Of a stretch of 64,000 bases of DNA, positions 1 through 64,000 are shown in pieces; the stretch's first letter is position 1; each line of letters begins with the position of its first letter. The notes under the pieces are model-generated. The model worked only from the letters and a program-made list of their open reading frames with translations. It ran no database searches and had not been told where the DNA came from. Position numbers and translations under genes: made by a program. The stretch is from Flavobacterium gelidicaeli. GTDB lineage: Bacteria > Bacteroidota > Bacteroidia > Flavobacteriales > Flavobacteriaceae. The stretch spans positions 310,001 through 374,000 of the forward strand of contig NZ_JABSNK010000001.1 of NCBI RefSeq assembly GCF_013294005.1, in the 5' to 3' direction.

Positions 1-763
1 TACCTTTATTTAGTGCCGTTTGCGCTTTTTGCCTTAGACTTTCTTTATGCGTTGCGGCATAAAAATGCAAGGTATAAGCAATATTTGTTGAACTAGTAAT
101 GGGATCATTTGCCGCAACATCAACATCTTGTGACCACGTTGGTGTCCCTACAATGATTAAATTATCAGGGTCTATTTTCCTAATTTCGGAAATAACAGCT
201 TCTGCATAAGGTTTGATCGTGTTAGACCAAGACACCTGCAACGGCTCATTGTATATTTCGTAAATAACATTTGGATTGTTACCATACGTTTGCGCCATCT
301 CTTTAAAAAAGGCAATTGCTGCCGCTTGATTGTCTTCGGCATGATGAGAATGCCAATCAATAATTACATACATCCCCTCAGCAATTGCAGCATTTACAAC
401 AGTTTTGACTCTGTTTTTATTTTCAGTAGGGTTACTGATATAACCTCCTGAATCTTCAACCCCCATTGCTGCACGAATTATTGTTGTACCCCAATTGTCA
501 TTTAAAAATTTCACAACATCAGCATTGTAGTACTTCTCTGCTCCCCAACCAGTATTCGACCAAAAATAACTATTTCCAGCAAAGCTTACCGGCTTATTAT
601 TCTTATCAACAATCTTTGTTCCTTTTACACTCAAGTTACCATGAACAGCAACAGGCGTTGAACTACAATAATTTTGGGCTTTTAAAACAGATGAACTAAG
701 AATCAAAGCACCTGCAAATAAACATACGTTTATTACCTTTTTTAGGTGGTATTTTTTTTTCAT
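1..763 (-). CDS. Secreted GH5 endoglucanase (cellulase), 3' end cut by window edge
   Basis: Translating from the ATG at 763 gives 254 codons that run off the left edge. Residues 1-30 form a signal peptide ending LSSSVLKAQ. GH5 (subfamily 2-like) landmarks follow: GNSYFWSN near 63-70, IIRAAMGVE near 95-103, the IDWHSHH motif at 135-141 and YNEP at 171-174, where E173 is the expected acid/base. THLFY-type HFYA lies at 233-236. The nucleophile Glu would sit beyond the window. The family hydrolyses beta-1,4-glucans such as cellulose outside the cell or in the periplasm. Whether a T9SS sorting domain or carbohydrate-binding module follows cannot be seen. It reads in the same direction as the MOSC gene 167 nt upstream; I see no clear TAnnTTTG promoter in that gap. 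Family call is firm, exact substrate inferred. Confidence 0.9.
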   Translation of the reverse strand, partial: MKKKYHLKKVINVCLFAGALILSSSVLKAQNYCSSTPVAVHGNLSVKGTKIVDKNNKPVSFAGNSYFWSNTGWGAEKYYNADVVKFLNDNWGTTIIRAAMGVEDSGGYISNPTENKNRVKTVVNAAIAEGMYVIIDWHSHHAEDNQAAAIAFFKEMAQTYGNNPNVIYEIYNEPLQVSWSNTIKPYAEAVISEIRKIDPDNLIIVGTPTWSQDVDVAANDPITSSTNIAYTLHFYAATHKESLRQKAQTALNKG

Positions 764-930
764 AACTATGGTATTCAATAAATTAATCAAAATAGAATCC
801 TTTCCTTATCAAATTTATTGCTTTTATAGCATCAATCAGAAAATCAAGACCTACTATCTAAAATTCATTAAACAGAACGCAGAAAATATCAGTAAATTAT
901 GACTCTTTTATCATTAATTTTAAAGATTTT

Positions 931-1743
931 TCATATAATTGTTAGAACATCACTAATAGCAACACTTCCCTCTTTTTGGACAATTAAATTTTGTCCAAAA
1001 ATCACACTATTCCCAACATTTTTATATTTAGACAAAGTTCGCAAAGGTTCTTTTCCTGCTAAAATTCCTTTTTTGGGGTCTATTGTAACCACTACACATC
1101 TTCCACAAGGCTTTACGCCATAAAAAGAGAGGTTGCCAATCGTGAAATTTTTCCAAGTTTCTTCTTCGTATGCTTTTCCACCATTGAATACAAAATTAGG
1201 GCGAAATCGTTTCATAGAAACTGCTTCTTTCAAACGAGAATTCAAGTCATCCAAGGAAGATTGTCCAATAATTAAAAAAGGAAACCCATCCGAAAAAGAA
1301 GTAATATCACTCGTTGTGATCGCATAATCAGGATCCACTTTTCTATTGCTATCTTCTGGCATATAAACCAAACGAACTACACGTTTTAAAATTTTAGAAA
1401 ACCAAGCTGAAAATTCATCACCCACCTCATAAGCATCAACAGTATCCTCCCAGATAACTGTTTCTAGATTTTCCTTAACAACTCTAGGAGAATACTCTAG
1501 CGGAACTTTAATTATATCAAATAGGTCTTCTTTGTAACTAATCACTAGAGAACCATCAAGTATTTCTGTTTTAAAAAGTGCTAATTCAGGATTCTCTCTT
1601 TGAGATATGAAAACCCCTTGCTCATCAACTAACATCCAGCGGCGATCATGTTCTAAACCACGATGAGTAACATTAGACTGTTTTAAACTGATTCCGCTTA
1701 GTGATTTAACGGGATAAATCCAGATTTCTGAAAGTTGAAGCAT
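931..1743 (-). CDS. MOSC-domain protein (YcbX/mARC-like oxidoreductase)
   Basis: A 270-residue protein beginning MLQLSEIWIYPVKSL, the usual start of the MOSC N-terminal beta-barrel domain. An in-frame extension to 1938 exists, but it runs through the terminator hairpin and into the tRNA gene, so the ATG at 1743 is chosen. RFRPN (179-183) and KPCGRC (211-216) are hallmarks; the first Cys (C213) is in the position expected to ligate molybdenum cofactor. Family members are Moco-dependent reductases of N-hydroxylated compounds or sulfur-carrier related enzymes, in the cytoplasm. Substrate and electron partner cannot be told from sequence; no ferredoxin-like domain is fused at the C-terminus, unlike E. 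coli YcbX. Fairly sure of family, not of reaction. Confidence 0.85.
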   Translation of the reverse strand: MLQLSEIWIYPVKSLSGISLKQSNVTHRGLEHDRRWMLVDEQGVFISQRENPELALFKTEILDGSLVISYKEDLFDIIKVPLEYSPRVVKENLETVIWEDTVDAYEVGDEFSAWFSKILKRVVRLVYMPEDSNRKVDPDYAITTSDITSFSDGFPFLIIGQSSLDDLNSRLKEAVSMKRFRPNFVFNGGKAYEEETWKNFTIGNLSFYGVKPCGRCVVVTIDPKKGILAGKEPLRTLSKYKNVGNSVIFGQNLIVQKEGSVAISDVLTII

Positions 1744-1793
1744 AATGACTTTATTTTTTTCAAATCTACAAAAAAGGATCACCAACACAAACC

Positions 1794-1830
1794 AAAAAAA
1801 AGCCTCGAAAAGGATTAGTTTTCGAGGCTT
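1794..1830 (-). terminator. Intrinsic terminator of the tRNA-Glu transcript
   Basis: A perfect 12-bp stem (1800-1811 with 1819-1830, loop of 7) is followed on the minus strand by a 7-nt T-run at 1794-1800. It lies about 63 nt past the tRNA 3' end and ahead of the MOSC start codon, so it should end tRNA transcription; MOSC would need readthrough or its own promoter. Confidence 0.85.
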
Positions 1831-1893
1831 ACTTTGTATTTCTAATAGGCAAAATTCAAATAATAAATCTGAATAATAGCACTTAGAATATTG

Positions 1894-1965
1894 TAGCCCG
1901 TAGCGGAATCGAACCGCTCTTACATGGATGAAAACCATGCGTCCTAACCGATAGACGAACGGGCC
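1894..1965 (-). tRNA. tRNA-Glu (anticodon TTC)
   Basis: The minus strand folds as a complete cloverleaf. The 7-bp acceptor stem starts GGCCCGT and ends ACGGGCT, with a G-T at the first pair. The anticodon loop TTTTCAT gives TTC, and the T-arm is AGCGG/CCGCT around TTCGATT. The 72-nt gene ends in discriminator A; the CCA tail is not encoded (ACA follows). It has its own promoter and terminator, so it is a single-gene unit. Confidence 0.95.
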
Positions 1966-1985
1966 TTAATTTTCTGTTGCGGGTG

Positions 1986-2016
1986 CAAAAATACCACTTT
2001 TTTCGAGATGTGCAAA
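1986..2016 (-). promoter_or_regulatory. Canonical Bacteroidota promoter for tRNA-Glu
   Basis: On the minus strand TTTG (2013-2016) is separated by exactly 19 nt from TATTTTTG (1986-1993), matching the TTTG-N19-TAnnTTTG consensus, about 20 nt ahead of the tRNA 5' end. Confidence 0.8.
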
Positions 2017-2424
2017 GACTAATCGTAAATCCATTGTAATTAATTTACATTTTTGTTCTACACAATTTATAATTAATTCATAACTAGCACTTACCGCAAT
2101 TAACAAAAATTAAAAAATTTTAATCATAACTATTTATTTTAAGATATAAGCTACTAAAGCAAACTGATGATTCTAGAAAATCACTAGTTATGCACCAACC
2201 TAATATAATATAGCATGAACTAATACCAGTCACATCGAGCACAAGCAAATTAAAATAGCGATTCTCTACTCCGCTCGAATTGACAATTAAACTGTTTTAT
2301 AAATAGTGTTGTTATCACTCCTAAAACTAAGATTTCCTCTCCATAAACATCTTTTCCTTCCATTTTTGAATAACAAAAAAAGAAGATCATTTGAATAGTT
2401 CAAGCAACTCTATTTTAATACATT
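2017..2424. other. Gene-free stretch between tRNA-Glu and the copper ATPase
   Basis: About 400 nt of AT-rich sequence with no credible ORF on either strand. Near 2235-2285 there is a loose inverted pair (TCACATCGAGC and GCTCGAATTGA) about 30 nt apart. It resembles a decayed copy of a dispersed intergenic repeat I associate with Flavobacterium genomes. No strong terminator was found for the copper ATPase ending at 2425. Confidence 0.4.
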
Positions 2425-4959
2425 CTACAATTTTAAATTTCGCAATCTAAGTGCATTTGCAATCACAGAAACCGAACTAAAACTCATGGCCAAAGCAGCA
2501 ATCATTGGCGAAAGCAACAATCCGAAGAAAGGATACAACACTCCTGCCGCAATTGGGATTCCGATTACGTTATAAAAGAACGCGAAAAACAAATTTTGAT
2601 TGATGTTTTTCATCACGGCATGACTTAGTTTTTTAGCTTTTACAATTCCTTGTAAATCTCCTTTTACCAAGGTGATTTTGGCGCTTTCAATTGCCGCATC
2701 TGTTCCCGTTCCCATTGCTATTCCTACATTGGCTTGAGCCAAAGCTGGTGCATCGTTAATTCCGTCACCTGCCATCGCTACAATTTTACCTTCGGCTTGC
2801 AAACGTTTAATTTCGTTGAGTTTATCCTGTGGCAAACAACCAGCTATAAACGAAGTCAAATGCAGTTCATCGGCCACAGCCTTAGCCGTATTTTCATTAT
2901 CACCCGTTAACATAATCACCTCAATACCTTCCGACATTAACTCTTTAATAGCGTTTGCACTGGTGGTTTTAATAGCATCTGTAATGGCTACGAAACCTAC
3001 TGCAACTGCGTCAACTGCAATATAAGAGACAGTTTTTCCCAACTTTTGCTCTGCAATAACGGTGTTTTCTAAATCATTAGCGATAGTCGCTTTTACGTGT
3101 TCCATTAGTTTTTTATTTCCTAATGCCACTTTTTTACCCGCTACAGTTCCTACCACTCCTTTTCCTGTTACGGAATCAAAATCGTTAACTTCGGTTAAGC
3201 TGCTATTTTTCGCTTTCGCAAAATTGACTACGGCTTGCGCCAAAGGGTGTTCGCTATATTGATTTAGTGAAGCAATCAATTGAAGTAAATCCTGCTCATT
3301 ATTATGTACAGCCACCACTTTTTCTACTGACGGTTTCCCTTCTGTAATTGTTCCTGTTTTATCTGTAATCAATACATTTACTTTGTTCATTACCTCTAAG
3401 GCTTCGGCATTTTTAATCAGTACACCAGACTGCGCGCCTTTCCCAACTCCTACCATAACCGACATGGGTGTAGCCAAACCTAAGGCACATGGACAAGCGA
3501 TAATCAATACCGCAATAGCATTAATAAAACCGTACACTAATGCCGGTTCTGGACCATAAATTGCCCATACAAAAAAGGTAATTACAGCAACACTAACAAC
3601 GATAGGCACAAAATACTTCGCGATGCTATCTGCTAGTTTTTGGATTGGCGCTCTAGAACGACTTGCATCAGTAACCATTTGTACAATTTGCGCCAGCAAG
3701 GTTTCTGACCCTACTTTTTCTGCAATCATTACAAATGATTTTGTTCCGTTGATTGTTCCAGAGATCACCTCATCATCAACCGCTTTATCAACTGGAATAG
3801 GCTCTCCCGAAATCATCGATTCATCAATCGTGCTTTCGCCCTGAGTAATTTTTCCATCTACCGGAATTTTATCTCCGGGCTTAACGCGTAATAAATCGCC
3901 TTTTTTAATATCATGAATCGAAATCACTTTGTCTACGCCATCAACCACTAATGTAGCTTGTGTAGGCGCTAATTTTAATAATTCTTTTATTGCTCCACTA
4001 GTTTTACTATGTGCTTTTGCTTCCAGCAATTGCCCTAATAGTACTAAAGTCAAAATAACTGTAGCTGCTTCAAAATACAAATGAACGCTGCCCGTTTCCG
4101 TTTTAAATTCTGCTGGAAACAGCGATGGAAAAAACAATCCGAAAACACTAAATAAAAAGGCTACACCAGAACCAATTCCGATCAGGGTAAACATATTTAG
4201 ATTCCACGTTAAAACCGATTTATAGGCACGTACAAAAAACATACTACAGGCATAAAATACTACGGGAAGCGATAAGGCAAATTGAACCCAATTCCAACTT
4301 TCCATGCTCATGACTTTCATCAAAGGATTATTCGGAATCATATCTGACATGGCAATGATAAAAATAGGCAAGGTGAAAAATAGTGCTATTTTCATTTTAC
4401 GCCATAACTCATTGTAGGTTTTATTGTCATCGCTTTCGTCTGGTTCCATTGGTACTAAATCCATTCCGCAAATAGGACAATCCCCAGGACCGTCTTTGAT
4501 GATTTCAGGATGCATCGGACAAGTATATTGTACTTTTTGATTAACAACCGCTTCTTGAACTAAATCCATTCCGCATACCGGACAATCACCCGCTTTGTCA
4601 TAGACTTTATCGCCTTCGCAGTGCATCGGACAATAATATTTTCCTGCTGCTGCAGTATGATTGTGTGTATGAGAATGTGCTTTTTTAGTATTAGAATCCT
4701 TCGTACTACAGCAAGATTTTGCAGGTGTAGGCTCAGGACTCTTCTCTTCTGCAGTACTCATTTCTATACTGTAGTTTCCTGCAGCAGCTAAAGCATCTTG
4801 AAAAACAGTCAATGGAATATGGGTATCCATTGTAATAACTGCTTGTTTTGATTCTAGCGAAACAACTGCCTCAGCACCATCAATGGTATTCAGCGTTTTT
4901 TCTACTTTCTTACGACAACCGTCGCAGGACATTCCCGTAATTGTATATGTATGTACCAT
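2425..4959 (-). CDS. copA: Copper-translocating P1B-type ATPase with HMA and two HMBD modules
   Basis: An 844-residue inner-membrane pump that exports Cu(I) (possibly Ag(I)) from the cytoplasm using ATP. In order: an HMA domain with MSCDGC (C12, C15), a His-rich linker near 95-102, and two HMBD zinc-ribbon-like modules (about 108-134 and 145-171, each with CPMH...CPxCGMDL). Then come membrane helices, the transmembrane CPC motif (489-491), phosphorylation motif DKTGT (533-537), SEHP, GDGIND, and a final helix with MSFSSVS as in Cu(I) ATPases. It is the last gene of the copper island, 84 nt after the HMA-AraC regulator. The metal choice rests on CPC plus the MxxSS motif. Confidence 0.95.
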   Translation of the reverse strand: MVHTYTITGMSCDGCRKKVEKTLNTIDGAEAVVSLESKQAVITMDTHIPLTVFQDALAAAGNYSIEMSTAEEKSPEPTPAKSCCSTKDSNTKKAHSHTHNHTAAAGKYYCPMHCEGDKVYDKAGDCPVCGMDLVQEAVVNQKVQYTCPMHPEIIKDGPGDCPICGMDLVPMEPDESDDNKTYNELWRKMKIALFFTLPIFIIAMSDMIPNNPLMKVMSMESWNWVQFALSLPVVFYACSMFFVRAYKSVLTWNLNMFTLIGIGSGVAFLFSVFGLFFPSLFPAEFKTETGSVHLYFEAATVILTLVLLGQLLEAKAHSKTSGAIKELLKLAPTQATLVVDGVDKVISIHDIKKGDLLRVKPGDKIPVDGKITQGESTIDESMISGEPIPVDKAVDDEVISGTINGTKSFVMIAEKVGSETLLAQIVQMVTDASRSRAPIQKLADSIAKYFVPIVVSVAVITFFVWAIYGPEPALVYGFINAIAVLIIACPCALGLATPMSVMVGVGKGAQSGVLIKNAEALEVMNKVNVLITDKTGTITEGKPSVEKVVAVHNNEQDLLQLIASLNQYSEHPLAQAVVNFAKAKNSSLTEVNDFDSVTGKGVVGTVAGKKVALGNKKLMEHVKATIANDLENTVIAEQKLGKTVSYIAVDAVAVGFVAITDAIKTTSANAIKELMSEGIEVIMLTGDNENTAKAVADELHLTSFIAGCLPQDKLNEIKRLQAEGKIVAMAGDGINDAPALAQANVGIAMGTGTDAAIESAKITLVKGDLQGIVKAKKLSHAVMKNINQNLFFAFFYNVIGIPIAAGVLYPFFGLLLSPMIAALAMSFSSVSVIANALRLRNLKL

Positions 4960-5043
4960 GTTTCTCTATTAAAAATTATACTACAAATATCCGAATGAAA
5001 TTCTGTTTAGTCATTACACAATTCGGGAAGAGATTTGTATCAT

Positions 5044-5604
5044 TTATAAAGCGTCAATTTGTTTGCGATTTTTTTCTTTTATCTTTTTAAAATAAGTCGG
5101 AGTCATTCCCGTGACTTTCTTAAATTGATTACTCAAATGAGCCACATTGCTGTAGTTTAACTGCAATGCAATTTGGCTTAAACTCAGTTCGTCATAGACC
5201 AACAACTCTTTGGCTTTTTCGATTTTTTGAGCTATAAAATAATGTTCAATAGTAACACCTTCCACTTCTGAAAAAAGCTTACTCAATGCACTGTAATCTT
5301 GGTGTAACTCCTTTGCTAAAAACTCAGAGAAATTAACTTTTAATTTTTCATTTTGATAGTGCACTAAATCAATGATGAGGTTTTTAATTTTCTCAATAGT
5401 TTTACTAGTTTTATCTTCTAACAATTCAAAACCAAGTTCCTTAAGAGCCAATACTAACGGTTGCTTTTCTTCGTTGGTTAATTCCCGAGAAAGGATTACT
5501 TCGCCTAAATCTACCGAAACAACAGGAAGCGACATTTTTTCTAACACTTTCTTTACAGCCATTTCACAACGACCACAAACCATATTTTTTATATAAAGTT
5601 TCAC
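5044..5604 (-). CDS. HMA-AraC fusion transcriptional regulator
   Basis: 186 residues. Residues 1-65 form an HMA-like heavy-metal-binding domain with MVCGRC (C10, C13). Residues 90-180 form an AraC-type double helix-turn-helix, with the family pattern ALQLNYSNVAHLSNQFKKVTG. There is no ligand-binding cupin of the usual AraC kind, so the HMA domain is the likely sensor and copper or silver the likely signal (inference). It starts 4 nt after the DUF305 stop and precedes the P-type ATPase, so it probably controls the island containing it. Whether metal activates or represses cannot be seen. Confidence 0.85.
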   Translation of the reverse strand: MKLYIKNMVCGRCEMAVKKVLEKMSLPVVSVDLGEVILSRELTNEEKQPLVLALKELGFELLEDKTSKTIEKIKNLIIDLVHYQNEKLKVNFSEFLAKELHQDYSALSKLFSEVEGVTIEHYFIAQKIEKAKELLVYDELSLSQIALQLNYSNVAHLSNQFKKVTGMTPTYFKKIKEKNRKQIDAL

Positions 5605-5608
5605 TATA

Positions 5609-6088
5609 TTATTTTTTATTTTCTAAACGAATAATCATTTCATTCATTTGCTTAATCTCTTTTTCTTGAGCAACTATAATATCCTCAGCTAATTTTTTTA
5701 GTTCAGGATCTTTAAAATTCACATTACTACTTGTCATTATAGCAGAGGAATGATGAGGAATCATTGCTTTCATATATTGAATATCGCTAACAAAGGTTTG
5801 GGTTCTTAATAGAAATAACGTCCCACAAAATGAAACAGCAGCAAAGGTTATTATTGCTAAATTAGTTTTACGGTGGGGATACATTTTCCACATAAATAGC
5901 AACATATTAATTGCCATCGTTGCAATCATTAAAGTTGTCATGTAAAAGCGTGTTAGACTATTATGTATATGACTAAATTCTGCAACATTTAAAAACATTA
6001 CTAAATACATGATTACAAATGAAACTGCCATAATTAATGCAAACTTCATGTACGGATTTTTCTTTGCGTGTTTGTCGTTGTTTTCCAT
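5609..6088 (-). CDS. DUF305 membrane protein
   Basis: 159 residues with three predicted N-terminal membrane helices (about 12-32, 45-63, 78-96), then a periplasmic or cytoplasmic DUF305 helix pair with the family motif MIPHHSSAI (about 109-117) and a charged C-terminus. DUF305 proteins are often found beside copper and other metal efflux systems and the paired His residues suggest metal binding, but no activity is established. It sits in the copper island, 151 nt after the CusB-like lipoprotein and tight against the AraC regulator. The His-His motif is seen; the metal role is inferred. Confidence 0.8.
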   Translation of the reverse strand: MENNDKHAKKNPYMKFALIMAVSFVIMYLVMFLNVAEFSHIHNSLTRFYMTTLMIATMAINMLLFMWKMYPHRKTNLAIITFAAVSFCGTLFLLRTQTFVSDIQYMKAMIPHHSSAIMTSSNVNFKDPELKKLAEDIIVAQEKEIKQMNEMIIRLENKK

Positions 6089-6239
6089 AATAGTTTTTTT
6101 TTAAAAAAATTAAAATTACTTTACAATATATAACTCTCTACCTCCCTTAAATTATAAGATTCTAATATATTCTTATCTAATCCCCATTCATTCACTGAAA
6201 CCCTTTCACACTTTTGACATATTTAAAAAACATTTACGA

Positions 6240-7454
6240 CTACATTTTCATTCCCGCCATAGGATCTTTTCCTTTTCGGAATTCGTATTCGCTATTAACA
6301 GCATAAACACCGGTAATAACAATCTTTTTATTGGTATCTATTGTTGATGTAATTTCGATCATGCCATTAGACTCCAATCCTGTAGTTACCTTTAAATTTT
6401 CAAAAACACCATGACTTTTTTCGACCCATATAAAAGTAACTTTTTCATCTCGAACAACAGCATCAATAGGAACAAAAATCCCTTTTTGATTGGATTGTGT
6501 TACTTGAACATTTGCCTGCATTCCGGGTTTTAACAGCAAGCCTGGATTGGCTACTTCTAACTGAATCAATAGCAATCGTGTATCTGGATTAATCTCTGGA
6601 TTGATAAAAGAAATTGTCGCTTGTACCGACTTGGACGGAAAATCTACAAATGAAATCGTTGCCGTTTGCCCCAATCGCAAACTTTTGGCATAGTTGACAT
6701 TTACTTGGGTTTCCAACCAAAGAGTACTAAGGTTAGCAACTTTAATGATTGGAGCACCTTCCATGACATAACTTCCTTCAGTAGCCGTGATTTCGGATAT
6801 TGTTCCGCTGTAGCTGCTGTAAAAAGTGGTGTACGGAGACACTTCTTTGCTTTTTTTAACTGCCTCAATTTGTGTATTTGATAATCCGTAAAACAAAAGC
6901 TTTTGCTTGGCTGCCGCTACCATCGTTTTGGCATTTTTTCCAAAATCCCCTGGCATAGCGAGTTGACTATAAGCCGAAACATAATCTTGCTTAGCGATTG
7001 CTATTGGCTCACTATACAATTGATAAACTGCTTGTCCTTTTTGAATAAAATCACCTTCGGTTTTAAAATATAATTTTTCGATTCGCCCCACTGCTCTTGC
7101 CGAAATACTTTTTATTGCTTCGGGATTAACCGTCAAAACTCCAGTATAATTTCCTTGTTGACTTTGTTGTGACGTTCCAATTAAAGCTGTGCTGATATTC
7201 CCCAATTTAATTTGTTGGTCACTTAACGAAATCGAATTATAAGCCCCATTGTCTTTTTTCATAGGTGTTAATTCCATGTGGCAAATAGGGCATTTTCCGG
7301 GCTTATCTTCTTTAATTTGAGGATCCATCGAACAAGTATAATAGATACTTTCTTTGAACTCATGAGTTTCGTGTTTATCTTCATTTTTAGAATTACATCC
7401 CAAAACGAATATAAAACCAATTATTAAAAAACAAATTTTATGTAGCTCTTTCAT
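6240..7454 (-). CDS. CusB-like RND efflux adaptor, lipoprotein with HMBD
   Basis: 404 residues. A lipoprotein signal ends FVLGC (Cys20), so it is probably anchored by lipid rather than a helix. An HMBD module follows (YYTCSMDP...CPICHMELTPM, about 38-67), then biotinyl-lipoyl-like and alpha-hairpin segments, and beta-barrel/MFP domains (LWLETQVN, PGMQANVQV). It should bridge the inner-membrane CusA pump and the outer-membrane CusC channel and deliver Cu(I)/Ag(I). It is the second of two adjacent CusB-like genes and starts 2 nt after the first. The HMBD has CHMEL where others have CGMDL. Confidence 0.9.
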   Translation of the reverse strand: MKELHKICFLIIGFIFVLGCNSKNEDKHETHEFKESIYYTCSMDPQIKEDKPGKCPICHMELTPMKKDNGAYNSISLSDQQIKLGNISTALIGTSQQSQQGNYTGVLTVNPEAIKSISARAVGRIEKLYFKTEGDFIQKGQAVYQLYSEPIAIAKQDYVSAYSQLAMPGDFGKNAKTMVAAAKQKLLFYGLSNTQIEAVKKSKEVSPYTTFYSSYSGTISEITATEGSYVMEGAPIIKVANLSTLWLETQVNVNYAKSLRLGQTATISFVDFPSKSVQATISFINPEINPDTRLLLIQLEVANPGLLLKPGMQANVQVTQSNQKGIFVPIDAVVRDEKVTFIWVEKSHGVFENLKVTTGLESNGMIEITSTIDTNKKIVITGVYAVNSEYEFRKGKDPMAGMKM

Positions 7455-7456
7455 CG

Positions 7457-8701
7457 TTATTTCGTTTTTATAAAGCTTCCGCTATCAATTAAATACTGTG
7501 CATTTTGCGCTAAGCGATCTCCTACTACAACTCCGTCTAGCACTTGTACAAAACCATTTATCTCTAACCCTGTCGTTATTTTAGTAGCCTGAAAACCTTC
7601 GCCTTTTTTTACAAAAACCACTTTTTTATTCCCTAAACTAACCAATGATTCTTTTTGCAACCACAACCCTTTTTGGGGGTTGGCCTCCATTGATCCTTCA
7701 AGACGCAAACCAATAGGATATTTTAGTTTTTCATTATCGAGATACACTCTAATTCGGTTCGTTTTTTCTTTTGGATCTAATTGTGTTTCCACAAAATTTA
7801 CTTTGGCATTCACCACTTCATTAGCGTCTAATTCTGATTTAATCTGGATCGACTGATTGATCTTTACAAGACTATTGTAACCTTGGATAACATTAAAAAC
7901 AGCCCAAACTTTATCAGTATTTACTAATTTAAACACTACAGCACCCTTAGTTACATAATCGCCTTCTTTTAAACGCAACACTTCCGTAGTGCTATTTTGT
8001 TGACTGGTTTGATTTTGCGAATCACTATTTTCAGTACCATCTACAATTCCGTTTGCAGGACTATAAATTGAAACTACTGGATTTAATTTTTTGGCTGTAG
8101 CCAAAGCATTTACTTGACTAGTACTCATTCCGTAAAGCAACAATTTTTGTTTTACTGCCTTAATTATAGTAGCGTTTTGTGCATCATTTGCAATCAAATA
8201 AATAAAATTTTGCTGCTCTGTTTGCAACTCAGGACTGTACAAATCAAATAGTTTTTGTCCTTTTGTAACCCGTTGAAATTTACGATGCACATACATTTTC
8301 TCGATTCTCCCACTAATTCTTGCGGCGACATTCACACTTGAATTTGGATTATAAGTCACCGTTCCAGGTAAACTTATAGCACTTGCGATAACGGTATCTT
8401 TGACGGTTGTTGTTTCAAAATCGCCAACAACAAAACCATTAGCAGGCTGTAACAAAGCAGCAATAGCATTGCTATCTATTGGTTGATCCTCAGTAACTTT
8501 CTGAATTAAATCCATTCCGCAAATAGGACATTTCCCTGCTTCGTGCTTTATAATTTGAGGATGCATTGAGCAGGTGTAAATTTCTTCGTTATGACTGTGA
8601 GTTCCATGCTCATTTGAGTTTGAAACAAAATAATACACGCCAAAGCCAACCAATGCAATTAGTACAATCAACAAACTATATTTAAAATATTTATTTCTCA
8701 T
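7457..8701 (-). CDS. cusB: CusB-like RND efflux adaptor, membrane-anchored with HMBD
   Basis: 414 residues. An uncleaved or Sec-type N-terminal helix (about 8-26) is followed by an HMBD module (YTCSMHP...CPICGMDLIQ, about 42-70). Then come the membrane fusion core: two lipoyl halves around an alpha-hairpin (GRIEKMYVHRKFQ..., LKEGDYVTKGAVVFKL) and a beta-barrel/MP domain ending QYLIDSGSFIKTK. Acts as periplasmic adaptor of the tripartite Cu(I)/Ag(I) exporter. It overlaps the TolC-like gene by 1 nt, so the two are translated from one message. It has a Q/N/S/T-rich insert near 227-240. Clearly paralogous to, but not a copy of, the next adaptor downstream. Confidence 0.9.
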   Translation of the reverse strand: MRNKYFKYSLLIVLIALVGFGVYYFVSNSNEHGTHSHNEEIYTCSMHPQIIKHEAGKCPICGMDLIQKVTEDQPIDSNAIAALLQPANGFVVGDFETTTVKDTVIASAISLPGTVTYNPNSSVNVAARISGRIEKMYVHRKFQRVTKGQKLFDLYSPELQTEQQNFIYLIANDAQNATIIKAVKQKLLLYGMSTSQVNALATAKKLNPVVSIYSPANGIVDGTENSDSQNQTSQQNSTTEVLRLKEGDYVTKGAVVFKLVNTDKVWAVFNVIQGYNSLVKINQSIQIKSELDANEVVNAKVNFVETQLDPKEKTNRIRVYLDNEKLKYPIGLRLEGSMEANPQKGLWLQKESLVSLGNKKVVFVKKGEGFQATKITTGLEINGFVQVLDGVVVGDRLAQNAQYLIDSGSFIKTK

Positions 8702-9954
8702 TATTTTGTTTCTAATTGTTTTTCTATTGCGACTTGTGTGCTTAAAATAGCTTGTAATTTATCTAACTTATCCAGTTGCGCCATATTCAACGCTTCCCAA
8801 GAATCTAAGGCTACAAATAATTCTCCTGTATTATTTTGCCAAGCTAAAATTGCAGTATCATAGTTTCTTTTTAAAGCGGGAATGATGCTTTTATCACTAA
8901 TATCATATTGTTTGTGCAAGTTGATCAATGCCCTTTGCAAGCCCGAAAGCATTCCGGTTGCTTCATTTAAAATCATTTGCTTTTGCCATTCTAAACTTTC
9001 GTTTTTTATCTGGATGCTATTGATGGTTGCTTTATTAGATTTGGTAGACCAAGGCATCGGAATAGAAACCATCCCCATCAAAGAAAATTGTTGTGGCCTA
9101 TCACCAAAAGCAAACATATGATCGTATTTCACACCAAATTCAGGTTTCATTTTCGACTTTTCGATCGCGATTTTTAGTCCGTTTAACTCCTTTGTTTTTT
9201 CAATAGCTTTTATATCGCTACGGCTCTCAGAAAGTGAGATTGTATCAATCACCACAGCATTAAAATCTTTTAAATCTGCTTCTAAATCAATTTCGAAAAC
9301 AGTGTTTTTATCACTAGCCATCAATGTATTGAGCAGAAACCTTCTTTGAGCAATCTCATTTTGCAACGTAACTATTTCGCTTTGTAAACTGCTGTATTGT
9401 GATTTTGCTTTGTAATAAGTTGCGAGTTTATCACTATTGTATTTATAGCGTATTTCGATACTTTTAATCATGTACTCTAAAAGCAATAAATTCTCGTTGG
9501 CGATTTTTATTTTTTTATCTAAAACTCCCCATTGGTAATAATTGGTTTTAGCCAAAGCATTCAATTCATTAATGGTATAATTTTTATTTTCTACCTCAAC
9601 CGAAGACAACGCATTTGCATAATCCGCATCGGCTTTTAGCTTGGAAGCATTCGGGATCATTTGTGTAATTCCAACCATATAGGCACCCATTCCAGGATTC
9701 ATGCCGTCTGCTTTCCACATACTAGTAGCATAAGGCGTCATGAACAAACCCGTATTAAGCTGTGGAGCAGACCAACTTCTAGCACCTTTTGCGGAGGCAT
9801 CCATACTCTGAATTTCGGCATCATACATTTTCAGTTGTGGATTGTTTGTTTTTATTATTTCCAAAACCTGCTCTAATGACATCGTTTGTGCTTTTGCGAA
9901 AGCAGAAGACAAAATCAAACAACTAATCAGGATATATTTTTTAATGTTTTGCAT
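8701..9954 (-). CDS. cusC: TolC-family outer-membrane channel of the Cu/Ag exporter
   Basis: 417 residues with a signal peptide (cleavage near AFAKAQ, 18-23) and the long alternating helical repeats of outer-membrane efflux proteins, rich in Q, N, L and A heptads. It should form the trimeric duct across the outer membrane for the neighbouring RND pump. It overlaps the C-terminal CusA gene by 14 nt and the first CusB-like gene by 1 nt, indicating translational coupling. It is short for the TolC family (commonly 430-490) but no domain is obviously missing. Confidence 0.9.
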   Translation of the reverse strand: MQNIKKYILISCLILSSAFAKAQTMSLEQVLEIIKTNNPQLKMYDAEIQSMDASAKGARSWSAPQLNTGLFMTPYATSMWKADGMNPGMGAYMVGITQMIPNASKLKADADYANALSSVEVENKNYTINELNALAKTNYYQWGVLDKKIKIANENLLLLEYMIKSIEIRYKYNSDKLATYYKAKSQYSSLQSEIVTLQNEIAQRRFLLNTLMASDKNTVFEIDLEADLKDFNAVVIDTISLSESRSDIKAIEKTKELNGLKIAIEKSKMKPEFGVKYDHMFAFGDRPQQFSLMGMVSIPMPWSTKSNKATINSIQIKNESLEWQKQMILNEATGMLSGLQRALINLHKQYDISDKSIIPALKRNYDTAILAWQNNTGELFVALDSWEALNMAQLDKLDKLQAILSTQVAIEKQLETK

Positions 9955-11878
9955 CGATAAGATCTATTTTGCCTTTTGTTTTTAGCTCGTGTAATTTTGA
10001 CATTTCAAAAACAACTGGCGTTACTAATAATACATAAATAATGGATGTGATCGTACCACCAATTAACGGAACTGTAATAGGAATCATCACATCTGCACCT
10101 GTTCCCGTGGACCATAGAATAGGAATTAATCCAAAAAGAGCAACAAATACAGTCATTAATTTGGGACGCAATCGCTTAGCAGAACCTTCAATAACATATT
10201 CTCTTATAATATCTTCATTGATTGTCTCAGCAGTATTCCCGTGTTTCGCAACCATTTTCATCATGGCTTCATTAAGATAAATAGTCATCAACATTGCTGT
10301 TTCTATCGCCATCCCGAATAAAGCAATAAAACCTACTGCAACGGCAACTGATAAATTTATACCGTAGAAATACACCATAAAAACGCCGCCAATTAATGCA
10401 AACGGAACAGTAATCATGGTTATCATTGCTTCTTTCATCGAATTGTATGTAAAGTATAAAATCAAGAAAATAATACAAATCACAATCGGTAAAATCAAGC
10501 TCAAGGTTTTATTTGCCCGAAGTTGGTTTTCCCATTGTCCACTCCATTCTACATAATAGCCTTTGGGCATTTTGGTCATCATCGCATTCAATTTATCCTG
10601 GGCTTCTTTTACGGTACTTCCTAAATCACGATCCCTAACATTAAATAGCACGCTCCCTCTAAGCATAGCATTTTCGCTATTAATCATAGGAGGACCGTCC
10701 GAAATTTTAATATCTGCCACAGTTTCTAGCGGAATAGGACCAAAATCCATTGTTTGAACCTGCAATTTCTTCAATCCGTTAAGGCTACTTCTATATTCTT
10801 GAGCATAACGTGCATTGACTGAAAAACGTTGTCGTCCTTCAATTGTAGTTGTCAAAGTCATTCCACCAATCGCCGCTTCAACTACAGTATTAATATCGTC
10901 AACACTGAGACCATAACGACCAATCACTTCTCTTTTGGCTGAAATATCAATGTACTTCCCGCCTGTAATAGGTTCTGCAAACAAATCTTTTACGCCTTCT
11001 GTCCCTACTAATGCTCGTTTTATTTTTTGAGACAAAGCATCAATTGTATCCAGATTAGCACCATAAACTTTGATTCCCACATCGGTTCTAATACCAGTCG
11101 AAAGCATATTGATTCGGTTAATGATAGGTTGCGTAAACCCATTGGTCACACCCGGAATTTGAAGTTTATTGTTAATTTCAGTAATAATTTCACTTTTTGT
11201 AATGCCTGCTCGCCATTCATTATGAGGCTTTAGTAGCACAATAGTTTCAATCATACTAATCGGACTATTATCTGTAGCGGTATTTGCTCTTCCGGCTTTT
11301 CCTAAAACATGTGTCACCTCTGGAATTGATTTTATCAATTTATCCTGAACCTGTAATATTCGTTTGATTTCTGAATTAGAAACATCCGGCAAAGTCACTG
11401 GCATAAACAAAATCGAACCTTCATCTAAAGGCGGCATAAACTCTGATCCTAATTGCGTAAACATCAATCCGCCAATTAGCAAGGCAACAATATTGACGGC
11501 TAAAACAGTTTTTCGCCATTTTAAACAAAAAATTAAAATAGGCGTATAAAGCGTTTCTAGTTTTCTATTAATGGGATTTTTAGACTCTGGTCGTAATTTT
11601 CCTTTTAGCAAATAACTAATTAAAACGGGGGTTAACGTAATTGCCAAAAACGCATCCACTATTAGAATAAAAGATTTGGTCCATGCCAAAGGGCTGAACA
11701 ATTTACCCTCCATTCCAGTTAACAAAAAGACAGGCAGAAAAGAGGCAATGACAATTAATGTCGAATAGAAAACTCCTGGGCCAACTAACTTTGAAGAATC
11801 AGAAATAAGCTTCATTCTTTCTTCCGAAGACAAAGGGTCCTGTTCTTTTTTAAATATTTTTTTTAATAAATTTTTCAT
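9941..11878 (-). CDS. cusA: CusA-like RND pump, C-terminal half
   Basis: 645 residues matching CusA from just after transmembrane helix 4 to the end. It starts with a basic segment (KKIFKKEQD) and joins the family pattern at SSEERMKLI...GPGVFYSTLIV. It includes the second porter domain and helices 5-12. The three methionines that carry Cu(I)/Ag(I) in E. coli CusA have apparent equivalents: RINMLSTG (M258), AIGGMT (M340) and GPPMIN (M398). The inner-membrane pump runs on proton motive force. The start codon is 7 nt after the stop of the N-terminal half and in a different frame; a stop in this frame lies 24 nt upstream of the ATG. Either a stable split subunit or the product of a frameshift. 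Confidence 0.85.
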   Translation of the reverse strand: MKNLLKKIFKKEQDPLSSEERMKLISDSSKLVGPGVFYSTLIVIASFLPVFLLTGMEGKLFSPLAWTKSFILIVDAFLAITLTPVLISYLLKGKLRPESKNPINRKLETLYTPILIFCLKWRKTVLAVNIVALLIGGLMFTQLGSEFMPPLDEGSILFMPVTLPDVSNSEIKRILQVQDKLIKSIPEVTHVLGKAGRANTATDNSPISMIETIVLLKPHNEWRAGITKSEIITEINNKLQIPGVTNGFTQPIINRINMLSTGIRTDVGIKVYGANLDTIDALSQKIKRALVGTEGVKDLFAEPITGGKYIDISAKREVIGRYGLSVDDINTVVEAAIGGMTLTTTIEGRQRFSVNARYAQEYRSSLNGLKKLQVQTMDFGPIPLETVADIKISDGPPMINSENAMLRGSVLFNVRDRDLGSTVKEAQDKLNAMMTKMPKGYYVEWSGQWENQLRANKTLSLILPIVICIIFLILYFTYNSMKEAMITMITVPFALIGGVFMVYFYGINLSVAVAVGFIALFGMAIETAMLMTIYLNEAMMKMVAKHGNTAETINEDIIREYVIEGSAKRLRPKLMTVFVALFGLIPILWSTGTGADVMIPITVPLIGGTITSIIYVLLVTPVVFEMSKLHELKTKGKIDLIDAKH

Positions 11879-11885
11879 TGCCCTA

Positions 11886-13166
11886 CTATTGATTATTATC
11901 TAATTCTTCTTGTCTTTCCGAAATACTACGATAGGCATTTTCGACCATTACGATTCCGTCATCGACCACCACGCCAATTGCTAGTGCGATTCCGGTTAGT
12001 GACATAATATTAGACGAGATCCCAAAAGCTTGTAATAAAATAAATCCAATCGCTACTGAAATGGGTAATTGAATCAAAATAATCAAGGCACTACGCCAAT
12101 GAAAAAGGAATAATAAAATCACGACCGAAACGGCAATCATCTCCTCAATTAAAGTTCCTTTGACAGATTCAATTGCTTGTTCTATCAATTCGCTTCTATC
12201 ATAAGAGGTTTTAAAAGTTACTCCATCAGGCAAGCCTTTTTGGACTTCCTTCATTTTCAGTTTGACCGCTTTTATAACTTTATCGGCATTTTCGCCGTAG
12301 CGCATCACTACAATTCCGCCTACAACCTCACCTTCGCCATTAGCGTCAAAAACTCCTAATCGTAAATCACCACCCATTTGCACCGAACCAATATCGCTAA
12401 CTTTCACAGGAACCGAATTGTAATTCTTGATAGCAATGTCTTCGATATCTTTTATGTTTTTTATATAACCCAAACCTCTGACTACATAAGAACGGTCACT
12501 CATTTCAAATTTCCGACCACCAACATCATTATTGCTTGTCTTTACCGCTTTCATGACTTCCATCATACTCACATTATAGTATTGCATTTTAAGTGGATCC
12601 AAAACCAATTGGTATTGCTTTTCGAAACCGCCAAAAGAAGCAACCTCAGCAACGCCTGGAACGGTTTGCAAAGCAAATTTCACGTACCAATCCTGCAACG
12701 CTCTTTGCTCACCTAGATCCATTCCATTGGTTTCCAAATGATACCAAAACACATGCCCTACGCCTGTTCCGTCAGGACCAAGTGTGGGAACTACATTTTG
12801 TGGTAACAATCGTTGTGCATAATTTAATCGTTCCAGCACACGGGTTCTTGCCCAATATGGATCTACATCATCATCAAAAATGATGTAGACAAAACTCATC
12901 CCAAACATAGAAGAAGCACGAATGTTCTTGATTTTTGGGATTCCTTGTAAGTTTGACACCAAAGGATAGGTCACCTGATCCTCAATTACCTGCGGGCTTC
13001 TCCCCATCCATTCTGTAAAAACAATAACTTGATTGTCAGATAAGTCCGGAATGGCATCAATAGGATTTTGTTGCACACTATAAATTCCCCAAGCAAACAA
13101 GCAGCCAGAAACGATCAAGACTATTGCCCGATTTTTTAAGGAAAATGATATTAGTTTTTCGACCAT
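11886..13166 (-). CDS. cusA: CusA-like RND pump, N-terminal half
   Basis: 426 residues covering CusA helix 1, the first periplasmic porter domain and helices 2-4. It has the typical NPIDAIPDLSDNQVIV start, SMFGMSFVYIIFDD, and the helix-4 proton-relay motif VVVDDGIVMVENAYR, then stops at ELDNNQ with two consecutive TAG codons. A normal CusA runs about 1,030-1,060 residues; this half plus the next gene gives 1,071. The break falls in the cytoplasmic loop after helix 4, so no helix or porter domain is cut. It starts 51 nt after the DUF3347 lipoprotein; that gap carries a 7-bp inverted repeat (ATGAAAA-TGT-TTTTCAT, 13180-13196) of unknown meaning. Confidence 0.85.
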   Translation of the reverse strand: MVEKLISFSLKNRAIVLIVSGCLFAWGIYSVQQNPIDAIPDLSDNQVIVFTEWMGRSPQVIEDQVTYPLVSNLQGIPKIKNIRASSMFGMSFVYIIFDDDVDPYWARTRVLERLNYAQRLLPQNVVPTLGPDGTGVGHVFWYHLETNGMDLGEQRALQDWYVKFALQTVPGVAEVASFGGFEKQYQLVLDPLKMQYYNVSMMEVMKAVKTSNNDVGGRKFEMSDRSYVVRGLGYIKNIKDIEDIAIKNYNSVPVKVSDIGSVQMGGDLRLGVFDANGEGEVVGGIVVMRYGENADKVIKAVKLKMKEVQKGLPDGVTFKTSYDRSELIEQAIESVKGTLIEEMIAVSVVILLFLFHWRSALIILIQLPISVAIGFILLQAFGISSNIMSLTGIALAIGVVVDDGIVMVENAYRSISERQEELDNNQ

Positions 13167-13217
13167 AATAGTTTAATTAATGAAAATGTTTTTCATTTTA
13201 AAGGTTGAAACTGTGTA

Positions 13218-13907
13218 TTACAATTCTTTTGTAATTCCACCACAAGTCAACATTTCAGCTCCGTAATATGGATTTTTAATGTCTTTAATTTCACTAATCC
13301 AGTATCCATTTTTCCCTTGATTGTACATTGGGCAATAGTCTTGGTACAGTTTTTTATCTGTAGTAAACATTTTAATAAAGTTATGCATGTCAGCACTTAA
13401 TAAAGCAAATGCATTTCTTTGTGCAGCAATTTTACCAGCATTCTCAGTAATTGTTGCGGTGTGTTGTTTTGCAGCGTCAGCAATGGTGTTATATTGAGTC
13501 AATAAATCAGCTTCAATTTTGTCAGTGGTTGTTTTTTGTAAAGTTATTTCTAAAGCTTTACTTGATTCAGTCGCTAATGTGGCGTCATCGCTAGCTAAAG
13601 CATTTTTTAACTTTAGATAATCATTTAAAATCATATCGATTGAAAATGCCGATTTGCTTTTTGTAACGTCCATTTCTTTCACTTCTTCAATCACTTCTTC
13701 ATGGGCTACAGGAATCGTCAAGGCCATTCCGCATTTAGAACATTCTTCTCCTTTTTTACCGTGTACTTCAGGATGCATTTCACAAGAATATTGTTGGCTG
13801 TCTGCTGTTTCCGTGGTTGCTTTATCTGTTGTTTCTGATTTGTTGTCTTTACAAGATGCTACAGCAAAGACTGCTGATAAAAGACTGATTTTTAAGATGT
13901 TTTTCAT
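13218..13907 (-). CDS. DUF3347 lipoprotein with HMBD, copper island
   Basis: 229 residues. Lipoprotein signal ending AVASC (Cys19), a low-complexity T/E/A linker, an HMBD module (YSCEMHPEV...CSKCGMAL, about 40-64), then a helical DUF3347 domain (about 80-180). The C-terminal part has DYCPMYNQGKNGYW and ends in AEMLTCGG, close to the C-terminus of CusB-type fusions. DUF3347 domains are typical partners of Bacteroidota copper efflux systems and may pass metal to CusB. It is anchored in the periplasm, probably on the outer membrane. The Cys, Met and His residues are seen; metal transfer is inferred. Confidence 0.85.
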   Translation of the reverse strand: MKNILKISLLSAVFAVASCKDNKSETTDKATTETADSQQYSCEMHPEVHGKKGEECSKCGMALTIPVAHEEVIEEVKEMDVTKSKSAFSIDMILNDYLKLKNALASDDATLATESSKALEITLQKTTTDKIEADLLTQYNTIADAAKQHTATITENAGKIAAQRNAFALLSADMHNFIKMFTTDKKLYQDYCPMYNQGKNGYWISEIKDIKNPYYGAEMLTCGGITKEL

Positions 13908-13979
13908 TTTGATTTATTTTTATTGTTTTACTTCTAATTTTGTAATGCTACTGCGGTCTTATTTTTTATCAACAGTATT

Positions 13980-14342
13980 TTATTTTTCCTCTTTGGTCGC
14001 TTCTGCTCTGTCATACTGGCAACAGCCAGGAAGTGCATTGTAGGCAGTTTTTGTAGCTTGGAATTTCTCGCTGTCATAACCTACTGCCGCAATACGTTTT
14101 AAAATTTCTTCCCTAGTCGTTTTTGATGAGTCATAAGTTAGTGTAGCCATTTTAGAGTCCTTGTCCCAATCTACTAAGGCAATGTTCTTTTGCGTTCCTG
14201 CTTTTTCTATTTTAGTTTCGCACATACCGCAGTTTCCGAATATTTTTACGGTTTCGGTTTTCACGTTTTTAATTTGCGCAGTAGCTGCTGTGACTGATAA
14301 CAATAGAGTTATTGCTATCAATCCATTTTTAATTGATTTCAT
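13980..14342 (-). CDS. Periplasmic HMA-domain protein (copper-chaperone-like)
   Basis: 120 residues. Signal peptide of about 22 residues (SVTAATAQ), then one HMA fold with GNCGMC (C38, C41), LVDWDKDSKMATLTYD and a helix ending RIAAVGYDSEKF. The last 20 residues contain a second Cys pair (LPGCCQ). Cytoplasmic HMA chaperones are common; an exported one would bind Cu or other soft metal in the periplasm and may feed the adaptor proteins. It lies 72 nt upstream of the DUF3347 gene. No clear promoter in the 150-nt gap upstream; that gap holds small inverted repeats (TTGACA/TGTCAA at 14463-14484). Confidence 0.85.
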   Translation of the reverse strand: MKSIKNGLIAITLLLSVTAATAQIKNVKTETVKIFGNCGMCETKIEKAGTQKNIALVDWDKDSKMATLTYDSSKTTREEILKRIAAVGYDSEKFQATKTAYNALPGCCQYDRAEATKEEK

Positions 14343-14492
14343 ATAATAAAAAGTTTAGATGTGAATATGCTAGACCAATGAGTAAACAATAGCATAAGAG
14401 CCATGATTACTAATCCATAATAGCCGATAAATAAATGATTTAAAGCAATATTTGCTTTGAATTTGACACACTAATTGATGTCAAAAAAGAAT

Positions 14493-14858
14493 TTAGCCTA
14501 TTTTAGGAATAAGCCAAAGTGAAGAATATCCAGCAGAAGTGAAGGATACTGTTTGATAAAATTTTTGCTTTTCAGTCGAAAATTTGAAATTAGAGTTCTG
14601 CATTTCAAATTGAAAAGCAGATGGAATTGCTGTATTTACTGATGAACTACTGCATAAAGCCTGTCCACATTTTCCATTACAACCTTTGTGCTTGCTACTT
14701 TTAGAATGAGAGTCCTTACTACAACACTCTTTTTTCTTAGTTTTAGAAGACATTTCCATCGTACAAGAACCCCTGTCTGAATTTCCACACGCAAAAGTTG
14801 TATTTGGCATCATAAAGAAGCCAAACAAAACGATTAGTAAAATGTGAAATTTTTTCAT
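14493..14858 (-). CDS. Small secreted Cys/His/Ser-rich protein at head of copper island
   Basis: 121 residues, no family recognised. Signal peptide of about 23 residues (MMPNTTFA), then a segment about 24-72 dense in Cys with several His and Lys (ACGNSDRGSC, KKKECCSKDSHSK, HKGCNGKCGQALC), then a Cys-free C-terminal third ending IPKIG. At least ten Cys in the mature protein suggests soft-metal binding, like a metallothionein-like buffer in the periplasm or outside the cell (inference). It is the first gene after the framed promoter at 14875-14934 and so likely the most strongly controlled gene of the island. Confidence 0.75.
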   Translation of the reverse strand: MKKFHILLIVLFGFFMMPNTTFACGNSDRGSCTMEMSSKTKKKECCSKDSHSKSSKHKGCNGKCGQALCSSSSVNTAIPSAFQFEMQNSNFKFSTEKQKFYQTVSFTSAGYSSLWLIPKIG

Positions 14859-14874
14859 TTTCTTGTAATTAGAA

Positions 14875-14908
14875 CAAAATTAGTAAAACTATATTAATTA
14901 TGGTCAAA
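14875..14908 (-). promoter_or_regulatory. Promoter at the head of the copper island
   Basis: On the minus strand TTTG (14905-14908) and TAATTTTG (14875-14882) are 22 nt apart, about 16 nt before the start codon at 14858. The leader would be only about ten nucleotides. The -7 element overlaps the last three bases of one arm of the flanking inverted repeat and the -33 element lies in its loop. Confidence 0.65.
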
Positions 14909-14934
14909 ATTTAATGTTAATATAGTTTTACTAA
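14880..14934. repeat. Perfect 18-bp inverted repeat, candidate operator
   Basis: Arms TTAGTAAAACTATATTAA (14880-14897) and its exact complement (14917-14934) enclose a 19-nt spacer that holds the -33 element. The arms are AT-rich with no T-run, so a transcription terminator for the upstream holin-like gene is unlikely; a repressor or activator site is the better reading. The binding protein is unknown; AraC proteins usually prefer direct repeats. Confidence 0.7.
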
Positions 14935-14954
14935 TCAATAGTGTAGGAGTTGTT

Positions 14955-15299
14955 TTATTTAGTATCCCCAAAAATAGCATACATAAGCGACTGAGAAACA
15001 GATAAAATAATACTAAACAATAAGGCTGTAAAAAAAGTATCTACACCAAAACCGCCTACTATATTATCGCATAAAATAATAATAAGTGCGTTGATCACTA
15101 GCAAAAACAAACCCAATGTTATAAATGTGATTGGTAATGTTAAGATCACTAAAATAGGTTTGATAAATATGTTTAACAATCCTAAAACAACCGCCACAAT
15201 TAAAGCCGTTGTAAAATTTGCGACGTGAACACCCGTCATTAAATTAGAGATAAGCAGCACTAATGCTGAGGTAATTAACATTCTTAAAAGAAGTTTCAT
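14955..15299 (-). CDS. Phage holin family 4-type small membrane protein
   Basis: 114 residues with four hydrophobic helices (about 4-22, 28-48, 54-76, 88-108). The motif GLLNIFIKPILVILTLPITFITLGLF region (split here: GLLNIFIKPI then LTLPITFITLG) matches the 4-TM Phage_holin_4_2/YvlD-like family. These are ordinary chromosomal proteins of unknown function, not evidence of a prophage. It stops just upstream of the copper-island operator and starts 30 nt after the hydrolase gene, so it likely shares that message. Confidence 0.8.
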   Translation of the reverse strand: MKLLLRMLITSALVLLISNLMTGVHVANFTTALIVAVVLGLLNIFIKPILVILTLPITFITLGLFLLVINALIIILCDNIVGGFGVDTFFTALLFSIILSVSQSLMYAIFGDTK

Positions 15300-15329
15300 A
15301 GTTTTAAATTTACGTATTAATACAATTTA

Positions 15330-16094
15330 TTAGTTGTCTAAAAATTCTTTAGCAAATTGATGAAATAATTTAGGATTTTCGGCATGAAGCCAATGTCCTG
15401 CATTTGGAATGGTTTCAAAAACGGCTTTTGGAAAATGTTTTTTTATAGCTTCAAAATCACTGTCCTTAATATAACCTGAATTACCGCCACGAATAAAAAG
15501 TGTTGGTTTATTGTAAATAGCATCAATAGGAAGCGCCACCCCTATTTCGTCTAATTTTTTATTAAAAACTGCTAAATTAAAACGAAAAGCCAATTGTCCA
15601 GGCTCTTGCCAAAACAAACTTTTCATTAAAAACTGTCTGGTGCCAAAATCAGTTATGTATTCTGAAAGTGTATCTTCCACTTCAGATCGGCTGGGTTTTT
15701 TAGCAAAATCTACTGCATTTAATCCCGCAAGAATCGTTTGATGATGCTGCGGATAGAATTTTGGTCCAATATCAGCAACGATTAATTTATGGTTTTTTTC
15801 TGGATAATTACAAGCAAACAGCATAGCGGTTTTGCCTCCCATAGAGTGACCGATGACGTCTACTTGTTCTAAATTATGCCCCACACAATAATCATAAATA
15901 TCTTTGGCCATGATCTCATAATTAAAATCGTCTGATTGCATACTACGACCGTGGTTGCGCATGTCGAGCATGTGTACCTCAAAACCTTCGGTACTGAATT
16001 GTGTTCCGATTGTTTTCCAGTTATCTAGCATTCCTAGGAATCCATGTAGGATTAAAAGCGGTTTTCCTTCTCCTTCTATTTTTGAATAAAGCAT
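15330..16094 (-). CDS. Alpha/beta hydrolase (YbfF-like esterase)
   Basis: 254 residues of a cytoplasmic alpha/beta hydrolase. LHGFLG (16-21) forms the oxyanion turn, MRNHGRS the strand-4 region, IGHSMGG (81-87) the nucleophile elbow with S84, and NAGHWLHAE near the C-terminus supplies the catalytic His. Length and motifs fit the YbfF group of carboxyl esterases; the natural substrate is unknown. The 142-nt gap to pdxJ upstream is filled by a nested palindromic repeat. Confidence 0.85.
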   Translation of the reverse strand: MLYSKIEGEGKPLLILHGFLGMLDNWKTIGTQFSTEGFEVHMLDMRNHGRSMQSDDFNYEIMAKDIYDYCVGHNLEQVDVIGHSMGGKTAMLFACNYPEKNHKLIVADIGPKFYPQHHQTILAGLNAVDFAKKPSRSEVEDTLSEYITDFGTRQFLMKSLFWQEPGQLAFRFNLAVFNKKLDEIGVALPIDAIYNKPTLFIRGGNSGYIKDSDFEAIKKHFPKAVFETIPNAGHWLHAENPKLFHQFAKEFLDN

Positions 16095-16113
16095 ATTTTA
16101 TCGTTTAACGAGC

Positions 16114-16226
16114 GCGTGAGGGATAGCAGCGAAAATCCTTATCTAGTATGGAGCGATAGCTAAATACTAGATAAGATTGTAGCGCATAGCCCGACCCTTC
16201 CCGATAGCTATCGGGAAGGGTCACGC
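16114..16226. repeat. Nested palindromic intergenic repeat
   Basis: Bracketed by GCGTGA (16114-16119) and TCACGC (16221-16226). Inside are two perfect hairpins: a 12-bp stem (16138-16149 with 16164-16175) and a 30-nt palindrome at 16193-16222 centred on GATAGCTATC. GATAGC-like words recur several times (GGATAGCAG, GCGATAGC, GCATAGCC). This form resembles dispersed REP/MITE-like elements I recall from Flavobacterium chromosomes. No T-run, so not a classic terminator. Confidence 0.75.
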
Positions 16227-16236
16227 CCCAATTATT

Positions 16237-16950
16237 TTATTTTAATTTTTGTAAATACATATTTACTACGTTTTCGAGACCTAAATATAGTGATTCTGCA
16301 ATTAACGCATGTCCTATAGAAACCTCTAATAATCCTGGAATATTTTGTTTAAAAAAATGAATATTATCCAAACTTAAATCGTGACCAGCATTGATTCCTA
16401 AGCCTAATTCGTTAGCTAAAAGAGCTGCTTTCACATAAGGATCTATTCCTTTATTATTTCCTAATCCATACTCATGTGCAAAAGCTTCAGTGTACAATTC
16501 TATTCGGTCTGTACCTGTCTGCTTTGCACCTTCTATCATATCGAGTTGCGGATCAACAAAAATCGAGGTACGAATACCATTGCGTTGAAATTCTTGAATC
16601 ATCTCCGTAAGATAAGCTTGATTTTTTACCGTATCCCAACCTGCAGAAGAAGTGATTGCTACTATCGCATCTGGCACTAAAGTCACCTGCTCGGGTTTAC
16701 ACTCTAAAACCAAATCGATGAAATTATGTTGTGGATTTCCCTCAATATTGAATTCAGTGTAGACAATAGGCTTTAAGTCGCGTGCGTCTTGATAGCGAAT
16801 GTGACGTTCATCTGGACGTGGGTGTATAGTGATTCCTTGAGCTCCAAATTTTTGAATATCGGTGGCTACTTTTAATAAGTCGGGAACATTGCCTCCACGA
16901 GCATTACGTAATGTAGCTATTTTATTGATGTTTACACTTAACTTTGTCAT
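16237..16950 (-). CDS. pdxJ: Pyridoxine 5'-phosphate synthase PdxJ
   Basis: 237 residues, the usual PdxJ length. It starts [20 protein letters not shown], with the phosphate-binding N-terminal strand, then [16 protein letters not shown] (active-site His and Arg), EGNP, VTLVPD, and [11 protein letters not shown] near the C-terminus. It condenses 1-deoxyxylulose 5-phosphate with 3-amino-2-oxopropyl phosphate to make pyridoxine 5'-phosphate in DXP-dependent vitamin B6 synthesis; cytoplasmic homo-octamer. It is divergent from the CBS-domain gene and has a TAnnTTTG element about 40 nt upstream. Confidence 0.95.
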
Positions 16951-16989
16951 TGGAATACTTTTTGATTATAACTCTATGTTTAATGAGCA

Positions 16990-16997
16990 CAAAAATA
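16990..16997 (-). promoter_or_regulatory. -7 element for pdxJ
   Basis: TATTTTTG on the minus strand, about 40 nt before the pdxJ start codon; no clear -33 TTTG at the right distance. Confidence 0.5.
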
Positions 16998-17065
16998 CAA
17001 AGTAAAAGGTAGGAGATTTTGCCTTTTTTTGATTATTTTGCATAAAAATTGAGGATTTACAAAAG

Positions 17066-17722
17066 ATGGATATTACAAACTACATAACTACTGACTTTAA
17101 AGCCATTGACAGCCAAGATAGTATTGCGACTGTGAAGGACTTTTTTGACGAAGTAAATATTTCTCACTTCCCTGTTGTTGAGGAAGGAGTTTTCATAGGG
17201 AATTTATCGGCTGAGGACATTGAAACTTTTGATGAAAATAAAAAAATTATAGATTACAAATATACGCTAGAGTCTTTTTTTACAAGAACAGACTCAGTAT
17301 GGCTGGAAGTTTTAGAGGTTTTTGCTAAAAATCATGCTAATTTGATTCCGGTTCTAGACGAAAACAATAATTACATTGGTTATTACGAGATTGATGACAT
17401 CATGACATTCTTTCACCAAACAACTTTTTTAAAAGAGCCTGGTAGAATTATAAAAGTAAAGAAAGGTATTATTGATTATTCTATGAGTCAAATCACACAA
17501 ATTGTAGAAAGCAACAACGGTAAACTGTTGGGTTTATTTATATCAGAGTCGGATGCAGCTACGATTGAAGTGACTTTAAAAATTAGCATGGGTGCAATTA
17601 ATGAAATCATACAAACTTTTAGAAGGTATAATTACGAAATCACTTCTGAACATCATGAGGATGATTATATTAATAATTTAAAAGAACGATCAGATTATTT
17701 AGACCGGTATCTTAATATATAA
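17066..17722 (+). CDS. CBS-domain protein
   Basis: 218 residues, soluble. Two CBS motifs (about 5-60 and 68-125, with FPVVEEGVFIGNLS and IPVLDENNNYIGYYEIDD) are followed by a C-terminal region of about 80 residues with an ACT-like pattern (SQITQIVESNNGKLLGLFISE). CBS pairs usually bind adenosine nucleotides. In Flavobacteriaceae this gene commonly sits directly before nadK, as here (72 nt), so a link to NAD/ATP status is possible but unproved. It diverges from pdxJ. Confidence 0.85.
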   Translation: MDITNYITTDFKAIDSQDSIATVKDFFDEVNISHFPVVEEGVFIGNLSAEDIETFDENKKIIDYKYTLESFFTRTDSVWLEVLEVFAKNHANLIPVLDENNNYIGYYEIDDIMTFFHQTTFLKEPGRIIKVKKGIIDYSMSQITQIVESNNGKLLGLFISESDAATIEVTLKISMGAINEIIQTFRRYNYEITSEHHEDDYINNLKERSDYLDRYLNI

Positions 17723-17794
17723 TTATTGTCTATTTGACTAATCATTTATACATTTTAGCACAATAATACAAATCAAAAAAGAGTAAGCAAGACA

Positions 17795-18679
17795 ATGAAA
17801 ATAGCTATTTACGGTCAATATTATCAAAACAGTACCGAACCTATCATTAAGGATATTTTTGTTTTTTTTAATAGAAATAATATCGAATTAGTGATCGAGT
17901 CAAATTTTCTTGTAATGTTACATGACAAGGAGATTGTACAAAGAGAATACAACACTTTTTCGTCACATACTGAACTAGACAGCAGTTTTGACATGCTAGT
18001 AAGCATAGGTGGAGATGGAACTATATTAAGAGCAGCAACATTAGTTAGAGACTCTGGAGTTCCTATTTTAGGAATCAATGCAGGAAGGCTGGGATTTCTA
18101 GCAACTGTTCAAAAAGAGAATATTGCCGCTTTTTTACAAATTGTAATTGATAAAAAATACACGCTATCAAAGAGAACCCTACTTAGTTTATCTTGTACTC
18201 CGCCCAATCAAGCACTTCAAGACATTAATTTTGCTATGAATGAGATTTCGGTAAGTCGCAAAGACACCACTTCAATGATTACTATTGACACGTATTTAAA
18301 CGGTGAATTTTTGAATTCTTACTGGGCAGATGGCTTGATTATATCAACTCCTACTGGATCTACAGGTTATTCCCTTAGTTGCGGAGGCCCAATATTGACT
18401 CCAGATGTAAGAAGCTTAGTTATCACCCCTATCGCTCCTCATAATTTAAATGCGAGACCGCTGGTTATTCCTGATGAAACAGAAATTGAATTGCGAGTTT
18501 CAGGTAGAGAGGAAAACTATTTGGTTTCACTTGATTCCAGAATTACATCTGTAGGTAATGAATCAATATTGACAATTAAAAAGACCCCTTTTAAAATAAA
18601 TATGGTTGAAATTCCAGACGAAACATTCCTAAAAACACTCCGCAGTAAATTACTATGGGGCGAAGACAAACGAAATTAA
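17795..18679 (+). CDS. nadK: NAD kinase
   Basis: 294 residues of ATP-NAD kinase. SIGGDGT (70-76) is the GGDG catalytic/nucleotide motif. MNEISVSR carries the NE dyad, followed by ADGLIISTPTGSTGYSLS, the second family signature. It phosphorylates NAD to NADP in the cytoplasm, the only route to NADP. Begins the cell-envelope block of nadK, porG, uppS, bamA, two ompH genes and murI; porG has its own promoter 173 nt downstream, so nadK may be a separate unit. Confidence 0.95.
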   Translation: MKIAIYGQYYQNSTEPIIKDIFVFFNRNNIELVIESNFLVMLHDKEIVQREYNTFSSHTELDSSFDMLVSIGGDGTILRAATLVRDSGVPILGINAGRLGFLATVQKENIAAFLQIVIDKKYTLSKRTLLSLSCTPPNQALQDINFAMNEISVSRKDTTSMITIDTYLNGEFLNSYWADGLIISTPTGSTGYSLSCGGPILTPDVRSLVITPIAPHNLNARPLVIPDETEIELRVSGREENYLVSLDSRITSVGNESILTIKKTPFKINMVEIPDETFLKTLRSKLLWGEDKRN

Positions 18680-18804
18680 ATATTTATTTTAACCCACAAC
18701 TATACGATTATCTCGTTTTTTTCCGTTTTAAACTAACAAACTAGCAAATCCAATTAATTAAAGTACTTATTCACGAAATAATAAGCACATTTAGTACATT
18801 GAGC

Positions 18805-18834
18805 ATTGTTTAGTATCGATAATTATTATATTTG
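18805..18834 (+). promoter_or_regulatory. Promoter of the porG-uppS-bamA-ompH block
   Basis: TTG (18806-18808), 18-nt spacer, TATATTTG (18827-18834), then 18 nt to the porG start codon. This is one of the best consensus matches in the window. Confidence 0.7.
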
Positions 18835-18852
18835 CACGCAATTTTTAAATAA

Positions 18853-19536
18853 ATGAATAAATTTTCTGCTCTTTTATTAAGCTTATTTCTAAGCATGTCT
18901 ATGTATTCACAAATTCATGAACTTGGGGTTTTCGTTGGTGGTAGTAACTACATTGGAGAGATAGGTCCAACGACCTATGTTGCTCCTAATAAGATGGCTT
19001 ACGGCTTATTGTACAAATGGAACAAAAGTACGAGACACTCTTACCGCGTTTCTTACAGCCAGTCAGAAATAACTTCAAATGACATCGATTCTAAGGAACC
19101 TAGCCGAAACCAAAGGGGCTATCGCTTTGACAATAATATAAAAGAATTATCTTTAGGGCTTGAATTCAATTTTTTTGAGTTTAATTTGCATGAATTAGAC
19201 AATCAATTTACTCCTTATATATACAGCGGGTTAAATTACACGAAATATGATGGGCTGTATGTTTTTAATGGAGAGACAAGACAAAATTCGAAAAGATCAA
19301 CAATTGCAATACCTATTACATTAGGGGTAAAAACCACTTTAAATAGTCGTTTTATTTTAGGATTTGAAGTTGGTGCGAGATACACTTTTGCTGATGACCT
19401 AGACGGAAGCTATTCTAAAGACAGTAATTTACAAAATTTAAAATTTGGAAATATAAATAATAACGATTGGTACGTGTTCTCTGGGTTTACATTAACGTAC
19501 ACCTTTGGACAAAAGCCATGTTATTGCGCATACTAA
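18853..19536 (+). CDS. porG: PorG-type T9SS outer-membrane protein (DUF6089)
   Basis: 227 residues. Signal peptide (MSMYSQ), then ELGVFVGGSNYIGEIGPT, the usual opening of DUF6089 proteins, and an eight-strand-like beta-barrel ending GFTLTYTFGQK. In Porphyromonas gingivalis the homologue PorG sits directly before uppS, bamA and two ompH genes; the same order here supports the call. PorG is an outer-membrane component associated with the PorK/PorN ring of type IX secretion. The last 12 residues include two Cys (PCYCAY). The uppS start follows 4 nt after the stop. Confidence 0.85.
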   Translation: MNKFSALLLSLFLSMSMYSQIHELGVFVGGSNYIGEIGPTTYVAPNKMAYGLLYKWNKSTRHSYRVSYSQSEITSNDIDSKEPSRNQRGYRFDNNIKELSLGLEFNFFEFNLHELDNQFTPYIYSGLNYTKYDGLYVFNGETRQNSKRSTIAIPITLGVKTTLNSRFILGFEVGARYTFADDLDGSYSKDSNLQNLKFGNINNNDWYVFSGFTLTYTFGQKPCYCAY

Positions 19537-19540
19537 AAAA

Positions 19541-20281
19541 ATGAACTTACTAGAGAATATAGATCAAAAAAACCTACCAAGACATCTAGCCATTATCATG
19601 GATGGAAATGGACGCTGGGCTAAAAAACAGGGGCTTCTAAGGGCTTTTGGCCATGAAAGTGGTACTAAATCAGTAAAGGTAATTATTAAGGCTTGCGCCA
19701 AATTAGGAATAGAAAACCTAACGCTTTACGCTTTTTCAACTGAAAACTGGAACAGACCTAAATTAGAAGTGGATACTTTAATGAAAATATTAATCAAATC
19801 ATTAAAAAAAGAGCTCCCCACCCTAATTGAAAATAATATTCGATTAAATACGATAGGTAATCTTGAGAAAATGCCAGCATCGGCTCAAAAAGAATTGCTT
19901 GATGTAATAGAAAAAACAAAAAATAATACCCGAATGACATTAACTCTTGCTTTAAGTTATGGGGCTAGAGAGGAACTTGTAAACGCTGTAAAGAACATCA
20001 GTGATAAAGTTAAAAATAATATAATTTCAATAGACGCTATTGACGATTCAATTATAAATCAGCATCTTTACACGCAAAATTTACCCGATGTAGATTTATT
20101 AATACGTACAAGTGGAGAACATAGGATCAGTAATTTCCTGCTATGGCAAATAGCTTATGCAGAATTATATTTTACTGATGTTTTGTGGCCTGACTTTAAA
20201 GAACAAGATTTATATGAGGCTATTATTAGTTATCAAAAAAGAGAACGTAGATTTGGAAAAACAAGTGAACAAATTAAATAA
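19541..20281 (+). CDS. uppS: Isoprenyl transferase (undecaprenyl diphosphate synthase)
   Basis: 246 residues from the ATG at 19541; an upstream TTG at 19505 lies inside porG and adds residues before the conserved start. HLAIIMDGNGRWA gives the catalytic D21; ALSYGAREELV and DLLIRTSGEHRISNFLLWQ are the other cis-prenyltransferase signatures. It builds the C55 undecaprenyl diphosphate carrier used for peptidoglycan and surface glycans; cytoplasmic, membrane-associated. Located between porG and bamA with no room for a promoter, so co-transcribed. Confidence 0.95.
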   Translation: MNLLENIDQKNLPRHLAIIMDGNGRWAKKQGLLRAFGHESGTKSVKVIIKACAKLGIENLTLYAFSTENWNRPKLEVDTLMKILIKSLKKELPTLIENNIRLNTIGNLEKMPASAQKELLDVIEKTKNNTRMTLTLALSYGAREELVNAVKNISDKVKNNIISIDAIDDSIINQHLYTQNLPDVDLLIRTSGEHRISNFLLWQIAYAELYFTDVLWPDFKEQDLYEAIISYQKRERRFGKTSEQIK

Positions 20282-20288
20282 ATTTTTA

Positions 20289-22940
20289 GTGTTGAATAAA
20301 AGTATAAAAGCAGTCCTTACCTTAGTCTTATTAGGTAGTTTTTCACAAGTTAAAGCCCAAGAACGTGTTCCATTTGATCAAGGAAAAAAATACATTCTAG
20401 CCGATGTTTCTGTAACAAGTAAAATAAGTTTTAACGAGCAAACTGTAGTAACCTTTGCAGGTCTACAAAAAGGACAAGAAATCACTGTACCAGGAGAAGA
20501 GATTAGCAGCGCCATCAAGAAACTAGGAAAACTAGGCCTTTTTGATGAAATTTCATTTTATATCAATCACATCGAGAATGATAGTATCTACCTTGACTTA
20601 GATATTAAAGAACTTCCTAAATTAAAGGAAGTGAAATTTGTTGGTGTTAAGAAAAACAAAACCGAAGCTTTAATTAAAGACAACGGCTTAACCAAAAACA
20701 AAGTAGTTAATGAAAATTTAATTACTACCACTAAAAACTACATCGAAAATAAATACAAAAAAGATGGTTACTACAATACTAAAGTAAACATCAATATTAG
20801 CAAAGATACCGCTACAGTAAACGAGGTAAATATGCTTGTTAGTGTTGATAAAGGTCAAAAAGTAAAAGTGCAAAGCATAGATTTTGTTGGCAATGAAAAA
20901 ATGTCTGACAAGTCTTTACGCAAGGCAATGAAGGATACCAAAGAGAAGAGATTAGGACGACTCTGGAAAACTTCAAAATTCATCAAAGAAAAATACAAGA
21001 CTGATTTAGAAAAAGTTATCGCTAAATATAAAGAAAAAGGATATAGAGATGCTAGAATAACTTCGGACTCTGTTGTTTATAATAAAAACAAGAAAGCACT
21101 TGATGTAAAAATCAATCTAGAAGAAGGTAATAAATATTACTTTGGAGACATTAAATTCTTAGGGAACACAGTATATTCTGATCAGTTTTTATCTCGAATA
21201 ATAGGAGTTAAAAAAGGAGAAGTTTACAATGGCGTATTATTACAAAAAAGAATTGCTGACAATACAAAGCCTGATGGAGAAGACCTTACTAATCTATATC
21301 AAAACAACGGTTATTTATTTTCAAACATTAATGCTGTAGAGGTAAAAACTGCTAATGACACCATTGATTTTGAAATTAGAGTAACTGAAGGTCCATTAGC
21401 ATATTTCAATAAAATCACGGTAACAGGAAATGATAAAACAAATGACCGTGTAATTTATAGAGAATTAAGAACAAAACCAGGTCAAAAATACAGTAAGGAA
21501 GAACTTGTAAGGACGATTCGTGAAATTGGACAATTAGGGTTTTTCGATCCTGAAGCAATTAATCCAGCTTTTAAAAATGTAGATGCAGCTGCCGGAACAG
21601 TGGACATTGAATACCAACTTGTTGAAAAAGGGTCTAGCCAAATTGAACTACAAGGTGGATACGGTGGAGGTGGTTTCATAGGAACCTTAGGACTTTCATT
21701 TAATAACTTTTCTGCAAGGAACTTAGGCAAGAAAGAAGCCTACAAACCACTTCCTATGGGAGATGGTCAAAAAGTATCCTTACGTTTACAAGGAAGTACT
21801 TATTTTCAAACATATAGTGTTTCATTCTCTGAACCATGGTTTGGGCAAAAGAAACCAGTACAATTCAGCTCATCTATTTCATACAGCACACAATATCTAA
21901 ATGATTACTCGACACAAAAAGCAGATAAGAGTAAAAGTTTTAACATCCTAACATTATCTGTAGGATTAGCTAAAAGATTAACTGTGCCTGATGACTTTTT
22001 TGTATTGTCACAATCTATAAGTTACCAACACTATAGCTTAAACGATTATAATACTGGTTTGTTTACTTTTGGAAATGGAAACTCTCGAAATCTTGCTTAC
22101 ACCATAGGATTGACTAGAAATAGTAAAGGGGTCAACCCAATATTTCCAACATATGGTTCTGAGTTTAGTATCTCGGCAAAATTCACCCCTCCGTATAGCT
22201 TATTTAACGGAACTGATTATGCTACATTAGGAGACAAAGAGGCATATAAATTAAAAAGCACAGCAGATGTTTTTGATTCTGCTGGAAATATCACCATTGC
22301 AAAAGGATCTTATTTAGATGCTTCTGGAAATAAAGTATCTACTTACCAAGAGGCAGCTCCTGATGCAGCGATTGTGGATCAAAAGAAATTTGATTGGTTA
22401 GAATATTATAAAGTTAAGTTCAAAGCTGATTGGTACACTAAATTATATGGTAAATTAGTTTTAAGAACATTAACTGAATTTGGTTTCTTAGGAGCTTACA
22501 ACCAAGATAGAGGTTTAGTACCGTTTGAGAGATTTTATGTTGGTGGAGATGGTTTAGCTAACTATTCTATGGATGGTAGAGAAACAATTCAGTTAAGAGG
22601 ATATCCTAATAACTCATTGACGCCAGTAAATAGCGTAGGAGAGCAAATTGGAGCTACCGTTTACAATAAATTCTCATTAGAATTACGTTACCCAATTACC
22701 TTGAAGTCATCAGCATCTATATATGCACTAGCATTCTTAGAAGCAGGATCTTCATATGAAAATTTCAAAAGTTACAACCCATTTGCATTAAGCCGTTCAG
22801 CTGGTGTTGGTTTACGTGTATTTATGCCTGCATTTGGATTATTAGGAATTGATTTTGGACATGCATTTGATGCGCTTCCAGCTGGGCAAACACAGCCTAA
22901 AGCATGGGAAACACATTTTATAATTGGACAACAGTTCTAG
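20289..22940 (+). CDS. bamA: Outer-membrane protein assembly factor BamA
   Basis: About 883 residues. In-frame ATGs exist upstream but only inside uppS; the GTG at 20289 gives a clean signal peptide (SIKAVLTLVLLGSFSQVKA), so it is preferred (a TTG follows at once as an alternative). Five POTRA domains (roughly 30-410) with KFVGVKKNKT, DFVGNEKMSDKSLRKAMK and KFLGNTVYS, then a 16-strand barrel with an R-G-Y type motif (QLRGYPN) and terminal strand ending HFIIGQQF. It folds and inserts barrels in the outer membrane, including T9SS partners encoded nearby. Followed by two ompH periplasmic chaperone genes. Confidence 0.95.
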   Translation: MLNKSIKAVLTLVLLGSFSQVKAQERVPFDQGKKYILADVSVTSKISFNEQTVVTFAGLQKGQEITVPGEEISSAIKKLGKLGLFDEISFYINHIENDSIYLDLDIKELPKLKEVKFVGVKKNKTEALIKDNGLTKNKVVNENLITTTKNYIENKYKKDGYYNTKVNINISKDTATVNEVNMLVSVDKGQKVKVQSIDFVGNEKMSDKSLRKAMKDTKEKRLGRLWKTSKFIKEKYKTDLEKVIAKYKEKGYRDARITSDSVVYNKNKKALDVKINLEEGNKYYFGDIKFLGNTVYSDQFLSRIIGVKKGEVYNGVLLQKRIADNTKPDGEDLTNLYQNNGYLFSNINAVEVKTANDTIDFEIRVTEGPLAYFNKITVTGNDKTNDRVIYRELRTKPGQKYSKEELVRTIREIGQLGFFDPEAINPAFKNVDAAAGTVDIEYQLVEKGSSQIELQGGYGGGGFIGTLGLSFNNFSARNLGKKEAYKPLPMGDGQKVSLRLQGSTYFQTYSVSFSEPWFGQKKPVQFSSSISYSTQYLNDYSTQKADKSKSFNILTLSVGLAKRLTVPDDFFVLSQSISYQHYSLNDYNTGLFTFGNGNSRNLAYTIGLTRNSKGVNPIFPTYGSEFSISAKFTPPYSLFNGTDYATLGDKEAYKLKSTADVFDSAGNITIAKGSYLDASGNKVSTYQEAAPDAAIVDQKKFDWLEYYKVKFKADWYTKLYGKLVLRTLTEFGFLGAYNQDRGLVPFERFYVGGDGLANYSMDGRETIQLRGYPNNSLTPVNSVGEQIGATVYNKFSLELRYPITLKSSASIYALAFLEAGSSYENFKSYNPFALSRSAGVGLRVFMPAFGLLGIDFGHAFDALPAGQTQPKAWETHFIIGQQF

Positions 22941-22974
22941 ATAAGGATTAACAATTTTCTAATGCCATATAGTT

Positions 22975-23943
22975 ATGAGAAAACAAATTTTATTTTTATT
23001 TTTAGCGACAATTGTAAGTAATACAATATATTCGCAATCGAGAGGCACAAGAGTTGGTTATATAGATATGGAGTACATTTTACAAAATGTCCCTAACTAT
23101 ACTGAGGCTACCTCTCAATTAGAAATAAAAGCTCAAAAATGGAAACAAGAAATTGAGGCTAAGAAAATTGAAATAAACAAAGTAAAAGATGCTCTAAATG
23201 CTGAAAAGGTTTTATTAACCAAAGCATTAATAGAAGAACGTGAAACAGAAATTAAATTTCTGGAAACACAAATGCTAGATTATCAGCAAAAACGTTTTGG
23301 GACAAACGGCGATTTAATGATTCAGAAGTCACAAATGGCTAAACCAATACAAGATCAAGTTTTTACTGCAGTACAAGATATTGCAGAAGCTAAAAAATAT
23401 GATTTTATATTTGATAAATCTTCAAACTTAACCATGCTTTTTGCAGCTAATAAGTTTGACATAAGCGATCAAGTTTTACGTGTTATTAATAGAGCTGATA
23501 AAAGAGAACAATTGACTAAAAAACAACTTGAAGCTCAAGAAGCAAAAGACAATAAAGAAGATGCAATTGACGATAATGAGTTTTTATCAGAGCGTCAAAA
23601 AGCATTAGACGAGAAAAAAGCAGCACGTGATAAAGCTCTTGAAGAAAGAAGAGCAGCACAAGAACTTAAGAAGAAAGAATATGAAGATCGTAAGGCTCAA
23701 ATTCTAGCAGATCGAGAAGATAAAAAAAATGGCACGGTTTCTGCAAACACTACCACAACTAGTACTAGTGCAGAAGACACCACAAAATTATCAGACGAAG
23801 CTGCACAACAAAAACTAGATGAAGCGAAAGCTCAAAAACTAGAAGAACGTAAAAAAATTCTTGAAGATCGTAAGAAAGCTTTAGAAGAACGAAGAATGAA
23901 AATTCTTCAAGAGAGAGACTCTATTAAAAAGTCGAGAGAATAA
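22975..23943 (+). CDS. ompH: OmpH/Skp-family chaperone with long charged C-terminus
   Basis: 322 residues. Signal peptide (NTIYSQ), then the Skp/OmpH core (GYIDMEYILQNVPNY to about 170), which grips unfolded outer-membrane proteins in the periplasm. An added segment (about 175-322) is almost all Lys, Glu, Arg, Asp, Ala and Gln with repeats such as LEERRAAQE, LEDRKKALEERR, predicting a long helix or coiled coil. The family is usually 160-180 residues, like its neighbour. 34 nt ahead of the second ompH and downstream of bamA, as in many Bacteroidota. Confidence 0.9.
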   Translation: MRKQILFLFLATIVSNTIYSQSRGTRVGYIDMEYILQNVPNYTEATSQLEIKAQKWKQEIEAKKIEINKVKDALNAEKVLLTKALIEERETEIKFLETQMLDYQQKRFGTNGDLMIQKSQMAKPIQDQVFTAVQDIAEAKKYDFIFDKSSNLTMLFAANKFDISDQVLRVINRADKREQLTKKQLEAQEAKDNKEDAIDDNEFLSERQKALDEKKAARDKALEERRAAQELKKKEYEDRKAQILADREDKKNGTVSANTTTTSTSAEDTTKLSDEAAQQKLDEAKAQKLEERKKILEDRKKALEERRMKILQERDSIKKSRE

Positions 23944-23977
23944 AAACCAAAAATTAATACTTAATATTTTAAAAACG

Positions 23978-24478
23978 ATGAAACAAATCAAAACTTTAGT
24001 AATTGCTGCATTATTCATTTTAGGAGCAAGTCAAACTAGTAACGCTCAAGCAAAAACAGCTCATGTTGATGTAAGTGAAATTATGTCAAAAATGCCAGCA
24101 ATGCTAGATGCGCAAAAACAATTAGAAAAATTGAGTTCTACATATGATGCTGATTACAAGAAAATGGTAGAAGAATACCAAGCAAAATTAAAAAAATACG
24201 AAACTGAATCTGCGACTGTTACTGATGCTGTGAACGGAGATCGTTCTAAAGAAGTACAAGACATGCAAAAAAGAATTGTTGACTTTAGAGATAATGCTCA
24301 AAAAGAATTACAACAAAAAGAATCTGATATCGTTAAACCTTTAATGGAAAAAGTAAGAGCTTCTATCCAAAAAGTTGGAAAAGCTAAAGGTTTCCAATAT
24401 GTATTAGACGGTTCTACTCTTTTACTTGCTGACGGTACTAATTTAACAGCAGATGTTAAAAAAGACTTAGGATTCTAA
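23978..24478 (+). CDS. ompH: OmpH/Skp-family periplasmic chaperone
   Basis: 166 residues with a signal peptide (SQTSNAQA) and one OmpH core (THVDVSEIMSKMPAM-like opening AHVDVSEIM, then a long coiled-coil pair and FQYVLDGSTLLLADG). It should form the trimeric jellyfish-like holdase that ferries barrels to BamA. Standard family length. Closed by the intrinsic terminator at 24500-24540. Confidence 0.93.
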   Translation: MKQIKTLVIAALFILGASQTSNAQAKTAHVDVSEIMSKMPAMLDAQKQLEKLSSTYDADYKKMVEEYQAKLKKYETESATVTDAVNGDRSKEVQDMQKRIVDFRDNAQKELQQKESDIVKPLMEKVRASIQKVGKAKGFQYVLDGSTLLLADGTNLTADVKKDLGF

Positions 24479-24499
24479 GAAATACTAAAACTCAAATGC

Positions 24500-24540
24500 A
24501 AACCACTCTTTCATAATTTGATCGAGTGGTTTTCTTTTTT
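24500..24540 (+). terminator. Terminator of the porG-ompH transcript
   Basis: Stem AAACCACTC (24500-24508) with GAGTGGTTT (24524-24532), loop of 15, followed by a T-rich run through 24540 and beyond. Confidence 0.8.
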
Positions 24541-24581
24541 TTAGTCCATTATTTTTTTTAGGATTTTAACTTCATAGCACT

Positions 24582-24589
24582 TAACTTTG
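24582..24589 (+). promoter_or_regulatory. -7 element directly before murI
   Basis: TAACTTTG ends 5 nt before the murI ATG, so transcription from it would start at or next to the start codon. No good -33 match; could be chance. Confidence 0.4.
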
Positions 24590-24594
24590 TTTTA

Positions 24595-25371
24595 ATGAAC
24601 AACAATCATCCCATAGGAATTTTCGATTCAGGAATAGGAGGCACTTCAATTTGGAAGGAAATAAATCATTTACTACCAAATGAGAAAACCATCTATCTAG
24701 CAGATAGTAAAAATGCCCCTTACGGTCAAAAATCAAAAGAAGAGATTATTGCCCTGAGCATTAAAAATACCGAAATATTACTTGAAATGGAGTGTAAGCT
24801 TATTGTTGTTGCCTGTAATACAGCAACAACAAATGCAATTAAAGAACTTCGGGATAAATACGATGTTCCTTTTATAGGTATAGAACCAGCTATAAAACCA
24901 GCTGCAACAAACTCAAAAACACAAACTATAGGAATACTTGCAACACAAGGAACACTTAGTAGCGAATTATTTTATACTACTGCCCAAAAATTTCAAAGCA
25001 CTAAAATTGTAGAACAAGTGGGACACGGACTGGTACAATTGATTGAAAGCGGTGCTATTAATTCGCCTGAGATGAAAGAATTACTCCTATCCTACCTTAC
25101 TCCGATGATTGCTGCAAATATTGATTACTTAGTACTAGGATGTAGTCATTACCCCTATTTGATTCCGCAAATAAGAGCAATACTTCCTGATAATATTGAG
25201 ATAATTGATTCTGGAGAAGCTGTTGCAAAACAAACCAAAAACCTTTTAAAAGACAGTATAGGTTTTACTTCAGAAAATCACAACGAAGCTGTTTTTTATA
25301 CGAATACAGACGCTACTGTTCTAAATGAAATATTAGGACATAATTATACTATTATCAAAAAAGATTTTTAA
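24595..25371 (+). CDS. murI: Glutamate racemase
   Basis: 258 residues. IGIFDSGIGG (7-16) with D11, ACNTATT (73-79) with catalytic C74, and LGCSHYPYL (181-189) with catalytic C183 are the complete signature. It makes D-glutamate for peptidoglycan in the cytoplasm. It follows the ompH terminator and ends 1 nt before the convergent outer-membrane gene, leaving no space for a separate terminator. Confidence 0.96.
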   Translation: MNNNHPIGIFDSGIGGTSIWKEINHLLPNEKTIYLADSKNAPYGQKSKEEIIALSIKNTEILLEMECKLIVVACNTATTNAIKELRDKYDVPFIGIEPAIKPAATNSKTQTIGILATQGTLSSELFYTTAQKFQSTKIVEQVGHGLVQLIESGAINSPEMKELLLSYLTPMIAANIDYLVLGCSHYPYLIPQIRAILPDNIEIIDSGEAVAKQTKNLLKDSIGFTSENHNEAVFYTNTDATVLNEILGHNYTIIKKDF

Positions 25372-25372
25372 T

Positions 25373-26605
25373 CTAATCAATCTTTCGTTTAATAAACCAT
25401 ATTCCGTCTAGACTTAGATTTAAACTAATTTTATGGTAGTTCTCCTTGATTAATCCGTTACCAACACTTCCTTTTTGACCATAAGAATACGAAATATTCA
25501 AAGCTGAAAAAGTGTTTTCAAGTGGCAAAGAAACCCCTAAAGATAAAGACATGTTTTTTACTTTATTATTATCTACTTCTAGATAACCTGTATCGTAATT
25601 AAAACCTGTTGAGTATTTTATTCGATCTAAATAACTTCTAATTGTTTTTGGCTTACTATATGAAAATCCTATAGCAAATTTATCCTGGTTTTTAAAATCA
25701 CCATACAAATCAGATTGATTCGTTCCGTTCCAAAAACTTCTTCCATAATCAACCGTTAAGTTTAAATTGTTTTTGAAGCGTTTACTTACTCCAAAACCAA
25801 CTTCTAAAGGCATGTAATAATTATCTACATCAGAAACTTCCTCAGACTCAACTGTTGTTGTTCCCGAATTGTTGATTGCGGTCACTGATTCTACCTTAGA
25901 GGCGTTAATCCTAGTTGGTAATTTTATCGTAGAACCTATTGTGAGGGTAGAATCTAAAGCAAATTGCGTACCCAATGAAAATCGGGCTCCATTATACGTT
26001 GTGTTTTTATAGATACTAGTTATTGAGTTCTCAATAGTATAAGTTTTATCATCACTGGTGCTACCAAATAAATAAGACATAGAAGCCCCTAATGACAGCT
26101 TTTTACTTATTTTATATCCATAAGAAAAATCTACATCGTTCAAACCTCCTGTTCCTGTTGCGTCTAAAGTATAATAATCACTACTATTGTATATTGGCAA
26201 AGCCAAATTAGAAATTTTATATGTGCTACTTGAATATGGTTTTAAAGCAAAACTAAAACCAGACTTTTTAGTCACAGGAAAAGCAACCGCTATATGCGAA
26301 AACTGTACGTTATTTCGGTTTTCTTTATTGGCGCTATTTTCATAACTAGTCAAAATAGCTTTACCTCCTATATCAAACATAAAATGATTTAGATACATTG
26401 AACCTAATGAAGCTGGATTTAGATTATTAATATACTGATTTGACGGCAAAGCAATACCAGAAGAACCTATGGATGCGTTGGAACCAAAATCAGCATCATA
26501 AGTACTTCCTAAACCATATAAGGAATAAGGAGAGCTTGAAATACTTTGCGAAAAGGATTGTAATGTAAGTAGGAAAAAAAATCCTAAAAGTGTTTTATTT
26601 TTCAT
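25373..26605 (-). CDS. Predicted outer-membrane beta-barrel protein (OmpP1/FadL-like)
   Basis: 410 residues, signal peptide (LQSFSQ), then YSLYGLGSTYDADFG...NPASLGSM, the N-terminal plug-like pattern seen in FadL/OmpP1-type barrels, followed by many amphipathic strands with alternating aromatics. The start codon directly abuts the stop of the DUF4270 gene, so the two are co-translated and may work together at the outer membrane. Function and ligand unknown; the FadL comparison is by pattern only. Confidence 0.7.
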   Translation of the reverse strand: MKNKTLLGFFFLLTLQSFSQSISSSPYSLYGLGSTYDADFGSNASIGSSGIALPSNQYINNLNPASLGSMYLNHFMFDIGGKAILTSYENSANKENRNNVQFSHIAVAFPVTKKSGFSFALKPYSSSTYKISNLALPIYNSSDYYTLDATGTGGLNDVDFSYGYKISKKLSLGASMSYLFGSTSDDKTYTIENSITSIYKNTTYNGARFSLGTQFALDSTLTIGSTIKLPTRINASKVESVTAINNSGTTTVESEEVSDVDNYYMPLEVGFGVSKRFKNNLNLTVDYGRSFWNGTNQSDLYGDFKNQDKFAIGFSYSKPKTIRSYLDRIKYSTGFNYDTGYLEVDNNKVKNMSLSLGVSLPLENTFSALNISYSYGQKGSVGNGLIKENYHKISLNLSLDGIWFIKRKID

Positions 26606-27928
26606 TTAATAAGAAATATAATAAATTTTCAATTTAAGCGTATTGCTTTTCGTTTTTTGATCAGCTAGGACAACTCTATTCACCGCTTTTGAAACATTTG
26701 GTATTGCCAGAATTAAAGAATATTTAGAGTCGGATTCTTTAATCATTTCAGACTGTAAAAAAGCTCCAATCGATATTTTATAAGCTGTAGTTTCATTAAA
26801 CTCATCATTACTATTATTTAAAATTGCGTAAATAGGAGTACCAGCAGCCGTAGTTAAAGTTCCTTTTATTCTATTTAAGTTGTCACCAATGTAAACCTGC
26901 AAAGAATCAGGAAGCGGATACGCATTTGAATAAGTAGTATTCACGGGCTTAATCGTTAGCTCAGCATCTACAATTGCATTTTTATCGTACAAGTATTTTA
27001 ACTGTTTTATATTAGGAAAATCGATTCTGCAGGCAACACCACTACCTGATTGAATAAATGCTTTATTAGCGGTACTTGTACTGGACAACTTTGCTGTACC
27101 TGTAGGTAAGTTTTGAAGTAGCGTATTGGACTTATCCGAAAAAATATTATTAAACTGATTGCTTGCGCTTAAAATTCCAAAATTCATCACGTAAGATGTT
27201 TCACTTGTTGATAAATACTTAGAATAATACATGCGCAACTCACTAGATAAGTTGAATCCCATAACGCTTGAAGAATTATCTGTACTGGCTTTAATTACAA
27301 AACCTTTTAAATATTCTGTAAATTCATCTGAGCTTGTTATTTCTTTCTTTTTAATTTTCTGAAAAAGCGCTTCACCAAATACATCATCTAAAACAACATT
27401 TACAGAATCTTGACTATTCGGTTTTGGTTTAAAAACAATGTTTCCTAAACTATTACTATCATAACTTAACTTAGAGTCATTATGAAAAGTACCATCTTCA
27501 AGAGTAGCTTTTACTTTTTCGTTTAAACGGTGAATACTAAAAGAATATGATTTTGTAGTATCTCCATAATAGTACTTGTCTAATTTCATGACCATTCTAA
27601 TGGAGTCAAAAACATAATTTGAACTTTCAGTGTCAGAATAATCAGAGTATAACGAATAACTCGTACCATAAAGTTGAAAATAACTATCCGATTGTATTTT
27701 ACCAAAGATGGGATCTACATAATAACCTACTAAAACCCTACTTTGACCTGAGGTGACTAATGAGTCTAATTGTATTGTAGCAACATCAACACTTAAAGTA
27801 TCAATTAATAATACATTATTGTTAAGGGCTAAATAATCAGAACCAACGACAAAATTACCAGTATCTGTATCTGTATTACATGAAGTTATTAAAGCCGCAA
27901 AAAACAGCAAAAAGAATAGCTTATACAT
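26606..27928 (-). CDS. DUF4270 lipoprotein
   Basis: 440 residues from ATG 27928; an upstream ATG at 27961 lies before the -7 promoter element and is rejected. Lipoprotein signal ends AALITSC (Cys17), then a mature domain with VGSDYLALNNN, VLVGYYVDPIFGKI, and repeated YSFSIHRLNE-type beta strands typical of DUF4270, a Bacteroidota-only cell-surface family. In this phylum the family often neighbours glycogen synthase or outer-membrane genes; here it pairs with the barrel protein downstream. Function unknown. Confidence 0.85.
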   Translation of the reverse strand: MYKLFFLLFFAALITSCNTDTDTGNFVVGSDYLALNNNVLLIDTLSVDVATIQLDSLVTSGQSRVLVGYYVDPIFGKIQSDSYFQLYGTSYSLYSDYSDTESSNYVFDSIRMVMKLDKYYYGDTTKSYSFSIHRLNEKVKATLEDGTFHNDSKLSYDSNSLGNIVFKPKPNSQDSVNVVLDDVFGEALFQKIKKKEITSSDEFTEYLKGFVIKASTDNSSSVMGFNLSSELRMYYSKYLSTSETSYVMNFGILSASNQFNNIFSDKSNTLLQNLPTGTAKLSSTSTANKAFIQSGSGVACRIDFPNIKQLKYLYDKNAIVDAELTIKPVNTTYSNAYPLPDSLQVYIGDNLNRIKGTLTTAAGTPIYAILNNSNDEFNETTAYKISIGAFLQSEMIKESDSKYSLILAIPNVSKAVNRVVLADQKTKSNTLKLKIYYISY

Positions 27929-27941
27929 AAATGTTTTTGAA

Positions 27942-27949
27942 CAAATATA
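27942..27949 (-). promoter_or_regulatory. -7 element for the DUF4270/barrel operon
   Basis: TATATTTG on the minus strand, 13 nt before the chosen start codon at 27928. It supports that start over the longer frame. Confidence 0.55.
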
Positions 27950-28132
27950 GAAGAGCGTCATGCTAAACGAATAATAAGTTATACCAACAGTCCCTTTCTA
28001 TCTATAAAGAGCTGTTTACAATCTACAATTGACCATCAATAATCACTGAGGCATTCATCTAATTAAAACGGTAATTTATCTATGAAAAAGTAGCATCTAT
28101 ATATCTTCTTTTTTTAAAATAGATAATGCTCC

Positions 28133-28140
28133 TACTTTTG
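28133..28140 (+). promoter_or_regulatory. -7 element for the barrel/Kelch/LytSR cluster
   Basis: TACTTTTG, 17 nt before the start at 28158, preceded 19-20 nt upstream by a T-run (28109-28115) in place of TTTG. It suggests one promoter for the following five genes. Confidence 0.5.
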
Positions 28141-28157
28141 AACCAATAATTAAGGCA

Positions 28158-29006
28158 ATGATCCAAAAGAAATTTACAATCCTACTATTTATGTTTTCTC
28201 TCTTTAATTTATCTGCACAAAATAAGGTTGTAGTAGACTTAAATACAAACACGCTATCAACTAATGATTATACGCAAAACGAAACAGAAATTAACGGGAC
28301 ATTCTATAAAAAATTAAACGAGAAAAGCGCCTTAACAAATACAGTTGGTTACAAAAACAAAAGCATCAACTATTCCTTAACAAGTCATGAACTTCCTGAA
28401 AGTTTAAATCAATTTAACAAAATAGAGAACATCCTTGAATTTTCACATTTATTAAATTCTAAAACCAAGTTAATTATAGCTGCAAAACCTAGAGCAACTT
28501 TTGAAAAAAATATTGACTTTAAAGACATCGCACTTTTAGGAGGAATGGGAATTGAGTACCAATTTAATAAAAAAACAAGTTTGAATATAGGAGTAACAAG
28601 AGAAACCTATTTTGGGTCAATTGCCCTATTACCTACAATTTCTTTCTACCATAAATTAAACGAAAATTTAGCTATTGATTTGGGATTTCCAAATACTACA
28701 GTATCATTTACAAACAATATTAGAAACGAATTTAAATTAACAAATAATTTCAACGGAAGCTATTATAATCTTGATAAGCCCGTACTCATTAACAATACAA
28801 TGCTAGCCACTACAGCACGTTTTTCGAACATGACCTCATCAATTGAGTATGATCGAAATGTAGACACTAACTGGTTTTTAAATTTTAAAGCTGGATATGA
28901 ATTCAATAAAAAATTCACCTTAGAAGATGCAAATAACAATACAACATTTAGCGACGATAATAATAAAGCATACATTTTTACTATTGGAATAAAATACAAA
29001 TACTAA
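28158..29006 (+). CDS. Unknown outer-membrane beta-barrel protein
   Basis: 282 residues, no family recognised. Signal peptide of about 21 residues (LFNLSAQ), then alternating polar/hydrophobic strands (SINYSLTSHEL, KTKLIIAAKPRATF, LLGGMGIEYQFN) and a C-terminal strand FTIGIKYKY ending in an aromatic, as in BamA substrates. About 12 strands likely. It begins a plus-strand cluster with the Kelch lipoprotein 14 nt downstream, so a joint outer-membrane role is plausible but not shown. Confidence 0.65.
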   Translation: MIQKKFTILLFMFSLFNLSAQNKVVVDLNTNTLSTNDYTQNETEINGTFYKKLNEKSALTNTVGYKNKSINYSLTSHELPESLNQFNKIENILEFSHLLNSKTKLIIAAKPRATFEKNIDFKDIALLGGMGIEYQFNKKTSLNIGVTRETYFGSIALLPTISFYHKLNENLAIDLGFPNTTVSFTNNIRNEFKLTNNFNGSYYNLDKPVLINNTMLATTARFSNMTSSIEYDRNVDTNWFLNFKAGYEFNKKFTLEDANNNTTFSDDNNKAYIFTIGIKYKY

Positions 29007-29020
29007 CAAAAACAATAATT

Positions 29021-30013
29021 ATGAATATATTAAAAAAAGGTTTACTGTTTACAACACTTGTTATCAACATAGCCTTTGTAGGCTGTAGTAAAGATGAAGA
29101 TGAAGACGTATTAGGAAACTGGATAAAAAAATCCACCTTTGATGGCCCTGCAAGATCAAGTGCTAGCAGTTTTGTAATAGGTAGTTTTGCCTATATAGCT
29201 ACAGGATATACAGGCGATGAATATTTAACCGACCTTTGGGCTTACAACTCTGACGGGGATTCTTGGGAACAAAAAGCTGATTTCATAGGTGTTGCAAGAA
29301 GTGCTAGTTCTGCATTTGAATTAAATGACAAAGGTTACGTAGGCTTAGGTTATGATGGTACTAATAAATTACGTGATTTTTATCAATATGACCCTGCTAC
29401 TAATCAATGGACACAGAAAACAGATTTTGCAGGAACAGGAAGGTATTCGGCTGTGGGATTTCAAGTAAGCGGAAAAGCATATTTTGGAACTGGTTATGAC
29501 GGAAATTATCTTAAAGATTTTTATCAGTATGATGATGCACTAGACAACTGGACACTAGTAACTGGTTTTGGTGGAAACAAAAGAAGAAATGCTACTGTGT
29601 TTGTTATAGATGACAAGGCATATTTAGGAACTGGAATTAATAATGGTAGTTACCAAGTTGACTTTTGGGAATTTGACCCAAGCACTGATGTATGGACTAA
29701 GAAAAGAGATCTTGATGACGATGAAGATGATCATGATACATACTTAATTACTCGATCTAATGCAGTGAGCTTCTCAATGAACGGTTTAGGTTATATTGCT
29801 TGTGGCGAAAACTCTAAATCAATTTGGGAATACAATCCATCGACTGACCTGTGGAATGAGAAAACAGCTTTAGAAGGATCTGCTAGAACAGATGCTACTG
29901 GTTTTGCTATAAACCAAAGAGGCTTTATTGTATTAGGAAGATCAGGATCAGCTTACTATGATGACTCATGGGAATTTAAACCTTTAGAAGAACAAAACGA
30001 TGATGACAATTAA
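29021..30013 (+). CDS. Kelch-repeat lipoprotein
   Basis: 330 residues. Lipoprotein signal ending AFVGC (Cys22), then five to six Kelch repeats of about 48 residues. Each has a double Gly-like turn (ATGYTGD, GLGYDG, GTGYDG, GTGINNG) and an LWAYNSDGDSWE or FYQYDPATNQW strand, which together predict a six-blade beta-propeller. An Asp-rich insert (DLDDDEDDHD, about 231-240) and Asp-rich N- and C-termini could bind calcium. Probably surface or periplasmic and used for protein or glycan binding. The stop overlaps the next ORF by 14 nt; a terminator hairpin begins 9 nt later. Confidence 0.85.
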   Translation: MNILKKGLLFTTLVINIAFVGCSKDEDEDVLGNWIKKSTFDGPARSSASSFVIGSFAYIATGYTGDEYLTDLWAYNSDGDSWEQKADFIGVARSASSAFELNDKGYVGLGYDGTNKLRDFYQYDPATNQWTQKTDFAGTGRYSAVGFQVSGKAYFGTGYDGNYLKDFYQYDDALDNWTLVTGFGGNKRRNATVFVIDDKAYLGTGINNGSYQVDFWEFDPSTDVWTKKRDLDDDEDDHDTYLITRSNAVSFSMNGLGYIACGENSKSIWEYNPSTDLWNEKTALEGSARTDATGFAINQRGFIVLGRSGSAYYDDSWEFKPLEEQNDDDN

Positions 30014-30362
30014 TAAAAACATAAAAAACTTCTGGTATTCAAGCCAGAAGTTTTTTTCATTACTGAATCTATTAAAAATTAGCTTAGTATTACTTTTTAT
30101 TTTTTTAAATACTTCATGTAATCGAGCTAATAATCTAAAACTTGAATCCATAAAAACAACTAATGGATGGGGATACACCATTAAAGAAAATGACAAAATC
30201 ATTATTAAGCAATCAATAATTCCTGTTATTGCAAATAATCGTAGTTTTGAAACTGAAGAAGATGCTTTAAAAGTAGGCGCAGTTGTATTGCAAAAATTAA
30301 AAGACAATACCTCTCCTACACTATCAAAAAATGATTTGACTTCATTAGCAATAAAAATTTAA
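30000..30362 (+). CDS. DUF4907 lipoprotein
   Basis: 120 residues. A long basic N-region (MMTINKNIKNFW), a hydrophobic segment and lipobox FLNTSC (Cys40), then the DUF4907 core: NGWGYTIKENDKIIIKQ, IPVIANNRSFETEEDALKVG. This small family is seen in Bacteroidota near LytS/LytR-type two-component genes; its role is unknown. No later start codon stands before the signal peptide, so translation must begin at 30000 or 30003. The intrinsic-terminator hairpin at 30023-30057 is therefore coding. The stop codon abuts the histidine kinase ATG. Confidence 0.75.
   Translation: MMTINKNIKNFWYSSQKFFSLLNLLKISLVLLFIFLNTSCNRANNLKLESIKTTNGWGYTIKENDKIIIKQSIIPVIANNRSFETEEDALKVGAVVLQKLKDNTSPTLSKNDLTSLAIKI
30023..30057 (+). 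terminator. Terminator-like hairpin inside the start of the DUF4907 gene
   Basis: A 13-bp stem (30023-30035 with 30044-30056, core CTTCTGG/CCAGAAG), loop of 8, then seven T from 30051. It starts 9 nt after the Kelch stop codon and by form would end the Kelch message, yet lies in frame in the next gene. Confidence 0.8.
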
Positions 30363-31451
30363 ATGAATATAGAAAAACTAAAAAATAACATTTCAAGTAC
30401 CGTATTAATCCATGTGATTATCTGGGGTCTTTTCATGTCTATGGCACTAATACCATTTTATGAAAACAGTACTGATATTAATGCTGACTTCTTTGTACAA
30501 TGGGTAACCGGAATAGCATTATTCTACTTGAATTATTATTACTTAGTTCCTAATCTATTATTACACAAAAAAGCAGGACTTTATATCACTATTGTTGTTG
30601 TTATTATTTTGATATTAATGACAATACGCTTTCTTTATTTTATGCCTGAAGTTAGAAATCCAATGGTGACTAGATTAATGAATACTGCAGCGAATAATCA
30701 ACTACAAAGAGGACCACATCAAGGAAAACCTCCTTTGTTTTTTAAAATAATCCCTACTTTATTTTACATTTTCATCATTGCTGCAAGTACGGTTATAAGA
30801 ACCTTAACAGAATACCATAATAATGAGCAAAACAAGTTAATTATGGAATCTAATAGAACTGCTAGCGAACTAAATTACTTAAGGAAACAGACTAACCCAC
30901 ATTTTTTATTTAATGCTCTTAATAGCATCTATTCTTTAGCTTATAAAAAATCCGACTTGGTTCCTGACGCTATTGTTACCTTATCAGAAATGATGCGTTA
31001 CATGCTCTATGAAACAGATAATCAAACCGTATTTCTTGAAAAAGAAATCAATTACATTAAAAATTACTTAGAATTACAGAAACTAAGACTCAACAACATC
31101 GAAAATATTTACATCAATATTCACGGCGAAACTAGAGAAAAGTACATTGAGCCTTTACTATTAATCTCATTTGTAGAAAATGCTTTTAAATATGGAACTG
31201 ATTATAAAGGCGCTGCTTATGTTAAAATAAAAATAAGTATTGAGAATGATAATTTAGATTTCTGGATCGAAAACAAAATCCAAGATTATACTAAAGATCC
31301 AGATAACTCCGGAATAGGGATGAATAACATAGAAAACAGACTGGATTTACTGTATCCAAACTCGCATCAACTTACTATTCTAGAAACTGACGGTACTTAC
31401 ACTGCACATCTAAAATTAAAATTAGATCAATTAAAAAAAACAAACACTTAA
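30363..31451 (+). CDS. LytS-type sensor histidine kinase
   Basis: 362 residues. Four membrane helices (about 14-31, 45-66, 72-93, 128-146) with a short Arg/Gln-rich outside or loop segment, a linker helix, then the His_kinase domain with TNPHFLFNALNS (phosphoacceptor H180). A HATPase domain with FVENAFKYG (N-box) and GIGMNNIENRLDLLYP (G-box) follows. It lacks PAS, HAMP or periplasmic sensing domains, so it may read a membrane signal or partner protein. The ATG follows the DUF4907 stop directly; the response regulator is 39 nt downstream. Confidence 0.93.
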   Translation: MNIEKLKNNISSTVLIHVIIWGLFMSMALIPFYENSTDINADFFVQWVTGIALFYLNYYYLVPNLLLHKKAGLYITIVVVIILILMTIRFLYFMPEVRNPMVTRLMNTAANNQLQRGPHQGKPPLFFKIIPTLFYIFIIAASTVIRTLTEYHNNEQNKLIMESNRTASELNYLRKQTNPHFLFNALNSIYSLAYKKSDLVPDAIVTLSEMMRYMLYETDNQTVFLEKEINYIKNYLELQKLRLNNIENIYINIHGETREKYIEPLLLISFVENAFKYGTDYKGAAYVKIKISIENDNLDFWIENKIQDYTKDPDNSGIGMNNIENRLDLLYPNSHQLTILETDGTYTAHLKLKLDQLKKTNT

Positions 31452-31490
31452 TTAAAACAGTATTTTAGTCCTAACTTAAAGAAACCAAAA

Positions 31491-32207
31491 ATGAAATGTG
31501 TAATTATTGATGACGAACCTTTAGCAGTTGATTTAATAAAAGAATTTGTTAGCAAAGTAGAAACTCTTGAGCTAGTAAATACTTTCAACAACGCTATTGA
31601 CGCAATATCAGTAGTTAATCAATCAAATGTTGACTTGATTTTTTTAGACATCGAAATGCCTCATTTTTCAGGAATTGATTTCTTAAATGCAATTGATAAA
31701 AAACCACTAATAATTTTTACTACTGCTTATGAAAACTATGCAGTTGAAGGATTTAACTTAGGCGCCGTTGATTATTTGGTTAAACCAATACCTTTTAATC
31801 GATTTCTAAAGTCGGTAACGCGCGCGCAACAACTATTAAATCCTCAAAATATTCCCGCAACATATAATTCTAAACTTACACCTCCAGAAATTGAACACGA
31901 TTTTATGTTTGTTAGAGCCGAATATGAGAATGTAAAATTAAATTTTGCTGATATTTTATATATCGAAGGCTTAAAAGACTATGTAAAAATATACACTGTA
32001 GACAACAAATACATTTTAACATTAATTAGTCTTATAAAACTAGAGACACAATTGAGTAACAAAGGATTTGCTAGAATTCACAGGTCTTATATCATAAATA
32101 TAAAACATGTGAAATCTATTCAAAAAAACAAAGTGATCATTGCTGAAAAAAGAATTCCCATTAGCGAAAGCTATAAGAACAGCTTTTTTGAAAAAATTAA
32201 TTTATAA
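31491..32207 (+). CDS. LytTR-family response regulator
   Basis: 238 residues. Receiver domain (1-118) with acidic pocket IDDE, phosphoacceptor D53 in LDIEMPHFSG and K in LVKPIP. The LytTR DNA-binding domain (about 137-238) carries FVRAEYENVKL, YIEGLKDYVKIY and FARIHRSYIINI. It should be phosphorylated by the adjacent kinase and bind direct repeats as a dimer. It is the last gene of the cluster, convergent with the carbonic anhydrase gene 15 nt away, with no terminator between them. Confidence 0.93.
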   Translation: MKCVIIDDEPLAVDLIKEFVSKVETLELVNTFNNAIDAISVVNQSNVDLIFLDIEMPHFSGIDFLNAIDKKPLIIFTTAYENYAVEGFNLGAVDYLVKPIPFNRFLKSVTRAQQLLNPQNIPATYNSKLTPPEIEHDFMFVRAEYENVKLNFADILYIEGLKDYVKIYTVDNKYILTLISLIKLETQLSNKGFARIHRSYIINIKHVKSIQKNKVIIAEKRIPISESYKNSFFEKINL

Positions 32208-32222
32208 TTTGAATTACAAACA

Positions 32223-32741
32223 CTACTCTTCTTCTTTAAACCAACTAGAATACATTACATAATTATTGGCTATACGTCCTATTTCACCCGCAAAATCTGA
32301 TTGGTTAATATCTTTTACTTTTTTGGCAGGAACACCCGCCCAAATAGTCCCTGAGCTAACAACTGTATTTTGAGTAATCACTGCGCCTGCAGCAATAATA
32401 GAATTGCTTTCTACTACACAATTATCCATAACTATTGCTCCCATTCCTATCAATACATTATCCTGAATTGTACACCCATGAACAATTGCATTATGCCCTA
32501 TTGAAACGTTGTTACCTATGATTGTAGGATGTTTTTTATACGTACAATGAATCACTGCTCCATCTTGAATGTTTACTTTATCACCAAATTTTATAAAATT
32601 AACATCCCCTCTAATAACGGCATTAAACCACACACTACAAGATTTACCAAAACTCACCTCTCCTATTATAGTTGCATTTTCAGCAACATAACAATCATCT
32701 GGTATAATTGGCGTTTTTCCGTTTACTGTTTTTATTAACAT
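32223..32741 (-). CDS. Gamma-class carbonic anhydrase family protein
   Basis: 172 residues of left-handed beta-helix made from hexapeptide repeats (TIIGEV, VWFNAVIRGD, VLIGMGAIVMD). The three zinc ligands are present: H65 (GAVIH), H83 and H88 (IGHNAIVHG). Members are gamma carbonic anhydrases or the related YrdA/PaaY acyltransferase-like proteins; activity often has to be tested. It begins 12 nt after the PorP/SprF-like gene, probably one transcript, an association without obvious logic. Confidence 0.9.
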   Translation of the reverse strand: MLIKTVNGKTPIIPDDCYVAENATIIGEVSFGKSCSVWFNAVIRGDVNFIKFGDKVNIQDGAVIHCTYKKHPTIIGNNVSIGHNAIVHGCTIQDNVLIGMGAIVMDNCVVESNSIIAAGAVITQNTVVSSGTIWAGVPAKKVKDINQSDFAGEIGRIANNYVMYSSWFKEEE

Positions 32742-32753
32742 CTTTTTTTTATT

Positions 32754-33752
32754 TTAATTAATTGCTGGACAATTGCAATTATACTTCTCCTTTTTACAAA
32801 ACAAATCAATGCCAAGCGTAATCTGGTGAAACCCTCCATTATCAAATTTAACAGGACCAGTTACATTAGAATAGGTATATGCAAACATGAAATTTTTGTA
32901 ATTCACCCCAAGAATAGGAGTGATGTATTGTAGTTTTTGAGAAGCAACACCTGAATTAGTTTCATATTGAGCACCATCTAGACTTCTGCGGTAAGATAAT
33001 CCACCCCAAACACTACCAAAATCCATATTTTTATAGGCCTTTAAATTTAAATCAACTGTCTTTTCTTTTGTTTGCTCCACCAATTGTAGTAAAACTGAAG
33101 GCTCCCATAAAATCCCTTTTTTATTTCCAAATACGTAACCACCACTTACTAAATACTTTCTCAAGTTATCACTTTCATATTCAGTGTAGATTTCTCTTCT
33201 TGTTTCTACTGCATTTTTGACTGTTGCATGAACATAAAAATCTAAGAAATTATATGAAGCTCCAATATCAAAATTGACATAGGAATCCTTTTGAACAATA
33301 TTCCCATTAACGATAGGATCGTAATCCCCTGAGAGTAAAAAAGTAGTTTCGTCTAATTGACTCTGGATTAAACCCGCACTTATTCCAAAAGACAATTGAT
33401 TTAAATCAACTTCATCCCTTGAAAACATTAAATGATAGGCATAAGTCAGTTTAACTCCTTTTTGCGAGTGATACCCATTTTTGTCATTAAAAAGAATAAT
33501 TCCTGCACCCGACTTATCTCCTATTTTCCCATTAAAACTCAATGTTTGCATTGCTGGCGCATCGTCCTGACTAAACCATTGTTTGCGTGATGTCAGTCTT
33601 ACTTTAGCACAATTTGCAGCACCAGCCATAGACGGGTGGATTAGATAATAGTTATCCGATAAATAGTCAGAATATACTGCAATACCTTCCTGCGAGTAAG
33701 TGAAACAGGTAACAAACAAGAAACAAATGGATACGCTAAACTTTAAAAACAT
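32754..33752 (-). CDS. PorP/SprF-family T9SS outer-membrane protein
   Basis: 332 residues with a signal peptide (CFTYSQ) and the family opening YLSDNYYLIHPSMAGAANC...RKQWFSQDDAPAMQTLSFNG, followed by a 14-strand-like barrel and a Cys-bearing tail (FCKKEKYNCNC). PorP/SprF proteins usually sit directly after a gene for a huge T9SS-secreted adhesin with a type B C-terminal domain and help attach it to the surface. No such adhesin gene is next to it here: the upstream gene is divergent NifU. It may serve an adhesin elsewhere or act alone. Confidence 0.88.
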   Translation of the reverse strand: MFLKFSVSICFLFVTCFTYSQEGIAVYSDYLSDNYYLIHPSMAGAANCAKVRLTSRKQWFSQDDAPAMQTLSFNGKIGDKSGAGIILFNDKNGYHSQKGVKLTYAYHLMFSRDEVDLNQLSFGISAGLIQSQLDETTFLLSGDYDPIVNGNIVQKDSYVNFDIGASYNFLDFYVHATVKNAVETRREIYTEYESDNLRKYLVSGGYVFGNKKGILWEPSVLLQLVEQTKEKTVDLNLKAYKNMDFGSVWGGLSYRRSLDGAQYETNSGVASQKLQYITPILGVNYKNFMFAYTYSNVTGPVKFDNGGFHQITLGIDLFCKKEKYNCNCPAIN

Positions 33753-33854
33753 GAAAACATTTTTACCTGGTGAAAATAGTATTAAAACAACTGGATAATG
33801 AAGTGAAATTCTCTTTAATAATTTAAAATAAAGTTAATTTATTCATTTATATTT

Positions 33855-33862
33855 CAAATATA
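33855..33862 (-). promoter_or_regulatory. -7 element for the PorP/SprF-like gene
   Basis: TATATTTG on the minus strand, giving a leader of about 95 nt. It lies 24 nt from the divergent nifU-like -7 element. Confidence 0.45.
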
Positions 33863-33886
33863 GTTATTCATCGAAAATAACTTCAC

Positions 33887-33894
33887 TAAATTTG
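33887..33894 (+). promoter_or_regulatory. -7 element for the NifU-like gene
   Basis: TAAATTTG, 19 nt before the start codon at 33914; no clear -33. Confidence 0.5.
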
Positions 33895-33913
33895 TAAAAA
33901 TTTACACAAAGTC

Positions 33914-34813
33914 ATGACAAAGATCACCATAAAAGAAACTCAAAATCCAACGATATTAAAATTTGAATTTGAAGATTTCATCACACAAAATGAAAGTTAC
34001 GAATTTAAAAATATTGATGACGCAAAAGCATCACCATTGGCACAAAAATTATTTCATTTACCATTTGTAAAAACAGTGTACATCTCTGGTAATTTTGTTG
34101 CCGTTGAAAAATACAGCATTGTAGAATGGGAAGATGTTAAAGACGCAGTTGCTGAACAAATAGAAGCATTTGTAAATGACGGAGGAGTAATTATTGCCGT
34201 ACAGGAAAATAAAACTAAAAAACAACCAATTACTGTTTACGGAGAGACTACACCCAACCCGTCAGCATTAAAATTTGTTGTAAGTCGTATGTTGACTAAA
34301 AATGCTATTGAATTTAAAAACATTGATCAAACAGGCCCATCACCACTTGCGAGAGAGCTTTTTAATTTCTCATATGTAAAAGAAATCTTTATTGATGAGA
34401 ACTATATCTCTGTTACTAAATATGAAGTAATTAGCTGGGAAGAAATCACTCTTGAACTAAGAAGCTTTATCAAGCAATACATTGAGAACGGAGGGACAGT
34501 TCTTGACGAAAGCTTAATTCAAACTATCGAAAAAGACGAAAAAAATAAAGATGCTAGCTTTGATTCTTTAGATGAAACTTCACAAAAAATTATCAACATA
34601 CTTGAAGAATATGTTAAGCCAGCTGTTGCTGCAGATGGTGGTAATATTGCATTTGATTCATTCGAAGAAAGTACAAAAACAGTAAAAGTAATTTTACAAG
34701 GTGCTTGTAGCGGATGCCCTTCATCAACATTCACTTTAAAAAGTGGTATTGAAAACATGCTAAAAAGCATGCTTAATGATGAAAAAATTAATGTTGAAGC
34801 AATAAACGCATAA
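33914..34813 (+). CDS. NifU-like iron-sulfur scaffold with duplicated Nfu N-domain
   Basis: 299 residues. Two tandem Nfu_N domains (about 6-95 and 106-195). Each shows the pattern NPT(I/S)LKF, (D/G)xSPLAxxLF and FVKTVYISGNFVAV or YVKEIFIDENYISV, followed by the C-terminal NifU domain (about 222-292) with GACSGCPSS (C265, C268). The CxxC pair at a dimer interface holds a [4Fe-4S] cluster for delivery to apo-enzymes in the cytoplasm. Most Nfu proteins have a single N-domain. Not linked to nitrogenase genes. Confidence 0.92.
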   Translation: MTKITIKETQNPTILKFEFEDFITQNESYEFKNIDDAKASPLAQKLFHLPFVKTVYISGNFVAVEKYSIVEWEDVKDAVAEQIEAFVNDGGVIIAVQENKTKKQPITVYGETTPNPSALKFVVSRMLTKNAIEFKNIDQTGPSPLARELFNFSYVKEIFIDENYISVTKYEVISWEEITLELRSFIKQYIENGGTVLDESLIQTIEKDEKNKDASFDSLDETSQKIINILEEYVKPAVAADGGNIAFDSFEESTKTVKVILQGACSGCPSSTFTLKSGIENMLKSMLNDEKINVEAINA

Positions 34814-34932
34814 ACAATCAAACACCCATACTGCTGATTCATATTGTTTTATACAAAAAATAACGAGCTTTTTTTTATGAAAACAAGAAAAAATTTGTTA
34901 ATTTTAGGTTTTAACCAAACAAACTAAAAATT

Positions 34933-35133
34933 ATGTCAGTATTAAAAGTTATCGAAGTATTATCAGGTTCAAGTACAAGTTGGGAAGATGCTACACAGCA
35001 AGCCGTAACTAAAGCGTCTAAATCTGTAAAAAACATTAAATCAGTTTATGTGCAAGAGCAAAGTGCAACTGTAAAAGATGGGAAAGTTGCTGAGTTTAGA
35101 GTTAATCTAAAAATCACATTTGAATTAGAGTAA
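34933..35133 (+). CDS. Dodecin flavin-binding protein
   Basis: 66 residues, the usual dodecin length. VIEVLSGSSTSWEDA (with W17), KASKSVKNIKSVYVQEQSA and a final strand VNLKITFELE match the family. Dodecins form 12-mers that store or buffer flavin (FMN, riboflavin) in the cytoplasm. Single-gene unit between NifU and a strong palindromic terminator. Confidence 0.92.
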   Translation: MSVLKVIEVLSGSSTSWEDATQQAVTKASKSVKNIKSVYVQEQSATVKDGKVAEFRVNLKITFELE

Positions 35134-35146
35134 TTTTATTCAAAAT

Positions 35147-35178
35147 AAAAAAAACGTTTCAATTGAAACGTTTTTTTT
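35147..35178 (+). terminator. Palindromic terminator after dodecin
   Basis: A 32-nt exact palindrome: an A-run, CGTTTCAATTGAAACG at 35155-35170, then eight T. It would work on both strands; only dodecin reads into it. Confidence 0.85.
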
Positions 35179-35329
35179 GTGCCTATTTTTTTTATAAAAC
35201 CTGACTATTCATTTCCAACTTTTCAAAACAACAATTTACATCAAAAATCATAAAATACTGATTAACAATAAAATAAAACAACTTATTTAAAAAAAGCTTA
35301 TCATTGTACTCTAATCAAATAAAAACACC

Positions 35330-35743
35330 ATGGGAGTTACGTCATTTTTTACAAATTTATTTGGCTCAGCCAAAGAAACTACAGCAACGCTAACAGATAA
35401 AGCCGAAACTTTTACTGATGACGCAATCGCTAGAGCAAAAGAAACGATAAGTGAAGTTGCTGATAAAGCAGAAACTGCATTTGAAGATGCCAAGGAATCT
35501 GCAGCTCCCTTGCTTGATAAAGCAAATGACTATGCTGATAAGGCCAAAGAAACCTTTAGTGAATACTCAGATAAAACAGAAGAAACTATTGAGCAGACAA
35601 TGGATACTGTTAAAGAAAAAACAAAAGTTGCCATGGACAAATTAGAAGATTTTACTGACAATGCAAAGGGAGCTATTGAAGACAAAATTGATGCACTTAC
35701 AGATAAAAAAACCGAACTAGAGAAAGCAAAACCTACTAAATAA
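35330..35743 (+). CDS. Small amphipathic-helix protein (YtxH/LEA-like)
   Basis: 137 residues, no firm family. After a short hydrophobic start (SFFTNLFG) the rest is almost wholly helical, with near-11-residue periodicity in Ala, Lys, Glu, Asp and Thr: DKAETFTDDA, KETISEVADKAETAFED, DKANDYADKAKETF. There are no Cys or Trp and the only His-free, charged pattern fits YtxH or LEA-like proteins linked to stress or desiccation. The 196-nt upstream gap has no clear promoter. It precedes an MscS channel gene, which hints at osmotic stress (inference). Confidence 0.65.
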   Translation: MGVTSFFTNLFGSAKETTATLTDKAETFTDDAIARAKETISEVADKAETAFEDAKESAAPLLDKANDYADKAKETFSEYSDKTEETIEQTMDTVKEKTKVAMDKLEDFTDNAKGAIEDKIDALTDKKTELEKAKPTK

Positions 35744-35787
35744 GATTCAAAGAACATTTTTAATAGTGTGCTAAAAATATTAATTTG

Positions 35788-35795
35788 TATTTTTG
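35788..35795 (+). promoter_or_regulatory. -7 element for mscS
   Basis: TATTTTTG followed by CAAAG; 52 nt before the ATG at 35848. It lies past the TTG of the longer frame at 35785, supporting the later start. -33 not evident. Confidence 0.5.
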
Positions 35796-35808
35796 CAAAG
35801 CAAACACA

Positions 35809-35834
35809 AACCTTCTCTTTAGAGAGGGTTTTTT
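35809..35834 (+). terminator. Hairpin with T-run in the mscS leader
   Basis: Stem AACCTTCTC (35809-35817) with GAGAGGGTT (35822-35830), one G-U pair, loop TTTA, then six T through 35834. It is 13 nt before the mscS start codon and about 14 nt after the -7 element. It may end the upstream helical-protein message or act as an attenuator for mscS. Confidence 0.7.
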
Positions 35835-35847
35835 ATTAAAAAAAAAA

Positions 35848-36681
35848 ATGGCTACAGATATCAACATGGCAACACACTATGCCAATATTTATTTTAAAGA
35901 GTTTTTAGCTTATACCCCCAAATTGATCTCTGCTCTAATAGTACTTTTTATTGGTCTATATGCTATCCGATTAATCAATAGATTCATTAGAAGAATCATG
36001 ATTAAAAGGGATTTAGATCCTACATTAACTAAGTTTCTAGCCGATATTTTATTATGGGGACTTAGAATATTACTATTCGTGACTTTTATAGCAAAGTTAG
36101 GTATTGAGACCTCTTCATTTGTAGCGATATTAGGAGCAATGGGACTTGCAATAGGCTTATCACTACAAGGATCATTGTCTAATTTTGCTGGAGGAATGCT
36201 TATAATACTATTTAAACCTTTTAAAGTAGGTCATACTATAGAAGCACAAGGAGTGATTGCAACGGTTAGCGAAATACAAATTTTTGTAACTAAATTAATT
36301 ACGGCAAACAATCAAACCGTTTTTATTCCTAATGGGATTTTGTCTAATGGTACAATTACAAATTATTCACTACAAAAAAGCAGAAGAGCTGATTTGACCT
36401 TTTCAATATCTTATGATTCTGACATTAAAAAGGCAAAAGATCTCATTATGGAAATATTAAATAACAACCCAAAAGTATTGCAAACACCCAAACCAGATGT
36501 TTTTGTCAAAAACCTAACAGATAGCGCTATTCAGTTAGCGGTACGACCATGGGCAAACAACGAAGATTTTGGTGCTGTATTTACGGAGACGTTAGAAAAT
36601 TGCAAAAATGCTTTTGACGCAGCCGGAATAATCATCCAACCTTTTGTTAAAGAAGTGTCGCAAAGTAATTCAGCAACATAG
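35848..36681 (+). CDS. mscS: MscS-family small-conductance mechanosensitive channel
   Basis: 277 residues from ATG 35848 (a TTG frame extends to 35785 through the promoter and hairpin and is rejected). Three helices at about 20-40, 66-88 and 92-115. TM3 is the Gly/Ala-rich pore helix (GAMGLAIGLSLQGSLSNFAGG), then the cytoplasmic beta domain (PFKVGHTIEAQG, VFIPNGILSNGTITNYS) and alpha/beta cage. It opens under membrane tension to release solutes after hypo-osmotic shock. Length is close to E. coli MscS (286). Confidence 0.93.
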   Translation: MATDINMATHYANIYFKEFLAYTPKLISALIVLFIGLYAIRLINRFIRRIMIKRDLDPTLTKFLADILLWGLRILLFVTFIAKLGIETSSFVAILGAMGLAIGLSLQGSLSNFAGGMLIILFKPFKVGHTIEAQGVIATVSEIQIFVTKLITANNQTVFIPNGILSNGTITNYSLQKSRRADLTFSISYDSDIKKAKDLIMEILNNNPKVLQTPKPDVFVKNLTDSAIQLAVRPWANNEDFGAVFTETLENCKNAFDAAGIIIQPFVKEVSQSNSAT

Positions 36682-36684
36682 CAA

Positions 36685-37353
36685 CTACTTTTTAGGTGCA
36701 GTAATCATAAAATCTTTTAAATAAAAAGGTTCAAAATAAGCGACATCTACAGTGTCGCTTTTTTTATACTTAGCATAACTAAGCGCGCACATTTCTCTTG
36801 CTGATGGGTATTTTAGCCCTTCTAAGAAATTAAAATTAGCTTTATTTAGTACCGTTTTAGCTTTATCGGCACAATCGCCCACAAAATAAATAGGCTGTTG
36901 TAAATCATTAAAAGAATCTTCAGTTAAAACCTCCGCCAGAGTTGTACGTTGAGACACTAAATCTTTAGTAAAAATTGCACTATAGACTTCCATTCTACGC
37001 GCATCAATCATAGGTACAATTAAACCCTCAGTAATTTTTACTTGCGCTGCTAATGCTTGCAAAGTATCTACAGCTATCAACGGAACCGATAACGCATAAC
37101 AAAGCCCTTTTGCTGCAGAAACCCCTATTCGAAGCCCTGTATATGATCCTGGGCCTTGACTCACCGCTACAGCAGTTAAATCTTTATAAGTGATTCCTGC
37201 TTCTGCCAAGCTTTCTTCAATAAAAACATGCAAACGTTCTGCGTGTGAATATCCCTCTTCTGCAATTTCATTACAAATTAGCATTTCGCCATCTTTTGCA
37301 ATAGCAACAGAACAGTTTTTTGTAGCCGTTTCAATATTTAAAATGTAAGCCAT
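36685..37353 (-). CDS. tsaB: tRNA threonylcarbamoyladenosine factor TsaB
   Basis: 222 residues. ASKHA-fold start ILNIETATKNCSVAI, YSHAERLHVFI, VSQGPGSYTGLRIGVSAAKGL (the TsaB hallmark) and VDTLQALA. It is the partner that supports TsaD/TsaE in making t6A37 in tRNAs reading ANN codons; cytoplasmic. It ends 3 nt before the convergent mscS stop codon. No promoter with full consensus is visible in the 144-nt gap upstream. Confidence 0.93.
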   Translation of the reverse strand: MAYILNIETATKNCSVAIAKDGEMLICNEIAEEGYSHAERLHVFIEESLAEAGITYKDLTAVAVSQGPGSYTGLRIGVSAAKGLCYALSVPLIAVDTLQALAAQVKITEGLIVPMIDARRMEVYSAIFTKDLVSQRTTLAEVLTEDSFNDLQQPIYFVGDCADKAKTVLNKANFNFLEGLKYPSAREMCALSYAKYKKSDTVDVAYFEPFYLKDFMITAPKK

Positions 37354-37442
37354 TATGGTTTAGTATATCTTTTATTTAGTGCAATTTATTATTGTACAAA
37401 GGACGTTAAAACGTAGTAAAAAAACAATCCTAATCTTAAAAC

Positions 37443-37475
37443 AAAAAGTCGCTTAGTTTTACACTAAGCGACTTT
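37443..37475 (-). terminator. Terminator of the MacAB-TolC-like operon
   Basis: Perfect 12-bp stem (37445-37456 with 37464-37475), loop of 7, T-rich tail on the minus strand, 22 nt after the adaptor stop at 37498. Confidence 0.85.
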
Positions 37476-37497
37476 GAGAACTATTTAATGTATTCTT

Positions 37498-38793
37498 TTA
37501 CTTTTTAGCATCAACACCTTCTTTTTTGATGCTAATTTTATCTCCTGAATTTAATTCTTTTGTTACGGTAGTATAAGGTCCTGTAACCACTACATCTCCT
37601 TTTTTAAGTCCTGATAAAATTTCAATATTAGTATCATCTTGAATTCCTGTTTTGATAATACGAATTTTAGCTTTATCTCCTACTTTTACAAATACACATT
37701 CAAATTTTTTATCGCTTTTCACAACTGCTTCCTTGTCTTCTGCAGTTTCCACTAATTGGATTCCTTTAGTAGATGTTGTATCTGATTTGATTACGATTGA
37801 ACTAATAGGCACATTCACCACATTAGCTTTTGTCTTAGTAATAATATCTACTGTAGCCGTCATTCCCGGTCTAAAAGGAGAGTAAGCTGCAGGTTTACCT
37901 TCTAATAAATCTTGGTATGATTCTTTTACAATTCTAACTTTTACTTTAAAATTAGTAACCTGATCAGATGTTAACGTACTACTCGCTGAGTTAGAAATAC
38001 TCGTTACTACACCTTTAAATTTCTTTTTTAGATAAGCATCTACTTCAACATTTGCCTCATCGCCAACTTTGATTTTCACGATATCATTTTCATTAACATC
38101 AACCTCTACTTCCATGTTATTCAAGTTAGCTACTCTTAAGATTTCAGTTCCTGTCATTTGTTGCGTACCTAGCACACGTTCTCCAAGCTCAACATTTAAC
38201 ATAGATATTGTTCCATCTGCTGGTGCGTAAATAACTGTACGTCCTAAATTATCTTTAGCTTCACTCACAGATGCCGAAGCACTTTGCACATTAAAATAAG
38301 CCGTTTGTTTTGTTGCTTGAGCTACCTCAAATGACGCCACTGCTTTATCCCAATCAGATTTAGATATAATTCCTTTTTGAAAAAGCGTTTTGTTTCTATC
38401 ATAGCTTGATTTCGCTTCTTTAAATTGCGCATCTGCTTGTGTTAAACCTGCTTTTGATCCTGATAATCCTGCAATAGTTCTATTTAAACTTGAAGTATAT
38501 AAATCAGGGTTTATTTTTACCAATAAATCTCCTTTTTTAACGACTTGTCCTTCTTTAACAGGCAATGAAATAATTTCTCCAGAAACCATAGAAGCTATTT
38601 TTACCTCAATTTCTGGTTGAATTTTTCCTGTTGCCGAAACTGTTTCTACAATAGTAGCAGTATTTACCGTAGCAATTTCTACTTCGGTTCCGTTATCTTT
38701 ATTTCCAATAACTCCTGCTTTAGAAAGTGCGATTAATACAACAATAAGAAGAACTGCTCCTCCAACAATATAATAAATTGTTTTCTTTGACAT
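37498..38793 (-). CDS. MacA/HlyD-like periplasmic adaptor (second)
   Basis: 431 residues. N-terminal membrane anchor (about 5-25), lipoyl half-motif (MVSGEIISLPVKEGQVVKKGDLLVKI), a long alpha-hairpin (about 95-165), second lipoyl half (VIYAPADGTISMLNVELGERV) and a beta-barrel (EVEVDVNENDIVKI, PFRPGMTATVDI). It should link the ABC permeases to the TolC channel. It is the last gene, 6 nt after tolC. It is distinct in sequence from the adaptor at 40316, so the cluster encodes two adaptors for one ATPase. Confidence 0.9.
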   Translation of the reverse strand: MSKKTIYYIVGGAVLLIVVLIALSKAGVIGNKDNGTEVEIATVNTATIVETVSATGKIQPEIEVKIASMVSGEIISLPVKEGQVVKKGDLLVKINPDLYTSSLNRTIAGLSGSKAGLTQADAQFKEAKSSYDRNKTLFQKGIISKSDWDKAVASFEVAQATKQTAYFNVQSASASVSEAKDNLGRTVIYAPADGTISMLNVELGERVLGTQQMTGTEILRVANLNNMEVEVDVNENDIVKIKVGDEANVEVDAYLKKKFKGVVTSISNSASSTLTSDQVTNFKVKVRIVKESYQDLLEGKPAAYSPFRPGMTATVDIITKTKANVVNVPISSIVIKSDTTSTKGIQLVETAEDKEAVVKSDKKFECVFVKVGDKAKIRIIKTGIQDDTNIEILSGLKKGDVVVTGPYTTVTKELNSGDKISIKKEGVDAKK

Positions 38794-38799
38794 AATGAA

Positions 38800-40236
38800 T
38801 TAGTTTTTAATGATAGGAATTCCAAAATAGAATTCTAATATTTTAATTTTGAATATATAATCGTATTTTGTTCTTAACACTTCTGATTCAGCATTAGCAA
38901 GCAAAGTTTGTGACTGGTTCAAGTCAAATGAATTCATCAAACCTACATCAAATTTTTCTTTAGCATAATCATACGATCCTTTTCTTGCTTCTAAAGCGCT
39001 TAGTGCTGAGTCATACGATTTCAAAGCACCTTTAGCATCTGCGAAAGCGGTATAAACATTTCTTTGTAAATCAAGACTTTCTTGTTCTAATGCTATTTTA
39101 GATTTCTCCAAAGTTACTTTAGATCGCTCAATATTATTTCTTGCAGAGAAACCATTAAAAATAGGAATACTTAATTGCACTCCAAAAGACTGTCCTTTAT
39201 TATTACTAAACTGATCAAAAAACGGTAGTGGTCCTCCTAATGTTCTTGTAAAATTAGGTGTCAATACATTTTGATTTGTTCCTTCTACAAACCCAACACT
39301 TGTTGTAGGATTTAATGCATCAGGCACAACTCCAGTAACTCTATCGCTATAAGCTACCCTAGAACTAAAACTGTAGAAACCCTGTAAAGTAGGCATCAAT
39401 CCTCCTTTAGCAATAGCAAGACTTTTTTGAGCAATTTCTAAGTTTGTTTGTGCTATTTTTAACCCGGTTCTTTCTTGTTTAGCCTTATCATAAATAACAT
39501 TCACATCTTGTGCTAAGACATTATTATCATCCCCTAAAATAGTATTATCAACAACATCAAACTTTGTAAAATCATCTAATTGCAATAATTGCGCTAAACT
39601 TAATTTAGAAATCAACAAAGCATTTTCGGCAGCAATTACATTTTGATTATTAGTGGCAAGCGTTGCTTTAACATCTAATAAATCTCCACGAGGAATTGTT
39701 CCTGCGTTAACGAGTTCTTGCGAACGGGCCAACTGCTTTTCATTAATTCCCATTTGTTCGTGTTGTACTTTTAAGAATTCTTTATTAAAAAGCACTTGCA
39801 AAAAAGCATTAGCAACATTCAATGCAACATCTTCTTGCATTTTTGTCAATTTATATTGTGCTGCTATAATCGATAATTTTGCTCTTCTATAGGTGTTTTG
39901 GTTTTGTAAACCTTTATAAATATCAATACCCACATTAGCACCTGCAGAGGTAAATTGAGTGGTTTGATTTTGTAACAAACCCGTAGTAATGTCTTGGTTC
40001 AAACCAATGTTCCAAGAATGCGATGCCGAAGCATTTAATGAGGGTAAGAAACTACCAAGCGCTCCTTTTTTATCGATCTGAGCTGATTGCGTATCTAGAG
40101 CAGTTTGTTTTATCGAAATATTATGCTCTACAGCATATTTAACACATTCCTCAAGTGTCCATTTTTTATCTTGCGCGTTTGACGCTAAGCTAAAAGCAAA
40201 GAGTAAAACTAAGGGGATCCAACGATTCTTTTTCAT
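38800..40236 (-). CDS. TolC-family outer-membrane channel
   Basis: 478 residues from the ATG at 40236; the longer frame to 40260 begins with a TTG inside the -7 element and is rejected. Signal peptide (SLASNAQ), then WTLEECVKYAVEHNISIKQ, the classic OEP opening, and two copies of the long-hairpin repeat, each with a barrel part (YSFSSRVAYSD, GVQLSIPIFNGFSARNN). It forms the outer-membrane duct for the ABC exporter. It starts with its own probable promoter in the 79-nt gap. Confidence 0.92.
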   Translation of the reverse strand: MKKNRWIPLVLLFAFSLASNAQDKKWTLEECVKYAVEHNISIKQTALDTQSAQIDKKGALGSFLPSLNASASHSWNIGLNQDITTGLLQNQTTQFTSAGANVGIDIYKGLQNQNTYRRAKLSIIAAQYKLTKMQEDVALNVANAFLQVLFNKEFLKVQHEQMGINEKQLARSQELVNAGTIPRGDLLDVKATLATNNQNVIAAENALLISKLSLAQLLQLDDFTKFDVVDNTILGDDNNVLAQDVNVIYDKAKQERTGLKIAQTNLEIAQKSLAIAKGGLMPTLQGFYSFSSRVAYSDRVTGVVPDALNPTTSVGFVEGTNQNVLTPNFTRTLGGPLPFFDQFSNNKGQSFGVQLSIPIFNGFSARNNIERSKVTLEKSKIALEQESLDLQRNVYTAFADAKGALKSYDSALSALEARKGSYDYAKEKFDVGLMNSFDLNQSQTLLANAESEVLRTKYDYIFKIKILEFYFGIPIIKN

Positions 40237-40257
40237 ATTTTTTGTATGGAAGTGTAA

Positions 40258-40265
40258 CAAAGGTA
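40258..40265 (-). promoter_or_regulatory. Internal -7 element before tolC
   Basis: TACCTTTG on the minus strand, 21 nt upstream of the tolC start codon. It suggests that tolC and the last adaptor can be expressed apart from the ATPase and permease genes. Confidence 0.5.
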
Positions 40266-40315
40266 TTACACAAATTTAACATTTATCTCTAAACTAAAAT
40301 TCTTTTAATAGGTTT

Positions 40316-41431
40316 TTATTCTTCTGAATCTGGTTCTTTAACTCCTTGATTCCAAATTTTTATTTTATCCGATGCTTTTATTCCGCTTTTTACTTCAACA
40401 TAAATTCCGTCGCTAACGCCTAGAACAAGATCTTTTCTAGCAAACTTTTGCGATCCCGTTTCTATTTCTACATACGGTAATTGTGTTTTTTTATCAAATT
40501 GTACTAAACCTTCTTTTATAGCCAAAACTTTATCGGCTTTTTCTAATATAATAGAAGCATTGGCACTTAGACCAGCTCGAATAAAAGTATCCGCTTTATT
40601 TTCTAAAGAAGCTTTAATTTCGAATTGAATAGCCCCATTTTCTGCAACACCTTTAGGTGCGATATATTGTAAAACAGCATCAAATTTCTTGTTTTCGATA
40701 GCTCCAACAGTTATTTCGATAGGCAATTTCTCTTTTATCTTACCTACTTCCGACTCATCAATTTTACCCACAAAAATCATTCTGCCTACATCAGCAACAC
40801 TCGCAATAGTTGTTCCTTCATTAAAATTATTACTTTCAATCACCTGATTCCCTACTTTCACAGGAACATCGAGCACCATTCCGTTTACAGTAGAACGTAT
40901 TAATGTGTTTGCATAATTTCCTAAACCAGATGTTGTTCCTGTTTTAACAATATCTAAACCACGTCTAGCCGCATTATAATTTTGTTTAGCTGAATTGTAA
41001 GCTAACTGAGCAGCATCATAATCATTTGCTGAAATTACACCTTTATCAAACAATGTTTTTTGTCTTTTATGCAAAATCTCCTGATTATCAAGTTCAATTT
41101 TAGCTGATTGCAATTGGTTTTGAGAACTACTTAAATTAGATACATTTGCAACTACTTTAATCTTAGCAATTAAATCTCCAGCTTTAATATTTTGTCCTGC
41201 TTTGATGTAAACCGCTTCAATAATACCTGAAATATTTGGCTTGATCAACACCTCTTCGTCTGGAACGATATTTCCTGTGGCAATTGTGTTTTTTACAATT
41301 GTTTTAGTCTCCGCTTTATCCGTAGCGTAAACTATAGGCGACTCCTGATTTTTAGCGTATAAATAATACAAGGCGCCAAAGAAAGCGAAAGCTATAAAAA
41401 TTAAAATAGTAATGGTTACTCCTTTTTTCAT
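40316..41431 (-). CDS. MacA/HlyD-like periplasmic adaptor (first)
   Basis: 371 residues. N-terminal helix (about 5-23), lipoyl half IIEAVYIKAGQNIKAGDLIAKI, alpha-hairpin (SSSQNQLQSAKIELDNQEIL to about 170), second lipoyl half (STVNGMVLDVPVKVGNQVI) and barrel/MP domains ending KIWNQGVKEPDSEE. Periplasmic adaptor for the adjacent FtsX-type permeases, 38 nt downstream of the second permease. About 60 residues shorter than the second adaptor and separated from it by tolC. Confidence 0.9.
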   Translation of the reverse strand: MKKGVTITILIFIAFAFFGALYYLYAKNQESPIVYATDKAETKTIVKNTIATGNIVPDEEVLIKPNISGIIEAVYIKAGQNIKAGDLIAKIKVVANVSNLSSSQNQLQSAKIELDNQEILHKRQKTLFDKGVISANDYDAAQLAYNSAKQNYNAARRGLDIVKTGTTSGLGNYANTLIRSTVNGMVLDVPVKVGNQVIESNNFNEGTTIASVADVGRMIFVGKIDESEVGKIKEKLPIEITVGAIENKKFDAVLQYIAPKGVAENGAIQFEIKASLENKADTFIRAGLSANASIILEKADKVLAIKEGLVQFDKKTQLPYVEIETGSQKFARKDLVLGVSDGIYVEVKSGIKASDKIKIWNQGVKEPDSEE

Positions 41432-41469
41432 CGTGTTATGATTTAATCGATTATTTTTTGATTGATTAT

Positions 41470-42738
41470 TTATTCGGCTCTTAAAGCGTCTACGGGTTTA
41501 ACATTAATTGCTGTTTGCGCTGGGATATATCCTGCCAATAGACCAGAACCTACTAATATTAATAACGCTACAAAAACAACAGTAAGATCTACGCTTGGAT
41601 TGGCAAACATCATTCCTTCGCTAGGCATGCTATCGAGGATTACATTAATAATAGCAACTACTCCCGTGGCCATTGCAATACCAAACATACCGGCGACAAT
41701 GGTCAAAAAAATGGACTCTAACAATATTTGAGAACGTATTGCTCCTGGGGTTGCTCCTAAAGCCCTTCTTATTCCAATTTCTTTGGTTCGTTCTTTTACG
41801 ACAATTAGCATAATATTAGAAATACCTATTACTCCAGAAAGTAAAACTAGCGTCCCTACAAAATAAGCGATGAATTTCAATATTAAAAACAGCCCTTGAA
41901 TTTTACTGAACTCGGCATATAAATCAAAATTCCCAATCGCCCTATCATCCGTAGGGTTTATAGAATGTCGCGATTTCATAAATTCTAAAATCTGAGGTTT
42001 TAGCGTAGTGATTGATGCATTATCATTTGCTGTTAAAGCCATCCATCCTACTACATCTCCATAATTATAAGCTTGCTGAAATGTGGTAAAAGGAATAAAT
42101 ATCTTTTTCTGTTCTCTTTCAGCATTACCACCACCTCTAGATTTAGATTTGTAAATCCCTACGACTAAAAAATTAATCCCGCTTACTTTTACATAAGTTC
42201 CAATAACATCTTCTGTTCTACCGTATAAATCTGTAATTACACCGCTACCAATTATGGCTACTTTTCTTTTTAATTTGATATCTTGATAGTTAATAAAACG
42301 TCCATTAACAATTTCCATTTGTTCTTGTTTTACCAACTCAGGATAATCGCCAAAAATAGTGTACGACCCTGTTTTTGTCCCTCTAACCACATTACTAGAT
42401 TCACTATCATTACCTCCTAGTTGATTACGAGGAGAAACATACAATAGATCCGGAAACTTTTCTTTTAAAGCCGTTATGTCTCCATTTTTAAAATCATACC
42501 TTCTTACTTTAGGAAGCCCTTTAAATGGCTTTGAAGTAGTTTGACTCCACATAAACATAGTATTTGTAGCTATCCCGTCAAATCCTTTCTTCACTCCGTT
42601 TTCCAGCCCTTTTCCAGCTGCTAGCAAAATCACCAGAATAAATATTCCCCAGAAAACCCCAAAAGCCGTCAAGATAGTTCGGAACGTATTTGCCGTTAGC
42701 GCCTCTAAAACTTCAATCCATTTATCTCTATCAAACAT
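41470..42738 (-). CDS. MacB-like FtsX permease subunit (second)
   Basis: 422 residues. One N-terminal helix (about 19-42, ILTAFGVFWGIFILVILLA), a large periplasmic MacB_PCD domain (about 50-270), then three C-terminal helices with the FtsX signature NIMLIVVKERTKEIGIRRALGATP. It has no ATPase domain, so it depends on the separate ATPase gene. It starts 2 nt after the first permease. Together they probably form a heterodimer working as a mechanotransmission exporter with MacA-like adaptors. Confidence 0.92.
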   Translation of the reverse strand: MFDRDKWIEVLEALTANTFRTILTAFGVFWGIFILVILLAAGKGLENGVKKGFDGIATNTMFMWSQTTSKPFKGLPKVRRYDFKNGDITALKEKFPDLLYVSPRNQLGGNDSESSNVVRGTKTGSYTIFGDYPELVKQEQMEIVNGRFINYQDIKLKRKVAIIGSGVITDLYGRTEDVIGTYVKVSGINFLVVGIYKSKSRGGGNAEREQKKIFIPFTTFQQAYNYGDVVGWMALTANDNASITTLKPQILEFMKSRHSINPTDDRAIGNFDLYAEFSKIQGLFLILKFIAYFVGTLVLLSGVIGISNIMLIVVKERTKEIGIRRALGATPGAIRSQILLESIFLTIVAGMFGIAMATGVVAIINVILDSMPSEGMMFANPSVDLTVVFVALLILVGSGLLAGYIPAQTAINVKPVDALRAE

Positions 42739-42740
42739 AA

Positions 42741-43985
42741 TTATTCGTCTCTTAGTGCTACAATAGGTTTAATGCTGGCTGCTCTATATGCTGGAAAAAA
42801 TCCAGCTATTGCCCCTGCTAATACTAGTAAAATTAATGTGCTCATAGCGACACTAAAATCTACTTCTGGATTTAAAAAATAATCACTTTTGACCATAGGC
42901 CCTACAATCTCTAGCAATAAAAGACTAGATAAAAGCCCTACAAAACCAGAAATTGTGGTTATAAAAATAGATTCATGCAATATCATTACTACAATAGAAA
43001 AAGGCGAAGCACCTAGAGCTTTTCTAATTCCAATTTCTTTAGTCCTTTCTTTCACAATAATCAGCATGATGTTACTCACACCAACTACTCCTGCAATTAT
43101 AGTACAAATTCCAACCCACCAAAAAAACAATCGAATGTAAAGGTTTAAGTCATAAAATTGCTTGGCATCTTCAACCGTGTTACCTACCCCAATCGCTCCT
43201 TCATCATCAGGTGCAATACTATTTTTACTTCGCAATAGCTGCCCTAAGCCTTCTGTAAATTTCTCAGATTCTGCTAAAGCTTCCTCATAAGTTTCTTTTT
43301 TGGGTAAGGTAAAATCAAGATTACTTATTTTATCACCTACTCCATAAGCTTGCTGAGTGGTTGTAATGGGAATATATACACGTGTTTCCTCTCTTTCCCC
43401 TGCAGGATCAGTAAAAACACCTACTATTTTAAAATTAATACCGTTAATAACTAGCAATTCTCCTATCGGACTTTTGTCCTTGAACATGTCTAGTTTTACT
43501 TTTTGTCCAATAACAGTAACTTTCTCGCTATTGTTCAGGTCATTTTGATTGATGAACCTTCCTTCAACAATAGAGGCATTTTCAACTGCTAAATAGTCTG
43601 GATTTACTCCAATGAAACGATAGTTACCCGATTCTTTTCCGTGAGACATAATACCACTCCAAAAAATATAGTTCGCTGATTTTATCACTAATTGATCTCC
43701 ATATTTTTGAAGAGCAACATCATAATCGCTGTTTCTAAATTGAATTTGCCTTCCTGGATTCAATCCTTTATATTCTTTAGTTGTTGTTCCGGACCAAAAG
43801 GAAATCAATCCCGAAGCATCATTCTCAAATTTCTTTTCTATTCCGTTTTGAAGTCCTTTCCCAACTCCTAACAATATCACTAAAATAAAAATACCCGAAG
43901 CCACAGAGATTCCGGTAAGAAACGTTCTCAGTTTGTTTTTGGCAATAGCCTCAAATATTTCCTGCCAACGTTCCGTATTAAACAT
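42741..43985 (-). CDS. MacB-like FtsX permease subunit (first)
   Basis: 414 residues with the same plan: N-terminal helix (TGISVASGIFILVILLGVG), MacB_PCD periplasmic domain, three C-terminal helices with NIMLIIVKERTKEIGIRKALGASP. Closely parallel to the second permease, so the pair likely arose by duplication. Its start overlaps the ATPase stop by 8 nt, indicating translational coupling. The exported substrate (antibiotic, peptide, siderophore or lipid) cannot be told from sequence. Confidence 0.92.
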   Translation of the reverse strand: MFNTERWQEIFEAIAKNKLRTFLTGISVASGIFILVILLGVGKGLQNGIEKKFENDASGLISFWSGTTTKEYKGLNPGRQIQFRNSDYDVALQKYGDQLVIKSANYIFWSGIMSHGKESGNYRFIGVNPDYLAVENASIVEGRFINQNDLNNSEKVTVIGQKVKLDMFKDKSPIGELLVINGINFKIVGVFTDPAGEREETRVYIPITTTQQAYGVGDKISNLDFTLPKKETYEEALAESEKFTEGLGQLLRSKNSIAPDDEGAIGVGNTVEDAKQFYDLNLYIRLFFWWVGICTIIAGVVGVSNIMLIIVKERTKEIGIRKALGASPFSIVVMILHESIFITTISGFVGLLSSLLLLEIVGPMVKSDYFLNPEVDFSVAMSTLILLVLAGAIAGFFPAYRAASIKPIVALRDE

Positions 43986-44679
43986 ATGCAGAAGCTCTTA
44001 CTTGTTCTACCATTTTATCGTCTATGATTAGTCCATCTTTCAGCACTACGTTTCTCTTGCACATTGCCGCAATATCTGGCTCGTGCGTTACAATAAGTAT
44101 TGTTTTTCCCTCATCATTAATTCCTTGTATCAGTTCCATTACTTCATATGAGGTCTTAGTATCTAATGCTCCCGTAGGCTCATCGGCTAATAAAACTTTA
44201 GGATTTGATGCCAATGCTCTTGCAATAGCTACACGTTGTTTTTGTCCTCCAGAAAGTTCTGATGGTAAATGATGAGAATGCGTTCCTAAACCTACTTTTT
44301 TCAAATAAGTCATCGCAATTTCATAACGCTCTTTTCTTTTCACACCTTGATAATATAAAGGCATAGCTACATTGTCTAAAGCACTTTTATAATTGATTAA
44401 ATTAAATGATTGAAAAACAAAACCTAAAAATTTATTGCGATAACGTGAAGCAATCGTTTCATTTAATTTTTTAATAGGCACATTATCTAAAGTATAACTT
44501 CCTGTATCTGCCTCATCTAAAATTCCCAAAATATTTAGCAATGTAGATTTACCAGAACCTGAAGAACCCATTATAGCAACCAGCTCCCCTTCTTTGATAC
44601 TAAAATTAATGCCTTTTAAGACATGTAATTCTGAGTTTCCCATTTTATAGGATTTATGTAAATCTTTAATTTCTATCAT
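43978..44679 (-). CDS. MacB/LolD-type ABC transporter ATPase
   Basis: 233 residues, a single nucleotide-binding domain. Walker A GSSGSGKST (38-46), Q-loop FVFQSFNL, signature LSGGQKQRVA (142-151), Walker B VLLADEPTGALD (162-173), and H-loop VTHEPD. It powers the two permeases encoded next. In E. coli MacB this domain is fused to the permease; here it stands alone. First gene of a six-gene minus-strand operon; the 173-nt gap to the divergent DUF4403 gene has no exact TAnnTTTG for this strand. Confidence 0.93.
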   Translation of the reverse strand: MIEIKDLHKSYKMGNSELHVLKGINFSIKEGELVAIMGSSGSGKSTLLNILGILDEADTGSYTLDNVPIKKLNETIASRYRNKFLGFVFQSFNLINYKSALDNVAMPLYYQGVKRKERYEIAMTYLKKVGLGTHSHHLPSELSGGQKQRVAIARALASNPKVLLADEPTGALDTKTSYEVMELIQGINDEGKTILIVTHEPDIAAMCKRNVVLKDGLIIDDKMVEQVRASAYV

Positions 44680-44852
44680 AAGTATCGTTTTGTAAACAAT
44701 AGTTTTTATCTAATAAAAGAATTCCTAATGCTTATTATCTAAAAAGCGCTAATCAACATCTTAATTCATAAGACTTAATTATGATATAAATGTTACAGTT
44801 TTATCTTAAAATATATTTCTTTTAGTAATTTTACGACTTAAAAATTAAAATA

Positions 44853-46256
44853 ATGCCGAAACATATCTTCGCTTTAAGTCTATTATGTCTATTAGCAATT
44901 AGTTGCTCAACAACTCAAAAAATAGACACATTAAAACCTGAACCAGATGACGCAACTCCGCTGGTATATGAAAACAAGACTTCCTTTATAAACATACCAA
45001 TTAGCGTAAAACTCAAGGATATCGAGAATCAAACCAACGCATTGTTAAATGGATTGATTTATGAAGATAATGACATTACAGATGATGATATTGAAATGAA
45101 AATATGGAAACTTGCTCCAATTACGATACAAAATGAAAACGCATCCTCAGGAGAAAGAATTAAAACTATTTTACCCTTAAAAGCGACTGTAAAATATCGA
45201 ATAGGTACAAAGACATTGGGCGTGTCCTTATACAACACTCAGGAATTTAATTTAAATGGTGTCATTACACTGAGTAGCGATGTAGCATTGAATAACTGGA
45301 AACTAATTACAAAAACACAATTGAAATCCTTAGAATGGAACGAAAGCCCAACGATGGTTGTTTTTGGGAAAAATGTCCCTGTAACCTATTTAATGAATCC
45401 TGCCGTACAAATTTTTAAATCAAAACTTGAAAAATCTATTGACTCAGCTATAGAAAAATCAATGGATTTTAAACCAAATGTTCTAGCAGCTTTAGAGAAA
45501 GTATGTACACCTTTTCAAATGAACGAAGCCTATGAGAGTTGGCTTCGCATAGTACCTGTCGAAATTTATAGTACAGCCGCTAAATTAAAAAATGATTCAT
45601 TTCTCCTTCAAATGGGAATGAAATGTACTATGGAAACACTCATTGGCCAAAAGCCAGAAAGTAAATTTGATGCTAATAAAATAGTATTGAAACCCGTTAT
45701 TAAAATCCCAAATCAAATCACCGCAAATATTGTTGCAGTATCTACATATCAAGATGCTTCTAAAATAATACGAAAGAATTTTTCAGGTCAAGAATTTGAA
45801 TCTGGTTCAAAAAAAGTAAAAGTTCAAGATGTAGCTATCTGGCATAAAGATGGCAAAATGGTTATTGCCTTAGAAATGACAGGCTCTGTAAACGGAAAAA
45901 TTTATCTTGCAGGTTATCCTCAATATGATAACAAAACAAGAGAGATTTATTTTGATCACTTGGACTATGTTTTGGATACTAAAAGTAAATTGATGCGTAC
46001 CGCAAACTGGCTAGCACAAGGAATTGTATTAAGAAAAATTCAGCAAAGCTGCCGTTACTCTATTCAAGCAAATCTAGATGAAGGTAAAGAAACTATGATG
46101 ACTTACTTAAAAAACTACTCGCCTATTCCGGGTGTTTATGTAAATGGTAAAATGGATGACATTGAGTTTGACAAAGTACAGTTAACTAAAAACGCAATTA
46201 TTGCATTCATAAAAGTCAACGGACAAATAAACATAGCGGTAGACGGATTGAAATAA
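44853..46256 (+). CDS. DUF4403 lipoprotein
   Basis: 467 residues. Lipobox LAISC (Cys18), then SFINIPISVKLKDIENQTNALLNGLIYED, the typical DUF4403 start, and a long mixed alpha/beta body with YRIGTKTLGVSLYNTQEFNLNG type strands. The family resembles tandem BPI/SRPBCC-like lipid-binding folds in some predictions, but its function is unknown. Probably in the periplasm or outer membrane. The only plus-strand gene between two minus-strand operons; its stop lies 9 nt from the convergent small CxxC gene. Confidence 0.85.
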   Translation: MPKHIFALSLLCLLAISCSTTQKIDTLKPEPDDATPLVYENKTSFINIPISVKLKDIENQTNALLNGLIYEDNDITDDDIEMKIWKLAPITIQNENASSGERIKTILPLKATVKYRIGTKTLGVSLYNTQEFNLNGVITLSSDVALNNWKLITKTQLKSLEWNESPTMVVFGKNVPVTYLMNPAVQIFKSKLEKSIDSAIEKSMDFKPNVLAALEKVCTPFQMNEAYESWLRIVPVEIYSTAAKLKNDSFLLQMGMKCTMETLIGQKPESKFDANKIVLKPVIKIPNQITANIVAVSTYQDASKIIRKNFSGQEFESGSKKVKVQDVAIWHKDGKMVIALEMTGSVNGKIYLAGYPQYDNKTREIYFDHLDYVLDTKSKLMRTANWLAQGIVLRKIQQSCRYSIQANLDEGKETMMTYLKNYSPIPGVYVNGKMDDIEFDKVQLTKNAIIAFIKVNGQINIAVDGLK

Positions 46257-46265
46257 TCGCTACTG

Positions 46266-46499
46266 CTAAGTTGTTTTTTTCTTTTTATATAACCTATAAA
46301 CCGCATAACCTATACCTCCTACTAAAACATACGGTATAGCCATTAAATAAACGATTCCGTCATTGACGGCTTGTGCTTGAGCAACATTAGACTCACCTCC
46401 TAAAGCGGCTCTACACATTGCACATTGTGCTTGTACTGCTGCTGAAGAAAGGATTAAAAACGATAGAGCTATAAATTGAAATTTGATTTTTTTAAACAT
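46266..46499 (-). CDS. Small CxxC membrane protein of the oxidase cluster
   Basis: 77 residues. Signal peptide (AAVQAQ, about 1-25), CAMCRAALGGES (C26, C29) at the mature N-terminus, then one membrane helix (about 47-66) and a basic tail KKKKTT. The exposed CxxC suggests metal or thiol exchange, for example in copper insertion into cytochrome oxidase (inference from context). It overlaps the DUF420 gene by 8 nt. Seen in this place in related genomes as far as I recall; no name established. Confidence 0.75.
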   Translation of the reverse strand: MFKKIKFQFIALSFLILSSAAVQAQCAMCRAALGGESNVAQAQAVNDGIVYLMAIPYVLVGGIGYAVYRLYKKKKTT

Positions 46500-47031
46500 A
46501 ATAAGGAGAAATCATTAAATAAACTACAACACCAGTTACCGCAACGTACAACCAAATAGGAAATGTGATTTTTGCAATTTTTTTATGTTTATCAAATACT
46601 TGAGCCAATGCTCTAACGTAAGTAATTAACACAAGCGGAATAATTATAACCGATAAAACGATGTGCGTAAATAAGATAAAATAATAAACATATTTAATGA
46701 TTCCTTCTCCACCAAATTTAGTCGAATCAGAGGTCATGTGGTACGCAACGTACATTCCTAAAAAAGCAATTGAACAGCCAATTGCCCCTTTCATTAAATT
46801 TTCATGCAATTTTTTATTACCATTTTTAATGGCAACAACTGCAGAAACTAATAAAACTGCTGTAATTGCATTTATTGTAGCATAAATAGGTGGTAAAAAC
46901 GTGAGCGGAGCCACATCAAAACCTAATTTCCTTAAATTCACACTAAAAAGCAACACAACAACTAACGGAATTGCCACTGATAAAAGGACAATCCACTTTT
47001 TATATTTTTGTTCTAAATTTTGCTCACTCAT
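46492..47031 (-). CDS. DUF420 membrane protein (oxidase-associated)
   Basis: 179 residues, five predicted helices (about 13-28, 41-64, 76-97, 114-138, 153-175). Conserved His residues lie in YHMTSDSTKFGG, FTHIVLSVIIIPLVL and KHKKIAKITFPIWLYVAVTGVVVYLM, matching DUF420 (YozB-like). The family is linked to heme-copper oxidase assembly and to heme A synthase-like folds; its precise role is not known. It starts 5 nt after the SCO gene, part of the assembly operon. Confidence 0.85.
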   Translation of the reverse strand: MSEQNLEQKYKKWIVLLSVAIPLVVVLLFSVNLRKLGFDVAPLTFLPPIYATINAITAVLLVSAVVAIKNGNKKLHENLMKGAIGCSIAFLGMYVAYHMTSDSTKFGGEGIIKYVYYFILFTHIVLSVIIIPLVLITYVRALAQVFDKHKKIAKITFPIWLYVAVTGVVVYLMISPYYV

Positions 47032-47036
47032 AATTT

Positions 47037-47723
47037 CTATTCTTCTAATAACATGCTAATGTCTTGTTGAATATCTCTAACTCCTTTTTTCTCTAAACCG
47101 TCGTAATAAAGAATCGGATTACCAAAATTGTCTTTTCTACAACGGATATTTCCTTCCTTATCAATCAAAGCAAACAATCCAGAATGCTCAAATCCACCAG
47201 CAACTTTATCATTGGCAGCAGCATAAAGATTAAATCCCTTATTCGCTAATCCAAATATATAATCACGATCACCCGTTAAAAAATTCCAATTAGCAGACTT
47301 TACACCTAATAGTTCAGCATGTTCTTTCAAAACTTTTGAAGTATCATGATTAGGATCTATGGTTATAGATGCGATTCCGAAATTAGGATTCCCAAAGAAT
47401 TTCTTTTCGATAAGCAACATGCTTTGATTCATCTTAGGACAAATTGAAGGACATGTTGTAAAGAAAAATTCTAAAACGTAAACTTTTCCTTTATAAGACT
47501 CATTAGTAATCTTCTCGTTGTTTTGATTGACTAATTCAAATTTTGGCGCAGGCCCAATTTCGACTAGTTTCTCATCTTTTTTAGAAGCAGTAGCAACATT
47601 GTCTAAACGATCTGCTTGAACAACATCACCGTTTTGAATGCGACTAATAATTTTAGGAATTGCATAGATTCCAAATACCAAAATAATGAATGATATACCG
47701 ATGTATGATTTATTCTTAAACAT
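47037..47723 (-). CDS. SCO1/SenC-family copper chaperone for cytochrome oxidase
   Basis: 228 residues. One N-terminal helix (about 8-25) anchors a periplasmic thioredoxin fold with FFFTTCPSICPKMN (C91, C95) and the third copper ligand H180 (GGFEHSGLFALID). It delivers copper to the CuA site of cytochrome c oxidase subunit II or keeps its cysteines reduced. One nt after the degenerate paralogue at 47725, and upstream of DUF420. Confidence 0.93.
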   Translation of the reverse strand: MFKNKSYIGISFIILVFGIYAIPKIISRIQNGDVVQADRLDNVATASKKDEKLVEIGPAPKFELVNQNNEKITNESYKGKVYVLEFFFTTCPSICPKMNQSMLLIEKKFFGNPNFGIASITIDPNHDTSKVLKEHAELLGVKSANWNFLTGDRDYIFGLANKGFNLYAAANDKVAGGFEHSGLFALIDKEGNIRCRKDNFGNPILYYDGLEKKGVRDIQQDISMLLEE

Positions 47724-47724
47724 A

Positions 47725-48375
47725 TTATTCTTTTAAAAGTTGTTTTGTAGCATTGTGATTTTTCTTAAGCGCAGCACGATATTCATAAAGAATAATTTTA
47801 AAATCATCAAGCATCTCATTACTCAATTCAGATGGATGAAAAGTATTGTAGCCCTCTTTATATTCTTCTTGATCTTTTCTACCTCTCAAGTTACGTTCTT
47901 TATCTACTATATAAACATTAGGCGTTCCAGTAAATTCATCTAGTTTCCCTTTTAAGTGCAATTGTTCGTAATAGGTTTTAATATTCTCTGGAGTGGTAAA
48001 CACAAAATGCCATTGCGACACATCAGTAAACTCATCTAGAGCATCCATAATACTTTTAATATCATTCTCAGTTCCTAATGGACAAACCATCACAAATTGT
48101 AAATCCTTGAAGGTATGATAACGCTGGTAGATCTTTTCATTAAGATTAAAAAGGTTACCCCTGTTTTTTAAAACATCAGTTCCTGAAAAGCCTAAAATGG
48201 TAATTTTATTATCTAAAGATACTTTTTCTTTATCCAAAGACTCCCAATTTCCTAAATCAGGAATTTTAGGTGTAACGGTGGGTAATTTTGTAAAACTATT
48301 TACCCCAGATGCAAAAAAAAGATATGCAACGATTGGTAAAATAAAAAGAACGAAAAGGACAATATTTTTTTTCAT
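47725..48375 (-). CDS. Membrane-anchored thioredoxin-fold protein lacking the CxxC
   Basis: 216 residues. N-terminal helix (about 5-22), then strands and helices that follow an SCO/thioredoxin order: KITILGFSGTDVLKNR where the CxxxC should be, LQFVMVCPLGTEND, TGTPNVYIVDKERNLRGRKD. Only one Cys remains in the fold. It lies directly upstream of SCO, so it may be a structural partner or a diverged duplicate without redox or copper activity. It has its own promoter behind the terminator of the oxidase subunit genes. Confidence 0.7.
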   Translation of the reverse strand: MKKNIVLFVLFILPIVAYLFFASGVNSFTKLPTVTPKIPDLGNWESLDKEKVSLDNKITILGFSGTDVLKNRGNLFNLNEKIYQRYHTFKDLQFVMVCPLGTENDIKSIMDALDEFTDVSQWHFVFTTPENIKTYYEQLHLKGKLDEFTGTPNVYIVDKERNLRGRKDQEEYKEGYNTFHPSELSNEMLDDFKIILYEYRAALKKNHNATKQLLKE

Positions 48376-48397
48376 TACGACACTACTATTTTAATTG

Positions 48398-48405
48398 CAA
48401 AAATA
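48398..48405 (-). promoter_or_regulatory. -7 element for the SCO/DUF420 operon
   Basis: TATTTTTG on the minus strand, 22 nt before the start at 48375. It begins within the T-run of the preceding terminator. Confidence 0.55.
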
Positions 48406-48429
48406 AAAAAAGGTACGCAATGCGTACCT
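48404..48429 (-). terminator. Terminator of the oxidase subunit operon
   Basis: AGGTACGCA (48411-48419) pairs with TGCGTACCT (48421-48429), with a minus-strand T-run at 48404-48410 and a T-run on the other side too. It lies 21 nt after the subunit IV stop. Confidence 0.8.
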
Positions 48430-48450
48430 CTTTTTTTGAATTAATATATG

Positions 48451-48801
48451 TTAAAAATTCCATTTAATGGTCGAATCTTTAAAAACCCCATAAATATAAT
48501 GCCCTTCAGTTAAAAATATGAAAAGTATATATAAAATTAGAAAAACTGTAGGTATAACCACTGCCCATCTAAGACTACCTTTTTCACCACCTAAGTGCAT
48601 GAATTCCCATACAATGTAATAGGCTTTAAAAACAGTCAGAATATAAAATACCCAGTTAAGCAAGTTCATTCCTAGGAAATGATTTAAGTGCAAGAAGTCT
48701 GGTTTAAGTATTCCTAAAAACACCTCTATAATAGTTACAGCAGATAATATTGCGAAAACCTTCCAGATTCCGCTGGTATTAGATACATGTTCGTGTGACA
48801 T
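48451..48801 (-). CDS. Cytochrome c oxidase subunit IV-like protein
   Basis: 116 residues, three helices (about 13-28, 41-62, 77-101), matching the CyoD/CtaF-like COX4_pro family in length and layout. It probably stabilises a heme-copper oxidase. Subunits I and II are not in this window. 18 nt after the large subunit III gene and closed by the terminator at 48404-48429. Confidence 0.85.
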   Translation of the reverse strand: MSHEHVSNTSGIWKVFAILSAVTIIEVFLGILKPDFLHLNHFLGMNLLNWVFYILTVFKAYYIVWEFMHLGGEKGSLRWAVVIPTVFLILYILFIFLTEGHYIYGVFKDSTIKWNF

Positions 48802-48819
48802 AATAATAATTTTTTAAAA

Positions 48820-49848
48820 TTAAACTAGATAGAAAACGGTAAATACAAATACCCATACTAAATCGACAAAGTGCCAGTATAAACCAACTTTCTCTACCAT
48901 TTCGTAGTTTTTTCTTTTTTCATAAGTACCTAAAAGTACATTAAAGAAAATAATGATATTAATAATAACACCTGAGAATACGTGAAATCCGTGAAATCCT
49001 GTAATGAAGAAAAAGAAATCAGCAAATAATTTATTACCGTATTCATTTCTAATCAAGTTAGCTCCTTCAACCACATAATGTGCTTGAGACAATCTTACTA
49101 AAGATTCTTCTCTAGTTAAAACTGTTTTGTGCTTAAATTTACTTAAATCATGATTTATCTTAGCATCTTTAACCGTTTCTGGTGTTGCTTCATAAATCGA
49201 TTCTGTTCTTACTAAAAGATCAGGATGTGCTTCAAATCCAGCTTGTACTTCGGCAACAGAGTAAGTAGGTAAAGCGCCTTCGCTAACAAACCAACTTCCC
49301 GTATTTCCTGTATGCTGAACACGTTCTTCATGTAAATTAGCTGCAAAATCAGCTAAAGCAACACGATTCCCGTCTTTATCAACAAACTGAAGTAAACTAC
49401 CTCCTTTTGTCTCAACAGCACCATACTCCCCTTTTATGAAATTTTTCCATTCCCAAGCTTGAGATCCTACGAAAATCAAACCACCAACAATGGTTAAAAA
49501 CATATAAACAATGACTTTGTTTTTTTTCATTTGATGACCTGCATCAACGGCTAAAACCATTGTTACAGATGAAAAAATCAAAATAAAAGTCATTAATGCT
49601 ACATAATACATAGGTGCAGATACACCATGCATAAATGGAAAGTGTGTAAACACTTCATCGGCCAATGGCCATGTCTCAATAAATTTAAATCTAGAAAAAC
49701 CGTAAGCTGCTAAAAATCCAGAGAACGTTAAGGCATCAGACATGATAAAAAACCACATCATTAATTTACCATAACTTGCTCCCATTGGCTCATTGCCGCC
49801 TCCCCAAGTTTTTTCTTCACTATTTGCAGTAGTAACTGTCGCTTCCAT
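48820..49848 (-). CDS. Cytochrome c oxidase subunit III, long form with insert
   Basis: 342 residues. Family core: PMGASYGKLMMWFFIMSDALTFSGFLAAYG at the start and FADFFFFITGFHGFHVFSGVIINI and YWHFVDLVWVFVFTVFY at the end (five helices). Between helices 3 and 4 (about 118-265) is a hydrophilic insert of roughly 130-150 residues, rich in Glu, Lys and Thr, absent from the normal 195-residue neighbour. Subunit III aids proton supply and stability. It follows the short subunit III gene by 42 nt. Confidence 0.9.
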   Translation of the reverse strand: MEATVTTANSEEKTWGGGNEPMGASYGKLMMWFFIMSDALTFSGFLAAYGFSRFKFIETWPLADEVFTHFPFMHGVSAPMYYVALMTFILIFSSVTMVLAVDAGHQMKKNKVIVYMFLTIVGGLIFVGSQAWEWKNFIKGEYGAVETKGGSLLQFVDKDGNRVALADFAANLHEERVQHTGNTGSWFVSEGALPTYSVAEVQAGFEAHPDLLVRTESIYEATPETVKDAKINHDLSKFKHKTVLTREESLVRLSQAHYVVEGANLIRNEYGNKLFADFFFFITGFHGFHVFSGVIINIIIFFNVLLGTYEKRKNYEMVEKVGLYWHFVDLVWVFVFTVFYLV

Positions 49849-49890
49849 AAAAGTTATTCGTTAAAAAGTTCCCAAATTTACGTTTTTTTC

Positions 49891-50478
49891 TTATTTAAAG
49901 AAATATAAAAATACAAATAAATAAATCCACAAGAAATCTAAAAAGTGCCAGTACATCGCACCTAGTTCTATTCCAAGAGTTTGACTCGAATTGTATTTTT
50001 GTTTAAAATGATTATAAATTATTATTAGTAGTGAAATCAACCCTCCCGCAAGGTGAATCAAGTGCACAACTGTCACTATATATAGAAATGTAGTCGTAAT
50101 TGAACTCTCACTTCCTGTAAAATAATAACCGTTTTCTACTATTTGTCTGAATCCTGCAAACTGCAAAATAACAAATAATATTCCGAGCGCTAAAGTAGAC
50201 AAAAGAAAGATAGTAGTCCTACTTTTATTGTCTTTTTGAATAGCTTTTTTTGCTAAATGGATCGTAACACTACTCGCTATTATCACAATCGTACTGTAAT
50301 AAAACGCTGTAGGTAGCTCAAAGTCTTTCAACCAATCTACTCTTGCCTTACTAACTACAAAAGCACTAGTAAGTCCCGCAAACATCATAATCATACTGAC
50401 CATAGCAAACAACAAAATCAACTTATAGGATCTTGCCGTTCTTAACTTATGCTCATCTTTTGTCATTGTCATTTCCAT
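49891..50478 (-). CDS. Cytochrome c oxidase subunit III, short form
   Basis: 195 residues, five helices, with FLYIVTVVHLIHLAGGLISL and GAMYWHFLDFLWIYLFVFLYF, the subunit III signatures. Two subunit III-type genes in tandem is the usual arrangement in Flavobacteriaceae; they probably both join one caa3-like oxidase. It starts 2 nt after the heme O synthase stop. Confidence 0.9.
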   Translation of the reverse strand: MEMTMTKDEHKLRTARSYKLILLFAMVSMIMMFAGLTSAFVVSKARVDWLKDFELPTAFYYSTIVIIASSVTIHLAKKAIQKDNKSRTTIFLLSTLALGILFVILQFAGFRQIVENGYYFTGSESSITTTFLYIVTVVHLIHLAGGLISLLIIIYNHFKQKYNSSQTLGIELGAMYWHFLDFLWIYLFVFLYFFK

Positions 50479-50480
50479 AA

Positions 50481-51383
50481 CTATCTTAAAAATTTATCAA
50501 ATATATACACTAATTGAAGTAAGGTAATGTAAGAAACACTAACTAACATTAATGTCCTAGCCGCTTTTGGAGTTCGTGTTTTATACAATTTAACCGCATA
50601 AAAAAGCATCCAAATCCCTAATAAAAACACTAAAACTGCCGCTACTGGAGTTAAATAAAGCTTTCCTGTAAAACCTAACGCAGGCAATAAAGAAGCTATA
50701 ATCAACCAAACGGTATATAAAATAATCTGCAACGCAGTTCCTTTGTCTTTTTTCTTAGTAGGCAACATAAAGATCCCCGCTTTTTCATAGTCTTCATACA
50801 AAAACCAACCAATAGCCCAAAAATGAGGGAACTGCCAAAAAAACTGAATCAAAAATAAAGTACCCGCTTCTATACCAAAATTACCTGTAGCTGCTACCCA
50901 TCCTAACATAAACGGAATCGCTCCTGGAAAAGCACCCACAAAAACAGACAATGAGGTCACCGTTTTTAAAGGTGTATAAACACTCGTATATAAAAATATA
51001 GAAATCGCACCAAACATGGCCGACTTAGGATTAATCATATAAAGTAATGTGATGCCGATAATAGTAAGTAAACTAGCTACAATTAAAGCGACTCTAGGCG
51101 ACATTCTTCCCGCAGGAACGGGACGATTTTTAGTACGATCCATTAAAAGATCAATGTCTTTTTCAATAACCTGATTGTAAGCATTTGATGCTCCAACCAT
51201 GCAGTAACCACCAAAAATAAGCATCAACAACACAGACCATTTAAAAGGATTTGCATCATCTACTCCTAAAAAATAACCAGCAATAGAAGAAAACAAGACA
51301 CTAATTGCAAGACCTGCTTTAGTGATTTCTTTAAAATCTAAAAAAACCGTTTTAAGGGAAAATGTATTTTGTGTTGTACTCAA
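50481..51383 (-). CDS. cyoE: Protoheme IX farnesyltransferase (heme O synthase)
   Basis: 300 residues if the TTG at 51383 is the start. A longer frame starts with TTG at 51425, but that codon lies at the promoter's -7 element, so it cannot be translated from this promoter. About nine membrane helices. NAYNQVIEKDIDLLMDRTKNRP carries the Asp-rich prenyl diphosphate site, and the second Asp motif is YEDYEKAG. It attaches a farnesyl group to heme B, giving heme O for the oxidase whose subunits follow. Confidence 0.9.
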   Translation of the reverse strand: MSTTQNTFSLKTVFLDFKEITKAGLAISVLFSSIAGYFLGVDDANPFKWSVLLMLIFGGYCMVGASNAYNQVIEKDIDLLMDRTKNRPVPAGRMSPRVALIVASLLTIIGITLLYMINPKSAMFGAISIFLYTSVYTPLKTVTSLSVFVGAFPGAIPFMLGWVAATGNFGIEAGTLFLIQFFWQFPHFWAIGWFLYEDYEKAGIFMLPTKKKDKGTALQIILYTVWLIIASLLPALGFTGKLYLTPVAAVLVFLLGIWMLFYAVKLYKTRTPKAARTLMLVSVSYITLLQLVYIFDKFLR

Positions 51384-51414
51384 TGGGATTTCATTAGGTT
51401 TTTTAAAACTTCTG

Positions 51415-51422
51415 CAAAGGTA
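51415..51422 (-). promoter_or_regulatory. -7 element for the heme O synthase/oxidase operon
   Basis: TACCTTTG then CAGAAG on the minus strand, giving a leader of about 25 nt before the TTG start at 51383. No -33 consensus seen. Confidence 0.55.
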
Positions 51423-51629
51423 CAAATTAGATTGGTATTTAATAATAAGGCATCTTATTTTTTAAATCTAAAATACAAACTGGAATAAATCATTAATTTA
51501 TCATTAAAAACGTATTACAACGACAAAAACAATCATTTCATCGGATAAAACTACTCAAATAGGCGAAAAAGAAAGAAAAACTAATGTTCATTGACTTAAA
51601 TTTAACAGCAACTTGCAAAATCAAATAAA

Positions 51630-52928
51630 ATGAAAATAATTACTCCTATCATTTGCTTAAGCATATTCTCACTTCTTGTAAGCTGCACAAATGAAACTAC
51701 AGCTATAGAATTAGAAAAAACAGTTCATAATGACATTCTAGAACAGGCCTACCAAGAAATGTTAACTCAAAAAAACACCCCTAATCCTACCGAAGTAATA
51801 AAGAAAAATCCCAAAAAAATATATGTCCACTACATGCCTTGGTTCCATACTCTCGAACAAGATGGTTACTGGGGACAACATTGGACAATGACTAACAAAA
51901 ACCCAAACAACATAAACGCTCAAGGCAAAAGAGAAATAGCATCACACTATTACCCGTTAATAGGCCCATATTCTTCTAATGATCGAAATTTACAGGAATA
52001 TCATTTACTACTCATGAAATTATCAGGTATTGATGGAGTAATATTTGATTGGTACGGCAGTAGAGATGTTTACGATTACAATTCAATTAAAAAAAGCACC
52101 GAATCCTTTATAGAAAAAATTGAAGATGTGGGACTGCAGTTTTCTATTATGTATGAAGACAAAGTAGCCGAAAATTTAAAAACGCAAAGAATTCCAACCG
52201 TAAATCTTACTGCAGCAATAGCTGACTTACAATACATTGAAAACGCCTATTTTACAAGTGCAAATTACTTAAGAAAAGACAATACCGAGATGTTGTTTCT
52301 TTTTGGACCTAATTATATCAAAGATTCTTTAGACTGGGATCAAATAGACCTAAAATTACAATCGAAACCTAAACTCATAACTTTATGGAAAGCAAGCAAT
52401 AGATTAGGAAGCCACTCCAGCGGAGAATTTAGCTGGATAGATAAAAATCACACCAATACTTTGTCTAATTATTATGATTATACAGTACAAAATAACATTG
52501 CGTCCATTGGCGGAATATATCCTGGCTTCAATGATTACTATTATGAAGGCGGATGGCGAACTGACACAATTTTAGACTGGAAAATCCCTCATAATAATAA
52601 CCAAACATTACAAGAAACATTAGACCTAACAGATCGTTACCCCGTAGCCTTCATACAATTGATCACTTGGAACGATTTTGGCGAAGGAACAATGGTAGAA
52701 CCCACATTAGAATTTGGTTTTACACCATTAGAAAAAATACAAATTTACACTGGGGTCTCTTTCACCAAAGAGGATTTAGAACTCCCCTATAAACTGTACA
52801 ACTTAAGGCAAAAACATAAAAACAATCCTAGATTACAAATTATACTCAAAAGAGTTTATCAATTAATCTTTACTCTTAAATTAGAAAGAGCAAGAATAAT
52901 ATTAGCAATTATAGAGCAAGTATATTGA
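51630..52928 (+). CDS. GH71/GH99-like glycoside hydrolase lipoprotein
   Basis: 432 residues. Lipobox LLVSC (Cys19), so probably an exported lipoprotein. KKIYVHYMPWFHT (62-74), DGYWGQHWTM, ASHYYPLIGPY, GIDGVIFDWYG (133-143) and TWNDFGEGTMVEP (346-358) fit the GH71/99-like (WbsX-type) TIM barrel. GH99 enzymes are endo-alpha-1,2-mannosidases with two Glu in a comparable C-terminal motif; here D349 and E352 are in that area, so true GH99 activity is not certain. Standing alone between divergent and convergent genes with no SusC/D pair, so it does not look like part of a polysaccharide utilisation locus. Confidence 0.8.
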   Translation: MKIITPIICLSIFSLLVSCTNETTAIELEKTVHNDILEQAYQEMLTQKNTPNPTEVIKKNPKKIYVHYMPWFHTLEQDGYWGQHWTMTNKNPNNINAQGKREIASHYYPLIGPYSSNDRNLQEYHLLLMKLSGIDGVIFDWYGSRDVYDYNSIKKSTESFIEKIEDVGLQFSIMYEDKVAENLKTQRIPTVNLTAAIADLQYIENAYFTSANYLRKDNTEMLFLFGPNYIKDSLDWDQIDLKLQSKPKLITLWKASNRLGSHSSGEFSWIDKNHTNTLSNYYDYTVQNNIASIGGIYPGFNDYYYEGGWRTDTILDWKIPHNNNQTLQETLDLTDRYPVAFIQLITWNDFGEGTMVEPTLEFGFTPLEKIQIYTGVSFTKEDLELPYKLYNLRQKHKNNPRLQIILKRVYQLIFTLKLERARIILAIIEQVY

Positions 52929-52939
52929 ATCAACACGCA

Positions 52940-55057
52940 CTAATAATCAAAATACCAGTTAAAAATATCAGCTCTTAATCCTAATGTAAACCAATTTGTA
53001 CTTTGAGTAAAGGTAGTTGCTGTATTTTTGGAAGGATCATAACTTCTATAAATATAACTACCAAATAATTTTAGATTAGTTGCTGGATTTACCAAATATC
53101 CCATTTGTAAATCAGTTATAAAAATAGCAGTTTTATTCCCTTGACCTACTTTAACACCAGTATCATAAGGCCTATTGTCCTCATAATCTTTATAAATATT
53201 TCCACCGTAGTTAAAACTATCTTCGACAGTGTCAAAATCAAAACCTCGAGTTCCAATAGTAATTTTTGCATCAGCAAAATACCTTCCTTTATGATACCTA
53301 GCAATAGCAAGAAACTCTCTAAAGTTACCGCCCCATTGATGACCTAAACTCTGGTTATTATGCGCATAATTAGTAATAGGATTACTGTGCGAATACACAT
53401 AAGGACGCGCTTGATTGTATTCTAATTGTAATAATAAATTATCTACATTAAAAGCATTATAATACTTCACACCTAGCTGGTAGGCAAATTTGTTTTTCCA
53501 ACTGTTATCTGCACCACGTACATCACCAAGTGAAAACTCATCAATCAATAACTGCCCGTATAGATTAATCTGATTACTCCATTTGTATTTAAAAGTAAGT
53601 CCTAAAAGCGCATTTCCTGTTTTAGCTGAAGACTCAAATTCAACGGCACGATAAAAAATTATCGGGTTTATAAAACTAGCATCAAATCCCCTATCGTTTG
53701 TATTAGTCCAAACAACAGATTCAAAGAACCCTAAATTCAATCGGTTAGAAACATTCCAACTCAAATAATGGTTGGCAATAAATTTAGTAGCATAGGTTCT
53801 TTCAAGCGTAACCTCTGGGCGCACATCCTTGAGCCACATGTATGTATTTGTATATTTCAATTTCCAAAAAGTGGTGTTTATTTTAAAATAAGGATACGGA
53901 CTCGCGCCATCACTTTCTAATAAAGAACGGTAACCATCCCCAATAAAATTCCTTCCATATCCTAATTGCAAGTCAATATGTTTGCTTGGCGCAAAAGTAA
54001 TATTGGCCTCAGCCATAGGAAAATCATACGAATTTGTTTTAAATTCTTTTGCAATACCTATTCCAGGGATAATTGCAGGATCCCCTCCATCTGGTTTAAT
54101 TGATTCAGCATAATTATTAAAATAACCGGCAAACCTACCTTGACTTTCAAATATTGTAGATGTAAATGTTAAGTTTTTACCTAAACCTCCTCTAACATTC
54201 ACCGCACGCGTATTTACGTAAGTATAAGATGCATCAGAATCAGATGCTTTACCTAATTGCAAATCGACAATAGGATTAACCGTTAACCAATACCCTTCGC
54301 CTTGAATTTGAACCATGTTTTCATTCCAAAGTTTTCTTGCCCACCATCCTGACGCCTCTTTTTTCAATTTATTATTCGCTTCTTTAATATTATAATATTT
54401 AGAAACCTCTTGATAAGTATACGGCTTAGAAGCAGTGTGATTATTACTTCCCACTTTATTTAAAGCGCCATCAAACTGCGCATAGTAACTATGAGAAAAA
54501 GGAATACTCAAATGACTTTCTAGTTCAGGATTGGTGTATTTATAATAAACAATACTATCTAACTCCGTTAATTGTTTATTTTCTGCATCATGTAAAATAG
54601 CGGCATAAGCTATTTCCTCAGAAGCTATTTCTTTAGTACTTTTTAGCGGAATAGATAGCGTAATATTATATTTAGAATAGACTGGAATTCCGTTATGCGT
54701 AGGCGGAATAATTTTAGGAAACTTTGCAAAAACACGCTTCGATTCGGCTATTAGATTCTCATCAACCGCATTTACGTAAATCACTTTAAAAACACCATTT
54801 GCATCAACCTCAAAAAGCACTTTTATAATTCCCTTGAAATTATTTTTTACAAGATTTTCAGGTACAACAAAATTATCAAAAACAAAGTCTTGTACATTAT
54901 CATAAAAACAACGCTCTAACTCCGTTCCTTCACTGTTTTTACAATTTGGAAAAACAGGAAAACGATCTACAGATAAATTAGACTCAGAAATAGTATTTTG
55001 AGAAAAAGTAAAAAAAGAAATGAATGATAGACAAAAAGTTAAGAACGCCTTTTTCAT
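52940..55057 (-). CDS. remB: RemB-like gliding motility outer-membrane protein
   Basis: 705 residues from ATG 55057, which gives a clean signal peptide (FISFFTFSQ); the longer frame to 55135 overlaps deoC and is rejected. Residues 34-138 look like a TonB C-terminal domain (PVFPNCKN, GIIKVLFEVDANGVF, YNITLSIPL). From about 240 a capsule-assembly Wzi-like barrel follows (GRNFIGDGYRSLL, WLKDVRPEVTLERTY) to a terminal aromatic FDY. Order sprA-gcvH-vanZ-deoC-remB agrees with the F. johnsoniae locus as I recall it. RemB affects gliding there. 19 nt after deoC, so probably co-transcribed. Confidence 0.8.
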   Translation of the reverse strand: MKKAFLTFCLSFISFFTFSQNTISESNLSVDRFPVFPNCKNSEGTELERCFYDNVQDFVFDNFVVPENLVKNNFKGIIKVLFEVDANGVFKVIYVNAVDENLIAESKRVFAKFPKIIPPTHNGIPVYSKYNITLSIPLKSTKEIASEEIAYAAILHDAENKQLTELDSIVYYKYTNPELESHLSIPFSHSYYAQFDGALNKVGSNNHTASKPYTYQEVSKYYNIKEANNKLKKEASGWWARKLWNENMVQIQGEGYWLTVNPIVDLQLGKASDSDASYTYVNTRAVNVRGGLGKNLTFTSTIFESQGRFAGYFNNYAESIKPDGGDPAIIPGIGIAKEFKTNSYDFPMAEANITFAPSKHIDLQLGYGRNFIGDGYRSLLESDGASPYPYFKINTTFWKLKYTNTYMWLKDVRPEVTLERTYATKFIANHYLSWNVSNRLNLGFFESVVWTNTNDRGFDASFINPIIFYRAVEFESSAKTGNALLGLTFKYKWSNQINLYGQLLIDEFSLGDVRGADNSWKNKFAYQLGVKYYNAFNVDNLLLQLEYNQARPYVYSHSNPITNYAHNNQSLGHQWGGNFREFLAIARYHKGRYFADAKITIGTRGFDFDTVEDSFNYGGNIYKDYEDNRPYDTGVKVGQGNKTAIFITDLQMGYLVNPATNLKLFGSYIYRSYDPSKNTATTFTQSTNWFTLGLRADIFNWYFDY

Positions 55058-55076
55058 ATTGGTTTTGGTTGTTTTT

Positions 55077-55820
55077 TTAGTATTCTTGTTGCGAATCTTC
55101 GCCATCTGCAATTGCTTTAGCACCTGAAGTTCCAATTCTTTTTACACCTAAACGAATCATATTGACCGCATCGTCGTAAGTACGCACTCCTCCTGCGGCT
55201 TTTATGGGCAATGGAGATGCGTTTTCTAACATCATAATAATAGTTTCAACGGTAGCTCCATTTGGCAAACCATCTTCTGTTTTATAGAAACCAGTTGATG
55301 ATTTCACAAAGACGTTATTATACTCTTCTTCTTTAAAATTTGAAATCACGACATTTTTTATCAATGAAGACAACTGAATTATTTCTTTATCGTTTAAAGC
55401 CGCAACTTCAATAATCCATTTCACTACTTTATTATGATCTAATCCTAACTGAGTACATTGAAGCACTTCATTTTTCACCAAGTCAATATCACCTTCTTTA
55501 AAAGCTTCATAATTACACACAAAATCTAAATCATCGGCACCATCTTCAATCGCTTGTTTTGCTTCCTCAAGCTTATTTTCTACCGTTGAGCTTCCTTCTG
55601 GAAAATCAATTACCGTACCTACTAAAACAGTAGATTTAGCATCAGTAATCATCTTTTGCGCAAGCGCAACCATTTCAGGCCTAATCATTATTAACTTGAA
55701 ATTTTCAGTAATAGCTTCGGCAATAAATTTGGTTACAACTTTATTATTTTCCTTTTCGTCAAGACCAGCTTGATGCGCTGTTTTCAAATAGGTTGAATCT
55801 AAGTAGTTCTTGATATTCAT
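55077..55820 (-). CDS. deoC: Deoxyribose-phosphate aldolase
   Basis: 247 residues, class I aldolase. VKSSTGF (172-178) carries the Schiff-base K173, and PIKAAGGVRT (205-214) the second Lys K207; DDLDFVCNYEAF supplies the Asp. It splits 2-deoxyribose 5-phosphate into glyceraldehyde 3-phosphate and acetaldehyde in nucleoside breakdown; cytoplasmic. Ends ...EDSQQEY just upstream of remB. It has a plausible -7 element at 55858. Confidence 0.95.
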   Translation of the reverse strand: MNIKNYLDSTYLKTAHQAGLDEKENNKVVTKFIAEAITENFKLIMIRPEMVALAQKMITDAKSTVLVGTVIDFPEGSSTVENKLEEAKQAIEDGADDLDFVCNYEAFKEGDIDLVKNEVLQCTQLGLDHNKVVKWIIEVAALNDKEIIQLSSLIKNVVISNFKEEEYNNVFVKSSTGFYKTEDGLPNGATVETIIMMLENASPLPIKAAGGVRTYDDAVNMIRLGVKRIGTSGAKAIADGEDSQQEY

Positions 55821-55857
55821 AATAAGAGATTTCTAAAATGGTTATTAAAGACTGCCA

Positions 55858-55865
55858 CAAAAATA
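55858..55865 (-). promoter_or_regulatory. -7 element for deoC-remB
   Basis: TATTTTTG on the minus strand, 37 nt before deoC. A second TATTTTTG copy lies about 19 nt further upstream, so either could be used. Confidence 0.45.
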
Positions 55866-55943
55866 CGTTTTAAATTCAAAAATAGTTAGATATACACAAT
55901 TAGTTTTGACAAACGAGACACTAGATAAAATTAAAGAGAACAT

Positions 55944-55969
55944 AAAAAAATCCCGTCGAAACGGGATTT
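55944..55969 (-). terminator. Terminator after the VanZ-like gene
   Basis: AAATCCCGT (55948-55956) with ACGGGATTT (55961-55969), tetraloop CGAA, minus-strand T-run at 55944-55950. It lies 4 nt past the stop codon. Confidence 0.88.
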
Positions 55970-55973
55970 AAAT

Positions 55974-56366
55974 TTATTTATTATTTGTGTTTGACGACTT
56001 TACTTTATCATAAAACAACACTAAAAAAGTTGCGAGTGTAGCCCCAGCAATATTTGCTAGAACATCAAACTTATCAGCACTTCTCGTTGTAGTTAACTGC
56101 TGTTGTAAAAACTCGATTAAAACCCCAAAAAATACGGAAAGCATAAACGACACAAACAGCGGCTTGAATCTATTGGCATTGTTTATTTGGGTTCTAAAAA
56201 ATAAAATCCACAATAACGTAAACACAAAATGAAAAAATGCATGAATATATTTATCTAGGTTTGCAATTGAAATTACAGGTAGATTATTTGCTTTAGTTAA
56301 ACATAAAAACAAAACAATAACCGTCCATAATAGTGCAGAAAAAAGAAAAAATAGTTTACGCACCAA
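55974..56366 (-). CDS. VanZ-like membrane protein
   Basis: 130 residues with four helices (about 5-22, 37-56, 70-90, 103-121). [22 protein letters not shown] and [28 protein letters not shown] match VanZ-like proteins (the D-x-x-x-H and E-x-x-Q motifs). Not a sign of glycopeptide resistance: most VanZ-like proteins are housekeeping and of unknown role. It overlaps gcvH by 11 nt. Confidence 0.85.
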
Positions 56367-56736
56367 TCAAATCTTTGTAAGCTTCGCTTGATAATAATGA
56401 GTCAAAATCTGCAGTATTTGCTACTTTAATTTTGATCATCCATCCTGCTCCGTATGGATCAGAATTTACTGTTTCTGGAGTGCTCTCTAAAGCGTCATTG
56501 AATTCGATGATTTCACCCGCAAGAGGAAGAAACAAATCCGAAACCGTTTTTACTGCTTCAACAGTACCAAAAACTTCGTCTTTTTCAAGAGTTTGATCTA
56601 AAGTTTCTACTTCAACATAAACGATGTCACCTAATTCTTTTTGAGCAAAATGTGTAATTCCTACTGTAGCTACATCGCCATCTAAACTAACCCATTCATG
56701 ATCTTTAGTGTACTTTAAATTTGCTGGTATACTCAT
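56356..56736 (-). CDS. gcvH: Glycine cleavage system H protein
   Basis: 126 residues, full length. [21 protein letters not shown]-like N-terminus (seen as KDHEWVSLD and [12 protein letters not shown]), [11 protein letters not shown] with the lipoylated K63, and [13 protein letters not shown]. It carries the aminomethyl group between the P, T and L proteins in glycine breakdown. The other gcv genes are not in this window. Placement between sprA and a VanZ-like gene is conserved in Flavobacterium as I recall. Confidence 0.96.
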
Positions 56737-56775
56737 AATAATATGCTATTAATGATTGATTATTTATTTGTTACG

Positions 56776-56783
56776 CAAATGTA
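56776..56783 (-). promoter_or_regulatory. -7 element for gcvH
   Basis: TACATTTG followed by CGTAAC on the minus strand, about 40 nt before gcvH; suggests gcvH can be expressed apart from sprA. Confidence 0.5.
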
Positions 56784-56820
56784 ACAATCTTATGTTCAAA
56801 TCTTGTTTAGATTTCCTAAA

Positions 56821-59800
56821 TTAATTTCCAAAATTATAACGCAACGTAAATCCTGAACGAATATTAGTCAATGGGAAAGAGGTTGAAATTACAGCTTTAG
56901 AAAAAGAATGATCATAGTAAAATATTGCAGTTAAGTTCTTACTGAAAGAATAGTCAGCTGTTATTTTTAAAGACCATATATTTTGCCCACCTGCTAATTG
57001 ATTGTTATCATAATCTAAATAACGCACGATTGTCTGGTTATTTCTATAAGAGAAATCAGCTTTCATGTTAATATCTCCTTTAATTATCCCAGTAGGACTA
57101 TCAGCTAATTTTGATGAGAAAATCACATCTTTAAAACGGTATCCTAATCCTACAACATACTCTATCCCCTTAACCTCTGTCAATAGGTTATTATCAAAAC
57201 TCATAGATAGCGCTCTGTCTTTCTTAATTTCTGTTAAAATTTTCAGAGAACTCTTCAATTCAAAATCCATGCGAATTAATGGACTAAATTGTTCTACTAA
57301 ATTGATATTAGAAAGGATAGTTTTGTTATAAAAATTCCCATTATCATCAAAACCATTTGGATCATTATCATAATTAAAATTAGATCGGTATTGATTAATT
57401 GTATAAGATGCTCTATAACTATGCTGCAAAGAGAAACGTTTAAAATTACGTTTAAACATTTCATAACGCATCAATCCATTGTATTTCACAGACCAGTTAG
57501 GTATTGGAACACTTCTAAAAATTCCCGTAGAAGCCTTTGACGCATCACTTCCTGAGTAAGCAGCTAAGAAAGCGGGTAATAAAACTGCTTGATTACTTTT
57601 ACCATATCCTTTTGGGTACCCATCTTCGTCTATATTAGCTGGGTTATTGATATCTATCCCTCTTTCAGTAGCTAATCTATTTGCTACAATTAACCTGTTT
57701 TCTCTAAAATCACTAAATGCTATTGAAGCATTTTCATCACTTGCAGAAAAAGCAGTTTTAATTAAAACAGTCGATATTGAAAACAAACCATAAGTGTAAG
57801 GTGAAAGCGAGTTGTAAGTTCCGTTTGCCGAAACATCGTACTGCTCAGAATAATTCTCAGAATACGATCTATCTGCATTCAAATCAATTTTTAGATCTGG
57901 GAACAAATCAACATTTGCTGTAGCTTTAAACTCTTTATTAGTTACCTGTGTATAATTTTGATTGAAATTATCATAGAATGTTAACCATCCTTTTTTTGCA
58001 GCTTCATAACGCACATCCTCTTGACTACCAAAAATAAATCCTAATGACGGTCTAGAAGAACCTAAGAAACCTACACTAGGTGTATACCCTGGTAATACCG
58101 TTCCACTGTTTTCAGTGTAATTTAACTGAATGTTTTTTACACTAGTTAGTATCCCTCTTAAACCATCAACAAATGGACTACTTGGCGCTGGCTGATTGTT
58201 AGTATTCACAATTTTCTCACCTGGCTTAGGTATTGCTACTTTAGGTTTGCTTCCTTGTTTTTTGTCACTTTTTGAAAGTCCGATATATTTATACAACATA
58301 TCCATATTAAAAGTAGCATTCAAATTATTTGAACGTGCATTTTGAATCGTATTTCCCAAATCATAATCTACACCATCAATATTAATATCTGATAAAGCAT
58401 TAGAAGTACGTTGCCAGCTATAATCACCTGTATAACTATAGTTTGCTTTTACAAAACTTAACAATGGAATTTTATTAATTGGAATTTCATAATTCAAAAC
58501 CAACTGCTGCATGTGCTGATTAGGATCTCCAATATTCCAATAGCTATCCCAAATAGTAAAACTATCAATAGGCTCATTATCTTCGTTCAAATAATTTTTT
58601 ACAATATTGCTTGAAGAAGCAGTGTAACCTAATTTAAGCGATTTAGTTAAGTTAAAATTAAATCCGTATTGGTAATTAAACGAGAAGTTTCTTCTATATA
58701 AAGGATCTAAACCGATTCCTTCAACATTTTCTACTTGTCTAAATTGTTGTTTATTAAACTGCCTATTAATATTTGAATTAAAAGTAATATTAGAAGGTAA
58801 ATAGTTAAAATTAAAATCACTCAACATCTTCCAGTACGAACTTTTCTTCATGAATTTAGTATTCTTGAATGGCTCAACAGGTTTTGACTGAAAAGTATAA
58901 GCATAATCCACAGATGAATTTGTTTGTTGATCTTGATAGTTTTCAATTTCAAAATCATGGCGCTCTACTTCATTGTAAGATTGAGAGAAAGTAAAATTCT
59001 CTACATCATAAACATGAGGTTTTGCTTCAGGACTTCTTTGTTTTCTTACTCCAATAAAGTTAATACTACTTCTCTTTGTATAATCAATCGCCCTATTTTT
59101 AAAATTAGCTCTAGTATCAGCATCAGTAGTTTCATCTAATAATTGTTGCAGTTTAATATCTTGATTAAACGGATCATATTGCGGCGTAATTATCTCTTCA
59201 CCTACAGCATAATTAAAAGGCAAGTTAACGCCCCATTTTACAGGTAATAGTTTACCAAGGTTAATATTTGTTACAATATTATATTGCTGAATATCCTCAC
59301 GGCTTCTTTCATTAGGACCTTGCTCTAAAGCGCCAAAGCCAATAGTGCTTTTTCTTCCCGTAGCAGATACCGTTGCAAAATCAGCAAAATTGGTATCAAC
59401 ATTTAAAACGGCAGCCATACCACCTTGATTATCCATGTCAGCTAATCGAAGCTCATTAAACCAAACCTCTCCTTTAATTTTTTGAACATCATCAGCGTTT
59501 TTAACCCCAACCATTAATGTACGTACCATTCCAAAATTAGGATTTCCCTTAATCCCTATTCTCAATTTATTACTCTTACTAGATGCAGAACCGTCTAGTT
59601 GATCTTCATCTTGGTAGTAAATTCCGTCTAATGGCAAAGTACTTAAATCGATACTCATTGCCTGTATTTTTAACTGAGTCAATAAGGCTAATGATAAATC
59701 AATTTGATTGGCTTCTGGCCACACACTTTCTGCACTCAAAGGAGAACAATTAGCTGCACCTGATCTACTCGGAACAGTTACTTTTAATGGTATTTCGATT

Positions 59801-62800
59801 TGGTAAAAATTATCTGTAAAGTCATTTCCAAAACGAATAAAACCAACCATTTGATCATCACTTAAAGTTACTTCATTTTGCAATGATTCAGCATGTAAAA
59901 ACATTTTCAGTTTTTTGAACTGACGCATATCAATACTTACGTTTTTAAACACCGCTCTAGAGTCATTTTTCTCTAGTCCATCACCAGAAACTCGCAACGA
60001 AAGTGATTGCTCATTTTGATTAATAATTGTATTGTTGTTGTACAATTGCTCTCTAACAACTCCTGGAGGCACAATGTAATTTACAGGACAACGCTCATTA
60101 TTTTCTTGAACATTTACTGTTAAAACATCCAGATCCGTTCCATCATCAGCAATATTTGTATCGTTAAAGTCTAAAGTATTTGTGTACCTTCTCCAATCCC
60201 CTCTTACTAAATCTAATGAACCAAAACGAACAGTTACTTCATCAGTAAAACCAGTCATAAACATCCTCATGAATCTAATTGACCTAAAGTCAGATATGGT
60301 TCCGATGGTATTTTGCGGTTGCGATACTGGAATTTTAAACTGCAGCCATCGCGCATCAGTAACTTGACCGTTAGGCAAAGTAACTTGTGTATTCCTTATA
60401 TCAGTAATATTATTTTGGCCAATAGCCATATTAGGCTGTACATCAATACTGTATTCATAATACGCATTAATTGTATTCATGGTATTGTCTTTATTAATAT
60501 CTTCTACATCTGGAATAGTAGTTGCAGCTCTATTAGCATCATTAATATCTACAGCTGAATTTCCTTCAAGACCATTATAGTTTTTATATCTTTCAACAAC
60601 TCCACCTGTTGTGTTTAAATAATAGGTATAATCATCTGCCGCAGGATCAAGTTCTGAGGCATAGTTAGTATACACTGCAGCTTCGGCATCATTATTCAAT
60701 CCATCTAATCCTATATCTTGGTTTTTACGATTATCCACATTTGTATCAAAAGCATAAATTAAAGATTGTGATGCTGGAACATCTCCCCATAAAGGTCTTG
60801 GATTAACTAATATTTGATCTGGTCCTAATCCGTTTTCATATTGTTTCCTACCATCTTTTAAAATATCCTCAGAAACCTCTCCTAAATTGAAATAGATTTT
60901 TCCTGTATTAGTAGAGGGTGCATTTCCAGCACCTACATACGGATCTAATATCCAAAACTGAATATACTCAACATTAGATTGTTCAAAATTTGTAGAGTTA
61001 ATTGCTCTAGTAATCCCTCCAAAATTATCTTGAGGGCTAGTTCCAAAACCAGCATTATTATTATAAGGTCCTCTATTAGAAGGATAGTAACTTAAATTCA
61101 ATGTGCTCACAACCTGTGTTTGCCCTTGAGCAATATCTGTCAAAGGATACAGCTCTTCACTATAAATTCTTCTAGTTGTATTTAACGATAAATCATCGTT
61201 ACTTATCCCCGAAGGTTTTGAAGTATAAAATATTGGATCAATAGAATACCAAGCTAACTTTGCTCTTTTAAAACCATAACTTAAGTCAGTCGCTGTAGCA
61301 TTAAAATTATAACTACTTTTTACATTTCTATCAGGTGTAGAGGACAAACTCCACGCATAAGCTGAACGCATATCAATGGTAGATTGAGACCCTTCAAAAT
61401 CATCTACATAAATTGTAGACTCCCCTTCAAAATCAGCTGCTTTAGGCGAATCTGGTTTCAAAAATGCTACTTCTCCTCTTATAGAAAGATTAGAAGGAAC
61501 ATCAGTATCAACATTTGGTAATTTATTTACTAATCGAGTAAAGAAAGGTACTTCAGTAGCAAAATTCGTATTGAAACCAAAAATAGTATTGTTTACTGAT
61601 TCTTGACCATAAGACGATTTTTGGGTAAAAGGCTTCTCGGTCATTTTTAATAAAGTGGCCCCAATTAAAAATTTATCTGAAATTTTATGCTCAACATTCA
61701 CTCCCATAAAACGTCGGGTTTGTTGTCCAAAAATTGAATTGTTTTCAAGCGAAATTTCAATTGGTGTATTTGAAGCTTGTAAAGAAGCATCAAGAATTTG
61801 CACACGCCCTAATTGATAGTTCACACTATAATCAACCCCTTCAATTAACACGCGACCCGCAGCGGTAACCACAACAGACCCTTGAGGCACATTAAAAGCA
61901 CCAATAGGAATTCCGTCCCCTCCAGTAGATTTATACTTTCCTCTTAAAAGGAATTTATTTTTATCACTATCTTGCAAAGCGCCAGACTGTGTGTTGCTAT
62001 ACATACTTTTAAACACATATTTTTTCTGGTTAGTGTTGTAGGTAGAAGCATCATCGTAATTTTCTGTTGAACCCGAATTTGATAATTTCGAAAACAATAA
62101 CTCTCCAAAAGGTTCTTTAGTTGTAAAAATAATTCGACCATTTTGCGAATCAATTGTAACTCCAGATAAAAAGTCAAAAAAACCATCACCACCTGTTTGT
62201 GGATCATTATTATAATTTAATTTATCTAAATTAAATACTTTTAATAATGGGGTTTCTTTTACTTTATTCTCAGCTGAAGGATTTGAAGGAAAACTATAAG
62301 GGTTACCAGCAATATCATTTGCCTCTTTGATATAATTTAATGGTGAAGGATCACTATAAAGAATATTAAATCTAAAATCCTCTTGTTTAATTTGATAGGC
62401 ACCTGGAATTTGATAAATATTTTTCATCATTAAGTTCCAAACTGGATTCTTAACATTTGTTAAGTTACTTTTCAGCATTTTTAGGATCAAACTTTGCGTG
62501 ACAATTGCTTGAGAAGAACTTGTTCCCGTCACCACTGTAGCATCAATCCCGTCATTACCAAACTCTCCTACTTGATAAACTTTATCACCCACAGTATATT
62601 CGTAAGCTACTGCAAGGATTTCATCGTTATTTAATCTTTGTTGCAAAGAGATGTAACCTAATTGTGCATTATAAGTAAACTCATTAGAGGTTAATTTTCT
62701 TGCATTTTCTAATTTCGAATAATCTTGACCTTCATTTACTGTTACATTAAATCCCGAACTTGCCGTAACAATTTCCCTAATATTAGTATTTAACAACCCT

Positions 62801-63984
62801 GTGCCGTTTGCAATTTGCGCAGGATCATAATCATTATTACTATTGTCAGTAGGTGAATTAAAAGGACTGTTAAAAATCCCAGTAGATGGGTCTATAACTA
62901 CAACTTCATTATCTGCTAAACCAGTTAACTGACTTTCTCCTAAATCCTGTAATGCAATAACATTACGCAAATTATTAGAGTTAGTGCTAACTCTGGTTTG
63001 TTTATTTGTCACCCAAACTTCAATTCTAGTAATTTGTACTCTACTATCTATAAATGGATAATTTTTAAGCGACTCGTCATACTTGTTTCTGAAATATTGT
63101 GATAAGAAAAAGTGTCTATCATTATCATAATCCAAAGCGAAAATATCATAATTCTGAACCGTTCCACCACCTTCAGCAACTAAACTTTTTGTTTGTGATT
63201 TCTGTTCAGAGTACACTCCCGTAACTGTAGTTTTACCAAATTGTAATTGTGCTTTTACACCAAACAAACTTTGTGCACCTCTTATTAATGAACTATTCAA
63301 AGGCATACTAACATTACCTACTTCAATCTTTTGAATGATATCGTCTTCGGTTGGTGTATATTCTAATTTAATTAAATTTTGAAATGCAAATGTAGATTGG
63401 GTATCGTAATTAGCATTTACATTCAAACGCGTCCCAACTTTCCCTGTTAAGCTCATGCTAATTCTTTGATCAAAATCAAACGCTAAATTAGAACGGTTAC
63501 GTGGGGAAAATGCAGGATTATCTTGTTTTGTAAAACGAGCACCTAAATCCATCTCTACAGACCCTGTAGGCTTTACATCAATAGTATTACTACCAAAAAT
63601 AGATTCAAAAAGTCCGGAATTAATATAATATTTAGGTAATAAATCTTTTTTTGCTTCCTCACTACCTTCTTTCTTTCCTTCAATAGCGTCTGCTTTTTTC
63701 TTAAAATAATTACGCATAGACTCTTTCAAGACTAACCTTTCATATTCTTTAGGCGTCAACACTATAGGGTAATTAATAGAAAAACCGTCTACTGAATTAG
63801 TATAAATATACCTATCAGTAACGGGATCATAAGTGTAAGCAGCAACAATGCTCTGGGGATCTTTTATTTGGATTTTACCTTTAGAATAACCCGTTTTGGT
63901 TGTATCTTGAGCTTCATCTTTAACTTGGGATTTAGCTATGAAACTACTAAATAAAACCAACAAAAAAATACAAATTTTTTGCAT
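56821..63984 (-). CDS. sprA: T9SS outer-membrane translocon SprA
   Basis: 2,387 residues with a signal peptide (SSFIAKSQ), close to the roughly 2,400 residues of F. johnsoniae SprA. It begins with KGKIQIKDPQSIVAAYTYDPVTDRYIY-type sequence (seen in part as KIQIKDPQSIV), then long SprA-domain repeats with many Asn, Ser and aromatic beta strands, and ends SGFTLRYNFGN as a barrel terminal strand. SprA forms the very large single-chain barrel through which type IX cargo crosses the outer membrane. It serves gliding adhesins and secreted enzymes. Complete: start codon 16 nt from the window edge, so its promoter is not visible. Confidence 0.96.
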   Translation of the reverse strand: MQKICIFLLVLFSSFIAKSQVKDEAQDTTKTGYSKGKIQIKDPQSIVAAYTYDPVTDRYIYTNSVDGFSINYPIVLTPKEYERLVLKESMRNYFKKKADAIEGKKEGSEEAKKDLLPKYYINSGLFESIFGSNTIDVKPTGSVEMDLGARFTKQDNPAFSPRNRSNLAFDFDQRISMSLTGKVGTRLNVNANYDTQSTFAFQNLIKLEYTPTEDDIIQKIEVGNVSMPLNSSLIRGAQSLFGVKAQLQFGKTTVTGVYSEQKSQTKSLVAEGGGTVQNYDIFALDYDNDRHFFLSQYFRNKYDESLKNYPFIDSRVQITRIEVWVTNKQTRVSTNSNNLRNVIALQDLGESQLTGLADNEVVVIDPSTGIFNSPFNSPTDNSNNDYDPAQIANGTGLLNTNIREIVTASSGFNVTVNEGQDYSKLENARKLTSNEFTYNAQLGYISLQQRLNNDEILAVAYEYTVGDKVYQVGEFGNDGIDATVVTGTSSSQAIVTQSLILKMLKSNLTNVKNPVWNLMMKNIYQIPGAYQIKQEDFRFNILYSDPSPLNYIKEANDIAGNPYSFPSNPSAENKVKETPLLKVFNLDKLNYNNDPQTGGDGFFDFLSGVTIDSQNGRIIFTTKEPFGELLFSKLSNSGSTENYDDASTYNTNQKKYVFKSMYSNTQSGALQDSDKNKFLLRGKYKSTGGDGIPIGAFNVPQGSVVVTAAGRVLIEGVDYSVNYQLGRVQILDASLQASNTPIEISLENNSIFGQQTRRFMGVNVEHKISDKFLIGATLLKMTEKPFTQKSSYGQESVNNTIFGFNTNFATEVPFFTRLVNKLPNVDTDVPSNLSIRGEVAFLKPDSPKAADFEGESTIYVDDFEGSQSTIDMRSAYAWSLSSTPDRNVKSSYNFNATATDLSYGFKRAKLAWYSIDPIFYTSKPSGISNDDLSLNTTRRIYSEELYPLTDIAQGQTQVVSTLNLSYYPSNRGPYNNNAGFGTSPQDNFGGITRAINSTNFEQSNVEYIQFWILDPYVGAGNAPSTNTGKIYFNLGEVSEDILKDGRKQYENGLGPDQILVNPRPLWGDVPASQSLIYAFDTNVDNRKNQDIGLDGLNNDAEAAVYTNYASELDPAADDYTYYLNTTGGVVERYKNYNGLEGNSAVDINDANRAATTIPDVEDINKDNTMNTINAYYEYSIDVQPNMAIGQNNITDIRNTQVTLPNGQVTDARWLQFKIPVSQPQNTIGTISDFRSIRFMRMFMTGFTDEVTVRFGSLDLVRGDWRRYTNTLDFNDTNIADDGTDLDVLTVNVQENNERCPVNYIVPPGVVREQLYNNNTIINQNEQSLSLRVSGDGLEKNDSRAVFKNVSIDMRQFKKLKMFLHAESLQNEVTLSDDQMVGFIRFGNDFTDNFYQIEIPLKVTVPSRSGAANCSPLSAESVWPEANQIDLSLALLTQLKIQAMSIDLSTLPLDGIYYQDEDQLDGSASSKSNKLRIGIKGNPNFGMVRTLMVGVKNADDVQKIKGEVWFNELRLADMDNQGGMAAVLNVDTNFADFATVSATGRKSTIGFGALEQGPNERSREDIQQYNIVTNINLGKLLPVKWGVNLPFNYAVGEEIITPQYDPFNQDIKLQQLLDETTDADTRANFKNRAIDYTKRSSINFIGVRKQRSPEAKPHVYDVENFTFSQSYNEVERHDFEIENYQDQQTNSSVDYAYTFQSKPVEPFKNTKFMKKSSYWKMLSDFNFNYLPSNITFNSNINRQFNKQQFRQVENVEGIGLDPLYRRNFSFNYQYGFNFNLTKSLKLGYTASSSNIVKNYLNEDNEPIDSFTIWDSYWNIGDPNQHMQQLVLNYEIPINKIPLLSFVKANYSYTGDYSWQRTSNALSDINIDGVDYDLGNTIQNARSNNLNATFNMDMLYKYIGLSKSDKKQGSKPKVAIPKPGEKIVNTNNQPAPSSPFVDGLRGILTSVKNIQLNYTENSGTVLPGYTPSVGFLGSSRPSLGFIFGSQEDVRYEAAKKGWLTFYDNFNQNYTQVTNKEFKATANVDLFPDLKIDLNADRSYSENYSEQYDVSANGTYNSLSPYTYGLFSISTVLIKTAFSASDENASIAFSDFRENRLIVANRLATERGIDINNPANIDEDGYPKGYGKSNQAVLLPAFLAAYSGSDASKASTGIFRSVPIPNWSVKYNGLMRYEMFKRNFKRFSLQHSYRASYTINQYRSNFNYDNDPNGFDDNGNFYNKTILSNINLVEQFSPLIRMDFELKSSLKILTEIKKDRALSMSFDNNLLTEVKGIEYVVGLGYRFKDVIFSSKLADSPTGIIKGDINMKADFSYRNNQTIVRYLDYDNNQLAGGQNIWSLKITADYSFSKNLTAIFYYDHSFSKAVISTSFPLTNIRSGFTLRYNFGN

Positions 63985-64000
63985 ATAAATATTCGTTTTG

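Follow-up and report, generated by a model that had tools for sequence, protein, structure and literature searches.

A perfect inverted repeat with 19-bp arms surrounds the promoter of a probable copper operon in the window, the 64,000-nucleotide stretch of Flavobacterium gelidicaeli DNA that was analyzed. The repeat is real, conserved in two sister species, and ordinary in kind, and we conclude that it is probably a lineage-specific DNA operator of the copper operon. An inverted-repeat search returned a left, promoter-distal arm at 14917 to 14935 (ATTAGTAAAACTATATTAA on the minus strand) and a right, promoter-proximal arm at 14879 to 14897 (TTAATATAGTTTTACTAAT on the minus strand), each 19 nt long and 100% complementary to the other, with a 19-nt spacer at 14898 to 14916 between them on the same strand. 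The first-pass annotation had described perfect 18-mer arms around a 19-nt spacer; the spacer was correct and so were the arms, each of which extends one base further outward. The start given there, 14875, includes the remainder of the −7 promoter box beyond the arm.

The −7 box, TAATTTTG at 14882 to 14875 on the minus strand, fits the consensus TAnnTTTG. The same motif was found within the last 70 bases of 98 of 101 orthologous upstream regions, these being the window and 100 loci fetched from among the matches listed for the Cys-rich protein that the first gene of the operon encodes, and promoter counts leave out the three loci in which no box occurs within that distance (L060, L090, and L098). 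Because 98 of the 101 regions carry the box, the promoter itself is well supported. TAnnTTTG is the consensus of the flavobacterial sigma-A −7 box, which spans −12 to −5 in F. psychrophilum (PMC9723704), a position rule that predicts a start near 14870. Relative to this predicted start, the left arm would occupy −65 to −47, the spacer −46 to −28, and the right arm −27 to −9, with the dyad centered at 14907, or approximately −37. A TTTG at 14908 to 14905 (minus strand), the putative −33 element, lies inside the spacer and 22 nt from the −7 box, and the right arm shares the first four bases of that box. Thus, the arms do flank the putative −33 element and one arm does end within the −7 box, as had been noted from the sequence initially. 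Upstream, and co-directional with the operon, is a gene for a Phage_holin_4_2 family membrane protein (14955 to 15299, minus strand).

A TTAACA box at 14915 to 14920 (minus strand) overlaps the left arm, its TTAA forming the inner end of that arm. Of the 98 promoters of the Cys-rich gene, 55 have TTAACA 30 to 32 nt ahead of the −7 box, versus 1 of 59 control promoters, and 46 of the 98 carry the form TTTAACA; the window reads ATTAACA. The box was considered as a copper-specific activator site and that claim was dropped, because TTTAACA spaced in this way from a −7 box occurred at 107 places versus 67 in the reversed control (12 genomes, rows summed) and several of these places recur at promoters other than the copper one.

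When the 120 bases upstream of the Cys-rich gene were shuffled 3,000 times with dinucleotides preserved, no perfect inverted repeat exceeded 15 bp, a length reached once. A chance origin of the 19-bp repeat was therefore rejected, in agreement with the low probability first assigned to it. Across the 101 loci, perfect repeats of at least 11 bp were present at 7 (1.0 expected from shuffles) and those of at least 19 bp at 3 (0.0 expected); these counts, like all others and the tests, are uncorrected for relatedness among loci. Moreover, the first-pass annotation had named a genome search for the arm as a check, and in the 4.06-Mb genome the exact arm occurred exactly twice, both times within this repeat. 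Allowing one mismatch added no further place in the genome, and the 62 places found with up to three mismatches did not exceed the reversed control (80 places), matches with two or three mismatches included. The dyad as a whole, with up to three mismatches, had a single occurrence. As the arm is unique to this repeat in the genome, a dispersed repeat or the end of a mobile element was rejected.

Beyond this genome, a loose pattern of the dyad matched 3 of 398 genus genomes, that of the window included, and a search across 84,980 species, each represented by a single genome in a set that may omit the window's own, returned only Flavobacterium frigoris and F. frigidarium. Both repeats sit at the same promoter, and a perfect left arm was present only in these three species. 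Compared with F. frigoris, the window differed at 0 of 38 positions in the arms (0 of 19 in each) and at 4 of 19 in the spacer, a contrast with a Fisher P value of 0.0098 in a comparison made after the repeat had been seen; the upstream flank differed at 8 of 22 positions and the leader at 2 of 20. F. frigidarium, whose Cys-rich protein is 53% identical, has an unchanged left arm, a right arm with one difference, at the first base, and a spacer that has changed a great deal. The right arm has homologous sequence in five further relatives (L044, L045, L048, L049, and L051), where the place of the left arm pairs with it at 9 to 11 of 19 positions. Two of the five (G271 at L044 and G019 at L045) carry another repeat, of 12 bp, the right arm of which, like that of the window's repeat, begins 15 nt ahead of the −7 box.

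Symmetry at the geometry of the window was also averaged over the other promoters. With the −7 box as the anchor, the mean over 95 promoters was 7.01 of 19 paired positions versus 7.02 for permuted pairs. Anchored on TTAACA, 52 promoters gave 8.33 versus 7.90 for permuted pairs, a value reached by 15 of 2,000 permutations, and the z score was 2.46 at the right register versus −0.08 to 1.98 at eight slid registers. A genus-wide operator dyad of this geometry was therefore not retained, the signal being absent with the −7-box anchor and weak with the TTAACA anchor.

The operon that the promoter would serve begins with a gene at 14493 to 14858 (minus strand) for an apparently exported protein of 121 amino acids. 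The protein contains seven Cys residues and an apparent signal peptide, read from the sequence by eye, consistent with the Cys-rich secreted neighbor proposed at first, and had no match in Pfam or NCBIfam. Relatives were found in at least 182 of 299 genus genomes, its own included. The remainder of the probable copper operon, at 2425 to 14342 (minus strand), encodes families that include a MerP-like HMA protein, a DUF3347/heavy-metal-binding protein, a split CusA/CzcA-family pump, an outer membrane efflux protein, two CusB-type proteins, a DUF305 protein, an HMA-like/AraC regulator, and a metal P-type ATPase. Judging from these gene families, the metal is probably copper, and the genes from 14858 down to 2425 presumably form one transcript.

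If the repeat is an operator, its identical 19-bp half-sites, one inverted relative to the other, would lie on either side of the −33 region, and a dimeric regulator bound to both arms would cover the interval between the −33 and −7 elements together with the first half of the −7 box. The bound regulator would keep RNA polymerase off the promoter, and a rise in copper would cause it to release or rearrange. We infer protein binding to the arms, repression as the sign of control, and copper as the signal. The operator proposed in the first-pass annotation is favored by the recurrence of the promoter (98 of 101 regions), by a repeat that is not dispersed, and by arms that are conserved while the spacer diverges; against a simple reading of it, the perfect repeat is present in three species only, the other promoters have little or no symmetry at this geometry, and the repeat does not covary with the regulator encoded in the operon. 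Confirmation would mean that copper control in this group has a candidate operator with known coordinates, at a clean promoter on which the HMA-like/AraC fusion could be tested as the copper sensor.

That fusion, at 5044 to 5604 (minus strand), is the only DNA-binding protein recognized among the eleven operon frames scanned and is the candidate reader of the operator. Profile matches placed an AraC-type helix-turn-helix in it (HTH_18, E value of 1.3e-17), preceded by an N-terminal CopZ/HMA-like region whose CopZ-type match at residues 2 to 59 (E value of 0.00025) fell below the cutoff of the model. Relatives of the fusion were found in 47 of the 101 loci, the window included, with 5 of the matches partial, in a search that spanned approximately 12.5 kb downstream at each locus and less at a few. 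By eye, the two recognition-helix regions were nearly the same across an alignment of 45 of the 47 matches, in which some rows were partial or cut by stops; the key comparison was redone on full-length sequences. The regulators of the window and F. frigoris are 67.7% identical and their repeats are shared, whereas those of F. frigoris and G271 are 97.8% identical and their repeats are different. Thus, covariation of the operator with the AraC-type regulator was not found among the window, F. frigoris, and G271. The operon's own HMA-like/AraC protein is still the single most likely reader, the alternative being an unlinked regulator, but because regulator and repeat do not travel together, the assignment is a guess and a doubtful one. 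More doubtful still is the wider proposal that the repeat is the operator of a self-regulating, one-piece copper sensor, with a CopZ/HMA-like region fused to an AraC DNA-binding domain, that replaces MerR-, CsoR-, or CusRS-type sensors in Flavobacterium copper operons. Copper control in this group was not described in the titles or abstract openings of the open-licence papers listed.

The layout has partial counterparts among known systems. The RhaS/RhaR-type operators of AraC-family proteins in Escherichia coli consist of half-sites of approximately 17 bp, inverted, separated by a spacer of approximately 16 to 17 bp, and located beside the promoter; the AraC-family protein is encoded nearby, and the proximal site is upstream of the −35 element. 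Set against that layout, the repeat described here (19+19+19) likewise has long inverted half-sites, a long spacer, and an adjacent promoter, and an AraC-family regulator is encoded within the same operon (5044 to 5604). It differs in that the arms are 19 bp long, 19 nt apart, and perfectly identical, that the proximal arm falls between the −33 and −7 elements rather than upstream of −35, and that the regulator does not track the arms of the candidate operator. In MerR/CueR copper operators, the dyad is centered between the two promoter elements at a metal efflux promoter with a long interval. Here too a dyad occurs at a metal efflux promoter with a long element interval (TTTG and the −7 box are 22 nt apart), but its center, at 14907 (approximately −37), is on the −33 region and not between the elements, and no MerR-type protein was found among the eleven operon frames scanned.

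The strongest competitor of the operator is a role at the RNA level: transcription of the upstream membrane protein gene would run into the repeat, and the resulting hairpin would end or stabilize that transcript and shield the copper promoter from read-through. The stop codon of that gene is only 19 nt from the repeat, and an inverted repeat soon after a stop codon is what an intrinsic terminator would look like; however, the stem is A+T rich, the loop is 19 nt, and a T run is missing. A terminator consensus scan of 14400 to 15400, restricted to loops of 3 to 8, found none here. If read through from upstream, the repeat would fold at −18.1 kcal/mol (z of −5.7), yet the arms hold 2 G/C of 19 and only TTTG follows them. 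Across loci, the folding z averaged −1.87 where the Phage_holin_4_2 gene is just upstream (34 loci) versus −0.12 elsewhere (64 loci; Mann-Whitney P value of 9e-5), and −0.01 where another co-directional frame ends within 160 nt upstream (31 loci, with orientation assigned mechanically). Copies of the upstream gene without the operon seem at first to favor the hairpin: over the 85 nt after the stop, z averaged −1.64 at 40 copies of the upstream gene that lack a copper operon and −1.64 at the 34 copper loci. But 29 of those 40 copies carry the repeat of another promoter, which explains much of the average, and three (L245, L249, and L255) have, by inspection, ordinary stems followed by 8 to 9 T, unlike the repeat in the window. 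The 12-bp repeat at L044 and L045 (G271 and G019) is lengthened in RNA by G-U pairs. The sense strand was not clearly more stable than the antisense strand (one-sided paired P value of 0.07). Moreover, the repeat is upstream of the start predicted by the position rule (PMC9723704) and should thus be absent from the mRNA of its own promoter. We conclude that a role as an RNA hairpin or terminator is less likely than one as an operator, and the hairpin that shields the copper promoter is, in itself, unlikely.

Two further explanations would leave the symmetry between arms with little meaning. Each arm, which contains TAGT-AAA-ACTA, could be a separate site for a small dimeric repressor, the symmetry between arms being incidental, and the region of the right arm does read ACTA-n3-TAGT in L048, L049, L051, and L058, even where the left arm is no mate. 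Separate sites would leave the perfect identity of the 19-bp arms unexplained. The genome has three BlaI-family matches, one of them weak, and no such motif was found within the 3.3-kb loci of the two that are full length, so a BlaI/CopY-type site was rejected on the evidence of those two loci; we regard separate sites as quite unlikely. Alternatively, template switching during replication may have perfected an imperfect repeat by quasi-palindrome correction, with a symmetry of little function. L049 has an imperfect counterpart at the same place (11 of 19; the 52 promoters besides the three average 8.3), while the counterpart in L051 pairs at 9 of 19, scarcely more than this average. Correction of this kind appears very unlikely as an account of the repeat, given that perfection or near perfection has been retained in three species despite a diverged spacer and coding sequence.

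Other repeats were encountered in the same survey. In relatives without a copper operon at this place, the gap after the membrane protein gene contained a repeat resembling GGGTTGCAAAA-N9-TTTTGCAACCC that overlaps a −7 box in 29 of 40 regions (L236 to L275; for example, L237). The gene that follows reads as trigger factor in the five loci looked at, one of which was checked against Pfam (Trigger_N, E value of 4.5e-23), and no copy of this repeat with up to three mismatches was found in the window's own genome. The N9 spacing resembles that of CIRCE. The copper promoter of L057 (G286) carries a different repeat, TGAAACAAAAT-N10-ATTTTGTTTCA, with a near copy in L059 (G025); its right arm takes in the last part of the −7 box, an arrangement similar to that of the trigger factor repeat.

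Within the operon, the coding sequence of the CusA-type pump is divided between two adjacent frames of 426 and 645 amino acids (9941 to 13166 in the window, minus strand). Both test pieces were located near each other at 47 loci; they were in different frames at 38 of these, the window among them, and in the same frame at 9, with gaps of varying length. Since the pieces are often in different frames with varying gaps, the arrangement suggests an old split of the gene and not a mistake in sequencing.
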